DNA from: Archangium violaceum
Lineage (GTDB): Bacteria; Myxococcota; Myxococcia; Myxococcales; Myxococcaceae
Assembly (NCBI RefSeq): GCF_016859125.1
Contig: NZ_CP069338.1
Coordinates: 5,395,501-5,459,500, forward strand
DNA length: 64,000 nucleotides
Direction of reading: 5' to 3'
Below are positions 1 to 64,000 of the stretch, piece by piece; positions within the stretch are counted from its first letter, which is position 1; each line of letters begins with the position of its first letter. The notes below the pieces were generated by a model. It was not told where the DNA came from. It saw only the letters and a list, made by a program, of their open reading frames with translations, and did not search any database. The position numbers and the translations under genes were made by a program.

Positions 1-1663
1 CATTGCAATTGGCCACGCCCCGCTGGCAATCGAGCGTTTTATAGACAGGCGAGGTGACGCCCAGGTCCTTGAGGAGCGCGCTACCCGACTGCTGGCGCAG
101 GGTCGCCTTGCCCGCCTTCCAGCCAAAACGGCCGAGGTGCCGGCTTCCGGTCTCCGGGTTGATGGCCCAGTTCGGCACACCCCGCACGCCGTCACCGTTC
201 GCATCATCCGGGTCGGCCAGCTTCAGGATCGTCGACTCGTCCACGGCCTCGAGCAGTCCCAGTCCGATGACCTGTGGCGCCTGCCGCACGGAGTATTGCG
301 CGGGCACGGGCCCCTTGAAGGCATAGACGGGGGTCTGCAATTCGACCGTCTCGCCATCGGGCAGGGTGTGCACGGTCTTCGTATACGATTGCACGGAGAC
401 CGAGTAGTCCGGCGCGCCCACGGCCAGGGCCTGTTGCTGCACATTCAAGCCGTAGGTGGGATCTGGCGTCACACCCGAGGTGGAGCTCGCCGCGGCGGTT
501 TCGATGGTCATCGTGTCCAGCCGGCTGCCCAGGGCCGGAACGGCGCTGCGGCCATTGAGCGCGTGGCACGCGATGCACCGGATGTTGTTGAAGCGCGGCC
601 CCAGTTGATGGGCGTGCTGGGTGAAGGCGGGGTTGATGTCCGGGCTCTCGGAGTGCTTCCCGTCGACGAACGAGGTGTGGAACAGCCGTCGGCCCTCGAC
701 GAATCGCCTGGTGTTCTCGATACCGATGTTGTTGGCCATCTGCTGGAACACCCGGTGCGGCTCCTCGGAGTAGTTGTAGGAGACGCTGGCCTCGCCACCC
801 AGCAGCGTGCTGTCGGGCAGGGGGACGGAGTCGAGGATGGGGGCAACGCCGTACCACGGACGCATGCCCACGCCCACCTGGTACAGCTGCTCGAAGGAGT
901 AGTAACGGCTGCCACCGCCATCGATCAGGGCCTTGTTGTCGGGCGTATGCGGGAGGAACGGCGCGGGGGCCAGTTCGATCACGTCGCCCACCTTGAACGG
1001 GGTGCCGGGCTGCGGGGCGCGCCAGTTGTCGGTGATCACGACCATGCAGTCCTCGCGGGCCGAGGTCGCGTGACAGATGTTCTTGCCTCCCTCCTTGGGA
1101 TTCTGGAAGCCGACGTTCATCTTCCAGCCGTAATCCCGGATGTCGGCATCATCACGCCGGAACGCGCTGAGGCCCGTGTTGATGAAGGTCCCGTCGTTCA
1201 CGCGCAGGGAGATCTCGATGCGCGAACGCCCGGCGGGGACCTGGTCACGAATCAAGAGGCCGAAGGTCCGGTTCTGGAAGTACCACGTCGGAAAGGTGAA
1301 GTAGTTGCCCGGGCCGATATCGGGCTCGAACCAGGGCTCGCCTCGCTCGCGGGCATGCCGGTTGGTCGGACGGAAGCCAGCGAGGGTGACCAGTGTTCCG
1401 TCAGCCTCCTTGTACTGAATCTGCTCGAACACCTGCGTGCCGGCCGCATGGAGGGGTACATAGTCCGTCGCTCCCAGCCCGGGTGTCTCCAGTGGCACTG
1501 GCGCGGGCTCCGAGATGGGCGCGGCGCCGGTGGGTGTAGCGGGCGCGGGATCGGCCTGCGACGGGGTATCGCTGGTTTTCGAGTCGGCGCCGCCGCTGCA
1601 TGCGGTGAGCGACAGAAGGGCGGCGAACAACGCGGGCAGGGCGGTGACCGGGCGTGGCCGCAT
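1..1663 (-). CDS. Di-heme DUF1111-type oxidoreductase lipoprotein, truncated by window edge
   Basis: The minus-strand frame opens with ATG at 1663 and runs off the left edge (about 554 codons seen), so the C-terminus is missing. The N-terminus has a lipoprotein signal ending LSLTAC, followed by a Ser/Ala/Pro-rich linker. A c-type heme motif, CIACH, lies near 560-576 in the phrase FNNIRCIACHALNGRSAVP, as in the DUF1111 'thiol oxidoreductase'/MauG-like di-heme family; a second heme site would be expected beyond the edge. About 300 residues before the DUF1111 part form an extra domain that I do not recognise. Likely a periplasm-facing, membrane-anchored redox protein. Substrate unknown. Confidence 0.75.
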   Translation of the reverse strand, partial: MRPRPVTALPALFAALLSLTACSGGADSKTSDTPSQADPAPATPTGAAPISEPAPVPLETPGLGATDYVPLHAAGTQVFEQIQYKEADGTLVTLAGFRPTNRHARERGEPWFEPDIGPGNYFTFPTWYFQNRTFGLLIRDQVPAGRSRIEISLRVNDGTFINTGLSAFRRDDADIRDYGWKMNVGFQNPKEGGKNICHATSAREDCMVVITDNWRAPQPGTPFKVGDVIELAPAPFLPHTPDNKALIDGGGSRYYSFEQLYQVGVGMRPWYGVAPILDSVPLPDSTLLGGEASVSYNYSEEPHRVFQQMANNIGIENTRRFVEGRRLFHTSFVDGKHSESPDINPAFTQHAHQLGPRFNNIRCIACHALNGRSAVPALGSRLDTMTIETAAASSTSGVTPDPTYGLNVQQQALAVGAPDYSVSVQSYTKTVHTLPDGETVELQTPVYAFKGPVPAQYSVRQAPQVIGLGLLEAVDESTILKLADPDDANGDGVRGVPNWAINPETGSRHLGRFGWKAGKATLRQQSGSALLKDLGVTSPVYKTLDCQRGVANCN

Positions 1664-2150
1664 GAGCGCACGCTCTCTCCCGGTGGATGGGGGGCGGATC
1701 TTCAATGTCTTTTCTCCTTGATGAAATGCGTGGGGGGGACGCATGTCTATTTACCGACCGACGCTCGAGAGAAACAAGGATTTCGAGAGTCTTCTACAAC
1801 TCTCAAACGATGGGAGGACATCGCGGAGCAGTCTCGCGCTCTATCCTCTCGCCTTCCAGGAAAAGTGATTTTCATGGAAAAAGCGGCGTGTCGAGTCAAT
1901 GGGTCGATTTCGAGTCAACCCGGGTGGGGTGAGCGAATGGGCAACACCCACTCCAGGCGAGGCCCCCGTATGTGAAACGACATGTAGCCACCCGCCTGTT
2001 TGTGTTTGTTGCCGAGCCCGTACGGGCAGGTGAATCTTCAAATCATCGCAGTACGCGGTTTCGCGGGCGGCAGTCCACGGGGCGGGATTCAAAAAGGTGC
2101 GGCTGGCCTGGATGCACTCGCTCGCGGTGCCAGGGGCGGAGCGCTCCTCC
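1664..2150. other. Intergenic region, no gene recognised
   Basis: This 487-bp stretch lies between two minus-strand genes. It should contain the promoter of the di-heme lipoprotein gene, but I see no clear -35/-10 pair, no conserved coding frame and no RNA gene. It is less GC-rich than its neighbours. Confidence 0.5.
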
Positions 2151-4394
2151 TCAGGCTGTCTGTTGGACCGGGTGGTAGGGCAGCTCCAGGGTGAACGTGG
2201 CTCCACGCCCGGGTCCATCGCTGTGGACGGTCAACGTGCCGCCCAACTCCTGGGCCGCCAGGGCGCTGGAGTGCAGGCCGAAGCCATGCCCGTCGTCGCG
2301 CGTGGTGAATCCATACTGGAAGATACGGGTGAGCATCTCCGGCCCGATGCCCGTTCCGTTGTCGTGGATGACGATGCGGACGCGGTCCGCGGGGGCCTTC
2401 TCCAGCCTCATCTGGAGAAGCCTTTCGCTCGGTGGCATCGGGTCCAGGGCGTATTTGGCATTGCTGACGAGGTTGACGAGGATCATCAACGTCTTGTGCT
2501 TGTCGGTCATCACGGGCGGCAGGGGCGTCAGGTGCCGCTGTACCTTCACCTGATGGCGGGAGAGCCCGGCCGAGTTGATGCGCAAGGCGTCCTCCATCAG
2601 TGCCGCCAGATCGACGGGCTCGTGAATCCGGGGTGTGCGAGCGTAATTCTGCTGCAGCTTGACGATGTCACCGATGTGCTCGGTGTAGCGGCCCACGTCA
2701 TCGAGCAGCGAGACGATCTCTTGTTGCTCCTCGAGCAGGTTCTGCCCCAGCTTGCTCATGAAGGGCATCACGTTGCGTCCACGCGCGTCCTGGGTGAGGA
2801 AGCTGCCGATATCGGACTGGTTCTCCTGGAGCATGCCGGCGACGCGACCCACGTGTTCCAACCGCATGTTGGCCATGCGCTCCTTGGCGAGCTGGGCGGA
2901 GGTGTAGACGCTGTTGAGGACGTTGCCCACGTTGTGCAGCACATTGGTGGCGATCTCCGCCATGCCCGCGCGCCGGGCCGTCTGCACCAGCTGCAGGTGG
3001 ATGTCCTTGAGCTCGCGGGTGCGCTCCTCGACGCGCTGCTCGAGGCCCTCATTGGCGTGACGCAGCTCCTCCTCGCGCCGTTGCACCTGATCGGCCATGA
3101 GCCGGAAGGAGCGCGCCAGTTGCCCCAACTCGTCGCCGCGTGAGGTGTCCAGCTCGACGTGGAACTCACCGGAGGCCACCTTGTCGGTGGCCAGGCTCAA
3201 GGACATCAGCGGGAGCGTGATCTGCTGCTGGAGCACCCGGTACATGATGACCAGCTCCACCAGCAGCGACAGGATGCCGAGCAGCAGGACGTAGCGTGCC
3301 GAGAGGATGGCGGGCTGGGTCACCACGCTTTCGGGCAACACCGTGGCGAGATTCCAACCGGGGCCTCTCAGCCGCGTCACGGCGATGTACTCGTCGTATT
3401 CCGGGAGCTCCAGGAGGGTCTGGCCGGGGTCTCGCTTCTCCACCCGCTCGAAGATGCGTCGCAGGTGGGTGGCGTTCTCCTGGGAGCCGAGGAGGTTGAC
3501 CGCGACGTCGGTCTGCTCGGCGGCGCTCAGGATGTTGTAGGCGCCGCTGGCGTTCTCCATCCTCAGCCCGGGGTGGGCGATGAGCTGGCCATTGTCGCGG
3601 AAGAGCACGTTGTAGGCACCGGACAGGTGGTCGTTCCTGGTTCGGTCCATCAACTCGTCGAGCAGGACATCGTGACCGATGGTCGCGACATGGTGGCCGT
3701 CCAGATCCAGTGGCGTGGCGCCCGAGGCCATCCACTCGTTGGAGACGGGATCCTTGTAGATACCCGTCCAGGTGGTCTGCCGTCGTGGGTTGTTCCTGGG
3801 CTGGCTGAGGATGAAGTCCTCGAAGTCGGCGAGCGAGAAGTCCGACGCGAGTCCGAGGCTCCAGTTGGGAGTCCATGGACTGAAGCCCGCGATCACCCCT
3901 TCCGGGAAGGTGATGTAGGTCGTCTTGAAGCGGACATGGAAGGCGGGCCCGTACCTGGAGAGCACGTCGTACGCGGCCAGGAGCCGGGTGCGGAACCAGG
4001 TGTCGAGCGTCACGTCCCGGGGAATGAAGACATGCACCGTCCTCTGGGACTCCGGGAGCTCGGGCCGGTTGCGGACCGTGCCATCGGGCAGCCGCTTGAA
4101 CAGGCTGTCGAAGCGGGCGCTCACCTCCTCGCGTTGCAGCTCCCGGATCCTCTCCTCCAGGGCTTTCTTGAGGAAGGCATGGTTGTCCTCGGCCAGGGCG
4201 AAGATGGCCTGCTCCCGCTGGCTGCGCTCGGCGACATGCCGCTGCAGATGCGCCAGGGCCTCGGTGCGCAGGGTGTGGCGCATGTGGAGGTAGCTGGAGA
4301 GCGTGGAGAGGGCGATGACGATGGCGATCCGCGCTCCCATCTTCAGGAGCGTCGAGCGGGCCAGGGGGGCTCGGGGACGGGATGAGGGATTCAT
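2151..4394 (-). CDS. Membrane sensor histidine kinase (extracytoplasmic sensor, HAMP, kinase)
   Basis: 747 residues. A first membrane segment near residues 20-37 and a second near 360-385 flank a large extracytoplasmic region with a Cache-like feel. Then come a HAMP-like segment (SRGDELGQLARSFRLMADQ), a coiled coil (EELRHANEGLEQRVEERTRE) and an H-box NVLHNVGNVLNSV with the phosphoacceptor His at residue 487. The ATPase domain shows the N-box NLVSNAKYAL, the G1 box DNGTGIG and the G2 motif GHGFGLHSSALAA. No receiver domain is attached and no response regulator gene is adjacent, so the partner is unknown. The N at the +4 side of the phosphoacceptor His is the 'HxxN' type common in myxobacterial kinases. 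Confidence 0.88.
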   Translation of the reverse strand: MNPSSRPRAPLARSTLLKMGARIAIVIALSTLSSYLHMRHTLRTEALAHLQRHVAERSQREQAIFALAEDNHAFLKKALEERIRELQREEVSARFDSLFKRLPDGTVRNRPELPESQRTVHVFIPRDVTLDTWFRTRLLAAYDVLSRYGPAFHVRFKTTYITFPEGVIAGFSPWTPNWSLGLASDFSLADFEDFILSQPRNNPRRQTTWTGIYKDPVSNEWMASGATPLDLDGHHVATIGHDVLLDELMDRTRNDHLSGAYNVLFRDNGQLIAHPGLRMENASGAYNILSAAEQTDVAVNLLGSQENATHLRRIFERVEKRDPGQTLLELPEYDEYIAVTRLRGPGWNLATVLPESVVTQPAILSARYVLLLGILSLLVELVIMYRVLQQQITLPLMSLSLATDKVASGEFHVELDTSRGDELGQLARSFRLMADQVQRREEELRHANEGLEQRVEERTRELKDIHLQLVQTARRAGMAEIATNVLHNVGNVLNSVYTSAQLAKERMANMRLEHVGRVAGMLQENQSDIGSFLTQDARGRNVMPFMSKLGQNLLEEQQEIVSLLDDVGRYTEHIGDIVKLQQNYARTPRIHEPVDLAALMEDALRINSAGLSRHQVKVQRHLTPLPPVMTDKHKTLMILVNLVSNAKYALDPMPPSERLLQMRLEKAPADRVRIVIHDNGTGIGPEMLTRIFQYGFTTRDDGHGFGLHSSALAAQELGGTLTVHSDGPGRGATFTLELPYHPVQQTA

Positions 4395-4670
4395 GGTGAC
4401 CTGCCGACCTGACTTGCTGCGCTTTCCAATCCGGCTTCACGCGCTACCGTTTCATTCGAGTCTTCATCCTTCCACGCACATTTCATCACGTCTGGAGGTA
4501 GGCAGAACAGAGGGGGTCCGTCCTGGTGGTGTTCGATTTACTCGAACCTACGTGTCGAGATTATTCGACTGTTCCGTCAAGCCTTCGAGTGCCAGATTTC
4601 ATCCGTCCGCGGCGCTCCTGGGGGTTGTGCCGCAGCGGAAGGAATTCCGCGCTCGAAGGGGAGAACGAAA

Positions 4671-5636
4671 ATGAAGACCATGAAAGCCTTGCGCTTCGAC
4701 AAGTATGGACCGCCGTCGGTTCTTTCGCTTCGCGAGGTGGCTGTTCCGGACCTTGGTCCCGGTGAGGTCCTGGTCGAACTGCACGCCGCCGCCATCAACC
4801 CGAGCGATGTGAAGATCGTCAGTGGGGCGTTCAACTCGTCACTTCCACGGGTTCCGGGACGGGATTTCGCGGGGGTGGTCGTCGCCGGCGACGAACGGAT
4901 GAAAGGCAAGGAGGTCTGGGGGAGCGGCGCCGGGTTCGGTGTGGTCCGCGACGGGGCGCATGCTCAGTACGTGGTGTTGCCGTCGGACTGGCTCTCGGAG
5001 AAGCCAGCGAACATGACGATGCCGCATGCGGCGGGGGTCGGGGCGCCCTATGTCACGGCCTGGTCCGCGCTGGTCGTCGCGGCGAACGTCCAGGCGGGCG
5101 AGACCGTCCTGATCACGGGCGCATTGGGAGCTGTCGGCCGGGCCGCGACGCAGATCGCGCATTGGCGGAAGGCCCGGGTCATCGGCGCCGGCACTTCCGA
5201 GAGAGCGAATGATGCCGATGCTTTCATCAATACCACTCACAAGGACCTGCCGACCGAGGTCAAGGCGCTGACGGGCGGCAAGGGCGTCGACGTGGTCCTC
5301 GATGCCGTGGGAGGCCCGGTGTTCGAGCCGGCCTTGAAGTCGCTGGGGCTCGATGGTCGGCAGGTGGTCATCACCAGCGTCGGCGGGAAGCGCGTCGAGT
5401 TCGACCTCACGGACTTCTACCACAATCGCCAACGGTTGCTGGGGGTCGACACGGCGAAGCTCTCCGGCGCCGAGATCGCGAAGATCATGGATGGCCTGCG
5501 CGCGGGCTTCGAGGAGGGCAAGCTTCAACCGCCCACCGTCAAGACGTGGTCGTTGGCCCAGGCCACCGAGGCCTACGAGGCTGTTGCGAAGGGTGACGCG
5601 TCCGCCAAACACGTCCTGCTGCCCCACGCCACATGA
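4671..5636 (+). CDS. NAD(P)H:quinone oxidoreductase-like MDR family enzyme
   Basis: 321 residues, the usual length for zinc-independent medium-chain dehydrogenases/quinone reductases. The N-terminal GroES-like part reads MKALRFDKYGPPSVLSLREV, and the Rossmann nucleotide site is ITGALGAVGRAATQIA at about residues 155-170. The zinc-binding cysteines of true alcohol dehydrogenases are absent, so two-electron reduction of a quinone or enone is more likely. The start is supported by an AAGGGGAG ribosome site 8 bases upstream. It converges on two SDR genes and a LysR regulator, which suggests one detoxification/redox locus. Confidence 0.85.
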   Translation: MKTMKALRFDKYGPPSVLSLREVAVPDLGPGEVLVELHAAAINPSDVKIVSGAFNSSLPRVPGRDFAGVVVAGDERMKGKEVWGSGAGFGVVRDGAHAQYVVLPSDWLSEKPANMTMPHAAGVGAPYVTAWSALVVAANVQAGETVLITGALGAVGRAATQIAHWRKARVIGAGTSERANDADAFINTTHKDLPTEVKALTGGKGVDVVLDAVGGPVFEPALKSLGLDGRQVVITSVGGKRVEFDLTDFYHNRQRLLGVDTAKLSGAEIAKIMDGLRAGFEEGKLQPPTVKTWSLAQATEAYEAVAKGDASAKHVLLPHAT

Positions 5637-5713
5637 GACAGGCGCGGTGACTGGACAAAGCCTTCCAGATCTTCAAGCAGTTCCAGCAGAAGCTGAAGTC
5701 CTGAGCGAGGCAG

Positions 5714-5740
5714 GAGCGGGCCTCCACCGGAAGCCCGCTC
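5714..5740. terminator. Hairpin between convergent genes
   Basis: A perfect 8-bp stem GAGCGGGC / GCCCGCTC with an 11-base loop lies between the convergent quinone reductase and SDR genes. It has no T-run, so it is at best a weak bidirectional terminator. Confidence 0.5.
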
Positions 5741-5766
5741 GGGTGGGATGACATCAATCCCTCGGC

Positions 5767-6624
5767 TCAGTGGGCGCGTTGCGTCGTGGCCTCGGGGAAA
5801 TCGGCACCGCGGGTGGTCGCCTCCCAGCGCGTGAATTCTTCGCGCAGTTCATCGAGCCTGGCGGTCGCGGCCTCGTAGGCCTCGTTGCCCAGGAGCAGCC
5901 GGCGGGGCGGCTTGGACGCTTCCACCGCCTTGACCAGGGCCGCGGCGGCGCGTGCTGGATCTCCGGCCTGGCGGCCGACGGATTCATGGTAGGCGCGACG
6001 GGCCGCGCCGGCGGTCGCGTCGTAGTCCGCGATGGGCTCCTGGGTCTCGCGCGAGGAACTGGCCCAATCCGTGCGAAAGGCACTGGGCTGCACGGTGAGG
6101 ACCTTGATACCGAGGGGCTCGACTTCCTTCCGGAGCGATTCGGAGAGGCCTTCGACCGCGAACTTGGTCGCGCAGTAGTACCCCACCGCGGGGAAGCCGC
6201 AAAGGCCGCCAATCGAGGTGAGGTTGACGATGAAGCCTCGCCGACGGCGGCGCATGCCCGGAAGCACGGCCTGGATCATGTTGGCGACGCCGAAGAAGTT
6301 CACCTCGAACAACTTGCGGACCTGAGCCGGGTCGCTCTCCTCGACGGCGGCGAAATAGCCAATGCCCGCGTTGTTGACGAGGACGTCGATGCCCCCGAAG
6401 GCTTCCTCGGCCGCCTTGATCGCGGCCCTGGCCTGCACCGGGTCGGCGACGTCCAGTTCGAGGACGAGTGCCGTGCCGCGTCGGGCGAGATCCTGGACCT
6501 GCTCGGTCTTCCGGGCGGTAACGACCACCCGGTAACCGTTCTCGAGCAGGTGGCTTGCGATGTGCCGGCCAAAGCCCGTCGAGCACCCGGTGACGAGCCA
6601 GACCGGTGAGTGGTTCTGTTCCAT
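5767..6624 (-). CDS. Short-chain dehydrogenase/reductase (SDR)
   Basis: 285 residues. Classical SDR features: the cofactor motif TGCSTGFGR near the N-terminus, the NNAG motif in VLVNNAGIGYF, and the catalytic YxxxK in GYYCATKFAVEG with an upstream Ser in VNLTSIGG. The Arg-rich stretch MRRRRRGF precedes the catalytic Ser strand. It lies 41 bp downstream of a second SDR gene in the same direction, with its own ribosome site (AGAAAGGA), so the two probably share a transcript. Substrate is not predictable. Confidence 0.87.
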   Translation of the reverse strand: MEQNHSPVWLVTGCSTGFGRHIASHLLENGYRVVVTARKTEQVQDLARRGTALVLELDVADPVQARAAIKAAEEAFGGIDVLVNNAGIGYFAAVEESDPAQVRKLFEVNFFGVANMIQAVLPGMRRRRRGFIVNLTSIGGLCGFPAVGYYCATKFAVEGLSESLRKEVEPLGIKVLTVQPSAFRTDWASSSRETQEPIADYDATAGAARRAYHESVGRQAGDPARAAAALVKAVEASKPPRRLLLGNEAYEAATARLDELREEFTRWEATTRGADFPEATTQRAH

Positions 6625-6665
6625 GGCTTTTCCTTTCTGGTGTGCTGTCAGCGGACCGGTATCAC

Positions 6666-7424
6666 TCAGACAGCGGTGTAGCCGCCATCGGCCATCACGA
6701 CGGAGCCGGTGACGAAGCTCGCGCGGTCAGAAGCCAGGAAGGCGATGACCTCCGCGATTTCCGCCGGCTGGGCGACGCGCCCGATGGGTGCGCCCTTCCC
6801 ATGCTCGACCAGGAACTGGCGGCCGTCCGGCCGGACGTCATCCAGGATTCCAGTCTCCACGTCGCCCGGAGCGACCGCGTTCACCCGCACGCCATGGGCG
6901 GCATTCTCGATGGCGAGCACCTTGGTGAGTTGGGCGACGGCGCCCTTCGACGCCGCGTAGGCGGCGATCGTCGGCAGGGCGTAGTAGCAGGCGTAGGAGC
7001 CGACGTTCACGATCGACCCGCTTCCCTTGGGGATCATCACCCGCAGCGCCTCGCGCGCATGGACGAACATCCCGCGGGCGTTGACCGCCATGATCGAGTC
7101 CCACTCCTCGACGGTCATGTCGACCGCGAGCTTGTTCAGGATCCGGGCGGCGTTGTTCACGAGGATGTCGACCTTGCCGAAGCGTTCGATGGCGAGGGCC
7201 ACCGCGCGCCGGGCGGTCTCTTCTTTCGACACGTCGCCAACCAACGGAGCGATGCCGCCCAGCGACGCGAGCTCTTCCACCTCGGGCTTGATGTCCTCGG
7301 CGACCACGAGGGCTCCGCGCGCGCGCAGCAGCGTCGCGGTCGCGCGGCCGATGCCACCAGCGGCGCCGGTGACGATGGCGACCTTGCCTTCCAATTCCTT
7401 CACGGGGTTTGCATTGAGCGTCAT
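6666..7424 (-). CDS. Short-chain dehydrogenase/reductase with C-terminal SDR signature
   Basis: 252 residues from ATG at 7424. A longer frame upstream exists but lacks SDR features, whereas GAGGAAGGAC lies just before this ATG. Motifs: TGAAGGIGR (cofactor), NNAA, catalytic YAASKGA with Ser in VNVGSYA, and the typical ending FVTGSVVMADGG of the FabG-like subgroup. The upstream LysR gene is co-directional across a 174-bp gap, so it may regulate this SDR pair. Confidence 0.88.
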   Translation of the reverse strand: MTLNANPVKELEGKVAIVTGAAGGIGRATATLLRARGALVVAEDIKPEVEELASLGGIAPLVGDVSKEETARRAVALAIERFGKVDILVNNAARILNKLAVDMTVEEWDSIMAVNARGMFVHAREALRVMIPKGSGSIVNVGSYACYYALPTIAAYAASKGAVAQLTKVLAIENAAHGVRVNAVAPGDVETGILDDVRPDGRQFLVEHGKGAPIGRVAQPAEIAEVIAFLASDRASFVTGSVVMADGGYTAV

Positions 7425-7598
7425 GACTTGTCCTTCCTCAGGGCGGCCACGCTCATTCGTGGCCTCGCATCGGAAGGTAGTCGCCACCACTGTGGCGATA
7501 ATGCGCCATGATGTGGATGGCTTGTTAAGCCACGACTGCACAATCCACGGGCACCCTCCCAAGGCGCCTGCCGGAGCCTCTCGACCGCCTGTCACGCT

Positions 7599-8534
7599 TC
7601 AGGACGGTCGGAGGGTCATCGGGCGAGCCTGGGAGCGCTGACCAAACCGGCGGCGCAGGTGCTCGACGAAGGCCTGCAGTGCCCGCGAGCGGTGCCGTTG
7701 CCGTGGCAGATACAGGAAGAAGCCAGGGAACAGCGGTGACCAGTCCTCCAGCAGGGGGATGAGCTTCCCGGCGTCGATCAGGGGTCGCACCTCGCTCTCG
7801 ACCCAGAACGCGATCCCGACGCCAGCCACCGCGGCGCGCACGGCCACGCGCTGATCACTGACGATCAGCGGCCCTTTGACAGCCACGGAGAACCAGTTGG
7901 CGTCCCGCTTGAACTCCCAATTGTAGATCGCGTCGGCTCCCGGCCACCGGAAGGCGATGCACCGATGCGCGTGCAGATCCTTCGGCGTCGCTGGCGCCCC
8001 ATGCTTCGCCACGTAATCGGGGGAGGCGACCGCCAGTTGGCGGATCTCTCCGCCGAGAGGTACCGCGACCATGTCCTGGTCGAGCAGCTCGCCCAGCCGG
8101 ATTCCCGCGTCGAAGCCGCCCGCCACGATGTCGACCACGGCATCGTCGATCTTCACGTCGAGCGTGACGTCGGGATGCTGCTCGGCGAACTCCGCGAAGA
8201 TGGGCTCCAGGAAGGTCTCGGAAGCCAGCCGCTGGGCGTGGATCCGGATGGTCCCCGTCGGCTTCCGGTTCAGGTCCTGGGCATCGGCGATGGCGGCCTC
8301 CATCTCGGCCAGCGCCGGCTGGAACCGCGACAGCAGGCGTTCTCCAGCCTCGGTGGGGGCCACGCTGCGGGTGGTGCGTTTCAACAGGAGGACGCCGAGG
8401 CGTTCCTCCAGATTCCGGATGGTCTGGCTCAGGGCCGAGCGCGAGACGCGTAGCCGGGCCGCAGCCCGAGAGAAACTCCCCTCCTGGACGATGGTCGCCA
8501 GGGCCTTGAGATCCGCGAAGTCGCTGCCGCGCAT
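7599..8534 (-). CDS. LysR-family transcriptional regulator
   Basis: 311 residues from ATG at 8534. This start places the winged helix-turn-helix (DLKALATIVQEGSFSRAAARL, with SRSALSQTIRNLEERLGV) at the extreme N-terminus as is normal for LysR proteins; the frame continues 22 codons further upstream but this adds nothing typical. The C-terminal part is a periplasmic-binding-protein-like effector domain of the type found with SDR/quinone reductase targets. It probably controls the downstream SDR genes and perhaps the convergent quinone reductase. Confidence 0.9.
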   Translation of the reverse strand: MRGSDFADLKALATIVQEGSFSRAAARLRVSRSALSQTIRNLEERLGVLLLKRTTRSVAPTEAGERLLSRFQPALAEMEAAIADAQDLNRKPTGTIRIHAQRLASETFLEPIFAEFAEQHPDVTLDVKIDDAVVDIVAGGFDAGIRLGELLDQDMVAVPLGGEIRQLAVASPDYVAKHGAPATPKDLHAHRCIAFRWPGADAIYNWEFKRDANWFSVAVKGPLIVSDQRVAVRAAVAGVGIAFWVESEVRPLIDAGKLIPLLEDWSPLFPGFFLYLPRQRHRSRALQAFVEHLRRRFGQRSQARPMTLRPS

Positions 8535-8604
8535 TGGCTCCGATCCATTGGATCCTTCCCTCCGTCCGTACCACGAAAAGGGACCGAGGCGGCGGCCCAT
8601 TCCG

Positions 8605-10419
8605 TCAGGAGCTTCGGGTGGGGACGAGCGAGGCCACCACGGAGATGAGCGTGGAGGCGTTCAGCGGCTTGGCGACGTGCACATCGAAGCCCGCGGCCAG
8701 GGCGCGCCGCCGATCCTCGCTCCGGGCAAAGGCCGTGAGCGCCACGGCGGGGAGCCGCTCCCCGTTGTGCTCCTGGGCGCGGATCCAACGAATCAAGCTG
8801 TAGCCGTCCTCTCCTGCCAGGCCGATGTCCGAGATGAGTACGTCGGGCCGGACGGTGCCGAGGTGCGCCAGCGCCTCCTGCGTACTCGCCGCGCACACCA
8901 CCTGAGCGCGACAGCCTTCCAGCACCTCGGTGACGAGGGCCAGGGTATCTGGCGCGTCCTCCACCACGAGGATGCGAAGCCCTTCCAGGGAAGACGATTC
9001 AGCCACCGGGGGGCGGGTGTCCTGCTGTGCCCGGTCCTGACTGGCCGGGAGCGGCTCCGATGCGCGCGACGGCGTCAGCGGCAGGGTGACACGAAAAGTG
9101 GAGCCCCGGCCCGGTCCCTCGCTGTGCGCCGACACACTGCCCCCGTGCATCTCCACGACGTGGCGCACGATGGCCAGCCCCAGGCCCAGGCCTCCATGGG
9201 AGCGCGTGGTGCTGCTGTCGGCCTGGCGGAAGCGCTCGAAGACATGTGGCAGGAATGCCCGGGGGATGCCCTGGCCCGTGTCCTCCACTTCCAGCCGGGC
9301 CTCTCTCTCTCCACGCTCCAGCCGTACCACCACCTGACCTCCCGCTGGCGTGAACTTGATGGCGTTGGTGAGCAGGTTCCACACCACCTGGAGCAGGCGC
9401 TCGGAATCCACGGGCAGGAGCCCCACGTCGGGGGCGACCCGCAGCGCCAGCCGCACGCCCCTCGCCTCGGCCGCCGGGCGGACCGCGTCGAGTGCCGCCT
9501 CCAGGATGGGCAGTGGCTCCAACGGACGTACGTCCAGCCGCAGCTTCCCCGCGACGATGCGACTGATGTCCAGCAGATCCTCGATGAGCTGTGTCTGGGC
9601 CCGCGCGTTGCGCTCGATGGTCTCCAGGGCCCGCTGGCGCTTGTCCTCCGGCATGTCGCGCGTGCGCAGCAACTGGGCCCACCCGAGGATGGCGGTGAGG
9701 GGCGTGCGCAGCTCGTGGGACAGCGTGGAGAGGAATTCGTCCTTCATCCGGCTGGCGGCCTCGGCTTCCTGGCGGGCCTGACGCTCACGGGCCAGCAGGC
9801 GCTCACGCTCCTGTTCGGCCTTTGCCTTCTCCATCGCCACGGAGGCGATGTGGGCCATGGTCTCGATGAGGTGCAGCTCGTGCTCCGTGGGGGCCCGCGG
9901 CTCGTTGTAATACATGGCCAGCGTCCCCATGACCCGATCCTCCGAGGAGAGGATGGGGCCGGACCAGCACGCCTGCAGCCGGAACGCCTTCATCAAGTCC
10001 CGGTAGGGGGCCCAATTGGGGTGCGTGCCGATGTCCGTCACCACCACCATCCGCTTCGAATACGCGGCTGCGCCACAGGAGCCAACGGTGGGGCCGATCG
10101 CCAGCCCCTCGACGAGGGCGTTGTAGTCCGGCGGGAGGCTCGCTCCAGCGCCCACGTGGAGGAGGCCGGCGTCATCCACCCACAGCACCGAGGCCATCAT
10201 TCCCGGACTCAAGAGCTCGATGGCGCGGGTGATGGAATGCAGCATGTCCGGCAGTGGCGTGCCACGCGCCACCAGCTCCAGCAGCCGGTTCTGCATGGCC
10301 AGGCGCGCTTCCACCTGGCTGCGCTCGTCGGTCTTGCCATTCGTTATCCCGTTGAGTGCCTCCAGGTCTCCAAGCAGTGCGTCCGACGCACCTGGCGAGG
10401 AGGCAGGCGGGTAATCCAT
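8605..10419 (-). CDS. Hybrid histidine kinase: GAF, HisKA, HATPase, receiver
   Basis: 604 residues. A GAF domain (about 45-200; phrase VGSCGAAAYSKRMVVVTDI is typical) is followed by a coiled-coil linker. The dimerisation domain has SHELRTPL with His 235. The ATPase domain has N-box NLLTNAIKF, DTGQGIP and GLGLGLAIV. A C-terminal receiver domain (from about 481) has acidic ILVVEDAP, phosphoacceptor Asp 531 in LISDIGLAGEDGY and the conserved Lys in VAKPL. There is no membrane segment, so it is cytoplasmic. No output regulator is adjacent. Confidence 0.92.
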   Translation of the reverse strand: MDYPPASSPGASDALLGDLEALNGITNGKTDERSQVEARLAMQNRLLELVARGTPLPDMLHSITRAIELLSPGMMASVLWVDDAGLLHVGAGASLPPDYNALVEGLAIGPTVGSCGAAAYSKRMVVVTDIGTHPNWAPYRDLMKAFRLQACWSGPILSSEDRVMGTLAMYYNEPRAPTEHELHLIETMAHIASVAMEKAKAEQERERLLARERQARQEAEAASRMKDEFLSTLSHELRTPLTAILGWAQLLRTRDMPEDKRQRALETIERNARAQTQLIEDLLDISRIVAGKLRLDVRPLEPLPILEAALDAVRPAAEARGVRLALRVAPDVGLLPVDSERLLQVVWNLLTNAIKFTPAGGQVVVRLERGEREARLEVEDTGQGIPRAFLPHVFERFRQADSSTTRSHGGLGLGLAIVRHVVEMHGGSVSAHSEGPGRGSTFRVTLPLTPSRASEPLPASQDRAQQDTRPPVAESSSLEGLRILVVEDAPDTLALVTEVLEGCRAQVVCAASTQEALAHLGTVRPDVLISDIGLAGEDGYSLIRWIRAQEHNGERLPAVALTAFARSEDRRRALAAGFDVHVAKPLNASTLISVVASLVPTRSS

Positions 10420-10993
10420 GAGAACCTCATCCGTGCGAACACCTGGGAGGGTGACGCGCCAGTTCCCATTCTACTGGCCACCGATATGCCGCACAGCGAG
10501 CCCTCGCCTGCCTGGAGGAGGGCCCGCAGAGGCTTCATCGCCAGGGCTTATCATCCCGGCTTCGCGGCAATGATTCCATCCGGATGGGGCAACATTGGTG
10601 GGTGAGGCGCCCAACTGGTTCGGCTCCCCACGAGCTTGTCATGGGACCGGGCGCCCTCGGCCCCGCCGAGATGCTCTGGATCACATACTCGTTGAAAATT
10701 TCAATTGCGCCCGGTGCTCGGGGTCTCGACCCGCGATGTGACGCGTGGAGTCAATCACTGCCGGTGTCACAATTGTTCCATCGCGTACTTGACGGACGAG
10801 GCTCGTCCCTTGTTACTGTCACGCCCCTCCGTACGCCACTGCCTCCTATCTCGGAATTTAATTGCATGTCCAACTACTTCGCCTCTTCCTGGCGGCAGTG
10901 GGCATGAGCGGTCCTCGTGTTTCTAAAAACAGACTCCGTTCTTCAATCGCGTCCGCCGTAGCCATCACCCAACACCTAGTGAGGAGAACCCAG
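10420..10993. other. Divergent intergenic region, no gene recognised
   Basis: 574 bp between the minus-strand hybrid kinase and the plus-strand porin. Both promoters should be here. The stretch near 10855-10990 is AT-richer than the surroundings and includes the porin ribosome site GTGAGGAGA just before 10994. No convincing coding frame or RNA is seen. Confidence 0.5.
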
Positions 10994-12226
10994 ATGACGA
11001 ACAAGGCTTTGCTCGCGGCCATCACCGCCACCTGTGCCGCCGTGACGGCCCATGCCGACCCGCTCCCCATCCCCATCATCTTCTCGGGCTACATGCGCGC
11101 CGGGACTGGCATCAACGTTCGGGGTGGTACGCAAGTTTGCGCCGGCCTGCCCGGTGCCGACACCAAATGGCGTCTGGGCAATGAGTGTGACTACGTCATC
11201 GAGCCGAGCCTCAATGCCAGGCTCGTCTCGGCCTCGGGCTCTGACTGGCATGTGCACTTCATGCCCGGAATCTATCGCGCCTGGGGAGGCAAGGAGTTTC
11301 AAACCTACAACTCAGGGGTGGTCATTCCAGATAGCGGTACGGACGAGCTCGTGGCCCGCTTCGGCCAGGTCTATGCCTATGGGACCAACATCGCGGCGCT
11401 CGGCAACGGAAAGATCTGGGTGGGCCGGCGCTTCTACAACCGCCTCCAGACGGGCATCAACGACCAGTTCCTCGAGATCAACGATGGCGATGGCGCGGGC
11501 ATCGAGGACATGAACGTGGTCATCGGCAAGCTCAGCGTGGCCGCCATGCTGAACCCTCGCGGGAGTGCCAACAACAACCGCATCAGCGTGCCCGTGCGGC
11601 TGACCGGCATCAAGGACCTGCCCGGTGGCGAACTTGCCATGTACGTCACTCCGTCCGTGCAACTCCGGAGCGATGACCAGGTGTCCTCCGACTCTCCGGC
11701 CGTGGACGCGAATGGGCTGGCCGTGGGTCTCTACCAGACCCTGAACGGCGTCCTGTTCGGGGGCAACACGCTCGTCGGCTTGAAGATGGATTGGTACGGC
11801 ACCACGCGCAACAGCCGTGTCGTGCTTCAGCAGTCGGCTTCCCTGGGTGGCACCATCATCGAGGGCCTGGCCGAGTACCGCATCAACAAGGCCGCTGGTA
11901 ACGCTGGCAACAAGTGGTTTGGCATCGGCGTCCGCTCCGACACGCATGTCATCGGTCCCTTCCGCGTGCTGGCCGAGGCTGGCCATGACGTGGTCAAGCC
12001 GGACAACGGTGGGCACACCCGCAACATGACCAAGCTCACCCTGGCGACGGCGGTGTCCGCGGGCGATCAGGCCAGCTCCCGCCCGACGGTCCGTCTGTTC
12101 GTCACGCACGCCATCTGGGACGAGGCGGCTCGCTTGAGCTTCGACCCGACGTCGCGTCTGCGTCAGGTGTTTGGTGACCAGAAGGCTGGCACTTCGGTGG
12201 GTCTCCAGGCTGAAGCCTGGTGGTGA
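10994..12226 (+). CDS. LamB-type maltoporin/carbohydrate porin
   Basis: 410 residues from ATG 10994, chosen because GAGGAGA lies 8 bases before it and a signal peptide (MTNKALLAAITATCAAVTAHA) follows; the frame extends 44 codons upstream without any such signal. After cleavage the protein begins DPLPIPIIFSGYMRAGTG. The segments GYMRAGTGINVRGG and GLPGADTKWRLGNECDYV match the start of LamB trimeric porins, and the length fits an 18-strand barrel with a C-terminal aromatic residue (AEAWW). No sugar-uptake genes are adjacent, so the substrate may not be maltodextrin. Confidence 0.82.
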   Translation: MTNKALLAAITATCAAVTAHADPLPIPIIFSGYMRAGTGINVRGGTQVCAGLPGADTKWRLGNECDYVIEPSLNARLVSASGSDWHVHFMPGIYRAWGGKEFQTYNSGVVIPDSGTDELVARFGQVYAYGTNIAALGNGKIWVGRRFYNRLQTGINDQFLEINDGDGAGIEDMNVVIGKLSVAAMLNPRGSANNNRISVPVRLTGIKDLPGGELAMYVTPSVQLRSDDQVSSDSPAVDANGLAVGLYQTLNGVLFGGNTLVGLKMDWYGTTRNSRVVLQQSASLGGTIIEGLAEYRINKAAGNAGNKWFGIGVRSDTHVIGPFRVLAEAGHDVVKPDNGGHTRNMTKLTLATAVSAGDQASSRPTVRLFVTHAIWDEAARLSFDPTSRLRQVFGDQKAGTSVGLQAEAWW

Positions 12227-12291
12227 GCGGCCCGGACGCGGCGCACGCATCCGCTCGGCCGCGTCCCTGGATCGTTCCCTGAGCCCTCTGG

Positions 12292-13611
12292 CTACAGCCC
12301 CGTGCCGGTGTACTGCTGGAAGGGGCCGGTGATGACCAGGGTGACGCCGTCGCTCTGCATGTTGACGAAGAGGGCGCGGCCGTCCGGGGAGAGGCACACA
12401 CCGGCGAGCTCGCCCCGGCTCATGGCGTTGCGCGCGAGGTTCTTCACCTGCCCGGACGGGGTGAGGATGCGCAGGAACTCGTCGGGCCAGCGCGGGTCGC
12501 TTCCGTCCTCGGCCATCACCACATCGCCCCAGGGGGCGACGCAGATGTTGTCCGGCATGTCGAGCAGGCTCCGGTCCTCCGACTGCGCGAGCAGTCGCAG
12601 CGTGCCGCCCTGACTCCCCGAGGGGGTGTAGCGCCAGAGCTGCCCGCCCGCGGCCGGGCCCCCGGTGGTGGCGCAGAAGAAGAGGGAGCCGTCGTGGAAG
12701 AAGAGGCCCTCGCCACGGCGGAAGAGGGCGGCGCCGCGCTCGGCGCCCTGGGCCCGGAGTGAGTCGTCCTCCGCCTCGGGCCGGGGCAGGTCCACCCAGT
12801 CCACCTGGAAGGTATCGCCCGGCCGTACGCCCACGTTCATGTCCCGCCTGGGCTCGGCCTCGATGCGCAGCGCCTGCAGTCGGCCGCGCGACCCGGGCCC
12901 GAGCCGCTCGCCAGGGTTCTCGGGGACGAAACGGTAGAAGCAGCTGTCGTCGCGATCCTCGGTGAGGTACGTGAGGAAGCTCGTCGGATCCACCACGGCC
13001 GCCTCGTGGTTCATCCTGCCGAGCGCGGGGATGCGCACCGCGTCCCGCACCCCGGTGGCCTCCGGGTCGCACAGGAAGACGTAGCCGTGACCCTCCTTGA
13101 CGGTCTCCTCGCAGGTGAGCCAGCCCCACGGAGAGCTCCCTCCGGCGCAATTGCGCGCGGAGCCCGCGAGCACGAGGTTGCTGGAGACGCGGGTGAAGGT
13201 GGTGGCATCCACCACCACGCGCGTCACTCCGCCCGGGCTACCGGAGCCGGGCCGGTACGCCTGGGCCGGCACGGCCTGTCCCGGGAAGTACGGGCTCATG
13301 TCCTCCTGGCCCGCCTCCAGCTCGTGGTTGCGCATCAGCACGAGGGTGTTGCTGCCCTCGGGTCCGGCGAAGCAGCCCATGCCGTCCTGCTGCCCGGGGA
13401 CGCGGTACCCATCGCTCATCCGCTCGCCCCGGCGCTCGAGGATGCGGTAGCGGAAGCCCTCGGGCAGGTCGAGGATGCCGTCGGGGTCCGGCCGCAGCCC
13501 GGCGTCGTTCTCGGGACGGGCGCAGCGGCCCAGCACGAAGGGCAGCGCGAGGGCCGCGCCCGCTTTCAGGACGGTGCGGCGGTGGAGGGCGGTGCGGCGC
13601 GTGTGGCTCAT
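12292..13611 (-). CDS. PhoX-like (DUF839) Tat-exported protein
   Basis: 439 residues. A twin-arginine-like leader (RRTALHRRTVLKAGAALALP) ends at a cysteine (LGRC), so the protein may be a Tat lipoprotein. The body has the beta-propeller-like PhoX features: WGWLTCEETVKEGHGYVFL, GRMNHEAAVVDP, YLTEDRDDSCFYRFVP and DNICVAPWGDVVMAEDG. PhoX alkaline phosphatases use calcium/iron and release phosphate from organic esters, but many family members are untested, so activity is inferred only. It is convergent with the porin gene and divergent from the OmpA-family gene. Confidence 0.82.
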   Translation of the reverse strand: MSHTRRTALHRRTVLKAGAALALPFVLGRCARPENDAGLRPDPDGILDLPEGFRYRILERRGERMSDGYRVPGQQDGMGCFAGPEGSNTLVLMRNHELEAGQEDMSPYFPGQAVPAQAYRPGSGSPGGVTRVVVDATTFTRVSSNLVLAGSARNCAGGSSPWGWLTCEETVKEGHGYVFLCDPEATGVRDAVRIPALGRMNHEAAVVDPTSFLTYLTEDRDDSCFYRFVPENPGERLGPGSRGRLQALRIEAEPRRDMNVGVRPGDTFQVDWVDLPRPEAEDDSLRAQGAERGAALFRRGEGLFFHDGSLFFCATTGGPAAGGQLWRYTPSGSQGGTLRLLAQSEDRSLLDMPDNICVAPWGDVVMAEDGSDPRWPDEFLRILTPSGQVKNLARNAMSRGELAGVCLSPDGRALFVNMQSDGVTLVITGPFQQYTGTGL

Positions 13612-13776
13612 GCCGCGCAGAAGAGCGGAGCCGGCCGGCAGCGTCGAGCGGCGAGCGGACGAGCGCCTTCCCCCTGTAAGGAGCGGCGGGAGCGCGCACT
13701 TCCCACTCGCCCGCGACCCTCGAACAATAGTATTTGATACTCAAAGTATATTCCATCTTCTCAAGGAGAACACGAC

Positions 13777-14613
13777 ATGCGGAACCGGCTGCTGACCTCT
13801 CTCTGTGCCTTCACGCTCGCCACGGGTTGCGTCACCCAGGGCAAGTACGACACGGCGATGCAAAGGGCCCAGACGCTCGACGAGCAGCTGAAGGGGGAGC
13901 AGGGCGCTCGTGCGGCGGCCGAGGAGAAGGTGCGGCAGCTGGAGGAGCAGGTGAAGGGCCTGGAGCAGGAGAAGGAGGCGCTGACGGCGCGTCTCAACAC
14001 CTCCGAGGCGCGGCTGACCTCGAGCGCCGCCGAGCGCCGGGGCCTGGAGCAGAAGATCGCCGAGCTCACCGCGCTCAACGAGGAGCTGGCCACCTCCAAG
14101 CGCAAGCTCACCGAGGCCAAGGAAGCGCTGGAGAAGAAGAGCGCCGAGTACGAGAGCCTCGCCCAGAGCCTGAAGACGGAGATCTCCGAGGGGAAGATCG
14201 AGCTGTCGGAGCTCCGGGGCCGGATGACGGTGAACCTGAAGGACAAGATCCTCTTCGCCTCGGGCTCGGCGCGGGTGGGCAAGGAGGGGGAGGCGGCGCT
14301 GAAGAAGATCGCCGAGGCGCTCAAGGGCGTGCAGGGGAAGATCATCCGGGTGGAGGGACACACGGATGACGTGCCCACGGATCCGAAGGGTCCGTTCCCC
14401 TCGAACTGGGAGCTGAGCCTGGCGCGGGCGATGGCGGTGGTGCGGGCGCTGCAGGACGCGGGCGTGGATCCCACCGTGCTGTCCGCCGCGGGCTACGGTC
14501 CGTACCAGCCGATCGCTCCCAACGACTCGGCGGACAACCGCAGCCTCAACCGCCGCATCGAGATCGTCCTGGCTCCGGGGACGGGGACGACGACCACCAC
14601 GAGCAGCCGTTAG
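13777..14613 (+). CDS. OmpA-family lipoprotein with long coiled coil
   Basis: 278 residues. Lipoprotein signal MRNRLLTSLCAFTLATGC, then about 130 residues of charged coiled coil (KVRQLEEQVKGLEQEKEALT and following), then a C-terminal OmpA/Pal peptidoglycan-binding domain: DKILFASGSARVG, VEGHTDDVP, NWELSLARA, GYGPYQPIAPN and NRRIEIVL. The protein probably tethers the envelope to peptidoglycan across the periplasm. An AAGGAG ribosome site precedes the ATG. The next gene begins 20 bp downstream in the same direction. Confidence 0.9.
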   Translation: MRNRLLTSLCAFTLATGCVTQGKYDTAMQRAQTLDEQLKGEQGARAAAEEKVRQLEEQVKGLEQEKEALTARLNTSEARLTSSAAERRGLEQKIAELTALNEELATSKRKLTEAKEALEKKSAEYESLAQSLKTEISEGKIELSELRGRMTVNLKDKILFASGSARVGKEGEAALKKIAEALKGVQGKIIRVEGHTDDVPTDPKGPFPSNWELSLARAMAVVRALQDAGVDPTVLSAAGYGPYQPIAPNDSADNRSLNRRIEIVLAPGTGTTTTTSSR

Positions 14614-14630
14614 CCACCTGTTAAGGTGGC
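14613..14630 (+). promoter_or_regulatory. Hairpin enclosing the ribosome site of the TPR gene
   Basis: GCCACCT-gtta-AGGTGGC forms a perfect 7-bp stem with a four-base loop directly after the stop codon of the OmpA-family gene. The 3' arm contains the only purine-rich candidate ribosome site (AAGGTGG) for the ATG at 14634. This suggests either translational coupling or an RNA switch. It lacks a T-run, which argues against a terminator. Confidence 0.45.
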
Positions 14631-14633
14631 CGG

Positions 14634-15716
14634 ATGCGAAAGCTCCTCCTTGGCGTGTTGTGCATGACGGTGGGTTGCGCCACCACCCCGTCCTCCTCCA
14701 CCTCGTCCACCTCCAGCGGCGCCCCCGAGGCGTCCGCCAGGCCCGGGGTGAAGGACTCGGCTACCGTCGATGAGCTGAAGGCGGGGAGCGAGAAGGCGCG
14801 CGAGAGCAAGGATTGGGCGCGCCTCCAGTCGCTCTCCCGTGAGCTCGCGAGGCGCGAGCCGGACAATGGGGAGGCGCTGGCCTACGCGGGGATGGCGAGC
14901 ATCATGCTGGGCCAGAAGGAGGAGGGCATCGCGGAGCTGGAGAAGAGCGTGACGGTGGAGGACAGCGCCGCCGTCCGCTACATCCTGGCGAGCGTGCTCC
15001 AGGGAGAGGAGCAGCTTCAGCGGGCGCTGGAGCACCTGGAGCGCGCGGTGGTGCTGGACGAGGGGGCGGTCCAGCTCTGGTACGACCTGGCGCTGTTGCG
15101 AGCGCGGCTGGGCATGCTCGACGGGGCCTTCGCCGCGGCCGAGCGCGTGAAGGCGCTGGCTCCGAAGGCCGCGCAGACGGAGTCGCTGGGGATGTTCCTG
15201 GCCCAGTGGCACGCGGCGACGCGGATGCCCCAGGAAGCCGCGGCCCACAACGCGCGGGGCGCGAAGCTGGCGCTCGAGGGCCGTATGGATGAGGCCCTCG
15301 CCGAGTTCGAGGCCGCGGTGAAGGTGGCCCCGGACTACGCGGATGCGCGTTACAACCTCGCCCAGCTGCTGACGAAGAAGGGGGACAAGGCGCGCGCCGA
15401 GCAGGAGTACCGGAAGGCCATTCCGGGCTTCCACGAGCGCGAGAAGGCGCTGCGCGCGGATGCGCAGAACAACCTGGCGTTCCTGTTGGTGGAGCGGGGC
15501 GTCAAGGGCGAGGAGCCCGTCACCCTGGCGCGCGCCGCCATCGAGACGCGGGGCGAGCGGCCGAGCTACCTGGACACGCTCGCGCGGGCCTGCGACGCCA
15601 GGGGGGACAAGGCGTGCGCCGTGGACGCGTTCCGGAAGCTGCTCGCGTCCAGCGAGACGTTGCCGTTCGACGTGAGGACCCACGCCGAGCAGCGGCTCAA
15701 GACGCTGGCCCCCTGA
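14634..15716 (+). CDS. TPR-repeat lipoprotein
   Basis: 360 residues. Lipoprotein signal MRKLLLGVLCMTVGC followed by a Ser/Thr-rich spacer. Several tetratricopeptide helices are visible: NGEALAYAGMASIMLGQKEE, AVQLWYDLALLRARLGMLDG and YADARYNLAQLLTKKGDKAR. The role is protein-protein scaffolding at the envelope. It is probably co-transcribed with the OmpA-family gene upstream; function beyond that is unknown. Confidence 0.85.
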   Translation: MRKLLLGVLCMTVGCATTPSSSTSSTSSGAPEASARPGVKDSATVDELKAGSEKARESKDWARLQSLSRELARREPDNGEALAYAGMASIMLGQKEEGIAELEKSVTVEDSAAVRYILASVLQGEEQLQRALEHLERAVVLDEGAVQLWYDLALLRARLGMLDGAFAAAERVKALAPKAAQTESLGMFLAQWHAATRMPQEAAAHNARGAKLALEGRMDEALAEFEAAVKVAPDYADARYNLAQLLTKKGDKARAEQEYRKAIPGFHEREKALRADAQNNLAFLLVERGVKGEEPVTLARAAIETRGERPSYLDTLARACDARGDKACAVDAFRKLLASSETLPFDVRTHAEQRLKTLAP

Positions 15717-15724
15717 GGGGCGAG

Positions 15725-18700
15725 CTACGCCTGGGGCAGGGCGCAGGTGCCGAGGTCGCGCAGCACCTTCTTGGCTTCCGCGATGAGCGACTGGCCCCTC
15801 ACTTCGGCGCCCAGCTTCACCACCAGCTTCATGTCCGGGGTGAGCCGGTAGACGCCCTTGGACTTCTGCACCAGGGTCGCCACCTTCATCCCGTCCAGCA
15901 GCGCGTCCGCGCCGAGCGTCACCACCACCCGGCCCGGACCTGCCTCCAGCGCGCGCAGCCGCAGCTCCCTCATGTCGATCTTCAGCAGCGTCTGCTCCGA
16001 GAGGTTGTCCACCTCGTCCGGGGCCTCGCCGTAGCGGTCCACCAGCTCGGAGCGCAGGTCCTGGACCTCGTCCGGATTGCTGGCCTGGCTGAAGCGCTTG
16101 TAGAACACCAGCCGCTGGTGCACGTCCGGCACGTAGTCGTCCGGGATGAGCGCGGGAATCGGCATGGTGATTTCGGGCTCGATCTGCGTCCTCGGCGGCT
16201 CGCCCCGCACCTCGGACACCGCTTCCTCCATCAGCTGCGCGTACAGGTCGAAGCCGATCGCCGCGATGGAGCCCGACTGCTCGGCACCCAGCAGGTTGCC
16301 CGCGCCGCGGATCTCCAGGTCGTGGCTGGCGATGGAGAAGCCCGCCCCCAGCTCGGTGAAGCGCTGCAGCACTTCCAGGCGCCGCTGCGCGTCCTTGCTG
16401 ATCGCCGTGCGCGCCGGCACCAGCAGGTACGCGTACGCGCGCTCCTTCGAGCGGCCCACGCGCCCTCGCAGCTGGTAGAGCTGCGCCAGTCCGAACGTGT
16501 CCGCCCGGTTGACGATCATCGTGTTGGCGCTCGAGATGTCGATGCCGCTCTCGATGATGCTGGTGCACAGCAGCACCTGGTACTTCTTCTCGGTGAAGTC
16601 CAGCATCGCCTTCTCGAGTTGCCCCTCGCCCATCTGCCCGTGTGCCACGCCGATGCTGACGTTCGGCAGCAGCCGCTTGAGCGTCTCCTCCATCGCGGGC
16701 AGCGACTCCACCCGGTTGTGCACGAAGAAGACCTGGCCGCCGCGGGCGAGCTCGCGCTCGATGGCCTCCTTGATGGTCTGCTCATCGAACTTCATCACGA
16801 AGGTGCGGATGGCGCGCCGGTCCTGCGGCGGGGTGGCGATGATGCTCATCTCCCGCACTCCGGACATCGCCATGTGCAGCGTGCGCGGAATCGGCGTCGC
16901 CGACAGCGTGAGCACGTCCACCTGCGAGCGCAGCTTCTTTATCTGCTCCTTGTGCTTCACCCCGAAGCGCTGCTCCTCGTCCACCACGAGCAGCCCCAGA
17001 TCCTTGAAGGCCACATCCCCGCCCAGCAGCTTGTGCGTGCCGATGAGGATGTCCACCTTGCCCTCCTTGGCGCGCTTGAGGATCTCGCGCACCTCGGGCG
17101 GCTTCTTCATCCCGGAGATGACCTCCACCGTGACGGGGTAGTCCTTGAAGCGCTTCTTGAAGGACAGGTAGTGCTGCTGCGCCAGCACGGTGGTGGGCAC
17201 CAGCACCGCCACCTGCTTGCGGTCCAGCGTCGCCTTGAAGGCGGCGCGCATCGCCACCTCCGTCTTGCCGTAGCCCACGTCGCCGCAGACGAGCCGGTCC
17301 ATCGGCTCTCTCTTCTGCATGTCGGCGAGCACGTCCTCGATGGCCTTGGCCTGGTCCGGCGTCTCCTCGAACTCGAAGTCCGCCTCGAACTGGGCGTAGT
17401 AGCGGTCCGGCGGGCTGAAGGCGTGGCCCGGGTGCGCCCGGCGCGCCGCCGCGATGTTGAGCAGGTCCGCCGCCATCTTGAGCAGCTGCTCCTTGACCCG
17501 CTTCTTCGTCTTCTCCCAGGACGTGCCTCCCAGCTTGTCCAGCGTCACCTTGGTGGGGTCTCCACCGGTGAACTTCTGGATGAGCCGCATGCGGCCCACC
17601 GGGAGGTAGATCTTGTCCTTGCCCGCGTACTCCAGGACGAGGAAGTCCCCGGGCACGCCGTTCACCTGCATCTTCGTCAGGCCCGCGTAGCGGCCCAGGC
17701 CGAAGTCGGTGTGGACGATGATGTCGCCTTCCTTCAGGTCCTTGAAGCCCGCGGCGAAGGCGTCCAGGCTCTTCGAGCGGCGCACGCGCCGGCGGGCCCG
17801 CGCTCCGAAGATCTCCTCGTCCGAGAGCACGGCGATGCCACCCGCGCCGTCCACGAAGCCGTGGCTCACCTCGCCCGTGAAGAGGTGCGCGGAGACCGAG
17901 GGCTCGTAGAGCTTCGCCACATCCGCGAGTGGCTCGGTGTGCACGCGCACCATCACGTTGCGGTCCAGCAGCAGGCGCTTGAGCCGGTCCGCCTGGCTGA
18001 GGGTGCCGCAGGCCACGGCGCAGGCGATGCGTGTGTCCCGCCAGCGCTGGAGCCGCTCGACGAGCGGGGTGAGCGCGCCCTCCTCACCATGGTGGGCGAG
18101 GATGGCCTCTCTCACGTCCTGGGTGGTGCCGAAGGGGAAGTGCACGGGCGGCGCCTCGCCCTGGGTGAGCGACAGGCCGCCACCCTCCATCACACGGAAG
18201 GCCGCGAGCTTCTGATCCACCTGCTCGCGGGTGAGGAAGTGCTCCTCGGCCGGGGCGGAGAGATCCTGGCGCTCATCGGATGCCCGCGCGGAGCGCTCCA
18301 CGTCGTTCCACAGTTCCTCGGCGACGCGCTCGAGGCCCATGGGATCGTCCAGGTAGAAGAGCGGCTCCGGGTGCCACAGTCGCAGGTAGTCGAAGACGGT
18401 GCCCAGTCCTCCCTCGAAGAAGCCGGGCAGCAGGCCCTCCAGGCCGAAGCCGGGGAGCCCCTCGCGGATGGCGTCCAGGCGCTCACGCAGCTTCGAGGTG
18501 GGCAGGTTGATGCGGTCCGCCACGGCGCGGGCGGCGGCCTCGGCACGCGCGCGCGTCTGCTCGGAGAAGATGACCTCGCGCGCGGGCAGGAGGATGATCT
18601 CCTTGAGCGAGTCCACGGTGCGCTGCGTCTCCGGATCGAAGGCGCGGATGGACTCGATGGTGTCGCCGAAGAACTCGATGCGGACCGGCTTGTCGTAGAG

Positions 18701-19306
18701 CGGGCTGAAGACGTCGATGAGGCCGCCACGCACGGAGAAGGTGCCCAGGTCCTCGACGAGCGGGCTGGACTGGTAGCCCATGTTGGCGAGCTTGCGCGCG
18801 AGCTCGTCGCGGTCGAAGTCCTGGCCCACGCCGACACGCTCGGACAGCTCCTTCATCACGTGCGGCGGCAGCACCTTGCGGAAGAGGCCGCGCATCGAGA
18901 GCACGAGCGCGGGGAAGCGCGTGCCCTGGGACAGGTGGAAGAGCGCCCCGAGCCGGTCCGCGACCGCGTCCGGGTCCGGGGAGATCTCGTCGTAGGGGAG
19001 CACCTCGTCGGCGGGCAGGCGCAGGACGCGAGGCTCGCGCGGGGTGCCCCTGCCGCCCAGGAAGAAGGCGAGATCCTGGGCGAGCGCATCCGCGGACTCC
19101 TCGTCGGTGGCGATGCAGACGAGGGGGGCCTCGAGGGTGCGTGTCAGCCGGGCGAGTGCATGGCCGCGGGCGGCCCCCTGGAGACCTTGCGTGCGGACAC
19201 GCTGACCCACGCGCAGCAGCTCCAGCACCCGGGCGAAGGGATCCCCGGTCACGGGAGGTGCGCGGAGGGCCTCCGCCTCGAACTTCTGGTTGAAAGGAGT
19301 TTCCAT
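15725..19306 (-). CDS. mfd: Transcription-repair coupling factor Mfd
   Basis: 1193 residues from ATG 19306 (AAAGGAG upstream; an in-frame ATG 19 codons earlier is less likely). Order of domains: UvrB-like N-terminal modules, the RNA polymerase-interacting CarD/TRCF-type domain near residue 540 (GDIIVHTDFGLGRYAGL), then a superfamily 2 translocase with Walker A GDVGYGKTEVAMRAAF near 675, the DEEQ box in VVDEEQRFG near 774, and LSATPIPRTL. The C-terminus has the TRCF domain. The length matches the family (E. coli 1148). Mfd displaces stalled RNA polymerase and recruits UvrA for repair. Confidence 0.97.
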   Translation of the reverse strand: METPFNQKFEAEALRAPPVTGDPFARVLELLRVGQRVRTQGLQGAARGHALARLTRTLEAPLVCIATDEESADALAQDLAFFLGGRGTPREPRVLRLPADEVLPYDEISPDPDAVADRLGALFHLSQGTRFPALVLSMRGLFRKVLPPHVMKELSERVGVGQDFDRDELARKLANMGYQSSPLVEDLGTFSVRGGLIDVFSPLYDKPVRIEFFGDTIESIRAFDPETQRTVDSLKEIILLPAREVIFSEQTRARAEAAARAVADRINLPTSKLRERLDAIREGLPGFGLEGLLPGFFEGGLGTVFDYLRLWHPEPLFYLDDPMGLERVAEELWNDVERSARASDERQDLSAPAEEHFLTREQVDQKLAAFRVMEGGGLSLTQGEAPPVHFPFGTTQDVREAILAHHGEEGALTPLVERLQRWRDTRIACAVACGTLSQADRLKRLLLDRNVMVRVHTEPLADVAKLYEPSVSAHLFTGEVSHGFVDGAGGIAVLSDEEIFGARARRRVRRSKSLDAFAAGFKDLKEGDIIVHTDFGLGRYAGLTKMQVNGVPGDFLVLEYAGKDKIYLPVGRMRLIQKFTGGDPTKVTLDKLGGTSWEKTKKRVKEQLLKMAADLLNIAAARRAHPGHAFSPPDRYYAQFEADFEFEETPDQAKAIEDVLADMQKREPMDRLVCGDVGYGKTEVAMRAAFKATLDRKQVAVLVPTTVLAQQHYLSFKKRFKDYPVTVEVISGMKKPPEVREILKRAKEGKVDILIGTHKLLGGDVAFKDLGLLVVDEEQRFGVKHKEQIKKLRSQVDVLTLSATPIPRTLHMAMSGVREMSIIATPPQDRRAIRTFVMKFDEQTIKEAIERELARGGQVFFVHNRVESLPAMEETLKRLLPNVSIGVAHGQMGEGQLEKAMLDFTEKKYQVLLCTSIIESGIDISSANTMIVNRADTFGLAQLYQLRGRVGRSKERAYAYLLVPARTAISKDAQRRLEVLQRFTELGAGFSIASHDLEIRGAGNLLGAEQSGSIAAIGFDLYAQLMEEAVSEVRGEPPRTQIEPEITMPIPALIPDDYVPDVHQRLVFYKRFSQASNPDEVQDLRSELVDRYGEAPDEVDNLSEQTLLKIDMRELRLRALEAGPGRVVVTLGADALLDGMKVATLVQKSKGVYRLTPDMKLVVKLGAEVRGQSLIAEAKKVLRDLGTCALPQA

Positions 19307-19425
19307 CCGTGGGCCGCCTTGAAGGGCCCACCGGTAATTAGGAGCCGGACCCGTGTGGGTCAACGGAAGAGCGAGGGGCCCGGTTGGCGACAGTCACTCA
19401 GGGCACCCGGCCTACAACCACCTAC

Positions 19426-19638
19426 TCACCCAAACACCCGGAAGTCCTCATCGTCGTCATCGTCATCGCCTCCCTTGTCGCCGCCGTCACCACCACCACC
19501 CTTTCCATCCCCGTCGATGAGGGAGGAGGGGACGATGTGGGTCCCGGCGTGGGCCGCGGTGAGGAGCAGGCGGCCGGGCGAGCCTGGGAGGCTGGCGAGG
19601 ACGAACAGGGAGACGAGGGCGGGGGTGAGGGTACGCAT
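19426..19638 (-). CDS. Small secreted Gly/Asp-rich protein
   Basis: 70 residues from ATG 19638 with a GGAGG ribosome site eight bases upstream. The first half is a signal peptide-like hydrophobic stretch (LTPALVSLFVLASLPGSPG). The mature part ends in a glycine run followed by six aspartates (GGGGDGGDKGGDDDDDD) and EDFRVFG. I recognise no family. It sits between mfd and the cytochrome c gene. The acidic tail could bind metal ions, but that is a guess. Confidence 0.55.
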   Translation of the reverse strand: MRTLTPALVSLFVLASLPGSPGRLLLTAAHAGTHIVPSSLIDGDGKGGGGDGGDKGGDDDDDDEDFRVFG

Positions 19639-19709
19639 GGGGGAATGCCTCCAGTCACGAAGGGGACGGGACGCAGGGAGGGGATATTCACCCCACGCCC
19701 GGAAGGGAA

Positions 19710-20036
19710 TCAGCCCTTCTTGAGCGTGCGGATGTAGGCGACGAGCGAGTCGATCTGCTGCGGGGTCAGCTTGTCCTTGTAGGCCTTCATCTTCTTGTTG
19801 CGGTGGGAGCCCTCGGCGATGACCTCGCGGATGTCCTCGTCGGTCTGCGCCTGCTGCCAGGCGGCCTGGGAGATGTCGACGATGGACTCCTTCTTCCCCA
19901 TCTGGGTCTGCGCGCGGCCATCCGGTCCGTGGCAGGACTTGCACTTGGCGGTCCATAGCTCGGCGGCGGCCTCGTCGGCGGCCTGGGCGGCGGTGGCCAG
20001 GGTGAGGGAGAGCAGCAGGGCGGACCGGATCTTCAT
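19710..20036 (-). CDS. Small periplasmic c-type cytochrome
   Basis: 108 residues with a signal peptide (MKIRSALLLSLTLATAAQAA) and a single heme site CKSCHGPDGRAQT. The likely axial Met is within HRNKKMKAYKDKLTPQQ, and the C-terminal helix is SLVAYIRTLKKG. This is the class I cytochrome c layout, serving as a soluble electron carrier. No oxidase or reductase gene is adjacent. Confidence 0.88.
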   Translation of the reverse strand: MKIRSALLLSLTLATAAQAADEAAAELWTAKCKSCHGPDGRAQTQMGKKESIVDISQAAWQQAQTDEDIREVIAEGSHRNKKMKAYKDKLTPQQIDSLVAYIRTLKKG

Positions 20037-20131
20037 GGGGGGTTCTCCAGGTGAGGCACGGCTCGGTAACGGGGCGCAGTGTCGACCGACAGGGCGGGCG
20101 ATGGCCAGGGAAACCGCGAGAGATGGCCTGC

Positions 20132-23423
<3,292 letters not shown>

Positions 23424-23579
23424 GTCGCCGTGACTACCACACGGAAGGCGCGGGTGCTCGTATGCGTTCCCGTGGCGTAGTCGGAGGACTTCCGGGCGAG
23501 TCCAGGAAGATTGACCCCTCCGGCTCTCCCAGTGCAGTGTGCCCCCTTCGCCACCGATTGGACGCACCCGCGCCCCGGC

Positions 23580-25787
23580 ATGGAGAACGACGTGGAAGAG
23601 GTGACACCGACCGAGGCCCCCGAGGCAGAAGAGCCCACACTGGACGTGATGCAATACGTCCGCGCGCTCTGGCGCCGCAAGTGGCTCATCCTCGGTGTGA
23701 CGGTAGTGATGATGCTGGTGGGCGTGTTCTACTCCCTGCGCCAGCCCCGGATCTACGCGGCCAGCACCTCCCTCATCATCGACGTCGCCGCGCCCCGCGT
23801 GCTCGACACCGATGTCAAGGAGGTGATGGGCGACGAGCGTGGCAACTACTGGGCCAACAAGGAGTACTACCAGACGCAGAGCGAGGTCATCACCTCGCGC
23901 GCGGTGGCCTCCCGGGTGGCGGACCGGTTGGGTCTGCGCAACGACCCGGCCTTCCTCGGGGTGGAGGGCATCAAGGACGAGGCGGCGCGCAAGAAGGCCA
24001 TGGAGTCCATCGACGCGGTGGCGCTGGTGCGCTCGCGCATCGCCGTCATCCCCTCGTCGAACTCGCGCGTGGTGCGCATCGTCGTGGAGGACGTGGACCC
24101 CAAGCGCGCGGCGCTGCTGGCCAATGAGGTGGCCGAGGCCTACATCGCGGAGAACCTGGCCCTCAAGCTCAAGACGACCGAGGGCGCCAGCGCGTGGCTC
24201 GAGGAGCGGTTGAGCGAGCTGGGCTCGCGCGCCAGCAGCAGCGAGATGGACCTCTACAGGTTCAAGCGCAGCGCGGACGTGCTCTCCCTGGCCACGGAGG
24301 GCAAGGCGGGGCAGCAGCCGGGCGCGGCGAAGCAGGCCTACGACACCTACATGGCCGAGCTCATCACCGTGCGCACGAAGATGGCCGCCCTCCAGGCTCG
24401 GGTGGATGCCATGCGCCAGCTTCGCAAGAACGTCACCTCCGAGTCGGAGCACTGGGCCGAGGGCCTCCCGGAGGCCAACGAGGGAGCCCTGCGCGACCTG
24501 CGCACCCAGGTGCTGGAGCAGCGCACCGCCTGCGTGGAGCTGTCCGAGCGCTACCTGCCGGAGCATCCGAAGATGCAGGAGTGCCAGGGGAAGCTGGCCG
24601 TGGTGCAGCAGGAGCTGCGGCGCAGCCTGGAGAACCTGGTGCGCGGCGCGGAGACGGAGCTGGCGGCGGTCCAGGCCAACGAGCGCAACCTGCTCGCGCG
24701 GGTGGCGGAGGCCAAGGCCGAGGCCTTCCAGGTGACGGAGAAGGAGATGGCCTACGAGAAGCTCCGGCGCGAGGCGGAGAACGATCAGCGTCTGTACGAC
24801 ATGGTCCTCAAGCGCTTCAAGGAGCTGGAGCTGTCGGGCCTGCTGCGCACCAGCAACGTGCGCGTGCTGGACGCGGCGCTGCCCAACCCGGTGCCGGTGC
24901 GGCCCAACACCCGCAGCGCGGTGCTGCTCTTCTTCCTGCTGGGCCTGCTGGGCGGCGTGGCGGTGGTGGTGGGGCTGGAGTTCCTCGACGCGAGCGTGGC
25001 CACCCGCGCGGACGTGGAGAATCGCCTGGGGCTGGCCTTCATTGGCGCCATGCCCCCGATGAAGGCCGAGGACGGCACCTCGACGGACCTGTTCATCCAC
25101 CGCCATCCGCGCTCGCCGGCGGCGGAGATGTGCCGGGCCATCCGCACCAACCTGCTCTTCATGTCGCCGGACAAGCCCTTCCGCTCGGTGGTGGTGAGCT
25201 CGGCGGGGCCCTCCGAGGGCAAGTCCACCGTCGTCATCAACCTGGGCATGGTGATGGCGCAGACGGGCACCCGGGTGCTGTTGATGGACACGGACATGCG
25301 CCGGCCCCGCCTGCACAAGGCCTTCGGCATCCCCGACGACGTGGGGGTCAGCTCCCTGGTGGTGGGCGAGGGCTCGCTGGAGCGCGCCATCAAGTCCACG
25401 GATGTGCCCAACCTCTTCGTGCTGCCCTGCGGGCCGATCCCGCCCAATCCCGCGGAGCTGCTCCACTCGCGCGCCTTCTCCGAGCTGCTCGACGAGCTGC
25501 GGGAGCGCTTCGACTGCATCCTGCTGGACAGCCCGCCCCTGGGGCCCGTGTCGGATGCGCTCGTCCTCTCCAAGCAGACCGACGGCATCCTCCTGGTGCT
25601 CAAGGCGGGGAGCACCCACCGCGACCATGCCAAACGCGCCATTCGCGCGCTGCGCGACGTGAAGGCCCGGGTCATCGGCGCCCTTCTCAACGACGCAGAT
25701 GGCAAGAATGGCCGGTACGACTATCAGACCTACAAATATTACGGCAGCTATGGCGCCGAGCGTGACGAGCAGCGAACCGCCAGCTAG
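23580..25787 (+). CDS. wzc: Wzc-type polysaccharide co-polymerase with BY-kinase domain
   Basis: 735 residues from ATG 23580. Wzz/PCP part: membrane segments near residues 36-52 and 440-465 flank a long periplasmic coiled coil. The cytoplasmic tyrosine kinase has Walker A SAGPSEGKSTVV (about 540), Walker A' LLMDTDMRRPRL and Walker B CILLDSPPLGPVSDA. The last 25 residues carry six tyrosines (YDYQTYKYYGSYG), the usual autophosphorylation cluster. The kinase and co-polymerase are on one chain, as in proteobacterial Wzc. It controls chain length and export of the polysaccharide encoded around it. Confidence 0.94.
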   Translation: MENDVEEVTPTEAPEAEEPTLDVMQYVRALWRRKWLILGVTVVMMLVGVFYSLRQPRIYAASTSLIIDVAAPRVLDTDVKEVMGDERGNYWANKEYYQTQSEVITSRAVASRVADRLGLRNDPAFLGVEGIKDEAARKKAMESIDAVALVRSRIAVIPSSNSRVVRIVVEDVDPKRAALLANEVAEAYIAENLALKLKTTEGASAWLEERLSELGSRASSSEMDLYRFKRSADVLSLATEGKAGQQPGAAKQAYDTYMAELITVRTKMAALQARVDAMRQLRKNVTSESEHWAEGLPEANEGALRDLRTQVLEQRTACVELSERYLPEHPKMQECQGKLAVVQQELRRSLENLVRGAETELAAVQANERNLLARVAEAKAEAFQVTEKEMAYEKLRREAENDQRLYDMVLKRFKELELSGLLRTSNVRVLDAALPNPVPVRPNTRSAVLLFFLLGLLGGVAVVVGLEFLDASVATRADVENRLGLAFIGAMPPMKAEDGTSTDLFIHRHPRSPAAEMCRAIRTNLLFMSPDKPFRSVVVSSAGPSEGKSTVVINLGMVMAQTGTRVLLMDTDMRRPRLHKAFGIPDDVGVSSLVVGEGSLERAIKSTDVPNLFVLPCGPIPPNPAELLHSRAFSELLDELRERFDCILLDSPPLGPVSDALVLSKQTDGILLVLKAGSTHRDHAKRAIRALRDVKARVIGALLNDADGKNGRYDYQTYKYYGSYGAERDEQRTAS

Positions 25788-25799
25788 AGAGCGCCGGTG

Positions 25800-26930
25800 A
25801 TGAAGGTTCTTCAACTGGGTAAGTACTACGCCCCCTACCGGGGCGGCATGGAGACGCACCTGTCCGGGCTGTGCGCGGAGCTCAAGAACCGCGTGGAGCT
25901 GGAGGTGCTCGTCTCCAACACGGTCCCTCGCACCATGCGCGAGGTGGTGGACGGCGTGCGCGTCACCCGGTGCGCCGAGCTGGCGAAGGTGGCCTCCACC
26001 TCGCTCAACCCCACGCTGTCGCTGGAGCTGTCGTGGCGCCGGTATGAGCTGCTGCACATGCACTTCCCGCACCCCATGGCGGTGATGGGGTACCTGGGGA
26101 GTCTGCGGCCGCGGCGGCACGGGCTCGTCGTCACCTACCACAGCGACGTGGTTCGCCAGAAACGGCTGCTGAAGTTCTTCGCGCCCTTCATGCACCGGGT
26201 GCTGTCGCGCGCGGATGCCATCCTGGTGGGCTCGCCCAACTACGTGGAGACGTCCGAGATGCTGCGCCCGCACCGGGACCGGTGCCACGTGGTGCCCTTC
26301 GGCATCGACGCCAGCCGCTTCGCCCTCACGCCCGAGCGCGAGGCGGCGGCCGCGGCCGTGAAGGCCCGGTACGGTGGGGCGCCGCTGCTGATGGGGGTGG
26401 GGCGGCTCGTCTATTACAAGGGCTTCGACCACGCCATCCGCGCGCTGCGCGAAGTGCCGGAGGCGCACCTGCTGCTGGTGGGCGAGGGGCCGCTGCGCGT
26501 CCAGCTGGAGTCACTGGCCCGGAGCTGTGGCGTGGCCGAGCGCGTGCACTTCCTCGGGCGCCTGGGGGACGAGGCGCTCGTGTCGCTCTACTACGCGTGT
26601 GATGCCTTCGTGCTCTCCTCCGTCACCCGCGCCGAGGCCTTCGCGCTGGTGCAACTGGAGGCCCTGGCGTGCGGGCTACCCGTCATCAACACCGCGCTGG
26701 ACTCGGGGGTGCCCTTCGTCAGCCGCCACGAGGAGAGCGGCCTCACCGTGCCGCCGGGCGACGAGGCGGCGCTGGCCGCGGCCATCCAACGGATGCTGGC
26801 GCACCCGGAGCAGCGGCGGGCGTGGGGCGAGGCGGGCCGTGCCCGTGTGCTATCCGAGTTCTCCCAGGCGCGCATGGGCGAGCGCGTGCTCGACGTCTAT
26901 CGGACGGTGAAGGAGGCGCGGCGGCTGTGA
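25800..26930 (+). CDS. GT4-family glycosyltransferase
   Basis: 376 residues from ATG 25800 (a GTG immediately before is an alternative). GT-B fold: the N-terminal phrase YYAPYRGGMETHLSGL and the C-terminal nucleotide-sugar site with GVGRLVYYKGFDHAI and SVTRAEAFALVQLEALACG, where the EX7E pair is recognisable. It follows wzc by 12 bp and overlaps the next gene by a GTGA, so it belongs to the polysaccharide operon. Donor sugar unknown. Confidence 0.9.
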   Translation: MKVLQLGKYYAPYRGGMETHLSGLCAELKNRVELEVLVSNTVPRTMREVVDGVRVTRCAELAKVASTSLNPTLSLELSWRRYELLHMHFPHPMAVMGYLGSLRPRRHGLVVTYHSDVVRQKRLLKFFAPFMHRVLSRADAILVGSPNYVETSEMLRPHRDRCHVVPFGIDASRFALTPEREAAAAAVKARYGGAPLLMGVGRLVYYKGFDHAIRALREVPEAHLLLVGEGPLRVQLESLARSCGVAERVHFLGRLGDEALVSLYYACDAFVLSSVTRAEAFALVQLEALACGLPVINTALDSGVPFVSRHEESGLTVPPGDEAALAAAIQRMLAHPEQRRAWGEAGRARVLSEFSQARMGERVLDVYRTVKEARRL

Positions 26931-28336
26931 TCGGACTGGCGCTCACGCTCCTGTCCATCGTCGCGACGTTCCAGGTCACGCGGCGGCGTGGTCTGGGCCA
27001 TGGGCTGGGCACGCTGCTGCTGGTCGGCTACTTCTACGGCATCCTCCGGGCGCGCCACCCGGACGGCTTCTCGCACTTCATGTTCGATGGTGCCGTGGCC
27101 GGCCTCTACCTGTCGATCCTCACGGGCCGCATGCGGAAGATGCGGGTCGGCCGTGACGGCCAGGTGATGCGGCTCTTCGTCCGGGCGTTGATGGTGTGGC
27201 CCCTGTGCACCCTCTTCATCTCCCCGTTCTTCGACTCGCAGCACTTCTTCATCCAGCTGGTGGGCTTGCGCATGGCCATCCTCCTGCTGCCGTTGATTGT
27301 CATTGCCTCGCGGCTGACGGAGGAGGAGCTGGACTCGCTGGGGGAGTGGGTGTTGTGGCTCAACGCCGTGGCGTTCGTCTTCGCCATGTTGCAGCTGCGC
27401 TTCGGGGTGGAGCCCTTCTTCCCGAGGAACTCCGTCACCGACATCCTCTACAAGTCCAATGACGTGGGTGAGGAGCGCTCGCTGCGCATCCCGGCCATCT
27501 TCAACACCGCGCACGCGTACGGCGGCACCATGCTGCTGTCGCTGCCGTTGCTGGTGCGCCGTTGGGAGCGGCGTGCCTCCTTCCGCGACCGCCTCTTCAC
27601 GGGGCTGGTGTTGGCGGGCAGCGTGCTGGGTCTCTTCATCTGCGCGGCGCGCAGCCCGGTGGTGCAACTCCTGGCCATCGTGGGGGGGCTGCTGCTCGTC
27701 ACCCGGCTGTCGCTGAAGCTGATCGCGGGCCTGGCGGGCATCGCTGTCCTGGTGGGCGTGGTCGTCTTGCAGAACCCGCGTTTCCAGCGCTTCCTCACGT
27801 TGGATGACAGCGGCTACGTCTCGGACCGGGTGGCCATGAGTGTGAACACCAGCCTGCTGGACGTCATCACGAATTATCCGCTGGGCAACGGGCTGGGCAG
27901 CGCCGCGGGGACGAGCATTCCCTTCTTCCTGTCGCACCTGGCCCGGCCACAGGTTGGCTTCGAGAACGAGTACGCCCGTATCACCATGGAGCAGGGTCTC
28001 ATCGGGCTGCTGTTGTGGCTGTGCTTCCTCGGCTGGCTCTTCACACGGCTACCGCCGAGACGCCGGGGGGGCTCGATCATGGCCGAGCGGATGATGTGGG
28101 CCACGGTGCTGGTCATGTGGGCAACGGCCATCATCGGCACGGGCACGCTGTCCTCGATTCCAGGTACCACCTTCCTGCTGTTCTGGATGGGCATCATCGT
28201 CGGGACGCGGCGGCCCGTGACCGTCCCACGGCCCCGGCCGGCGGTGTCCAGGGCCACCCACACGCCGAGGCCGCCCATGACGGTACCGGGGCCCGGGTTG
28301 CCGGAAGATCGGGAGGTCGGGCATGAGCACGCGTAA
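26927..28336 (+). CDS. wzy: Wzy/O-antigen-ligase-like polysaccharide polymerase
   Basis: 469 residues from GTG 26927, which overlaps the preceding stop (GTGA). About ten to twelve hydrophobic segments with a large periplasmic loop containing NPRFQRFLTLDDSGYVSDR, followed by GNGLGSAAGTSIPFF and GFENEYARITMEQGLIGLLL, the pattern of the O-antigen ligase/Wzy domain (Wzy_C). A Pro-rich cytoplasmic tail ends the protein and overlaps the next gene by 14 bp. It is expected to polymerise lipid-linked repeat units in the periplasm. Confidence 0.85.
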   Translation: MIGLALTLLSIVATFQVTRRRGLGHGLGTLLLVGYFYGILRARHPDGFSHFMFDGAVAGLYLSILTGRMRKMRVGRDGQVMRLFVRALMVWPLCTLFISPFFDSQHFFIQLVGLRMAILLLPLIVIASRLTEEELDSLGEWVLWLNAVAFVFAMLQLRFGVEPFFPRNSVTDILYKSNDVGEERSLRIPAIFNTAHAYGGTMLLSLPLLVRRWERRASFRDRLFTGLVLAGSVLGLFICAARSPVVQLLAIVGGLLLVTRLSLKLIAGLAGIAVLVGVVVLQNPRFQRFLTLDDSGYVSDRVAMSVNTSLLDVITNYPLGNGLGSAAGTSIPFFLSHLARPQVGFENEYARITMEQGLIGLLLWLCFLGWLFTRLPPRRRGGSIMAERMMWATVLVMWATAIIGTGTLSSIPGTTFLLFWMGIIVGTRRPVTVPRPRPAVSRATHTPRPPMTVPGPGLPEDREVGHEHA

Positions 28337-29417
28337 GCGGGTGGCCTTCGTGGTGAATGGCGCGCCGGGCAGCCCCATGAGCACCCGCGCCGAATCCTTC
28401 GCGCGGGCACTGGGCCAGGACTTCGACTGCGAGCTGCTCCACCGGCGGCCCCAGAAGGTGCGCGCCATCGCCGAGATGGTGTCCGGGCTGCACGCCCTGC
28501 GGCCGGATGCCATGTACGTGATGGACCTGGGGTACTCGGGTGTCGCCGCCGCGGCCCTCCATGCGCTGCGCGGGCGCTGTCCTCGCGTCGTGGACACCGG
28601 GGACGCCATCGCGGCATTGGCGCGTTCGGTGGGAGGCCGGGGCCGGGTGGGGGAGTTGCTCACCGAGGCCCTCGAGCAGTTCGGCCTGCGCACCGCGGAC
28701 GCCATCGTGGTGCGTGGCACGTTCCACCAGCGGCTGCTCTCCGAGCAGGGTCTCGCCAGCACCGTCATCCAGGATGGTGTGCACGTGGACGCGTTCCTGC
28801 CCCGTCCCGCCGAGGAGGTGCGCCGGAAGCTGGGTCTGGAGGGGGTGCTGACGGTGGGCATCCTTGGCTCCTCCCTCTGGAGCGAGCGGCTCCAGGTGGC
28901 GGTGGGGTGGGAGCTGGTCGAGCTGATGCGACTGCTGAAGGGCCGGCCCGTGAAGGGCGTGCTCATCGGGGATGGCAGCGGGGTGCCCCACCTGCGCGAG
29001 CGGTGCCGGCGCTACGGCATCGAGGAGCAGATGCGCTTCATCGACCGCATCCCGTACGAGTCGGTGCCCGAGTACCTCCGCGCGCTCGATGTGGTGGTGT
29101 CCACGCAGAGCAACGACGTCGTCGGACAGGTGCGCACCACGGGGAAGCTGCCCCTGTACATGGCCAACGGGCGCTACATCCTCGCCACCGACGTGGGCGA
29201 GGCCTCGCTGGTGCTGCCCGAGGAGATGCGGGTGCCATACGAGGGTGTGGTGGACAAGGCCTACCCGGCCCGCCTGGCCGAGCGTGTGGAGGGGCTGCTC
29301 GCCTGGCCCGAGCGGCTGCGCGCGGGCGAGGCCCTGGTGAAGGTGGCCCGGGAGAAGTTCGACTACGCCGTGCTGGCCGGGCGAGTGCGCGACGTGCTCG
29401 AGCGGGTCATCCGCTGA
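28323..29417 (+). CDS. GT4-like glycosyltransferase
   Basis: 364 residues. GT-B-like with a short N-terminal strand (RVAFVVNGAPGSPMSTRAES), a central hinge (VIQDGVHVDAF) and a C-terminal domain (VGILGSSLWSERLQVA, GVLIGDGSGVPHLRERC, VPEYLRALDVVVST). It has an atypical end: where most GT4 proteins have E-x7-E it shows TTGKLPLYMANGRYI, so it may be a divergent family. Its last 18 codons recur, diverged, at 50221-50276 on the other side of the island. Confidence 0.83.
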   Translation: MSTRKRVAFVVNGAPGSPMSTRAESFARALGQDFDCELLHRRPQKVRAIAEMVSGLHALRPDAMYVMDLGYSGVAAAALHALRGRCPRVVDTGDAIAALARSVGGRGRVGELLTEALEQFGLRTADAIVVRGTFHQRLLSEQGLASTVIQDGVHVDAFLPRPAEEVRRKLGLEGVLTVGILGSSLWSERLQVAVGWELVELMRLLKGRPVKGVLIGDGSGVPHLRERCRRYGIEEQMRFIDRIPYESVPEYLRALDVVVSTQSNDVVGQVRTTGKLPLYMANGRYILATDVGEASLVLPEEMRVPYEGVVDKAYPARLAERVEGLLAWPERLRAGEALVKVAREKFDYAVLAGRVRDVLERVIR

Positions 29418-29457
29418 GCGCGAGCCGCTCGTAGACCCAGCCGTGCTCCAGGGCCAC
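29362..29457. repeat. Left copy of duplicated gene junction (island border)
   Basis: Positions 29362-29417 match 50221-50276 at 51 of 56 bases without gaps, and the following 18 bases match at 17. The match then continues after a 27-base (9-codon, in-frame) deletion in this left copy. It holds the real 3' end of the plus-strand glycosyltransferase, plus, on the minus strand, a truncated 3' end (peptide ending EHGWVYERLALSG) of the glycosyltransferase now located at 50266-51390. Confidence 0.8.
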
Positions 29458-29507
29458 GAAGCGGAAGACGTTCTGCCGCTGGCGGTCATCTCCTGGCACA
29501 CGCTTGC

Positions 29508-29526
29508 ACCTGACGTTGCGTCAGGT
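29508..29526. promoter_or_regulatory. MerR-type operator with promoter
   Basis: A perfect inverted repeat ACCTGACG-ttg-CGTCAGGT lies 18 bp before the MerR reading frame. It overlaps a TTGCAC -35 candidate at 29504 and is followed by TTGTAC as a -10 candidate, the overlapping arrangement expected of promoters activated by MerR proteins. It was probably self-regulated by the adjacent MerR gene when that gene was intact. Confidence 0.65.
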
Positions 29527-29543
29527 TGTACCGTTCGCCGGTG

Positions 29544-30274
29544 ATGAAGGAGCGAGCGACGAGCCGACGCCGCTGGCGTATCGGCGAACTGGCGGACGCC
29601 ACCGGCCTGACGGTGCGTACCCTCCACCACTATGAGCACATCCGGCTGCTCGCGCCCGCGGCGCGGACGGACGGACGGACGCCAACGGCTCTACGACGAG
29701 AATGACGTGCGGCGCCTCTACCGCATTCGCGCGCTGCGCGACCTGGGGCTTTCACTCGCGGACATTGGTCGCATGCTCGATGACGACCGCGCCGAGCTCG
29801 CCAACGTCCTGAGTGCCCATCGGGCTCGCGTCGAGGCCGAGCTCGAGCGGCTCGGGAAGCTTCGGACGCTCCTCGATCACGCGTGCGAGCACGCGGACCG
29901 TGGCGTCTAACCCCGCCGACGTGCTCGCCACGATCGAGGCCATGTCGCGGGTCGTTCGCCGTGGCGACGCACTCCGGAAGAAGGGGAACGCATCGAAGGA
30001 GGCAGAGGCCCGGTGGCGGGAGCTGGGCGACGAGCTTCGTGCGTGCATGAAGGCGGGAGAGGCCCCCTCGGCCCCGGGCCCTCGCGCCGTGGCCCGCGCG
30101 GCCCTGGCGCGGATCGTTGAGTTCGCCGGTGGCGACCGCGCCACGTTGGAGGCGCTCGCGCACCTTCGCCGGCTCGCGCCCCCGAAGAACCTCGCCGGGT
30201 GGAGCCCCGCGCTGATGCGGTACCTCAACCAGGCACTGGCCAGCCTTCACAAGACGGAGCACGAACCATGCTGA
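29544..30274 (+). pseudogene. MerR-family regulator, frameshifted twice
   Basis: Frame 1 from ATG 29544 encodes the start of a MerR helix-turn-helix (WRIGELADATGLTVRTLHHY) and runs to a stop at about 29704. The rest of the DNA-binding domain (QRLYDENDVRRLYRIRALRD, GLSLADIGRMLDD) continues in another frame. The break is at four tandem GGAC units at about 29665-29680; three units would restore the frame. A second shift near 29900 moves to the frame with the C-terminal helical domain (ADVLATIEAMSRVV, ending YLNQALASL). A GTG at 29899 could restart translation. A full product would be about 240 residues. The end overlaps the hydrolase start. Confidence 0.72.
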
Positions 30275-31203
30275 ACGAACAGATCGCGAAGGACGTCGGA
30301 CCGGCACATCTCGACATCGCCTGGGAGCAACGCGGCGATCCGAAACACCCGACGGTGCTGCTCGTGATGGGACTCGCCGCCCAGCTCGTGAACTGGCCAC
30401 TCGGCTTCCTGCGGGCGCTCGTCGCGCGCGAGCTCCACGTGGTGCGCTTCGACAACCGTGATTCGGGGCACTCCACGCACATGCGCGATGCCCCGCCTCC
30501 CGAGCTGCCCGCGGCGCTCGAGGGCGATCTGTCATCGGCGTCGTACACGCTCTCCGACATGGCTGCTGACGCGGTTGGCCTGCTCGATGCCCTGAAGATC
30601 GACGCCGCGCACGTGGTGGGAGCGTCGTTGGGTGGCGCGATCGCGCAGACGATCGCGATCGAGCATCCGACACGGGTGCGATCGCTCACGACGATGATGT
30701 CGACGACCGGCGACATGTCGGTCGGGCAGGCGCACCCCGCGACCATGAAGGCGTTGTTCGGAGGGCCTCCCGCACGCACGCGTGAGGAGGTCGTCGCGCG
30801 CGCCGTGCGCAGCATCGCGGTGGTTGGCTCGCCGGCGTTCCCGGCGGATCCGGCGGCCGTGGCCGAGAGCGCGGGGCTTGCGTATGATCGCGCTCACGAC
30901 GAGGTCGCCATCGCGCGCCAGGCCGTGGCGTCGGTCGCGTCGGGTGACCGCACCCCGCTGCTGCGTGCGATCGATGTGCCCACGCTCGTGCTGCACGGGC
31001 TCGCTGACACACTGTGCGACCCGAGCGGTGGGCGTGCCACGGCTGCCGCGATTCCGGGGGCCGAGCTCGTGCTGATCGACGGGATGGGGCACAACCTTCC
31101 GCCCGGGCTCTGGGCGCGGATCTCCGAGCACATCGCCGCCATTGTGCGAAGGGGTGATGCGAGGGCGGGAGGGACCGCGCCACGGCGTTTGGAAGGTCGA
31201 TGA
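30268..31203 (+). CDS. Alpha/beta-hydrolase
   Basis: 311 residues from ATG 30268 with GGAG nine bases upstream. Alpha/beta-hydrolase fold: oxyanion strand VLLVMGLAAQ, VVRFDNRDSGHST, nucleophile elbow GASLGG (Ser), the acid strand VLHGLADTLCDP and the catalytic His in IDGMGHNLPP. It resembles the hydrolases often paired with MerR or TetR regulators. The overlap of its start with the end of the MerR frame suggests a former two-gene operon that hydrolyses a drug-like ester or lactone, but the substrate is not known. Confidence 0.88.
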   Translation: MLNEQIAKDVGPAHLDIAWEQRGDPKHPTVLLVMGLAAQLVNWPLGFLRALVARELHVVRFDNRDSGHSTHMRDAPPPELPAALEGDLSSASYTLSDMAADAVGLLDALKIDAAHVVGASLGGAIAQTIAIEHPTRVRSLTTMMSTTGDMSVGQAHPATMKALFGGPPARTREEVVARAVRSIAVVGSPAFPADPAAVAESAGLAYDRAHDEVAIARQAVASVASGDRTPLLRAIDVPTLVLHGLADTLCDPSGGRATAAAIPGAELVLIDGMGHNLPPGLWARISEHIAAIVRRGDARAGGTAPRRLEGR

Positions 31204-31214
31204 GTCGAGGCCCG

Positions 31215-31581
31215 CCGGGGCCTCCAGGAGAATACCCGCTCGGTCTCCATGGGCCCGATGCGCCGCACCCGGACGCGGAGGTCCGTGTGGCGTCCCTGGT
31301 GCCTCCGCCTGCCTCGGGCGAACCTGACGAGGTTCCACGGCGTATTCGCCCCAGGCGCGAAAGTGCGGCCATTTCTGCTCCCTCGAGCGAGGGCGGAGCC
31401 GCGGCCGGAAGAGGAGAGCCCGTTGGTGGTCGCGACGGTGGAGGAGCCGCGGAAGGAGCGCACGCCCCGCTTGGATCAGGCGGGGCTGCTGCGCCGTGCG
31501 TTCGCGCTGGGTCAAAGGAGTCGAAACGCGAGACCCGAGCCGGAACGAGACTGGGCGTGGACGGTTGAACCCACCCACTGA
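31215..31581 (+). pseudogene. IS91-like transposase C-terminal remnant
   Basis: Two frames read together give VASLVPPP then RANLTRFHGVFAPGAKVRPF and DQAGLLRRAFAL, a pattern found near the C-terminus of IS91-type (Y2) transposases, where 'LVPPPR..LxRYHGVxAP' and 'LLRRVFxxD' are conserved. A frameshift separates the first two pieces and the catalytic N-terminal part is missing. It is a decayed fragment directly after the hydrolase gene. Confidence 0.5.
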
Positions 31582-31911
31582 CCCCCTCCCTGAGCCCGCG
31601 AGCGCCCACGCCACTCACTGCCCGAGCGACTGGGGCGGGGGCCTGGCGCTGAAGGCGGGCGAGTAGCACTTCCCCTGGTGCTCATAATGGAGCGTCTCCT
31701 TACGGCCGGCGGGCATGCCGGGCAGGAGCAGAGGTAACGCAGGAGGGGGCTGAGACAGGGTCTGGCCTGGGCGAGCGGTTGGAAGGCGGGAGCGAGCGGC
31801 CCGGGCGCGGCGCCGAGCCGCACCCCCTGAGGAGGACGCCTGAGGCCGCCGAGCGTTGGCGAGCGCTTTGCCAGGTGCCCTGCCGGGCAGCATCGGGTGG
31901 CGAGGTGGGCG
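31582..31911. other. Intergenic stretch, possible minus-strand remnant
   Basis: No complete gene is supported. On the minus strand a peptide-like tail (GMPAGRKETLHYEHQGKCYS) between about 31615 and 31730 looks like the end of a lost coding sequence, but I cannot assign a family. The right end carries the ribosome site of the CBS gene. Confidence 0.35.
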
Positions 31912-32322
31912 ATGGCGGAGCAGTTCGAAGCACACAAGGCGTTGGTGGCGAAGGCGGTGACGCTGTTTCCGAATGACACGGTGATGCGGGCGCTGGCGCT
32001 CATGCAGCGCTATGGGCTGGACTGGCTGCCGGTGGTGGACGAGTCGCGCGGGGAGCTCATCGGCGACGTGACGGCCGAGGACCTGCGGAAGGTGTGGGAG
32101 CACTCCCCGCTGGCCTGTATGTCGGAAATTCTTTCCCTGAAATCCTTGCAGGAGGACGACGATGGCACCTCCTGGAGCCCCCGGGTGACGCTGGTGTCGC
32201 CGCTGGTGGACATGTACCGCACCAGCAAGAAGTGGAAGCAGTTGCTCCGAGCGCGAAAGGGCGCCGCGAGGAGGAGCCGCGGCCTTTTGATGGAGTCGCT
32301 GCTCCGCGAGCTGGAGCCCTGA
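31912..32322 (+). CDS. CBS-domain protein
   Basis: 136 residues from ATG 31912, preferred over a GTG at 31897 because GAGGTGG lies just before it. One CBS unit is visible: VTLFPNDTVMRALALMQRYG, LDWLPVVDESRGELIGDVTAEDL. The second CBS unit that would complete a Bateman module is not evident; the C-terminus is basic (RARKGAARRSRGLL). CBS modules bind adenine nucleotides and regulate partners, so this may act as a small dimeric sensor. Confidence 0.75.
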   Translation: MAEQFEAHKALVAKAVTLFPNDTVMRALALMQRYGLDWLPVVDESRGELIGDVTAEDLRKVWEHSPLACMSEILSLKSLQEDDDGTSWSPRVTLVSPLVDMYRTSKKWKQLLRARKGAARRSRGLLMESLLRELEP

Positions 32323-32482
32323 AAAGGGTCCAGTGTCACGACGCCGGGAGTTGTCTCACCCGGCTGAAAAAATGACTTCAGCCGGCGAGTCATCCCGCTG
32401 CGGGTGCAATACCGACCCGTCCTCCGCGTTTGAGTATCCACCCGGAATTTTCCGGGTGTACTCGGACAGGGATTCTCGAACC

Positions 32483-33973
32483 ATGCGGAAGCTCTTTCGT
32501 CGTCCGTTCACCGCGCTGACGTGCGCGATTGCATTGGGACTCCAGGCGTGTGGCGAAGGACCGCCACCGGAGCAGGGCGAGGCGCCGCCGGCGGAGGCCG
32601 CGGCCGTGAGCGCCCAGGCGCTCCCCTCCACCGCGCAGGACGTGGAGCCAGACATCCTGGTCGCGCTGCGGTCCATCCCCGGGCTCACGGTGCGGGAGGG
32701 CCCGACGCGCATCCCCGGCACGCGCTTCTTCATCCTCACCTATGACCAGCCGGCGGACCACTGGCACCCGGAGGGCCAACGCTTCCAGCAGCGCATGACG
32801 CTGCTGCACCGCTCGACGCAGGCGCCCATGGTGCTGGCCAGCACGGGCTATGGCATCGGCACCAGCGCCGGACAGACGGAGCCCACCGCCATCCTCCAGG
32901 CGAACCAACTCCTCGTCGAGCACCGCTTCTTCGGCCCCTCCATCCCCGAGCCCGCCAACTGGGCGCACCTGACGCTGGGGCAGGCCGCGGCGGACCACCA
33001 CCGCATCGTCAGCGCCTTCAAGTCCCTCTATGGCGCGAAGTGGGTGAGCACCGGCGCGAGCAAGGGCGGCATGACGTCCGTCTACCACCGCGCCCTCTAC
33101 CCGAACGACGTGGACGCCACCGTGGCCTACGTGGCGCCCAGCAGCCACGGCCCGCGGGACCCGCGCTACGTCCACTTCCTCGGTACCGTGGGCGACGCCG
33201 CGTGCCGCGAGCGCATCCGCGACTTCCAGCGTGACGCGCTGTCGCGCCGCGAGGAACTGGTGCCCCAGGTCGCCGCGGCGGCGACGGCCGAGGGCGCGCC
33301 GCTCGACTTCCTCGGCGCGGACAAGGCGTTCGAGTTCATGGTCCTCGAGCTGCCCTTCTCCTTCTGGCAGTACAGCCCTCCCGAGACGTGCACCACCATC
33401 CCCGCGCCCGGCGCGCCGGCGGAGCAGGTGCTGGAGGCGCTGAGCGGCATCGTCGGCTACTTCAGCTTCAGCGACCCGTCCATCCAGTACTACGCGCCCT
33501 ACTACTTCCAGGCGGGCACACAGCTGGGCAGCTACCGCTCCGACGAGCGGCACCTGCGCGGGCTCGTGCGCTACCCGCGGCAGTACGCGCCCGCCGCCAT
33601 GGTGCCCTTCGCGATTGAGCCCTACGGGTTCGACTTCTGGTCCATTCCCCTCGTCGAGGCGTGGGTGAAGGCGCGCGGCGAGCGCATGCTGTTCATCTAC
33701 GGCGAGCTGGACCCGTGGTCCACCAACGCCTTCGACGTGCGCGAGCGCAACGACTCGTACCGGTTCTTCGTCCCCGGCGGGAACCACAACTCCTCCATCT
33801 CCCGCCTGCCGGAGGTCGAGCGCGCCTTCGCCGTGGAGCAGCTCGGCACGTGGATGGGCCTGCAGCCCATGGAGCAGGAGCGCGTCGCGCAGAAGGCGTC
33901 CCGTCTGGCCTCGGGCGAGGAGCCGGTGCAGTCGCTCGTCATCGACCGCCGCCGCCCGCCGCCTCAGGAGTAG
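32483..33973 (+). CDS. S37-family prolyl/tripeptidyl aminopeptidase-like lipoprotein
   Basis: 496 residues from ATG 32483; lipoprotein signal ends at Cys 23 (ALGLQAC). The body fits the PS-10/S37 peptidases known from Streptomyces: FFILTYDQPADHWHP, EHRFFGPSIPEPANWAHLT and the nucleophile GASKGGMTSVYH (Ser 193), then Asp 410 in YGELDPWS and His 435 in PGGNHNSS. It is a secreted, surface-anchored exopeptidase that would help predatory feeding. A hairpin follows at 34030. Confidence 0.88.
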   Translation: MRKLFRRPFTALTCAIALGLQACGEGPPPEQGEAPPAEAAAVSAQALPSTAQDVEPDILVALRSIPGLTVREGPTRIPGTRFFILTYDQPADHWHPEGQRFQQRMTLLHRSTQAPMVLASTGYGIGTSAGQTEPTAILQANQLLVEHRFFGPSIPEPANWAHLTLGQAAADHHRIVSAFKSLYGAKWVSTGASKGGMTSVYHRALYPNDVDATVAYVAPSSHGPRDPRYVHFLGTVGDAACRERIRDFQRDALSRREELVPQVAAAATAEGAPLDFLGADKAFEFMVLELPFSFWQYSPPETCTTIPAPGAPAEQVLEALSGIVGYFSFSDPSIQYYAPYYFQAGTQLGSYRSDERHLRGLVRYPRQYAPAAMVPFAIEPYGFDFWSIPLVEAWVKARGERMLFIYGELDPWSTNAFDVRERNDSYRFFVPGGNHNSSISRLPEVERAFAVEQLGTWMGLQPMEQERVAQKASRLASGEEPVQSLVIDRRRPPPQE

Positions 33974-34029
33974 CCGTCACCCGCTCTCAGACGTTGAGAA
34001 CACCTGAGTAGGCAATGACCTGCTTCGAA

Positions 34030-34054
34030 GGGCACGGGCGCGAAGTCCGTGCCC
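34030..34054 (+). terminator. Hairpin after the S37 peptidase gene
   Basis: GGGCACGG and CCGTGCCC form a perfect 8-bp stem around a 9-base loop, 57 bp after the stop codon. No T-run follows, so strength is uncertain. Confidence 0.5.
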
Positions 34055-34255
34055 CCGTTGCAGCGTCTCTGAGCCAGCCCAATCCCTCGACTGTCCTCCC
34101 AATTTCTCATACGCCGCAGGCGTGCTCCTGTATTCGCCTCGTGAATTGGGCGCCTCCTACGACCCGCACCTCATGATATTGCGACCGACATCCCAATTCG
34201 GCGCTCTCGTCCGTTTTGGGTTTCCTTCGGCCCAACCCAAACATGGAGTTCCGCC

Positions 34256-35950
34256 ATGCGTCGCGTGCCACACTCATTCCTGCTGCTGGCCGGCCTCGCC
34301 GCCACCCCGTGCGCCTTCGCGCAGAGCACGCCGGTCAACCTCGCGCTGAACCAGCCGGTAAGCGTCAGCGGCACCGAGAACGCCGCGGCGTTCAATGCGG
34401 CCAACGCCAACGACGGCCGTCTGGACACCCGCTGGAGCTCGGAGTTCGTTAGCCCCTCGTGGATCACCATCGACCTCGGCAGTGAGCAGTCGATCGGCCG
34501 CGTGGTGCTGCGCTGGGAGAACGCGCACGCCACCGTCTACACCCTCAACGTCTCCAACGACGGCGTCAACTGGACCACCGTGTACACGAACGCCAACGGC
34601 AAGGGCGGCACGGAAGACATCACGTTCAATCCCGTCTCGGCGCGCTTCGTCTCCATGTACGGCACGGAGAAGAACACCCAGTACGGCTACTCGCTGTACG
34701 AGTTCGAGGTCTACGGCGCCAGCGGCGGCGGCGGGCCGGGCGACTCCCCTGATCAGCAGCCGGGCACGGCGCCCACCGTGTCGTACAACGCGCGCATCTC
34801 CGGCAACCAGACGGAACCCGCGGCGCCGTTCGTCATCACCGACGTGGCACCGTTCAACAACCCGTGGGGCCTCGACTTCCTGCCCGACGGCCGTGTCGTG
34901 GTCACCGAAAAGAGCGACCGCATGTACATCGTGACGTCCGCGGGCGCGAAGACGTCCATCGGCGGCCTGCCGGTCTCGGTGGGCGCCAACGGCGGTGGCG
35001 GCCAGAGCGGCCTCCACGACGTGGCGGCATCGCCGACCTTCGCCCAGGACCGCACGCTGTGGTTCAGCTACGTGGCCAAGGCCGCGGACGGCAACAACCG
35101 CCTCACGCTGGCGACCGCGCGCCTCGACGAGAGTGCCGGTGCCGCGAACCTCGCCGACCTCGAGATCGTCTGGCAGGAACCGTCGAGCTATTCGATGCGC
35201 GGCCAGCCGGGCGCGCGCATCGCGTTCGCACCGGATGGCCAGTACGTATTCCTCTCCGTCGGCGACGGCGACATTCCGGACTCCAACGGCAATCGCGGTG
35301 TCACCGCGCAGATGCCGGACACCGGACTGGGCAAGATCATCCGCCTCAACCTCGACGGCAGCACCCCCACCGACAACCCCGAGGCGTCGGCCGGCGGCGT
35401 GCGCGGGCAGGTGTGGGCCAGCGGCTTCCGCAACCCGTACGGCCTGGCGTTCGACGCGAAGGGCAACCTGTGGGAAACGGAGATGGGCCCGGCCTCCGGC
35501 GACGAGTTCAACTTCATCGCCAAGGGCGGTAACTATGGCTGGCCGCTGGTGAGCAACGGCAACCACTACAACGGCGATGCCTACATGCCGGGCCAGCCGT
35601 ATCCGCGCCACGACACCGCGCCGCAGTTCACGCAGCCGGCGGCGTACTGGGGCTGGTTCTCCACCACCAACTCCATGTCGCCGTCCGGGCTGGCGTTCTA
35701 CAACGGCAACCTGTTCCCGCAGTGGAAGGGCTCCGCGCTGCTCGGCTCCACCTCGTCCATCGCGCTGTACCGCGTGGTGATCGATCCGGCGTCCAACAAC
35801 GTCACGGGCGTCGAGCGCTACGGCCGCGATGCGAACGGCGTGTACACCGGTGCGGTGCGCGCACTGAAGGTGTCGCCGTTCGATGGCAGCATCTGGTACG
35901 TCAAGGGCGGCAGCGACGGCGCGCTGCGCAAGCTGACCCCGAAGTCGTGA
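34256..35950 (+). CDS. Secreted glucose/sorbosone-type dehydrogenase with F5/8 C domain
   Basis: 564 residues. Signal peptide (MRRVPHSFLLLAGLAATPCA FAQ region), then a discoidin-like F5/8 type C domain at about 25-155 (RLDTRWSSEFVSPSWITIDL, YGYSLYEFEVYG), a Gly/Pro linker, and a six-blade GSDH propeller at about 180-560 (NNPWGLDFLPDGRVVVTEK, GQVWASGFRNPYGLAFDA, GNYGWPLVSNG). Such enzymes oxidise sugars with PQQ. No PQQ synthesis genes are seen here. Sequence style and the 3' flank (strong hairpin, REP-like element) suggest recent origin from a gammaproteobacterium. Confidence 0.9.
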   Translation: MRRVPHSFLLLAGLAATPCAFAQSTPVNLALNQPVSVSGTENAAAFNAANANDGRLDTRWSSEFVSPSWITIDLGSEQSIGRVVLRWENAHATVYTLNVSNDGVNWTTVYTNANGKGGTEDITFNPVSARFVSMYGTEKNTQYGYSLYEFEVYGASGGGGPGDSPDQQPGTAPTVSYNARISGNQTEPAAPFVITDVAPFNNPWGLDFLPDGRVVVTEKSDRMYIVTSAGAKTSIGGLPVSVGANGGGGQSGLHDVAASPTFAQDRTLWFSYVAKAADGNNRLTLATARLDESAGAANLADLEIVWQEPSSYSMRGQPGARIAFAPDGQYVFLSVGDGDIPDSNGNRGVTAQMPDTGLGKIIRLNLDGSTPTDNPEASAGGVRGQVWASGFRNPYGLAFDAKGNLWETEMGPASGDEFNFIAKGGNYGWPLVSNGNHYNGDAYMPGQPYPRHDTAPQFTQPAAYWGWFSTTNSMSPSGLAFYNGNLFPQWKGSALLGSTSSIALYRVVIDPASNNVTGVERYGRDANGVYTGAVRALKVSPFDGSIWYVKGGSDGALRKLTPKS

Positions 35951-35956
35951 TCGTCA

Positions 35957-35987
35957 CGATGGGACCGGGATGAGCCCGGTCCCATCG
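35957..35987 (+). terminator. Strong hairpin after the GSDH gene
   Basis: CGATGGGACCGGG and CCCGGTCCCATCG form a perfect 13-bp stem with loop ATGAG, starting 7 bases after the stop codon. This is the strongest hairpin I found in the window. Confidence 0.75.
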
Positions 35988-36002
35988 GCGGGTTGCGGCC
36001 AT

Positions 36003-36026
36003 GTGGGAGCGGGCTTGCCCCGCGAC
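36003..36026. repeat. REP-like palindrome of gammaproteobacterial type
   Basis: The sequence around GTGGGAGCGGGCTTG followed by CCCCGCGAC matches the head of the REP elements abundant in Pseudomonas and also seen in some Xanthomonadales. I see no other copy in the window, which is expected if it came in with the dehydrogenase gene. Confidence 0.6.
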
Positions 36027-36042
36027 AGCTTTTCGCCCCGGT

Positions 36043-36471
36043 CTAGAGCAGCTTCGCCATGATCTCGCGCTCGCGCTGCTCGAGCTTGATCGAGGCGAGC
36101 GTCCAGTCGATGAGCTCGTCGGCGACCGACACGTCGAGACCGAAGGCGCCGGCGGCCTCCTTCACCGACGCGCGCTCCTCGTTCGCGATCTCGCCGTCGG
36201 CGCACGCCACCTCGACGATCATGCGCAGCAGGGAGGCGCGCAGCTCGCGGCTCTCGATCTTGCTGACGATGTCGGTGAGGCGGCTGGGCTTCTGGAACTC
36301 CTGCTCGATGAGCGCGGCGACCTGCTCGTCGCGGGGCGACAGGCCGATGCCAAACACCACGTCATCGAGCTGCTGGCGCTCGTCCTCGGTGATGCGGCCA
36401 TCGCTCGCCGCCACGTTGGCCATGGCCTGGACGAACGCCATCAGCTGCTCCTGGGGGTACTCGCGCGTCAT
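36043..36471 (-). CDS. TerB-like (tellurite-resistance family) protein
   Basis: 142 residues from ATG 36471 with AAGGAG seven bases upstream. It is all-helical with the duplicated acidic metal-binding pattern of TerB/DjlA-type domains: VAASDGRITEDERQQLDDVV and VACADGEIANEERASVKEAA, both matching 'A.ADG.i...E'. Usually cytoplasmic and linked to stress or phage defence complexes. Here it is alone, so the function is open. Confidence 0.85.
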   Translation of the reverse strand: MTREYPQEQLMAFVQAMANVAASDGRITEDERQQLDDVVFGIGLSPRDEQVAALIEQEFQKPSRLTDIVSKIESRELRASLLRMIVEVACADGEIANEERASVKEAAGAFGLDVSVADELIDWTLASIKLEQREREIMAKLL

Positions 36472-36953
36472 GTCGTCTCCTTGGCGAGCGGCGCGCGGCT
36501 GGCCAGGGGCTCGCGGACATGGGATGGGCCGGGCCGCTCGGCGGAGTAGGATAGTGGGCGCCGGCGAGGACCGGAAACGGTTTTCGCCCTGGCTCGCGCG
36601 TGGAAGCGTGACCTCGGCCCGGCCTGAAAGAAGTTCAATGAGCCTTCCGTTGGGGATTCCATGGGGTGCCCAGGCTCTTTGAGCTCCTCTCGGAGCGCGA
36701 GACGTTCCTCCCAGGCCGCGCACCTGGAGGCGGCCTCCGTCTGGGCCTTCCTGCGGCTGCGCGAGGAGCTCGCCCTGCATGGCGCCGACGAGGCCCTGCG
36801 CGACGCGGCCCTGGCGTGGCGCTTCGGCAGGCGGTGGAAACACTGCGCGAGGAGATAGGCCGGCTGCTGGACGCGCTCCTCGTCAGCCAGAGAGGCCCAG
36901 GGCTCCTACCGCGCACCACTTGGGAGGACGGCCTGGGCAGGCGTGTACAGTTT
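36472..36953 (+). pseudogene. Decayed coding remnant of unknown family
   Basis: From about 36664 to 36900 three plus-strand frames in turn give natural-looking peptides: VPRLFELLSERETFL, then QAAHLEAASVWAFLRLREEL and HGADEALRDAALAWRFG, then VETLREEIGRLLDALLVSQR. Together they read as one helical protein broken by two frameshifts. I do not recognise the family. The rest of this 482-bp interval holds the promoter region of the TerB-like gene and nothing else I can support. Confidence 0.35.
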
Positions 36954-37685
36954 CTATCCAGCCCGCTTCAGCCACACCCGCAGGGCTCCTACCGGCTCGA
37001 AGCCCTGGGTGCACCACGTGGACAGCTCGTCGCCGTGTTCGTAGCCCACGAGCCGCAGCCCCGGGAATGCCGCCATGGCATGGACGAGCATCTCCGCGCG
37101 GAGCACGGCGGGTGCTCCTTCCACGAAGAACGTGTTCGACAGGCTCACGACACCCGCGGCCCGGTAGGCAATGGCACCGGCGACGATGGCCTCGTTGTCG
37201 TAAGCGGCGAAGAACTGGATGTTCGCGTCGTCCAGCAGCGTGGGGCGGAAGAGGGCGTGTTCCTGCTCTGGTAGGTGGCTACCCGAGGGTCCGCGCCAGG
37301 CCACTTCCCATGCGGCGAGCGAGGTCTCCTCCCGAATCGGGAGCCAACGAACTCCGCTGGCAGGAGCAGCCGCAGGTGCCGCCTGGGAGAGGATGAGCCA
37401 CTGTGCGGCGAACAGCTCTGTGAAACCTCTCGGAGCAAGGTCGAGCGTCGCGAAGCTATCCTTGACTCCCCATTGCCCAGGCACGTCGAGCGCGGAGATC
37501 TGCTCGAGCTGTTGAGCCTCGTCGTCTCGCGTGAGCGTAATGGCGTTCGGGTAGAACTTGAGGACTCCGGCACGGTTCAGCCACAGAGAGCGGGAGAACT
37601 CACCCGGGTAGCCATGTGCGCGGCACACTGCGTCGCACCACGCTGCATTGTTGTCGACTGCTGAGGCAAGCAGATCAAAGGACAT
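36954..37685 (-). CDS. GNAT-like acetyltransferase domain protein
   Basis: 243 residues. The C-terminal half has the GNAT shape: a strand/turn with AIVAGAIAYRAAGVVSLSNTF, then EMLVHAMAAFPGLRLVGYEHG and FEPVGALRVWLKRAG. The N-terminal half (WCDAVCRAHGYPGEFSRSLW) is unassigned and is common in two-part GNAT proteins that acetylate small molecules. No strong ribosome site is visible. It is flanked by remnants on both sides. Confidence 0.6.
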   Translation of the reverse strand: MSFDLLASAVDNNAAWCDAVCRAHGYPGEFSRSLWLNRAGVLKFYPNAITLTRDDEAQQLEQISALDVPGQWGVKDSFATLDLAPRGFTELFAAQWLILSQAAPAAAPASGVRWLPIREETSLAAWEVAWRGPSGSHLPEQEHALFRPTLLDDANIQFFAAYDNEAIVAGAIAYRAAGVVSLSNTFFVEGAPAVLRAEMLVHAMAAFPGLRLVGYEHGDELSTWCTQGFEPVGALRVWLKRAG

Positions 37686-37739
37686 ACCTGATCATCCATA
37701 ACAGAGGGGGCCAGTCCAGGCCACGGCGCCGCTCGCGCC

Positions 37740-37885
37740 GTCCCATCCCCTCCACCGCGGTGGGCAACCTCTATTGCCACCACCGCAATCTTCTTGCCGC
37801 GCCGGGCGGCAATCTTCTCGGCCCATTCTCGCAGGTGGGCCGTTTCGTGCGACCATGGTTTCCGAGGCCTCCCATCCGCAGACAC
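37740..37885 (-). pseudogene. Possible transposase C-terminal fragment
   Basis: The minus strand reads RPRKPWSHETAHLREWAEKI and ARRGKKIAVVAIEVAHRGG, resembling the basic 'RGKKxAVVAxARR' tail of several transposases (for example IS110-like). The frame breaks on both sides and there is no start or stop of its own. Weak call. The remainder of 37686-37960 carries no gene; the ribosome site TTGGAGG of the next gene lies at its right end. Confidence 0.3.
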
Positions 37886-37960
37886 CCTTCACCTCCTCCT
37901 CTCCTTCCCCCCGTCCCCGAATTCCCGCTTCAAAACACCTGATCGCTTGGAGGCGAACGA

Positions 37961-38902
37961 ATGAAAGCCGTGGTCTATCGCGAATATGGACCGTCTCATG
38001 TTCTAAAGCTCGAAGAGGTGGAGAAACCCACCCCCAGCGCCAGAGAAGTGCTGGTCCGAGTTCATGCGACCACTGTCACCATCGGTGATACCATCATGCG
38101 CAGCCTCAACATCCCTGGCCCGTTCTGGCAGCGGTTCTTGGCGCGCCTTTATCTGGGGTTTCGCAGACCCAAGCGAACCATCCTGGGGATGGAGCTGGCT
38201 GGGGCTATTGAAGCTGTGGGCGACAAAGTGACCCGCTTCAAGCCTGGTGACCTGGTCTTTGCCTCTACCTTCGGGGTAGATTTCGGCGGCTACGCCGAGT
38301 ACAAATGCCTGCCCGAAAACGGGGTGTTGGCGCACAAACCGGCCAATCTCAGCTTCGCGGAAGCAGCCGCCGTCCCGGGCGCAGGCCAGACGGCGTTGCA
38401 ATGTCTCAAGAAGGGGAGAATCCAACCTGGGCAGAAGGTTCTGATCTACGGCGCTTCGGGTTCAGTGGGCACGAACGCGGTACAACTTGCAAAGAACCAC
38501 TTCGGAGCCGAAGTGACGGGGGTATGCAGCGCCGCGAACCTGGAATTGGTGAAATCGTTGGGCGCCGTCAAGGTCATCGACTACAGCCGCGAGCACTTTA
38601 CTCAGAGCGGCGAGACTTATGACGTCATTTTTGACGCGGTGGGCAAGCTCTCACCTGCTCAGGTGAAGAGGGCGCGTGAGCAGGCAAGCATCTACCTCAA
38701 TGTTCATGCCGACTCGGCCGGCGGCGACAAGCTTGAAAACCTGCTCTTGCTCAAGGAACTGGTCGAGGCGGGCAAAGTAAGACCTGTCATTGATCGGGTG
38801 TATCCGCTGGAACAGATCATCGAGGCGCATCGCTATGTCGAACAAGGGCATAAAAAGGGAAATGTCGTCATCACCGTAGAAAATGGTGGCAAAACCTACT
38901 GA
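37961..38902 (+). CDS. MDR-family NAD(P) oxidoreductase
   Basis: 313 residues. GroES-like N-terminus ([20 protein letters not shown]), nucleotide site [16 protein letters not shown], and [11 protein letters not shown]. The conserved zinc cysteines are absent, as in quinone/enone reductases. Noticeably lower GC at third positions than its neighbours (many A/T-ending codons), so it was probably acquired from a lower-GC bacterium. It lies between two transposase remnants. It is not close to the other MDR gene at 4671. Confidence 0.88.
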
Positions 38903-39022
38903 ACGACGTAGGCAACGAACGTCTCGATGCGCTCGTCGGGCTTTTGGCCGGGCTTGGCGGGTCGTAACTGCTCGCCGGACCCCGTCGTGACGAGAGAAGC
39001 AGTGGCGTGAGACGTCCAGGCC

Positions 39023-39420
39023 ATGAACCTGGAGGTGCACGTGGAGAAGGAGTTGGAGCAGTTCCGGCAGGAGGCGCAGAGGCTGAGGGCAGGACGAGCG
39101 AAGGGCTCGGGCCCTTCCCCGAGCCACTGAGAGCGTTCGCGGTGCGCTACCTGGCGCAGGCGCAGGAGAAGGGAGAGACGCTCAAGTCGGTGGTGGAGAG
39201 TCTTGGAGTGTCGGAGCCGACGTTGCAGGCGTGGCGGCGGGGGGGAGCAGCAGCTGGGCGGGCAGCTGCTCAAGGGTGACGTCTTCCTCTTCGTCGGGCG
39301 GTGCCGTCGGCGCGCCAAGGTGCTGTACTTCGACGGCACGGGGCTGGTGCTGCTCACCAAACGCCTCTTCAAGGGACGCTTCGCCAGCCCCTGGGTCCAG
39401 GCGGGGGCGGCGAGCGTGGT
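39023..39420 (+). pseudogene. IS66-family remnant (TnpA- and TnpB-like pieces)
   Basis: From ATG 39023 the peptide MNLEVHVEKELEQFRQEAQR begins; after a frameshift near 39110 it continues LRAFAVRYLAQAQEKGETLK and ESLGVSEPTLQAWRRG, an IS66 accessory-ORF pattern. Overlapping this, the piece GDVFLFVGRCRRRAKVLYFD and TGLVLLTKRLFKGRFASPW (39276-39400) is the core of the IS66 TnpB/Orf2 protein, cut off early. The large transposase TnpC is absent. No ends or target duplication found. Confidence 0.68.
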
Positions 39421-39609
39421 GCTGACAGTGGGCTCGGGCGGCCCCCGTCAGCGGCCCTCCTCGGCCCCTCTGCTCCTGCCCACTCCCTCAACACACCTCC
39501 CATCCTTCCTTCTATACGCCAGAGCGATGGGGAATGGCTGGCCGGAGCGGAACGGCGCGCCCGGCCCCTCAGGGCTTTCGACGGGCGGAGGGGCGCGCGC
39601 CGGGAGCGC

Positions 39610-39948
39610 TCAAATGAGCATCGAGCGGATGCGGAGGAAGACAGGTGGCCCCTGGGCGTGGGGCGTGTCCCAGCGGGCGAGCGACAGGTAGCCACCACTC
39701 GCGGGAGCCGTGACGGGGTGCCACATCGGCGGCGGGGCCGGCGGGACCGCGAGCGGGGAGGCCTGGTTGGAGACGTCCACGAGCGCTGGCGCGGGGACAT
39801 CCCGCTCCAACGCGTCGCAGCAGTCCTTGCGCAACGTTGTCCCGTCGTGTGGGGCCTTCTCCGCCACGTGGGCCGGGCACCGGCCGCAACCGAGGCCGAT
39901 CGCCCGGTTGGCCCTGAAGGCCCGGCGGAAGGACACGGGCCTGCCCAC
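39610..39948 (-). CDS. Uncharacterised protein, probably 5'-truncated
   Basis: 112 residues from GTG 39948. Third codon positions are strongly G/C on this strand and the peptide looks natural: FRANRAIGLGCGRCPAHVAE, LRKDCCDALERD, PPPMWHPVTAPASGGYLSLA and an end PPVFLRIRSMLI. The open frame extends without a start to about 40068, giving WEERTYHGLPGAGSAVTEHE, so the real N-terminus may be lost or displaced by the next, divergent gene. I recognise no family. The four cysteines could bind a metal. Confidence 0.42.
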   Translation of the reverse strand: MGRPVSFRRAFRANRAIGLGCGRCPAHVAEKAPHDGTTLRKDCCDALERDVPAPALVDVSNQASPLAVPPAPPPMWHPVTAPASGGYLSLARWDTPHAQGPPVFLRIRSMLI

Positions 39949-40038
39949 CGGGGCGAGCCCGGACTCGTGCTCAGTTACTGCGGACCCGGCACCGGGAAGG
40001 CCGTGGTAGGTTCGCTCCTCCCAGGGGAAGATGCCTCC

Positions 40039-40440
40039 ATGCTCACGATTCGTGACGCGCAGTTGCAGTCACTCCAGCGCCACCGTGAGCAGGATTTCGT
40101 GCGCTCGCTCGCGGCGTACGTGCGACGTCATGAGCCCGCGCTCGTCGCGCAATGGCCGGACGCGCTGCTTGAGCGCCGGGTGGCCCACGCACGGGAACGT
40201 GCGGCGGCGTACGGCATGACGGACCCCTTCGCGCTGGTGGAGTTCTTCGTCGCGATGGCGATGCACTCCCCCGACTTCGACAAACACCCCTCCGTCCAGG
40301 CGATCCTCCAGGACAGGGGGATTGCTCCCGACCACCGGATCCACGCGGTGTGGGTGCGCACTCCTCCGGAGACCTGGGCCCGGATCCGCGAGGAGTCGTC
40401 TCCCACTCCGTGGCCGTGCGACGAGGAAACTTCCAGATGA
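40039..40440 (+). CDS. Small helical partner protein of the amine oxidase operon
   Basis: 133 residues, with AGGGGAAG about 10 bases before the ATG. The start MLTIRDAQLQSLQRHREQDF and the middle RRVAHARERAAAYGMTDPFA resemble a family of small proteins (MLxIRxxQ..., ERAxxYG...) that I associate with effector or LysM/PAAR neighbourhoods in proteobacteria; that memory is not firm. Its stop overlaps the amine oxidase ATG (ATGA), so the two are translationally coupled. The role may be chaperone or adaptor. Confidence 0.72.
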   Translation: MLTIRDAQLQSLQRHREQDFVRSLAAYVRRHEPALVAQWPDALLERRVAHARERAAAYGMTDPFALVEFFVAMAMHSPDFDKHPSVQAILQDRGIAPDHRIHAVWVRTPPETWARIREESSPTPWPCDEETSR

Positions 40441-42803
40441 AACCCATCCAGGCCAAGGCGTGGAAGCCGCTGGAGCCGCAGGAAGACCTCATCACCTCCT
40501 GCGAGTCCGGCATGTACGAGGTGAGGATCTCGGGGTTCGGCGTGGGGAACAGCCCGCACGAGGGGCACCCCGATGAGCACGACGACCTCTCGCATGACGC
40601 GCCGGGGCGCTACTACGTCCACGTCCCGGGAGAGGGCTCGCTGGTGCTGAGCTGGAAGATCGAGGGCTGGGAACACGTCACCGCCGCCGACATCCACATC
40701 TACCCGCACGGGGATGACCGCCCCATCGGCATGGTGGAGGTCAAGAAGGGCGAGGACCACCACGACACCCAGGGCCGGCTGAGCGGCGTGCGGTCCAGTG
40801 ATGAGTTCCCCGATGGGGTCTTCACGTTCGAGAAGGGCCCCTACCTGGCGCGCCTGCGGATCCTCTCGGTGAAAGAGAACACGAAGGTCTCGGTGGGGGT
40901 GCGGCGGCTGTACTTCGACGTGCTCCCCATCGCCATCGTGGGCGGTGGCATCGCGGGGATCCGCACCGCGGAGAAGCTCCTCGAAACAGCCCCGGAGCAG
41001 TCCGTGGTGCTCCTGGAAGCCCGCGATTACCTGGGCGGACGCGCGCGCACGATCAAATGGGAGGGGCTCGACATCGATCTGGGCTGCCAGTTCCTGCAGG
41101 ACGCGGAGACCAACCCCCTCGTTCCGCTCGCGGGCCAGTATGGGCATAGCGCGTTCTGGCACAAACAGGTCACGGCGATCCGCGTGCCCTTGGAGGACGA
41201 AGTCGTGACCGAGGAGCACCCGCTCTGGCGCGAGGCGGAGTCGCATGGAGAGGGGATTCGTTCCAAGGCCGACGAGAGTGTCCGGCAAGCGTTCGACCGC
41301 AAAGTGAAGGCGTACTGCGAGGACCAGGTCCGCGATGAAGATAAAACGGAGCTGGAGGCGAACCTGAAGAACGAACTCGAGCAGCTCGCCCAATCCCTGG
41401 CGAAGGAACATGACTTCGTCCAGCGGTATAGGAAGCAGGTGTCCGACAAGGTCGACGAGCTGCGGGAATGTGCCGAACAGGCGCGTTCGGAGCTCGATGG
41501 CTTCGTTCTGCCCGAGCAGCCCAAGGATATGAAGTCAGAGGAGTTCAAGATATACCGTAACAAGAGGACAGAGCAAAGCCGGCTACAGAGCAGGGTCAAG
41601 GAGTTCGACAAATTCAGGGAGCAACACGAAGCGTTCCAGTCCGATGCGTGGCTCGAGAACAAGGGCGGCGTACAGACCTCGCTCCTCGAACTGGCGCGTA
41701 AGGACATCAAGGAGAAGCATCACAAGAGGCTTGAGGAGGAAATCCGCCGCGGCCAGGAAGAAACCTTCGCGCAAAGGGTGGAAGAACGCATCCAGAAGCT
41801 CCTCGAGAACCCCTTGCTGACGTTGGCGCTCGCGATGAGCGCGGAGCTCGACGAAGGCATCGAGCCGACCGACTTCACGTCATACGAGGCAGACGAGGAA
41901 GAGGAAGAGGAAGAGGAAGCGAAAGAGGATGTCGGGACGAGCAACAGGATGTCCCGCGAGGGGTATGGCGCGCTCATCGAGAAGCATGCCCGAGCGCTCA
42001 ACAAAGAGAATCCCACGTACCTGAGCGTACGGCTCGAGTGCCCGGTCACGGAGATCACGGTGGGCAGGTCCGAAGTCGAGGTACCATCCAACGTCCAGGT
42101 CACGACCTACGCCCGGCTCGAGACAGGTCAGGGCGTGCTCTACGCGCGCGGAGTCGTCGTGTGCGTGCCCACCGAAATCGTGCTGCGAAACGCCATCAAA
42201 TTCACCCCCGCGCTTCCCGAGAACATCCGCGAGGCTTTCGCGGCGGTGCCCATGGGGCACTACAAGAAGATCTTCCTGCCGCTGAAGGCGGAATCCCCCC
42301 TTGCCACGGCGCTCGAGTCCCTGGTCGAGGACGCGACCGTCCCACCCGAAGGCGAGACGGACCCCTCGCTGTTCACGCTCTCGGCGAGCGGGGTGCCGTG
42401 GAAGTTCCTCTACCGTCGGGCGTTGAACGTGGTCGTTGGATTCGTCGGGGGCGCGTACGCGAAGGAGCTCGATCAGCGCGACGATCAGGAGACTGCTACC
42501 GTGGCCCTCCAGGTGCTCGCCGCCGCGCTCAAGCTGAAGGAAGGCGACGTGCTGGAGTCGTGGAGCGGCAAGATCCACACGAGCCGGTGGAGCGAGGACA
42601 TCTACAGCCGCGGCGCGTACTCGTACACGAGGCCTGACGGGGGCGAGAAACGCAAGACGTTGCGAGAGGCCGTGGTGCACGGCTGCATCGTGTTTGCTGG
42701 CGAGGCCCTACGCTCCTCCAAGGAGGAGTACGCCACCGCGCACGGGGCCTGGCTGAGCGGTGAGTACGCGGCAGATTGGATCCTCAGGAATCTGGAGAAG
42801 TAA
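40437..42803 (+). CDS. FAD amine oxidase with N-terminal domain and long coiled-coil insertion
   Basis: 788 residues, much longer than ordinary flavin amine oxidases (about 450-550). Residues 1-160 are a separate domain (YYVHVPGEGSLVLSWKIEGW). The FAD site IAIVGGGIAGIRTAEKL with LLEARDYLGGRART is at 165-205. Residues about 280-455 are a charged helical/coiled-coil insertion, followed by an acidic run at 485-499. The oxidase fold resumes (CVPTEIVLRNAIKF, YKKIFLPLK) and ends with the FAD motif CIVFAGEALRS at 750. It should oxidise an amine or amino acid, producing hydrogen peroxide. It has no signal peptide. Confidence 0.85.
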   Translation: MKPIQAKAWKPLEPQEDLITSCESGMYEVRISGFGVGNSPHEGHPDEHDDLSHDAPGRYYVHVPGEGSLVLSWKIEGWEHVTAADIHIYPHGDDRPIGMVEVKKGEDHHDTQGRLSGVRSSDEFPDGVFTFEKGPYLARLRILSVKENTKVSVGVRRLYFDVLPIAIVGGGIAGIRTAEKLLETAPEQSVVLLEARDYLGGRARTIKWEGLDIDLGCQFLQDAETNPLVPLAGQYGHSAFWHKQVTAIRVPLEDEVVTEEHPLWREAESHGEGIRSKADESVRQAFDRKVKAYCEDQVRDEDKTELEANLKNELEQLAQSLAKEHDFVQRYRKQVSDKVDELRECAEQARSELDGFVLPEQPKDMKSEEFKIYRNKRTEQSRLQSRVKEFDKFREQHEAFQSDAWLENKGGVQTSLLELARKDIKEKHHKRLEEEIRRGQEETFAQRVEERIQKLLENPLLTLALAMSAELDEGIEPTDFTSYEADEEEEEEEEAKEDVGTSNRMSREGYGALIEKHARALNKENPTYLSVRLECPVTEITVGRSEVEVPSNVQVTTYARLETGQGVLYARGVVVCVPTEIVLRNAIKFTPALPENIREAFAAVPMGHYKKIFLPLKAESPLATALESLVEDATVPPEGETDPSLFTLSASGVPWKFLYRRALNVVVGFVGGAYAKELDQRDDQETATVALQVLAAALKLKEGDVLESWSGKIHTSRWSEDIYSRGAYSYTRPDGGEKRKTLREAVVHGCIVFAGEALRSSKEEYATAHGAWLSGEYAADWILRNLEK

Positions 42804-42824
42804 GCAACTCCCCGCACGGCGTGC

Positions 42825-43109
42825 TCAGGCCCTGTCTGGCGTGAGGGGAATCTCCAGGGGGGGCCATGGCCCCCCGTCCTGGCCCCTCGCTCTCAGCAGG
42901 GGCCACCGGTCCTCCAGGTGCTGGAGATTGCCGTGGGCGCCCCACTTCCGGTACGCCGCGCGGGCATACAGCAGGGCGATGGTGGGCACCCGCCCCTCAC
43001 GCCAGAATCGCGCCGCGAGCTCGGCGGCGAGGCCCGCGTTCTGGAGGAAGCCATGCTCCCAGGCGGATTGGAGTGCCTCGTCATGGGCATACATCGCCTC
43101 GTCCCGCAT
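42825..43109 (-). pseudogene. Fragment of a large ATPase/TPR sensor kinase
   Basis: The peptide SAWEHGFLQNAGLAAELAAR followed by LLYARAAYRKWGAHGNLQHL matches the repeat region of the very long 'AAA ATPase-GAF-histidine kinase' proteins (pattern 'NeALAaElAarFwl...Y..WGA.akv.hLe'). Only about 90 codons remain and no kinase or ATPase core is nearby, so it is a remnant. It is convergent with the amine oxidase gene. Confidence 0.5.
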
Positions 43110-43202
43110 GCCCAGGCAGCGGGCCAGCCCCGCGGCTAGGGGAATGGGGCGAGAAGAATCTGGCGCGCATCGAGTCCATCGCCCGCGGGTATTGCATGTT
43201 CC

Positions 43203-43583
43203 TTAATGCTGGTTTTGCGGCAAGCCGTCCCCGATGTCGTAGTAATCGCCCTTGTCGGCCACGTGGATATGGATCCGCAGTCGCGTGCCAGTGGGCAGCT
43301 CAAAGGCGCCCATGGCGATGCCGATCCAATCCTTGTGGATGGGGTCCCAGAAGAGAGACGAGCCGCAGATGGAACAGAAACCTCGTTGCGCCTTTTCGGA
43401 GGAGCGGTACCAGGTGATCTTGTCGGTGCCGTGGATCGTCACGGCGGAGCGGGGAACGTCTGTGGATACGAAGAAATGACTTGAATGCTTTCGGCATTGC
43501 GTGCAATGGCAGGCATCGGGCGGGGGCAGAGTCCCGGCGACCTCGAAACTCACAGCCCCACAAAGGCAGGAACCCTTAGGCAT
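43203..43583 (-). CDS. GFA/CENP-V-type zinc protein
   Basis: 126 residues. The motif GSCLCGAVSFEV at the N-terminus, CHCTQCRKHSS at about 25-35 and CSICGSSLFW at about 70 supply the cysteines that bind two zincs in the glutathione-dependent formaldehyde-activating (GFA) family. Most family members are of unknown substrate; Gfa itself links formaldehyde to glutathione. The gene appears intact with GGGGTG shortly upstream of the ATG. Confidence 0.9.
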   Translation of the reverse strand: MPKGSCLCGAVSFEVAGTLPPPDACHCTQCRKHSSHFFVSTDVPRSAVTIHGTDKITWYRSSEKAQRGFCSICGSSLFWDPIHKDWIGIAMGAFELPTGTRLRIHIHVADKGDYYDIGDGLPQNQH

Positions 43584-43777
43584 AACGCACCCCGTTCGTA
43601 TGTAGTTGCTGTTGACAGAGCCTCGTTATACCCAAGGGTCCAGATTGGATCCCACGAAAACCAGGCGACTCCTCCGCTGCGGCTCCCCCCAAGCAGGAGA
43701 GGAGGTGGCGAGCGTGGCGCCCCAGGCAGCGGCCAGGTTGGGAGGAGGCTCGGCTCTGAGCGGCGGGCAACCTCTAT

Positions 43778-43797
43778 TGGAGGCGGCGGGAATCGAA
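43778..43797 (-). repeat. tRNA/tmRNA 3'-end-like direct repeat, copy 1
   Basis: 20 bases identical to 50166-50185. On the minus strand it reads TTCGATTCCCGCCGCCTCCA, the T-loop and acceptor 3' end of a tRNA or tmRNA. No matching 5' half is found nearby, so it is not a functional RNA gene here. It lies in a 338-bp interval (43584-43921) with no gene, left of the group II intron. It could be a remnant attachment site. Confidence 0.55.
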
Positions 43798-45292
43798 GCC
43801 GCCAAGGGCGGATCCGCCCCCACTCGGGACCAGAGGCATACTCCCGTTTTCCCTCTGAAAATGGGGCGGCCATCTGTCCGGGCGAGTCCAGGCGCGTCCG
43901 TTCGGTTTGGTCCTTTTTTGGGTGCGCCGTGAAAGGTGCACGTCACCAGTGGGTGGAAGTCCCACCCGATGAATTGTCGATGCACCTCGGAAGCCATCGG
44001 GCGGTGAAGAGGGGTGACCCTCTGAGCCGAAGCCCCGAAGAAGAAGGCCCCGAAAGGAGGTCGAGCGAGCGCGCAGGCTGCAACGCGAGTGAAGCCTGAG
44101 CAGGCCCCGAGAGGACTGCGTGGGTGCCGACCCGTCCCAAAAGCGGGGAAGGCCGAGGTACCAGGTGGCGGCAATCGACCAAGCCTGGTGACCCACCGGG
44201 GTAATGGGCGCGGCATGTGTGCAAAAGGTGGAGTGCGCAACACGGGAGACCTGTGCGGGCGGGGTGAAGACCGAACACGCCGAAAGGGCGTGGCACGCCC
44301 AGGAGTCGGAGGGGCTCGTAGTACCTGGGAAGCGGGTAACGACCGTGGAGGGAAGGGGCCCTGGTTCAGACTGCTGCTCGAGGAATGGACGAGCGGGAGA
44401 TTGGCGTGAGCCTGAAAACCCCTACGAAGCTTGAAGAGTTCCAAGAGAAGCTCTACGTGAAGGCCAAAGTGGAGCCGACGTTCCGGTTCTACCAACTGTA
44501 CGACAAGCTCTATCGCTGGGATGTCCTGGTGGAGGCGCTGAAGCGAGCCAAGGCGAACCGAGGCGCAGCCGGAGTCGATGGGCAGACCTTCGAGCAGGTG
44601 GCGGAGTACGGAGAGGAACGGTGGCTCAAAGAGCTGCAACGCGAGTTGCAGGAGAAGCGGTACGGCCTCAGCCAGTGCGCAGGGTGCTGATTCCAAAGCC
44701 AGGAGGAGGAGAGAGGCCGCTGGGGATTCCGACCATCAAGGATAGAGTCACTCAGACGGCAGCCAAACTCATCCTGGAGCCTATCTTCGAAGCTGACCTG
44801 GATGATGCGGCGTACGGGTATCGCCCCGAGCGCATCGGCGTGCAGGCGGTGCGGAAGGTCCATCAGGAGCTGGGCAGAGGGAGGACCGAGGTCGTCGATG
44901 CGGAGCTCTCGAAGTACTTCGACACGATTCCCCACGCCGAGTTGATGAAGTGCGTGGCGAGGAGGGTGTCGGATAAGGCGGTGCTGCATCTGGTGAAGAT
45001 GTGGCTGAAGGTGCCAATCGAAGAGAGAGACGAACTGGGGCGGCCGAGGTACAGCGGAGGCAAGAGGTCCAAGCAGGAGACGCCGCAGGGAGGTGTGATT
45101 TCGCCGCTGCTGGCGAACATCTACATCAACCGGCTGCTGAAGGCCTTTGCGAGGAGCGACCTGATGAAGCGGAGCGGAGCGGTGCTTGTCAACTACGCGG
45201 ATGACTTCGTCGTGCTGAGTAGCAGAGGCGCGGCGCAGGCCCTGGCGCAGGTAAGGGGATGGTTGGAGGGGATGAAGCTGAAGTTGAATGAG

Positions 45293-47030
45293 CCCACCAT
45301 ATTCGCGACGACTGGCTCAAGACATGCATGAAGGCTGAGGTCGAGCGCGTTGGGTTGAGTTATCGGGCACAAGGCAGAGGAAGCCCGCCCCGGGGCAGCG
45401 GGTAGCAAGCAGGAGGAGATGGAGAGGGGAGTGGGGAGAGTGCGACACGTGAGCTGCAATTGACTCCAGGCAGCTACGTGATTTGCGCTGTGCTCAGCGA
45501 GCCCAGCTTCGTCCACAGCTTCTGCCAGAGGCTGGCCGACTCCCGGCCAATGACCAGCACCACTCTTCTGGCGTGTAACAGCACCCGCGCGGCTACTTTG
45601 AGCACCCGCTCGCGCACACGGAGCAGCCCCAGCCCTCGCCCGTGGCCTGCTCCATCAGCACGCGCGCGGCGTGCACCAGGTTGTAGGCCAGGGCATTGAG
45701 CAACAGGCGTACCTCGTTGTTGGCGAAGGCGTCGATGGACACCGCGCGCTGGACGGGCGGCTGCCCCCGGTACTTGGACTTGGGCCGTCTGGCCGAGGAG
45801 AGCGCCGGGGCCAGCACGTCCATGAGCTCTCCGAAGTGGCCCTCCGCCGTGCCGCGTTGGCGGTAGTGCTCCAGCAGCGCCTCGGCCGGCATCTGCTCCT
45901 TGCTCCAGCTCGTCACCAGCCAGAAGGCGTGCGGGAAGAGCTCGTCCTTCCTCTCCAGCACTACCAACACCACGCGCCGCGCACGGCTCCAGCCCTGCGC
46001 CTGGTACTCCCATTCGTACAGGTGGGTGCCCGGCTCCCCTGCGGCACTCCCGAATTCATGAAGCGCGGCAGCGCCGCCTCCCGCTGCAACACGCTGGTGT
46101 TGCGCACGCGCGCCACGTAGGGCGTGCCTCGCTCCTCCAGCTTCGCCAGCAGCTTCTCCTCGGGAAAGCCCGCGTCGAAGCGCACCGCCGCCACCTCACA
46201 CACCTCCTTCTCCACTCGCCCCAGCAACTCGTCGATGAATTCCAGCGCTCCATTGGCGCTGTGCACGTTTCCCTCGCGCAACCTCACGTCCAGCAGGTCT
46301 CCCGTCTCGGCCAGACTGGCGACAATCGGGTGGTACATGCGTACTCCGTAGTGCCCGTTGTACGCGCTGCCCTCCTGGTGCCCATGCACCTCCACCGGCA
46401 ACCCGTCCACGTCCACCGTCACCTGCTTGAGCTTCTGGCCCTTGGGCTGCTGCGCCTCAGCCTCCGCCCCGTCTGCCACACCAGCGCCTCGTGCAGCACC
46501 TTCCGGTTTTCCTCTCGCGCCAACATGGCCGTCAGCCGCGACAAGGTGGGCTGTGAGGCCAACCCCTCCGCTCCCCCCTCTTTCCCCCTCAGCGGCACGC
46601 TGCTCTTGCTGTCCGACACCGCCAACCTCAACGCCGCGTCCCTCCTGAGCGCGTCCGCGTCGTCGTGGTCTCTCCACCCTTGCCCCAACAGCAGAAGGTC
46701 CGTGCGCACCAACTCCCTCAGCGAGTGGGTTATCCGCTTCTCGTCTCGCGTGTCCGTCAACATCTCCCCCAGCCAGCGCGTCAGCCCCAACCGCTCGTCC
46801 ACCTCCCTCAGCAGCACCGCACCTGCCTCCGACGTCAACCGCTCCGCCCTCGCCTCCAGCTTCACGGAGCCGTTGAACTCCAGCCCGAAGTCGTTGAGGA
46901 TTTCACCCATGACGCGCCTCCTGCCTTGTGGTGGTGGATGTCTGAACAACACCCCTCTACCACTCGGGAGGTCAGGCGCGTCACCCTCCTTTTCCGGTCA
47001 TCCTCCTGCACCTCTCGTGAATAAGGCGGG
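45293..47030 (-). mobile_element. IS1380-family insertion sequence, 1738 bp
   Basis: Terminal inverted repeats: left CCCACCATATTCGCGA (45293-45308) and right, reversed, CCCGCCTTATTCACGA (47015-47030), 13 of 16 matching. A 5-bp direct repeat ATGAG flanks it at 45288-45292 and 47031-47035; removing the element and one copy restores the intron reverse transcriptase frame. The single transposase gene is on the minus strand. Confidence 0.93.
45474..46910 (-). pseudogene. IS1380-family DDE transposase, multiple frameshifts
   Basis: The ATG at 46910 starts MGEILNDFGLEFNGSVKLEA, then DERLGLTRWLGEMLTD and RITHSLRELVRTDLLLLGQG, all typical of IS1380. The frame shifts near 46470 to QVTVDVDGLPVEVHGHQEGS and YNGHYGVRMYHPIVASLAET, again near 45970 to AFWLVTSWSKEQMPAEALLE and YRQRGTAEGHFGELMDV, and once more near 45620 to VLKVAARVLLHARRVVLVIG. 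The combined length is about 479 codons, normal for the family. With at least three frameshifts the element cannot move on its own. Confidence 0.88.
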
Positions 47031-47467
47031 ATGAGGAGAAGACGAGCATTCGCGACGCGCGGAAGGAACACTTCCGGTTCCTGGGGTACGAGTTTGGTCC
47101 GATGGTGCATAAGAAGACCGGCAACCGGTACCTGGGGGCCCGGCCCTCGAAGAAGGCAATGAGCGCAGCCCGGAAGCGGCTCAGCCAACTTCTCTGGCGC
47201 GGCAGAACCGAGCGCTGGGAGGAGATACGGGATGAGCTCAACCGGTTCCTCCACGGGTGGGCGGGCTACTTCGCCTATGGTACGCCCCGCCCCAGCTTTC
47301 GCGTGATGGACATCCACGTCGCGCAGAGGGTGAGGAATCTCCTGAGGAGGCGCCACAAGTTGCCGTCGTCAACGGCTCGTTTCACGTACGCCGAGGTGCA
47401 CCGCGATCTCGGAGTGCTGGAACTGCAAAGCCTCTTACGCTGAATGCCCCACGTGAAATCTGTCCGA

Positions 47468-47500
<33 letters not shown>

Positions 47501-47740
47501 GATGAGAGGCGAGGAGGAAACGGGCTGCGGGTGAGACTCGGCGAGAGGGCGAGCGGAAGCGGACCCTCGCAGTTGGCGCCGACGAACCCGAGCAGCACCG
47601 CGCCTCCCGCCCCCCTCTACTCCCCTTGGACCCCTCGCCGGGCGATAAGTGGCGAGCACTTCGTCCCTCGGGCTAACTTCTGGCGCCGATGCCCTAGCCT
47701 ACTAATGCCCGGCCCCGGTGGCATCCATCGCCCCGAGCCG

Positions 47741-47901
47741 CGCCTGCCGCGCCCTGGGGACCACCACCACCCCGAGCACCGTTGACCCGAGTACCGGCCT
47801 CGCCTGCCGCCCTGGGGGCCTCCACCGGCCCGAGCTTCGGGCATCTCCTCGCGGCCTTGGGGTGGCTGCCATGGCCACCACCGGCCCGTGTTTCGGGGAT
47901 C
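47741..47901. repeat. Three degenerate repeats of about 55-60 bp
   Basis: Units near 47741, 47801 and 47851 share CGCCTGCCGC, CCTGGGG, CCACCGGCCCG and CTTCGGGCATC-like blocks with substitutions and small gaps. They fill most of 47576-47899 downstream of the immunity gene. No gene is supported here; on the minus strand two units can be read as related peptides (PETRAGGG, PEARAGGG). Confidence 0.45.
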
Positions 47902-48256
47902 ACCCAGGATCCAAGTTCCAGGTGCCTTCCTCCCAATGTTTCAGGGCCATGATCGCATCAATAGCCGCAACACCGCCCCCGGAGGCGGCTGCCTCCAGCA
48001 CTGCTTTTGCTTCTGCCGTTCGATAACGCAGCAAGAACGCAGCAGCACTAACCCGTACATCCGCGCGAGGATGCTTGAGCAGAACGGCGAGTGCATCACG
48101 TCCGGCATCACCCTCCAACCGCAGCTTCTTGAGCGCAGATATATAACGACTAGCGTGCTTGTTGCCCGTCTTTGCGTCTCCTCTCCTTATCGCTTCCGTC
48201 TGCGCGGCCACGTTCTCCGCAAATTCCTCCACAATCCTTTCTAGATCCTTCGCCAT
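47900..48256 (-). CDS. sitI: DUF2019/HEAT-like immunity protein (SitI-type)
   Basis: 118 residues from ATG 48256, which overlaps the toxin stop by one base (TGATG). It is helical, with the DUF2019 pattern GDAKTGNKHASRYISALKKL, LLKHPRADVRVSAAAFLLRY and a tail AIDAIMALKHWEEGTW. DUF2019 proteins are often immunity partners of polymorphic toxins. Position directly after a nuclease toxin supports that. The codon use is AT-richer than the cluster average, matching the toxin C-terminus. GTG starts one and two codons upstream are possible. Confidence 0.82.
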   Translation of the reverse strand: MAKDLERIVEEFAENVAAQTEAIRRGDAKTGNKHASRYISALKKLRLEGDAGRDALAVLLKHPRADVRVSAAAFLLRYRTAEAKAVLEAAASGGGVAAIDAIMALKHWEEGTWNLDPG

Positions 48257-49713
48257 CACCACTCCCCAGTTCTGATCTTTTCTATGGCAAGCAGCGCAAA
48301 CGAGCGCTGCTTGTCATAACTTTGAGTTCTTATCCACTCTCGCACGGTCAAGTCGTATGAGTTTGTAATGCTGGGCCTCTTTGAAGAATAGAACGCACTG
48401 ACCTTCGCATGCAGATCCTTGTTTAGCGGAATAATATTTTCAGTGTTATGAAGAGCCTCGGCACCGAAGCGCTTGAGGTTGAATTTGTGCTTTTCGATAA
48501 GATGATGCCATTCCAGCCCGTCGCCTGCCTTGCCCATGTAACGTTTGAAAGCTCTGAACGACTTGAAGGCACGATAACCACCTGTGAGAAGTCTGCCGCC
48601 TTTCGTGGGCTCATTGGGTTTGAGTGCAGGGCGCGCGCCTCCTCCGTTCCGCGTAGTCATGGACACGGCATTAACTGGCAGGACAATGCGGATCGTGCCC
48701 TCGTTCACGGAAAGAATGACTCGCTCGGCACCGGCTGCCGCATCCATCAGGCGAAGCCCAGTGTTTGCCTCGACCGTGCGCGAGGCTTGCCCGAAGCCCG
48801 GCAGCTTCGGCCCTTTCGACATGAGCGCGGCCGTTTCACCTATCGCCGCCGTCGCCACCATGACGAGAATTCGCACGCTATTGGGGGCGGTGACACGGCC
48901 GAATCGCTCGCCTATCTCCCGCAGCTCCGCAAAACTAGAAGCTTGCGGCGCATCTTCGTAAAGCTGCGCATAGGCTCGTAGCAGCTCGAAGAATTCCCAT
49001 CCGAGATAGCCCCACATGAGCACGGAGAACGCGAGCGCAACGCCCTTCGTGATGGGCTCGGGTGCAAGCAATAGAGCCATATAGGCTGTAATCGTGAAGC
49101 TGAGAGTAGCAAGTACCCGCGTCGGGTTGAGCATGGCCCGCACTTCCGCATCCACGCCTTCCAGGGCGGGCCCCACCGCCAGGGCAAGGGCGATGCTGCG
49201 CTTATCGTTGGCTTGCAGGCGGGGTCCATCGTCGAACAACGTTAGACAGTCGCCAGGAGTACCGCGCCGCTCGCAAAATCGCCCATAGGACTGCGCCAGG
49301 TCTGATTGCCACGCCTCGCCGCTCAAAGGCGCAGACGCTAGTGCCAGCTTCCGGCCGACGTACAACGGGGGGCATGAGGTGGACACCCGCAGCGGGACTT
49401 CGAGCCAAAACGTTGCCAGAGCGGCCCTGAGCTCGGAGTCACTGACCCTCACCGGCTGAAAGTCCGTGGGCAGGTTGGAAAAGATGGCCTCGCCGTCGCC
49501 TGTGTCTTCTTCGTAGGCTTCCGCCTCCAGCGTCCACGCTTCGGAGGAGCCCTCGGGAGTGGGCAGGCTGGAACGGTACGCTGTCAGCCGTCCGCCGGAG
49601 GGAGCCCCCGTGGCGCACGCTGTAGCCAGCATCAACGCCGCCAGGGCCAGCACCCCCACGCGCAAGGGCCGCCGTGTGCCCACTGGGCGAGTATCGACGG
49701 CATGCCTAGACAT
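48256..49713 (-). CDS. sitA: SitA-type lipoprotein toxin with HNH/AHH-like nuclease domain
   Basis: 485 residues; ATG 49713 follows GGAGAGGTG. A lipoprotein signal ends at Cys 33 (ALMLATAC). The middle (FCERRGTPGDCLTLFDDGPR, two hydrophobic segments at about 210-250, RILVMVATAAIGETAALM) has the layout I recall for SitA5-family toxins of myxobacteria, which pass between cells by TraA/TraB outer membrane exchange. The C-terminal 87 residues carry EWHHLIEKH (403-404) and HNTENIIPLNKDLHAKVS (422-435), the layout of HNH/AHH nucleases. The toxin domain is AT-richer than the rest, as if exchanged as a module. Confidence 0.85.
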   Translation of the reverse strand: MSRHAVDTRPVGTRRPLRVGVLALAALMLATACATGAPSGGRLTAYRSSLPTPEGSSEAWTLEAEAYEEDTGDGEAIFSNLPTDFQPVRVSDSELRAALATFWLEVPLRVSTSCPPLYVGRKLALASAPLSGEAWQSDLAQSYGRFCERRGTPGDCLTLFDDGPRLQANDKRSIALALAVGPALEGVDAEVRAMLNPTRVLATLSFTITAYMALLLAPEPITKGVALAFSVLMWGYLGWEFFELLRAYAQLYEDAPQASSFAELREIGERFGRVTAPNSVRILVMVATAAIGETAALMSKGPKLPGFGQASRTVEANTGLRLMDAAAGAERVILSVNEGTIRIVLPVNAVSMTTRNGGGARPALKPNEPTKGGRLLTGGYRAFKSFRAFKRYMGKAGDGLEWHHLIEKHKFNLKRFGAEALHNTENIIPLNKDLHAKVSAFYSSKRPSITNSYDLTVREWIRTQSYDKQRSFALLAIEKIRTGEW

Positions 49714-49871
49714 TTACGCACCTCTCCGGGCGAGCCGCCCGAGTTGGAAGCAAAACCCGCCGATTACAGAAAACGGCTGATAGCTAGGTCAAGCCGTCGG
49801 GTCTGGTGAGGTGCCAAAAAAACATCGGGTAGGTAGTGCTTCCCTCGGGCTGCATGGGGCGACGGCACTAC

Positions 49872-50155
49872 TCACTTGCGCTCGCCTCCTTGCTCTACAG
49901 ACGGGAACGTGACGTTCCCGAGGGTGACGGTGCGGGGCCCCTGCGCTTCCCATAGCTTGAGGGTGCAGGGGCAGCCGAGTTGCTCCGGTGCTCTCTCGGT
50001 GCCTACCACGATAAAGCCCCCAGTCGGCCCCGGGGGAATGGGCGCCTCTAGCCACCGGGCAAGTTCCACCTCTTCCCCCGTCGAGTCCACCAGCGCCGCC
50101 CCCGCCAGCGTCCAGGGCTCAAGAGCGCTCGATAAATCCCAGGTAGTGAAAGCTG
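49872..50155 (-). pseudogene. 3' fragment of a DUF2381-family gene
   Basis: About 90 codons ending at 49872 read TTWDLSSALEPWTLAGAALV, ARWLEAPIPPGPTGGFIVVG and LGCPCTLKLWEAQGPRTVTL, matching the C-terminus of the myxobacterial DUF2381 (TIGR02268) family. The upstream part is replaced by the tRNA-like sequence at 50166-50185. Such genes commonly precede SitA-type toxin genes, so this may be the remnant of the accessory gene of the toxin operon (recalled association, not checked). Confidence 0.62.
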
Positions 50156-50165
50156 GGTGTGCCAG

Positions 50166-50185
50166 TGGAGGCGGCGGGAATCGAA
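50166..50185 (-). repeat. tRNA/tmRNA 3'-end-like direct repeat, copy 2
   Basis: Identical over 20 bases to 43778-43797, same orientation, 6388 bp away. Here the match to a tRNA extends by GGTTCGATTCC and a possible imperfect T-stem, but the anticodon arm upstream on the minus strand is abnormal, so I do not call a functional tRNA. It lies 35 bp from the right border of the island. Confidence 0.6.
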
Positions 50186-50220
50186 CCCTCCGCCAGAGAA
50201 TCTGGCGATCGCGCCACGAC

Positions 50221-50343
50221 ACTACGCGGTGCTGGCCGGGCGCGTGCGCGAAGTGCTCAAGCGGGTCATGCGCTGAGGGCGAGCCGCTCGTAGAGGCGGA
50301 AGTAGGAATCGGCCATCTGCTCCCAGCCGTGCTCCCGGGCCAC
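50221..50343. repeat. Right copy of duplicated gene junction (island border)
   Basis: It contains the true 3' end of the minus-strand glycosyltransferase and, on the plus strand, 18 leftover codons (YAVLAGRVREVLKRVMR then stop) of a gene almost identical in sequence to the end of the glycosyltransferase at 28323-29417 (YAVLAGRVRDVLERVIR). The two convergent stops overlap by 11 bp in both copies. Confidence 0.8.
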
Positions 50344-51390
50344 CTCGCGCGCCTTCAGTCCCATGCGCTCGCGCAGCGGTGCGTCCTCCACCAGGGTGCG
50401 CATCGCCCGGGCGAGCGCGGCGGCGTCCTCCGGGTTCCGCAGGACGACACCGCATTCGGGCGTCACGAGGCTCGCGGCCCCTACCGAACTCGCCGTCACC
50501 ACCGGCACGCCGGAGGCAAGGGCCTCGAGCACCACCAGCGCGAAGGTCTCGTAGCGCGAGGGGAACACGAAGAGATCGCTCGCGCGCAGCAGCCGGGCCA
50601 CGTCGTCACGGAAGCCGAGGAAGCTCACCCGGTCCGCCACTCCCAGCCGCTGCGCCAGGGCGGGGAAGGGCGAGCCGCGTACATCTCCCACGACGGCCAG
50701 GTGCAGCCCCGGCACCTCGCGCAGCGCGGTCAGCACCGTGTCCAGGTTCTTGCGGCCCGTGCGGATGCCTCCCACGAAGAGGGCCAGGGGCTTGTCCTCG
50801 GGCAGGCCCCACGGCGCGCGAGACTCCTTCCCGGGACGGAACTCCTCCAGGTCCACGCCGTTGGGGACGGTCACCACGTGCTCGGGGGACAGGCCCGTGG
50901 CGAGCAGGTCCGCGCGCACCGGCTCCGACACCGCGGCCACGAGGCGGGCCTGACGGTAGGCCTTCTGCTCCCAACGCGCGTTGGCCGCCGTGTACAGCCA
51001 CTGGTAGCTGGACTGGAGGCGGCCCGTTACCTCGGAGGCCCGCACGCTCGAGTTCAGCCACGCCGCGTGGACGAAGTGCGAGGTGTTGAGGTGGTGCGGC
51101 GTGTCCAGCACGTAGCCGTTGGCGTGGATGATGTCGACCTCGCCGCGCACGCGCCGCACCAGGGCGGAGGCCCGCTGGGTGAACTCCTCCACCTTCAGCA
51201 GGTGGGGCTTCTGCACGCGGGGGTGGATGCGCATCCAGCGGGCGCCGCGCTCGAGCAGATCCGGCTCCACCTGGTCGGCCAGCAGCAGCACCTGGTGGCC
51301 CCGGGCGAGTGCGTGGAGGGCCAGGCGGTAGTTGACGCGACCCTGGCCATCGCCGCGAATGACGTTGTGGGTGACGAGCGCCAGCTTCAT
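50266..51390 (-). CDS. GT4-family glycosyltransferase
   Basis: 374 residues from ATG 51390. N-terminal GT-B strand KLALVTHNVIRGDGQGRVNY, inter-domain VVTVPNGVDLEEF, nucleotide-sugar site LFVGGIRTGRKNLDTVL and the EX7E region FPSRYETFALVVLEALASG. It is the last gene of a four-gene minus-strand block of glycosyltransferases (53749, 52562, 51411, 50266). Its extreme 3' end is duplicated, with a deletion, at the far side of the island. Confidence 0.92.
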   Translation of the reverse strand: MKLALVTHNVIRGDGQGRVNYRLALHALARGHQVLLLADQVEPDLLERGARWMRIHPRVQKPHLLKVEEFTQRASALVRRVRGEVDIIHANGYVLDTPHHLNTSHFVHAAWLNSSVRASEVTGRLQSSYQWLYTAANARWEQKAYRQARLVAAVSEPVRADLLATGLSPEHVVTVPNGVDLEEFRPGKESRAPWGLPEDKPLALFVGGIRTGRKNLDTVLTALREVPGLHLAVVGDVRGSPFPALAQRLGVADRVSFLGFRDDVARLLRASDLFVFPSRYETFALVVLEALASGVPVVTASSVGAASLVTPECGVVLRNPEDAAALARAMRTLVEDAPLRERMGLKAREVAREHGWEQMADSYFRLYERLALSA

Positions 51391-51410
51391 GCGTCTCCAA
51401 GGAGCACGGC

Positions 51411-52565
51411 TCAACGTCCCGTGAGCCGGCGGTAGGTGTCGAGGATGATGCGGGCGTGGTTCGTCCAGGAGTAGCCGCGCCCGCGTGTCACGCGTTGGCT
51501 CCGCGCCGTGTCGGGCTCCGTCGACTCCAGGACGCGGTTCACCGCCTCCGCCCATGCGCCGATGTCTCCCACCGGGGCATAGGTGGCGCTGTCCCCACCC
51601 ACCTCGCGCAGCACGGGCAGGTCGCTCGCCACCACGGGTGTTCCGCAGGCCAGGGCCTCGATGACGGGCAGACCGAAGCCCTCGGACTCGCTCGTCACGA
51701 GCACCACCCGGGCCTTGCGGTACAGCCCCGCCAGCGTCGCCCTGTCGAGCTTCGGCGGTTGCAGCAGCGCGTCGCCCAGGCCGAGCCGCGCCACCTGGGC
51801 CCGCTGTGTCTCGTTGAGCGCCGCCCCCTGCTGCACCAGGTGCAGCTCCGGGTGCTGGCGGCGCAGCGCCGCGAACACCTCGAAGAGCACGTCCACGCGC
51901 TTGCGGGGAATCCCACTGCCCACGTGCAATACGAAGGGCCGGCCTCCGAGCGGACGCAGCACCTCGTCACTCGTGTCTCCTGGCAGCGGCTCGGGACCGT
52001 ATTCCGCCGAGACGCCCAGGGGCGCGTGTACCAGCCGCTCCGGGCGCACCAGTCCGTGGTGCAGCAACTCCTCGCGCACCGCCTGGGTGGAGTGGAACAC
52101 CACCGCCGCTCGCTGCATCCCCTTCAACGCGGCCCACGCCATGGCCCGGAACCACGCCGGCCGCGGCTCCTTCTGGGGCTCCACGATGCTGCGGAAGGCA
52201 TCCAGGTCGTGGCAGTACACGCCCGTGCGCTCGGGCGGGAGCGCGTGCACCAGCTGCGCGTACGTGTGGTCCACGACGTGGTACGCGTCCTGCCCCCGGT
52301 TGCGGAGGGCCGCTCGGGCCGGGTAGGTGAGGAAGCGCGTGAGCACCCGGTCCACGTTGAGCGCGGCCCGGCGCTCGCGCAGCACGGGCAGCTTGCGTGC
52401 CAGGGGCACCATCTTCGGGCGCACCGACGTCACCCACACCTCATTCGCGAGAGGGCCGTGGAATTGCTGGTGCAGCGCCTCGCCCGCCAGGTCCATGCTC
52501 GGCCACCCCTCCTCGAGCGGGTCCATCAGCAACGCCAGGCGCAGCGGGCTCTCGTCGTGGCTCAT
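51411..52565 (-). CDS. GT4-family glycosyltransferase
   Basis: 384 residues from ATG 52565, whose ATGA overlaps the stop of the upstream gene. Features: VYCHDLDAFRSIVEP, LVHAPLGVSAEYGP, FVLHVGSGIPRKRVDVLFEV and SESEGFGLPVIEALACGTPV with the EX7E pair. Probably a retaining transferase using a nucleotide-activated hexose. The 20-bp spacing to the next gene supports one transcript. Confidence 0.91.
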   Translation of the reverse strand: MSHDESPLRLALLMDPLEEGWPSMDLAGEALHQQFHGPLANEVWVTSVRPKMVPLARKLPVLRERRAALNVDRVLTRFLTYPARAALRNRGQDAYHVVDHTYAQLVHALPPERTGVYCHDLDAFRSIVEPQKEPRPAWFRAMAWAALKGMQRAAVVFHSTQAVREELLHHGLVRPERLVHAPLGVSAEYGPEPLPGDTSDEVLRPLGGRPFVLHVGSGIPRKRVDVLFEVFAALRRQHPELHLVQQGAALNETQRAQVARLGLGDALLQPPKLDRATLAGLYRKARVVLVTSESEGFGLPVIEALACGTPVVASDLPVLREVGGDSATYAPVGDIGAWAEAVNRVLESTEPDTARSQRVTRGRGYSWTNHARIILDTYRRLTGR

Positions 52566-53752
52566 GTGTCCTCCACCACGCGCGCACTCGTGCGGTCCAG
52601 CAGCACGTTCAGCGTGTGCGCGAGCGAGAAGTTCTCCGTGTAGAAGTCGGCGGCGCGCTGGCCGAGGACGGGCCACGTCTCCGGCGCGGATAGCAGGGCC
52701 TCGGCGGCCTCCCGGACCGCGGTGCTCGTGGGCTCGGGGGCCAGCGCGAGCGCGCCGGAGCCGTGCCAGGAGGGCTCCGTGGCGGGGCCGGCGTTGGTCA
52801 CTAGCGGCACGCCCAGCGCCAGTCCGGCCATGGCGCTGCTGCGGCGCGTGCTGAGCCCGTCGGGGAAGGGTTGCAGGAGCACGTCACACGCCTTCAGCGT
52901 GGCGGAGAGCTCGTCTCCCGGCAGCCCGCCCAGCGCGCGCACGCGTCCGGTGAGCTCCGGGTGACGGGCGATGAGTTGCTCGGCGAAGCGTGGGCCTCCC
53001 CGGCCCGCGAGGACGGCCACCCGGCGCGCGTCCTGGCGCAGCAGCGCGGGCAGCACTTCCTCCAACATGCCCGCGATGAGATCGCCGTACGTCCCCAGGT
53101 GGCCGAGCAGCACCGTGTCCGGGCTCGTGCGCAGCGAGCCGCGGATGGCCTCCACCGCGCTCGCGGGTGGCTGCGTGGGCAGGTTGCTCGGCACGGGCAG
53201 CCACTCGATGGGCACCCGGCGCGGCGGCGCGTGGAGGAGCCTGTTCCACCACAGGGTGGAGACGAAGACGCGGTCCGCCCGAGCCAGGACGAGCGCCGCC
53301 ATCGCCCGCGTGACGGCTCCCAGCACGTTGTGGCGCCACGGCAGCCTCCAGCCCCAGGGGAAGCAGACCTCGTGGAAGAACATCCACACCTCGTCCCGCC
53401 GGCGCCGCGCGAGCCACATCGCGAAGGGGACGTTCATCGCCCGGTAGCCGAAGGCGTGGGGCACGTACTGCACCACCAGCCGTTTCGGGCCGGGCAGCCG
53501 CTCCAGCTCGCGCTCCAGCCGTGCCAGGCCCCTCACACCGAAGCCCTCGGGGAGCCGGTGCACGGTGACCCCCTCGGGAGACGGCGTGCTCCGCGACTCG
53601 CCCGGAGCCCAGACGTGGACGGCACAGCCCTCGCGCGCGAGCCCCTCGGCCACCTGCCACGTGTAGTCGCTCACCCCGCCGGGTTGCGGGGGGAACTCGC
53701 CCGTGAGGAGGTGCCAGGAGACGCCGCGTGCATCCGCGTACCGTCCGCTCAT
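52562..53752 (-). CDS. GT4-like glycosyltransferase
   Basis: 396 residues. Begins SWHLLTGEFPPQPGGVSDYT, a common GT4 start, with LLGHLGTYGDLIAGMLEEVL and DVLLQPFPDGLSTRRSSAMA in the C-terminal domain. The usual E-x7-E is replaced by a serine/arginine-rich DGLSTRRSS motif, which is seen in a subset of GT4 proteins. It overlaps both neighbours by 4 bp, so it is tightly coupled in the operon. Confidence 0.88.
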   Translation of the reverse strand: MSGRYADARGVSWHLLTGEFPPQPGGVSDYTWQVAEGLAREGCAVHVWAPGESRSTPSPEGVTVHRLPEGFGVRGLARLERELERLPGPKRLVVQYVPHAFGYRAMNVPFAMWLARRRRDEVWMFFHEVCFPWGWRLPWRHNVLGAVTRAMAALVLARADRVFVSTLWWNRLLHAPPRRVPIEWLPVPSNLPTQPPASAVEAIRGSLRTSPDTVLLGHLGTYGDLIAGMLEEVLPALLRQDARRVAVLAGRGGPRFAEQLIARHPELTGRVRALGGLPGDELSATLKACDVLLQPFPDGLSTRRSSAMAGLALGVPLVTNAGPATEPSWHGSGALALAPEPTSTAVREAAEALLSAPETWPVLGQRAADFYTENFSLAHTLNVLLDRTSARVVEDT

Positions 53753-54975
53753 GTCCGCCCTCCCAGCACCCGCGCGTAGATGTCCCGCACCTGTGCGGCG
53801 TAGCGCTCGCGGGTGAAGCGCGCGAGCACCGAGCGCCGGGCTTCCTCTCCCAGCCGCGTCCTCGGCTCCGGCTCCCGGACGAGCCGCGCCATCACCTGGG
53901 CGAGCCCCTCCACGTCCCCGGGCACGAAGGTCAGCGCGTCATGCTCGGTGCGCACGAGCTCCGCGGCCCCACCCGCGGCGGACACCACCACCGCCCGGGC
54001 ACACGACATGGCCTCGACAATGGTCATCCCGAAGGGCTCCGGCCGCGTACTGGCATGCACCATGACGTCGAGGGCCCGGTAGATGGGCGCGGGCTCCGTC
54101 TGGAAGGGGATGAAGCCCACGTGGCCCTCCAGGCCCAGCGTCCGCACGGTGTCGCGCAGCTCCGCCTCTGAGAATTGAGAGCCGGGCGTGCGGTACACCG
54201 GGCTGCCCACCACGTAGAAGCGCACCGCCTGGGTGGGGACCCGGGCGCGCAGGCGTGCCGCCGCCTGGAGGAACACCTCCTGTCCCTTCCATCGCGCGTA
54301 GGTGGCCACCAGCCCGAGCCGCACCGTGTTCTCGGGAGCCGGAGGCAGACCCGCGAGCGCATCCAGGTGTCCGCCATCGGCCGGACCGGGCGAGAAACGC
54401 TCCGTGTCCACGCCGTTGTGCACCGGGTGCACCGGGACGCGGCCGAGCACCCGCCGGGCGTCCCTGGCCACCGCCTCCGAGTTGGCGATGGCCGCCGACG
54501 CGCGCACCCCGGCCACTCGCAGCAACCGCCGCACCAGGGGCCGCTCGCCGAGGAAGTCATGGAGGTGCCACACCACGGGTGCCCCCGGGGCGCAGACGGC
54601 GGTGAGCAGGTGGGTCTTGAGGCCGTTGGAGTGGATGAGGGTGGGGCGGAAGTCCTGGAGGGCCCGCTGGAGGGAGCGCAGGTGGGCCGCCGCGGCCGGA
54701 GTGGCCCGGGCCAGGGAGGCGCCGAAGCGCAGGAAGCGGTCCGCTCCAGCGCCCCGCAGCTGCGAGTCCCCGAGCGAGGCGAGCTCGGTGGGCAGGGGGA
54801 GGGCGAGCGTCTTCACGCCCATGGCGTGCGCCTGCTCGGTCAGAGGCCCCTCCGCGCCGGTGATGAGACCGAGCCACGGGGCATCTGGCGCACGGCGCAG
54901 GCAATCCAACAGGTCCAGGAGTGTCCGCTCCGCACCACCGACCACGCCCACGGGACTCAGGAAGAGCAAACGCAC
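53749..54975 (-). CDS. GT4-family glycosyltransferase
   Basis: 408 residues from GTG 54975, which begins the strand VRLLFLSPVGVVGGAERTLL. A longer frame starts at ATG 55134 opposite the next gene; it adds a Pro/Arg-rich leader typical of antisense reading, so it is not used. Other features: VHPVHNGVDTERFSPG, VATYARWKGQEVFLQAAARL and ASTRPEPFGMTIVEAMSCAR with the EX7E pair. First gene of the four-gene minus-strand operon. Confidence 0.88.
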   Translation of the reverse strand: MRLLFLSPVGVVGGAERTLLDLLDCLRRAPDAPWLGLITGAEGPLTEQAHAMGVKTLALPLPTELASLGDSQLRGAGADRFLRFGASLARATPAAAAHLRSLQRALQDFRPTLIHSNGLKTHLLTAVCAPGAPVVWHLHDFLGERPLVRRLLRVAGVRASAAIANSEAVARDARRVLGRVPVHPVHNGVDTERFSPGPADGGHLDALAGLPPAPENTVRLGLVATYARWKGQEVFLQAAARLRARVPTQAVRFYVVGSPVYRTPGSQFSEAELRDTVRTLGLEGHVGFIPFQTEPAPIYRALDVMVHASTRPEPFGMTIVEAMSCARAVVVSAAGGAAELVRTEHDALTFVPGDVEGLAQVMARLVREPEPRTRLGEEARRSVLARFTRERYAAQVRDIYARVLGGRT

Positions 54976-55132
54976 CCGGCGCAAACCACCAGAGGCGACT
55001 GGCCAGGTCAAGAAGCGGATGCAAGCAGCGAGGAGTCGGACAAGGCCTGGCCGGCTGCCCGGGGGTGGAAAGGCCTGAGCAGGCAAGGATCGTTCCCCGG
55101 GGCCGGGGCTGGGGCGGTATAGGGAGACCCTC

Positions 55133-56320
55133 ATGAGCCACGGCCTTCGTATCCTCCTCGTCACGCGGCACCGCGCGGTGGTGGGTGGAGTGGAGTCGTA
55201 CCTGCGCACGTTGCTGCCACTCCTCCAGGCCCGCGGTCATTCCCCCGGGCTCCTCTTCGAGCACGACGCCGGCCCGGGTCAGACGCGCGTCGACGAGGGG
55301 CTCGACCTTCCCGTGTGGAACCTCGCCGCGCTCGGACGGCGGGGCGCGCTCGAGGGCGTGGCGGCGTGGCGGCCCGAGCGTGTCTACCAGCAAGGTGTAC
55401 AGGACCTCGAACTGGAGGAGGCGTTGCTGGAGCGCTACCCGGCGCTGCTCTTCCTCCATGCCTATTACGGCACGTGCATCAGCGGGATGAAGCGCCATGC
55501 CTTCCCCTGGCCCGTTCCCTGTGAGCGCGTGCTCGGCCCCGGATGCCTGGTGCACTACCTCCCGCGCCGCTGCGGTGGGCGCAGTCCCCTCACGGCCGTG
55601 CGCGAGTACCACTACCAGCAGCGCCGCCTCGCGCTCGTGCGCCGCTATGGGACCGTGCTGGTGGGCAGCCGGGCCATGCGCGAGGAGTACCTCCGACACG
55701 GGCTCTCCGAGTCCCAGGTGGTGTGCGTGAGCCTCTTCGGCGATGGCGTGCTGGATGCGGAGCCGCCCGCGCCCCGGCCTCCCTCCGGACAGCTGCTGAT
55801 GGTGGGGCGGCTCACGGAGCTGAAGGGCGGCGTGGAGTTGGTGCGCGCGCTGCCCGTGGCCCGTGCGGCGCTGGGCCGCGAGCTGGAGCTGGTGGTGGCG
55901 GGAGATGGTCCGGAGCGTCCGCGCATCCAACAGGAGGCGGCGGCGCGGCGGGTGCCGGTGCGCTTCGCGGGCTGGGTGGACCGGCCCGCGCGGGAGCAGC
56001 TGATGCGGAAGGCGGACCTGCTCGCGGTGCCCAGCGTCTGGCCCGAGCCCTTCGGACTCGTGGGGGTGGAGGCGGGCGGAGTGGGCCTGCCCGCGGTGGC
56101 CTTCGCGGTGGGCGGCATCCCCGACTGGTGCCAGCCGGGCGTGTCCGGGGAGCTGGCTCCGGGCAATCCGCCCACGTCCCAGGGGCTCGCGGGCGCCATC
56201 GTCCGGGCGCTCTCCGATGTGGGCCACCATGCCCGGCTACGCGAGGGGGCCTGGCGCATGGCCCGGCGCTTCAACGCCGAGGCCCACGTGGACGCGCTGT
56301 GCGAGCACCTCGTGAGGTGA
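55133..56320 (+). CDS. GT4-family glycosyltransferase
   Basis: 395 residues, divergent from the preceding operon. N-terminus ILLVTRHRAVVGGVESYLRT; a Cys/His-rich central part (LGPGCLVHYLPRRCGGRSPL) precedes the C-terminal domain with MVGRLTELKGGVELVRALPV and VPSVWPEPFGLVGVEAGGVG. The cysteines could form a structural site, which is seen in some GT4 enzymes. Converges with wzx. Confidence 0.9.
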   Translation: MSHGLRILLVTRHRAVVGGVESYLRTLLPLLQARGHSPGLLFEHDAGPGQTRVDEGLDLPVWNLAALGRRGALEGVAAWRPERVYQQGVQDLELEEALLERYPALLFLHAYYGTCISGMKRHAFPWPVPCERVLGPGCLVHYLPRRCGGRSPLTAVREYHYQQRRLALVRRYGTVLVGSRAMREEYLRHGLSESQVVCVSLFGDGVLDAEPPAPRPPSGQLLMVGRLTELKGGVELVRALPVARAALGRELELVVAGDGPERPRIQQEAAARRVPVRFAGWVDRPAREQLMRKADLLAVPSVWPEPFGLVGVEAGGVGLPAVAFAVGGIPDWCQPGVSGELAPGNPPTSQGLAGAIVRALSDVGHHARLREGAWRMARRFNAEAHVDALCEHLVR

Positions 56321-56370
56321 GCCATGCTCCCTCTCCCCCTGGGAGAGGGGACATCCACGGTGGAGCTCCG

Positions 56371-57930
56371 CTAGCCCGTGCCCAGCCTGCCGCCTCCCCG
56401 GGCGGAGACGAACCGGGCGCGCAGCGCCTCCAGGCGGGGGCGGACGTACGTGCCCAGGGTCCCCTGGAACAGCAGTGGGCTCATGATGAACAGGTAGACG
56501 CCGCCCACCAGCGCACCCGCCAGTGTCAGCAGGGGGAAGCCTCGCGGCGCCAGCACCATCGTGATGCCCAGCGACAGCGCGGCCACCGCCGCGCACCGCA
56601 CGGCCCAGGGCGCGAGGTTGCGCAGCACCTGCCCCACCGAGCGCCCGGTGTCCCTGGCGAAGAGGGACAGGTTCATCGGCAGCGACACCGTGCAGATGCC
56701 GATGATGGGCGCGAGCGCGGCGCCCTTCCACCCGGCCAGGTACACGCCGGTCCACATCGCCACCAGCGTCACCGCTCCGTCGGTGATGGCCGTCAGGGCG
56801 AGCCTCCGCTCATGGCCGAAGCAGAACAGGCACGTGTTCACCGAGAGGCAGAAGTGACGCAGCAGCATGCTCGTCAGGAACAGCAGCGTCAGGCCCAGTC
56901 CGCCGTACTGCTCCGCGCCCACCCACTCCAGGACGAAGCCCTCGTTGATGGACAGCACGCCACAGAAGACGGCGCCGCTGACGAACAGCGTGAGCCGCTC
57001 GAGCGCGCTGGCCACCTCGGTGATGCGCTCCTTGTTGCTGCTCATGCGCAGCTCGGCCAGGGCGGGCTGGGCGCTGGACAGCACCAGCTGCGGCGCGTTG
57101 GAGAGCACACTCACCAGCTTGGCCGTACAGGTGAAGGGCACCACCGCCTCGGGCCCGAGCAGCTTGCCGATGATGACCACGTCGGTGCCCAGCCGCAGCA
57201 GCTGCGCCACGTTGGACACGGTGATCCACAGGGACCGCGACAGCCAGGAGCGGATGCCCTCCATCGAGAGCTTGGGCAGCTTGCGGGGCAGGGCTTCCGG
57301 GTAGGCGGTGCGCAGACGCCACAGGCAGGCGAGCGCCGACAGGCCCTGGGTCACCACCCAACCGGCGGCCACCGCGAACAGGCCCGCGTTCGCCAGGACC
57401 AGGCCGATGCTCGCCGCGGTGCCCGCGGCCCAGCTCACCGTCTGCAGGATGCCGAGGAAGCGCAGGTCCTGCAGGCCCGAGAGCACCGCCTGGAAGAGGC
57501 GCAGCGGGAAGATGAGGACGAAGGTGCCCAGCACCATCAGGAAGGGGTAGAGGAGCTTCTCGCCGCTCTCCGGGAGCAGCGGCAGCAGCAGCAGCGCTCC
57601 CACGGCCACCAGGGGCAGCTGGAGCAGCGCGATCTGCAGCGCCTGGCCGAACACGTCCGCCACGGCGGGCAGGGGCCGCTCGGGGTTGCGTCCCGCGGCG
57701 TAGGCCGTCTCACGCGGCAGCAGCGCGGCCACTCCCAGGTCCAGCAGCCCCAGGTAGCCCATCAGCGAGCTGGCCACGAGCCACATGCCCAGGTCGGATT
57801 GGCCCAGGTGCCGCAGCAGGAAGGGCGTGAGGAACAGGCCCACCACCAGGGTCAGCACCTGGTTGGCGAGTCCGAAGCTGAAGCCGCTCAGGAATCGACT
57901 GGAGCGAGTCACCGGCGCACCATCGGCCAT
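56371..57930 (-). CDS. wzx: Wzx-type polysaccharide flippase
   Basis: 519 residues from ATG 57930 (GAGAGAGGGG just before it); the 26 codons upstream in frame are not used. Twelve to fourteen hydrophobic segments in the MATE/PST arrangement, beginning RFLSGFSFGLANQVLTLVVG, with a conserved charged loop at LGQSDLGMWLVASS and LLRLGTDVVIIGKLLGPEAV. It flips undecaprenyl-diphosphate-linked repeat units to the periplasm, serving Wzy and Wzc encoded at 23.6-28.3 kb. Confidence 0.9.
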   Translation of the reverse strand: MADGAPVTRSSRFLSGFSFGLANQVLTLVVGLFLTPFLLRHLGQSDLGMWLVASSLMGYLGLLDLGVAALLPRETAYAAGRNPERPLPAVADVFGQALQIALLQLPLVAVGALLLLPLLPESGEKLLYPFLMVLGTFVLIFPLRLFQAVLSGLQDLRFLGILQTVSWAAGTAASIGLVLANAGLFAVAAGWVVTQGLSALACLWRLRTAYPEALPRKLPKLSMEGIRSWLSRSLWITVSNVAQLLRLGTDVVIIGKLLGPEAVVPFTCTAKLVSVLSNAPQLVLSSAQPALAELRMSSNKERITEVASALERLTLFVSGAVFCGVLSINEGFVLEWVGAEQYGGLGLTLLFLTSMLLRHFCLSVNTCLFCFGHERRLALTAITDGAVTLVAMWTGVYLAGWKGAALAPIIGICTVSLPMNLSLFARDTGRSVGQVLRNLAPWAVRCAAVAALSLGITMVLAPRGFPLLTLAGALVGGVYLFIMSPLLFQGTLGTYVRPRLEALRARFVSARGGGRLGTG

Positions 57931-58037
57931 CCCCTCTCTCGCGGCAAGTGCCCATTCTCCCTCTGCTGGTCGGGGGGCGAGCAGGCCCGTGCAATCACGC
58001 GTCGCCATCGGCCGCGTTTCGTCTAGGATGCGCCGCC

Positions 58038-59036
58038 ATGTCAGAGCCCACCGGAACGAACATCGGTGTCCGGGGCCGGGTCTCGGTGGTGATTCCCACC
58101 AAGGATCGTCTGCCGCTGCTCACCGAGGCGCTGGAGTCGCTCCAGCGGCAGGATTACGCGGACTGGGAGGCGATCGTCGTGGACGATGGCTCCCGGGATG
58201 GCACGCTGGCGCGCCTGCGGGAGTGGGCGGATGCCGACCCTCGTATCCGCTGGGTGGTGCGAGAGGGAGAGCCCGCGGGGGGAAACCGCTGCCGCAACCT
58301 CGGCTTCGCCGCCTCCACGGGCGAGTACCTCGTCTTCCTCGACGATGACGATGCCTTCTCCCCGAGCTGCCTGCGCGAGCGCGTGCGGCGGATGGAGGCC
58401 AGTCCCGAGCTGGACTTCGGCGTCTTCCCCCACCAGCACTTCCTCGAGCGGCCCGGGGACATGCGGCACGTGACGCCGGCCGAGCCGGATCGGGACGACA
58501 TCGAGCGCTACCTGCGCGTGGACATTCCCTGGCAGACGGCCGGGGCCCTCTGGCGGAGGAAGGCCCTGGTGGCGCTCGGCCCGTGGGACGAGGCCCTGCC
58601 GTGCTGGCAGGACTGGGACTTCTACGTGCGCGCGCTCGCCCGGGGAGCGCGCTACCGGTGCTTCCCCGACGGGCCCTGCTTCTTCCATCGGGTGCAGACG
58701 CCCGCGCGGGTCGCCGTCTCCGTGAAGAAGCGGGGGCCGGCGCAGCTGCGCGGGGTGGAGCGCGCCGTGGCCTCCGGGCAGCGCTACCTGGAGGCGAGTG
58801 GTGGTCTCACCTCGCGGCGGCGGCTGCTGCTGGCCCGGCTCCACCTCAGCGTGGGCGAGCAGCTGCGCGAGCAGGGGCTCCGGGAGGAGTCCTTCGCGGT
58901 GTGGCGCCGGTGCCGGGAGCGGGGGCTCGTCTCCGAGGCCCGGTACCGTGAGGGGCAGCTGTTCCTCACGGTCTGGCGGACCCGGCTCGCCCGGGGCGCC
59001 GTGCGGCGCTATCTCACGCTGCGCTGGCGGGAGTGA
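58038..59036 (+). CDS. GT2-family glycosyltransferase
   Basis: 332 residues from ATG 58038. GT-A signature: VSVVIPTKDRLPLLTEALES, IVVDDGSRDGTL, GGNRCRNLGFAASTGEYLVF and the metal-binding DDDD in FLDDDDAFSP. The acceptor part includes CWQDWDFYVRALARGARYRC. The C-terminal 80 residues are Arg-rich helices that may contact membrane lipids. It inverts configuration and adds a sugar to the repeat unit. Convergent with the methyltransferase gene. Confidence 0.92.
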   Translation: MSEPTGTNIGVRGRVSVVIPTKDRLPLLTEALESLQRQDYADWEAIVVDDGSRDGTLARLREWADADPRIRWVVREGEPAGGNRCRNLGFAASTGEYLVFLDDDDAFSPSCLRERVRRMEASPELDFGVFPHQHFLERPGDMRHVTPAEPDRDDIERYLRVDIPWQTAGALWRRKALVALGPWDEALPCWQDWDFYVRALARGARYRCFPDGPCFFHRVQTPARVAVSVKKRGPAQLRGVERAVASGQRYLEASGGLTSRRRLLLARLHLSVGEQLREQGLREESFAVWRRCRERGLVSEARYREGQLFLTVWRTRLARGAVRRYLTLRWRE

Positions 59037-59052
59037 GCCGAGCGCCGGGTGC

Positions 59053-59760
59053 TCAGGAGCGGGTGATGACGGCGTAGGCGCCGCCGGACACCCGGCGCAT
59101 GTCCACGCGCATCGACGCTTCCTTGGACCAGCGCTGCAGGACCTCCTCCTCGCCGGGCCGCTCCGCGTCGTCCAGCAGGATGACCGCGCCCGGAGCCAGC
59201 CTCTCGCCGAGCACCGGCCACAGTCCATAGCGTCCGCCGGGGGTGTTCCCAGGAGGGCCGTCACAGATGATGAGCTGGAAGGCCCGGGGCATGCGCTCCA
59301 CCGGGGGCGTGTACCAGGAGTAGCCACCGCGGTCCTGGATGGGGGCCAGGCAGTTGTGCACGTTGGGGATGCCGGTGCGCTCCAGGGCACCGGAGACGCG
59401 CGCGTGCCACTCGGGCATGTGCTCCAGCGTCCACGTCTCCACGCCGCGCCGGCCCGCCAGCAGCCCCAGCAGCAGGGTGGACACGCCCGAGCCGCACTCG
59501 AGGATGGGGCCGGAGGTGTTCACGGCGCGGTTCATCAGCTCCTGCAGGTACTCGGGACGCGCGGCATAGCCCATGTTGCCCCAGCCAGCCCGCAGCTCCT
59601 CCAGCATCTGGCGCGTGGGCAGCTGGCCGGGCGGCAGCGCGGCGATGCGCTCCACGGCGCGACGGAGCTGCCAGTCACGGACCACGCCCCGGAGGGTGTC
59701 ATTCAGCCCCGCCGGCAACAAGCGGGCGAGCGGACGCAGCCGGGTAATGAGTGCTTCCAT
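59053..59760 (-). CDS. Class I SAM-dependent methyltransferase
   Basis: 235 residues. SAM-binding motif I ILECGSGVSTLLLGLLAGR, with motif II TWTLEHMPEWHARV and IICDGPPGNTPGGRYGLWPV. GAGAGAAGGGAAACG before the ATG provides the ribosome site. It lies 21 bp after a glycosyltransferase gene on the same strand and most likely methylates a sugar of the repeat unit, though this is inferred from context. Confidence 0.83.
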   Translation of the reverse strand: MEALITRLRPLARLLPAGLNDTLRGVVRDWQLRRAVERIAALPPGQLPTRQMLEELRAGWGNMGYAARPEYLQELMNRAVNTSGPILECGSGVSTLLLGLLAGRRGVETWTLEHMPEWHARVSGALERTGIPNVHNCLAPIQDRGGYSWYTPPVERMPRAFQLIICDGPPGNTPGGRYGLWPVLGERLAPGAVILLDDAERPGEEEVLQRWSKEASMRVDMRRVSGGAYAVITRS

Positions 59761-59781
59761 TTTCGTTTCCCTTCTCTCGAG

Positions 59782-60969
59782 TCATGAAACGACGGATTCG
59801 AACCACGTGCGCAGCCGGGTCAACGGGTCCGCCGCCGCGCGTGCTTCGATGGCGGCCCGGGCTCGCGCTCCCATACCCGATAGCTCCGCGCGCTGACGGA
59901 ACGCCTTCTCCATCGCGGCCGCGAGCGCCTGTTCCCGCGCAGCGGGGACGACCCAGCCCGTCTGCCCGGGCTCGACCCACGCGGCGGCTCCACACTGGTC
60001 TGTCACGACGACGGGCAGCCCGCTGGCCATCGCCTCTCCTACCACCAGCCCGAAGCCATCCTCCAGCGTCGGCAGCACGAAGAGCTCGGCGTTCGCGTAG
60101 GCCGGGCGTGGATCTCCCGGCACCGCCTCCAGCGCGAGCCCCTGACTCTCCCTCTGGAAGAGTTGGCGGGACACGCGGTCTCCCGTGGCGCCCACGATGC
60201 GGAGCTGGACGCGCCCGGCGCCCACCTGACGGATGGCGCGCAGCAGGTAGTGGAAGCCCTTGCGTACATCGAGCGAGCCGACGAAGCACACACGCAGCGG
60301 TCCCTCCGCGGGAGGCCGCGTGGCCGGTGGGCGGAAGCGCTCGATGTCGATGAGATGATCAATGACGGCGATCTTCCCCTCGGGCACGCCGCCGCGGACC
60401 ATGGAGTCGCGAGACCACGGGGACGCGACACGGATGGCGTTGGCGAGCGCGTACTCACGCTCGATGCGGCGGACCGCCGCGGGCGTGGGATGTCCCAGGT
60501 GGGGGCGGCGGGCCTGTCGCCACGTCTCCCGGACGTAGATGGCTCGGAAACCCGCGATGTGCCCATTGGGGTTGTCGACGACGGAGGGCACGCCCGCTCG
60601 CCGGGCCCACTCGAGGGGCTCGAGCCCCACCTGCGTGAAGGTGTACAGCCGGGAGGGCCGCAGCTGCTCCAGGCGGGAGGCGGCCCACTGCCCCAGGTGC
60701 GCGTCCTGCCGCAGCTGGAGGGCTCCCGTGAGCCACCGGTAGGGCGTCCAGCGCTGCACCGACGAGAGCAGGAGTCGCGGAGGGGTGTGCCACACGACGC
60801 CAGGGAGAGCGGCCAGGCGAGCATCCGTGGGAGGCGGCCCGAGCACGTGGAGCGGCGCCCCTCCGTGGGCGAGCGCGCGCAGCACGGTGGCCGCGTGTAC
60901 CCCCATCCCTCCCGCACCCGCCGGAGCTCCGGTCACCAGGGCCATGCTCGAGGAGCGTTCCCTTTGCAT
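59782..60969 (-). CDS. GT4-family glycosyltransferase
   Basis: 395 residues from ATG 60969 with AGGGGGG upstream; an internal ATG (codon 9) is an alternative. Features: GGMGVHAATVLRALAHGGAP, DNPNGHIAGFRAIYV, AVIDHLIDIERFRPP, CFVGSLDVRKGFHYLLRAIR and LPTLEDGFGLVVGEAMASGL with the EX7E pair. Divergent from the initiating transferase gene; the 207-bp gap carries three similar dyads. Confidence 0.91.
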   Translation of the reverse strand: MQRERSSSMALVTGAPAGAGGMGVHAATVLRALAHGGAPLHVLGPPPTDARLAALPGVVWHTPPRLLLSSVQRWTPYRWLTGALQLRQDAHLGQWAASRLEQLRPSRLYTFTQVGLEPLEWARRAGVPSVVDNPNGHIAGFRAIYVRETWRQARRPHLGHPTPAAVRRIEREYALANAIRVASPWSRDSMVRGGVPEGKIAVIDHLIDIERFRPPATRPPAEGPLRVCFVGSLDVRKGFHYLLRAIRQVGAGRVQLRIVGATGDRVSRQLFQRESQGLALEAVPGDPRPAYANAELFVLPTLEDGFGLVVGEAMASGLPVVVTDQCGAAAWVEPGQTGWVVPAAREQALAAAMEKAFRQRAELSGMGARARAAIEARAAADPLTRLRTWFESVVS

Positions 60970-60983
60970 GCGCCCCCCTTACC

Positions 60984-61076
60984 GAATTCCCATCCCTTGG
61001 GATAGCAAATGACAGAAAGCCTCGAATTCCCACCCAATGAGTACCATGGAACGAGGAATCCCTATCCGTTGGGACC
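60984..61076. promoter_or_regulatory. Three repeated TCCC-N7/8-GGGA dyads
   Basis: Between the divergent glycosyltransferase and WecA-type genes lie GAATTCCCATCCCTTGGGA (60984), GAATTCCCACCCAATGAG (61024) and GAATCCCTATCCGTTGGGA (61056). They share GAATyCC...TTGGGA, spaced 40 and 32 bp. They look like operators of one regulator controlling both directions. Confidence 0.55.
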
Positions 61077-61176
61077 CCCAGCATCCAGGCGACACAAATG
61101 TGGCTTTATGCGACATTGACGCTCCGCGCCATCCCCGCCACCATGCGCGGCCCTGATTGAGGTTGGAGACACCAAG

Positions 61177-62661
61177 ATGATCACTTATCTGGTCGCCTTT
61201 CTCGTCGCGCTGATGGTGGCGATGGTGTTGACGTTGGTGGTGCGCAACCGGGCGCTGGCGTGGGGTCTGTTGGATCAGGCCAATTCGAGCCGCAAGATTC
61301 ACGTGCAGCCCATTCCCCGTCTGGGTGGCATCGGCATCGTGGGCGGGTTCTTCGCGCCGCTGTGCGCGCTCTTCCTGGTGGACTCGGGGGTGGGCAATCA
61401 CTTCCAGTCGCAGACGGCGCTGGTGTGGGGCCTGTTCGGTGGGGGCCTGGGCGTGGCGGCGCTGGGCCTCTACGACGACCTGCGTGGCGCGGGCGCGAAG
61501 CTGAAGTTCGCCGTGCAGCTGGTGCTGGCGCTCGGCCTGTACGCGCTCGGCTTCCGCATCGATCACATCGCCAACCCCTTCGGGCCGGAGCTGCCGCTGG
61601 GGGTGCTCGGCCTGCCGTTCACCGTGATGTGGGTGGTGGGCGTCATCAACGCGCTCAACCTCATCGACGGGTTGGACGGGCTGGCGGGCGGAGTGGCCTT
61701 CTTCGGGGTGGGCACCAACTTCATCCTCGCGCTCAGCCGGGGGGACGTGGTGCTGTGCCTGATGATGGCGGCGCTGGCGGGCGCCATCCTCGGCTTCCTC
61801 GTCTTCAACTTCAACCCGGCCTCCATCTTCATGGGGGACACGGGCAGCATGTTCCTGGGCTTCGTGCTGGCGGCCGTCTCCATCAAGACGAGCGCCAAGA
61901 GCGGGACCGCGGTGGCCATGCTGGTGCCGGTGATGGCGCTGGGCCTGCCCATCATGGACACCCTGCTGGCGATGATCCGGCGCACGCTCGTGGGCCGGCC
62001 CATGTTCAGCGCGGACAAGGAGCACATCCACCACCGGCTGATGAGCCGGCTGGTGCTCAGCCACCGCTCGGCGGTGCTGGTGATGTACGGGCTGTGCGCC
62101 CTCTTCACCCTGACGGCGCTCGGCCTGCACTGGGCCAACCGCGCCCAGAGCGCCATGCTGCTGATGGGGATGGGCGTGGTGGTGGCGGTGCTGATGCGCA
62201 AGCTGGGCTACCTGGACCTGCGGCGCGCCAGCGGCGTGAGCGAGGTGCGGCGCAGGAACATCCGGCTGCGCTCGCTGGTGAGGGATGTGACCGACGCGGT
62301 GCGCTCGGCCACCGGGGTGAAGGACCTGTGGGCCGCGGTGCGTCCGCTGGCGGATGCGCTCGAGGCCTCCCGCCTGGAGCTGCGCCTCGAGCGCCAGCAG
62401 GGCCATCACCGGGATGGCCTCACCTTCGAGACGCAGCGGCCCGCGGGCTCGGCGCTGCCGTTGGAGGTGTTCCTGGATGTGAAGGGCGGGGACCAGAAGC
62501 TCGGCCGCTTCCTGATGGCCTGGAGTGACGGGCGCGCGGAGATCAACCGCGACGAGGAGCTGGCGCTGGAGTTGGTGGCGGACGCGTTGGGAGACCGGGC
62601 CGCGAAGCTGCTGGCCCAGGCCGAGGCGGATCCGCAGCGCGTCATCGCGTTGCGGCGGTGA
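61177..62661 (+). CDS. WecA/MraY-type polyprenyl-phosphate sugar-1-phosphate transferase with C-terminal extension
   Basis: 494 residues, about 130 longer than E. coli WecA. Ten to eleven hydrophobic segments; catalytic motifs YDDLRGAGAKLKF (about 99), INALNLIDGLDGLAGG (about 160), NPASIFMGDTGSMFLGF (about 220) and the DKEHIHHRL loop (about 284). The last 145 residues (from about 350) form a cytoplasmic domain that I do not recognise (RRNIRLRSLVRDVTDAVRSA). It starts the repeat unit by moving a sugar phosphate, likely HexNAc-1-P, onto undecaprenyl phosphate. Its stop overlaps the next start. Confidence 0.92.
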   Translation: MITYLVAFLVALMVAMVLTLVVRNRALAWGLLDQANSSRKIHVQPIPRLGGIGIVGGFFAPLCALFLVDSGVGNHFQSQTALVWGLFGGGLGVAALGLYDDLRGAGAKLKFAVQLVLALGLYALGFRIDHIANPFGPELPLGVLGLPFTVMWVVGVINALNLIDGLDGLAGGVAFFGVGTNFILALSRGDVVLCLMMAALAGAILGFLVFNFNPASIFMGDTGSMFLGFVLAAVSIKTSAKSGTAVAMLVPVMALGLPIMDTLLAMIRRTLVGRPMFSADKEHIHHRLMSRLVLSHRSAVLVMYGLCALFTLTALGLHWANRAQSAMLLMGMGVVVAVLMRKLGYLDLRRASGVSEVRRRNIRLRSLVRDVTDAVRSATGVKDLWAAVRPLADALEASRLELRLERQQGHHRDGLTFETQRPAGSALPLEVFLDVKGGDQKLGRFLMAWSDGRAEINRDEELALELVADALGDRAAKLLAQAEADPQRVIALRR

Positions 62662-63713
62662 GCGGCGTGGGGGCGCGGGCGCTGCTGGACGTGCTCCGCG
62701 CCTGGCCGGAGGTCGCTCGGGGCGACGTGCCCGGGGACGTGGACGCGCTGGTGCACGCGGCGGCCCGGCATGGGCTCGCGGGCTTCATGCAGCACGTGGT
62801 GGGCCGCTCGGCGTGGACACCGGACGAGGCGGTGCGCACCCGGCTGCGCCGCGAGGCCCTGGCGCAGGCCGCGCGGGGCATGCGGGTGAAGGCGCTGCTG
62901 CTGCGGAGCCTGGAAGCGCTGGCCGCCGTGGACGTGGTACCGGTGCTGCTGAAGGGGTACGGCCTGGCGCTGCGCCTCTACCCGGAGCCGCTGCAGCGGG
63001 CCACCACGGACGTGGACCTGCTGGTGGCGGACGCGGAGGTGGAGGTGGCGTCGCGTGCCCTGGTGGGATTGGGGCTGAGGCCGCTCGGCGAGGCGGCGGC
63101 GGCGCATGCGCGGGAGCACGAGCACCACCTGACCTTCACGGGCGCGGCGGGGATGGTGGAGCTGCACTTCCGGGCGCTCGTGGGGTACGGCCAGGCGCTG
63201 GAGGCGCGGGCGCTGCTGGCCCGAGCGGAGGAGTCGGTGCTGGAGGGCCGGCGCGTGCGCTACCTGCGCGCGGAGGACGAGCTCGTCTATCTGGCGCTCC
63301 ACGCGAGCAACCACCTGTTGCAGCGGCTGGCGTGGCTGTTCGATCTGAAGTTGCTGATGCTGGCGCACCCGGGGCTGGACTGGGGGCGGGTGGTGGAGGT
63401 GGCGCGGGGCTCGGCCTTCCCCCACCTGGCCTGGTACGCGCTGGAGGCGGCGCGGCGGTTGATGGGGGCGCCGGTGCCGGAGGAGGTGCTGGCCGCCCTG
63501 GCGCCGCCCTCGTGGCAGCGGCGGATGGCGGCGCGCTTCTTCAGCGCGGAGCGGCTGCTGGGGACGGAGTTGATGCGGCACAAGCCGGCGTGGGTGGTGG
63601 CCAAGCTGCTGCTCGCGCCCCGGTTGCTGCCCATGGTGCGCTACACCGTGCGCCGGCTGCGGGAGGACGGGCTCGCGGCGTTGCGTGGGAAACGCATCCC
63701 CTCTCCCCCTTGA
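62658..63713 (+). CDS. NTP_transf_5-like nucleotidyltransferase-fold protein
   Basis: 351 residues from GTG 62658 (GTGA overlap). It fits the 'uncharacterised nucleotidyltransferase' family (PF14907) found in polysaccharide loci: PVLLKGYGLALRLYPEPLQR, then ATTDVDLLVADAEVEVA with a GxxLxxxxxxxxxRxxxDxDLLV layout, and MVELHFRALVGYG. The biochemical role is not known. The overlap with the WecA-type gene suggests tight coupling in initiation or modification of the repeat unit. Confidence 0.83.
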   Translation: MSGVGARALLDVLRAWPEVARGDVPGDVDALVHAAARHGLAGFMQHVVGRSAWTPDEAVRTRLRREALAQAARGMRVKALLLRSLEALAAVDVVPVLLKGYGLALRLYPEPLQRATTDVDLLVADAEVEVASRALVGLGLRPLGEAAAAHAREHEHHLTFTGAAGMVELHFRALVGYGQALEARALLARAEESVLEGRRVRYLRAEDELVYLALHASNHLLQRLAWLFDLKLLMLAHPGLDWGRVVEVARGSAFPHLAWYALEAARRLMGAPVPEEVLAALAPPSWQRRMAARFFSAERLLGTELMRHKPAWVVAKLLLAPRLLPMVRYTVRRLREDGLAALRGKRIPSPP

Positions 63714-63777
63714 ACACGTCTTGAGTCCCGACCCTGGGGCGCTACGCTGTGCCGCCTTGCGTCAAGGAGACTCACGC

Positions 63778-64000
63778 GTGAGCACTTCCTCTGTCGAGCC
63801 CTCGGTGTCGAACGATTACCCTCCCGCTCCCTGGACCTTGCGCGGGCAGATGTACCTCTCCGTCTGGATGGTGCCCGCCGAGCGCGTCCGGTTCGAGTTG
63901 GATCCGGCCTTCGAGCTGTTCACCCTGGCGGGCCGCGCGTGCGTCATCACCTGCTTCGTGGACTACCAGCAGGGGAGCGTGCTGACCTACGGCGAGCTCT
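63778..64000 (+). CDS. Acetoacetate decarboxylase-family protein, truncated by window edge
   Basis: 74 codons from GTG 63778 with AAGGAG 8 bases upstream; the gene runs off the right edge. The peptide YPPAPWTLRGQMYLSVWMVP is typical of the N-terminus of the ADC-like family, whose members decarboxylate or hydrate beta-keto compounds. The catalytic lysine would lie beyond the edge. Not linked to polysaccharide synthesis by any feature seen. Confidence 0.7.
   Translation, partial: MSTSSVEPSVSNDYPPAPWTLRGQMYLSVWMVPAERVRFELDPAFELFTLAGRACVITCFVDYQQGSVLTYGEL

Follow-up and report, generated by a model that had tools for sequence, protein, structure and literature searches.

Among bacteria that feed on other bacteria, gain of genes from prey has often been proposed. 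In the predatory myxobacterium Archangium violaceum, a GSDH-domain gene followed by a short 3' flank raises the question of whether gene and flank were received together from a gammaproteobacterium, and from which one. The window analysed here is a stretch of 64,000 nucleotides of this genome (contig NZ_CP069338.1). A sequence-only reading of it had described a GSDH gene followed by a perfect 13-bp hairpin and a single REP-like sequence, and all of these are present at 34256-36026 (Table 1). In this case the donor family and the old donor locus can be identified, as can the 3' signals and, from a second source, a matching cofactor pathway; this makes the idea of gene gain from prey testable. 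Among the papers listed for myxobacteria with PQQ, Luteibacter or prey DNA, the titles and opening parts of the abstracts contain no description of such a case.

Table 1. Features of the locus, in coordinates of the window.
Feature	Position	Strand	Evidence
S37 peptidase gene, left neighbour	32333..33973	+	ORF; Pfam, scanned from 32483
Leader region common to copies of other genus	34163..34255	+	blastn, five-copy alignment
Gene for exported-type protein with F5/8 type C and GSDH domains, 564 aa	34256..35950	+	ORF, Pfam, homologues, trees
Perfect 13-bp hairpin, 5-base loop	35957..35987	+	arms 35957-35969/35975-35987
REP-like unit GTGGGAGCGGGCTTGCCCCGCGAC	36003..36026	+	18-base head unique in genome; Pseudomonas plasmid match
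TerB-like gene, right neighbour	36043..36471	-	Pfam

The fusion gene and its distribution

The protein combines an F5/8 type C domain (approximately residues 42-149; PF00754/PF22633) with a GSDH domain (residues 200-558; PF07995), the latter scoring 291.8 bits against a gathering score of 25, which places it in the GSDH family. On the right flank, homology to three congeners restarts at approximately 36039-36044, at the TerB-like gene. Between this gene and the next one, two pieces of about 65 and 110 bp (36884-36948 and 36714-36823) match many sites in the same genome and in congeners at approximately 75-96%, and represent a dispersed or decayed repeat; a 72-bp element at 37775-37846 has five other listed sites in the genome (90-96%) and is present at 100% in G003 and G004. 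No Rfam match was obtained over 30000-42000 at E<=0.5.

Within the class to which the window genome belongs, the protein was found in 4 out of 147 genomes at E<=1e-90: the window genome itself (G000) and three genomes of another genus of its own family (G031, G032, and G033), with identities to the window protein of 80-87%. G033 harbors two gene copies at different sites (L041, L042). One of them, G033a, and the G031 copy lie in one neighbourhood, and the remaining myxobacterial copies are located elsewhere. In the DNA tree, the G031 copy groups with the other G033 copy, and not with the one at their common locus. Contamination and misassembly were ruled out: the window genome is a single contig of 12.68 Mb, and the copies of G031 and G033 occupy a common neighbourhood.

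Outside the myxobacteria, 7 out of 217 Rhodanobacteraceae genomes were positive: four have the fusion (76-77%), two match in their GSDH part alone (79%), and the copy of the seventh is interrupted by stops. This last copy (L091, in G944) is frame-broken, the stops being located in its second piece. A scan of genome contigs, which detects close relatives only, confirmed three loci from 21 pattern matches, all three titled Luteibacter. In the class of G098 (369 genomes, E<=1e-80), the whole protein was found in G098 and two genomes matched the GSDH part at 45-50%; the title of L019 identifies G098 as Luteibacter anthropi, by taxonomy a member of the Rhodanobacteraceae. The gene was absent at E<=1e-90 from all 328 genomes of the family of G260, although the same query did match in the Rhodanobacteraceae, in the class of G098 and in the window's class. 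We take the family of G260 to be the Pseudomonadaceae, from the pqq cluster present in most of its genomes and the Pseudomonas-like REPs in L082, L086, and L087. This absence disfavours Pseudomonas as donor of the gene itself.

In the Rhodanobacteraceae, the gene occupies a conserved place. An FtsK homologue lies beside it in 6 of the 7 loci (L019, L018, G935, G985, G925, and G944): the upstream gene of L019 encodes FtsK domains, and the short-chain dehydrogenase gene and further genes downstream of it are common across the Rhodanobacteraceae loci. The seventh locus, L017, begins at a contig end, and its genes further downstream are common to the others. None of these neighbour genes was found next to the five myxobacterial copies, the only traces being three matches of 27-33% several kb off. 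Restricted distribution in the myxobacteria, together with a foreign nearest group in which the gene has a native locus, indicates horizontal acquisition. Comparison of sequences gives good support to the view that the gene would be gammaproteobacterial in origin, Luteibacter-like and from the Rhodanobacteraceae, not from Pseudomonas.

The flanks of the transferred gene

Upstream, blastn homology to the copies of the other genus starts at 34163 (G033a) or at 34171 (G032, G031, and G033b, the last in two pieces), and a weak likeness to the Rhodanobacteraceae leaders was judged by eye. Downstream, the hairpin starts six bases past the stop codon; no other inverted repeat whose arms lie within 60 bases was reported in 34050-36100. 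Folded together with the adjacent sequence, the hairpin reaches -31.6 kcal/mol (z -4.93), which none of 200 shuffles equalled. It is not followed by a T run, and no terminator-like sites were detected in 33900-36200. All five myxobacterial copies have kept it, and an altered form occurs in a truncated second copy of the window genome, described below; L018 and L019 have, by eye, a different hairpin at the same place.

Fifteen bases past the hairpin, GTGGGAGCGGGCTTGCCCCGCGAC displays the GTRG head, the GA and the palindrome of REP elements, but on its own it folds no better than its own shuffles (z -0.28). Its 18-base head occurs exactly once in the window, where the sole other match has 3 mismatches. 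In the 12.68-Mb genome there is one exact head, none with 1 mismatch and 9 with 2 mismatches; up to 3 mismatches, 77 matches compare with 53 for the reversed control. One exact head in the whole genome means that the REP is not a common repeat of the window genome, and the lack of high copy number is as expected of a foreign piece. The earlier remark that the unit is unlike the rest of the window is thus confirmed, and the finding that it had named as contrary to transfer, a REP common across this genome, was not obtained. One and the same 3-mismatch variant of the head is present at two sites of the - strand separated by 10 kb, G000:C1:10919208 and 10929205.

Bases 36002-36025 match 24/24 in a Pseudomonas plasmid (E 2e-3, five places in that record). 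Pseudomonas accounts for 4 of the 12 plasmid records that match the REP, and the matches other than the 24/24 one have E of 0.3 or more. Eight phage records match, none of them over most of the query. The REP was also found, with one base different, in one (L086) of six pqq loci from the family of G260, and REP-like units lie just 3' of the gene in three Rhodanobacteraceae loci (G935, L017, and G985). With a loose REP pattern, the Rhodanobacteraceae loci (88 kb) gave 21 hits and the others (84 kb) gave 7, of which two or more were false in either set; the myxobacterial loci (182 kb) gave a single, false hit, and the window four, three of them poor. Heads with up to 2 mismatches (reversed control in brackets) numbered 7 (2) in G097, 2 (1) in G098, and 0 (0) in G096, and 7 (1) in G031, 5 (2) in G032, and 4 (2) in G033.

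Among the myxobacterial copies, blastn homology to those of the other genus stops at 35989-35998, before the REP. When spacer and REP were compared with 2000 shuffles, none was as good for the second copy in the window genome and 10 were for G032, a weak signal, and the element was not detected in G033a (541 shuffles as good), G033b (345) or G031 (1961). Thus, the proposal of a gammaproteobacterial transfer that included the 3' flank stands as to the origin, which is Luteibacter-like, and as to the gammaproteobacterial type of the REP, but the latter is clear only in the two copies of the window genome. Likewise, the Pseudomonas character proposed for the flank applies to the REP, and not to the gene. 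The reading had also named nearest homologues in myxobacteria with the same flank as evidence against it: the closest proteins are indeed those of G031-G033, at 80-87% and with the same hairpin, but the clear REP is found only here. The REP is of Pseudomonas type by match, and may have come from either the Pseudomonadaceae or the Rhodanobacteraceae. It is supporting, not decisive, evidence for transfer, and the strong evidence of direct DNA transfer once seen in it does not hold, as the REP gives neither a date for the event nor proof that present prey was the direct source.

A Pseudomonas-type pqq cluster next to a truncated copy

A more interesting lead than the REP is provided by a pqq cluster of Pseudomonas type in the same genomes, with an adjoining scar. 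The second copy, at G000:C1:11098169, consists of a 72-bp piece of the gene (96%) joined to the hairpin and a decayed REP (63 bp, 86%), and pqqF starts 42 bp past it. The window genome has a complete pqqFABCDE: PqqF, B, C, D, and E score above the cut-offs of their equivalog models (n=5), in order, and a pqqA of 23 codons was read by eye. Of 92 family genomes, four have PqqF, and these are the four in which the gene was found; the 92 lie among the 96 family genomes searched for the gene, and in the rest PqqF was the only PQQ gene searched. This coincidence counts for less than the bare 4/92, because the four genomes fall in two genera.

In the family of G260, where 327 of the 328 genomes were scored, the pqqBCDE region matches 262, with a best DNA identity of 85%. 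Against named plasmids, Paraburkholderia was the best among the matches listed (75%), and no Pseudomonas appeared among the matches listed for the pqq DNA of either the window genome or the family of G260. In a midpoint-rooted pqqBCDE tree, the four myxobacterial clusters formed one group (100/100) that lies within the family of G260, represented by 26 genomes chosen across its range. PqqB of the window genome aligned over its whole length, 303 residues, to 1xto, the P. putida protein. Directly after pqqE, G031 has a gene for an S9 peptidase (L049:14943-16790); it belongs to a 7.7-kb block common to G031, G032, and G033 that was not matched at the cluster of the window genome.

These three genomes share a pqqF leader that is in part Pseudomonas-like, as judged by eye, and no clear gene remnant was found before their pqqF (best E 0.009, 31 bases, in G033). 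Because of these two features of the other genomes, the adjacency of gene remnant and pqqF in the window genome may be ancestral or secondary. Taken together, the comparisons suggest that an enzyme and its cofactor pathway may both have been gathered from gammaproteobacteria.

A single donor would explain the adjacency if an unsampled Pseudomonas had held a Luteibacter-type gene beside pqqF, with its own REP between them, and gene, hairpin, REP and pqqFABCDE had entered the myxobacteria once, the window copy being a later duplicate cut off after the REP. The exact match of the REP to Pseudomonas, the position of gene piece, hairpin and REP directly before pqqF, and the REP-like units just before pqqF in two of six loci of the family of G260 (L082 and L087) would fit this scenario. 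However, we regard it as unlikely, given that the gene was found at E<=1e-90 in none of the 328 genomes of that family, that the other three myxobacteria have the Pseudomonas-like leader with no clear gene remnant, and that three Rhodanobacteraceae copies have REPs of their own behind the gene.

It might also be argued that the REP-like unit, although it stands behind a foreign gene, has nothing to do with the transfer and arose in the window genome by chance or at a later time, as its absence by shuffle test from G033a, G033b, and G031, and the weak result in G032, would allow. This appears quite improbable for an element whose head is exact once in 12.68 Mb, right behind a foreign gene, and which is found again, spacer included, in the truncated second copy. 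Arrival of the REP with the gene, or soon after, is the reading that we prefer.

Direction and age of the transfer

The five myxobacterial copies form one group in the DNA tree (100/100). In the protein tree with distant paralogues, this group stands beside that of the Rhodanobacteraceae and the base of the group is not resolved, so that the direction of transfer rests mainly on synteny and distribution. Third positions of the window copy agree with those of G032 at 90.8%, and those of myxobacterial and Rhodanobacteraceae copies agree at 58-68%, variation being far greater among the Rhodanobacteraceae copies than among the myxobacterial ones. An origin of the gene in myxobacteria with later passage to the Rhodanobacteraceae, although compatible with a midpoint or paralogue root and with the related F5/8C domains (45-52%) and GSDH paralogues of myxobacteria, is very improbable in view of the stable ftsK-side locus in several Rhodanobacteraceae, as opposed to the scattered loci of the four positive genomes among 147 of the window's class, of a window F5/8C domain nearer to that of Luteibacter (59-61%) than to the host's own (45-50%), and of the third-position variation in the Rhodanobacteraceae, as expected of older residence.

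The gene has a GC content of 0.684 and a GC3 of 0.931. Its codon usage fits the Luteibacter table slightly better than that of the host (+0.039 per codon), a score that only one of 37 host ORFs, selected for length and GC3, exceeds; the other four myxobacterial copies score between -0.010 and +0.015. The codon comparison proposed as a check on foreign origin thus shows a gene that is only slightly donor-like and otherwise host-like, and from this the acquisition is judged to be old and mostly ameliorated. A recent direct transfer into the window genome was ruled out, since the three genomes of the other genus also have the gene, the leader and the hairpin.

Synonymous changes gave mixed signals, and no claim on later spread among the myxobacteria is drawn from them. 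Between the window genome and the other three, dS was 0.117-0.242 for the gene and 0.093-0.111 for pqqF, which does not exceed the 0.118-0.131 obtained for pqqF within those three; a control gene gave 0.20 between the window genome and the others and 0.085-0.111 among the other three, and two control regions differed in DNA identity, about 91% versus 93-97%. The gene has a dN/dS ratio of 0.52-0.69 between the window genome and the others; the ratio is lower for pqqF (0.29-0.39), for the control gene (0.23-0.24) and for four pairs of copies within the Rhodanobacteraceae (0.11-0.18). This increase in the myxobacteria may reflect relaxed or changed selection.

An altered active site and the predicted function

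The closest solved structures are 7cdy and 2g8s, of aldose-dehydrogenase type, followed by the soluble quinoprotein glucose dehydrogenase 1c9u and others. According to published work, His144 of 1c9u is catalytic, Arg228 and Asn229 are on the PQQ side, and Gly247 and Pro248 are on the calcium side (PMC6881810, PMC6881789). In our alignment, the places of Gln76, Arg228, Asn229, Gly247, and Pro248 are kept in the window protein, with Arg392 and Asn393 on the PQQ side and Gly411 and Pro412 on the calcium side. By contrast, His144 is replaced by Gln317 and His227 by Phe391, and Leu80 corresponds to His254. All 11 members of the subfamily have Gln317, Phe391, and His254, whereas 22 out of 22 other homologues (20 myxobacterial and 2 gammaproteobacterial, drawn from the available loci and not a full sample) have His at places 317 and 391 and no His at 254. 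Structure prediction from four sequences reached a mean pLDDT of 52.9, too low to place His254.

The protein thus lacks, with Gln317, the catalytic histidine of PQQ-dependent soluble sugar dehydrogenases, and it scores 115.5 bits on NCBIfam TIGR03606, for which the cut-off is 434.55. Because His144 is absent and the score is far below the cut-off, use of PQQ is not assured. Paralogues with the usual His are present in most family genomes (any match at 1e-30: 65/96), mostly without PqqF. The missing histidine marks a GSDH subfamily in which, with a His to Gln change and a new His nearby in the alignment, the substrate or even the chemistry may differ. Judging from its sequence, the likeliest reading of the protein is an exported PQQ enzyme that would bind carbohydrate, would have an altered active site and would receive its cofactor from the acquired pqq genes.

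As a whole, we consider the following course of events probable, its transfer and pqq-acquisition steps being based on sequence comparison. The gene would be by descent one of the Rhodanobacteraceae (Luteibacter and kin), with its native site beside ftsK. A copy would have reached the myxobacteria together with its 3' hairpin, either through an ancestor of the few that carry it or through a single one of these, from which it spread to the rest; the REP-like element would have arrived with it or joined early, surviving clearly only in the window genome. The same genomes would have gained a Pseudomonas-type PQQ biosynthesis cluster. The protein, presumably exported, would bind carbohydrate through its F5/8C domain and use PQQ from the acquired cluster to oxidise a sugar or the end of a polysaccharide. 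A bolder version, which we put forward tentatively and consider possible though doubtful, is that a few myxobacteria drew on two prey-type sources to build a module for extracellular oxidation: a carbohydrate-binding GSDH of Luteibacter in which the catalytic His has moved (the His144 place lost, His254 gained), and a Pseudomonas pqq operon making its cofactor, the gene-hairpin-REP-pqqF scar being a fossil of their former adjacency.

Comparison with known systems

REP classes listed for fluorescent Pseudomonas resemble the REPs in L082, L086, and L087 (PMC3686654, PMC2817692). The GTRG-GA class of Pseudomonas and Xanthomonas is like the window unit in head, GA and palindrome; compared with the listed class PF13, the window unit differs by one inserted C and the last base. 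Whereas those REPs form repeat families, a single clear unit and a decayed one are present here.

The pqq cluster of the window genome is like the Pseudomonas-type pqqFABCDE operon in gene order and equivalog scores, and differs from it in its myxobacterial host and in the gene-hairpin-REP remnant before pqqF. Likewise, the Luteibacter F5/8C-GSDH proteins (L017, L018, L019, and G935) share with the window protein the domain order and the odd residues, at an identity of 75-77% overall, which rises to 84-86% over the GSDH portion and falls to 59-61% over the F5/8C portion, but their genes lie in another genomic place, with another hairpin sequence and another REP, or none, behind them. Finally, 1c9u (PQQ glucose dehydrogenase B), 7cdy, and 2g8s belong by sequence to the same GSDH family as the window protein, which is distinguished from the soluble PQQ glucose dehydrogenase by its extra F5/8C domain.
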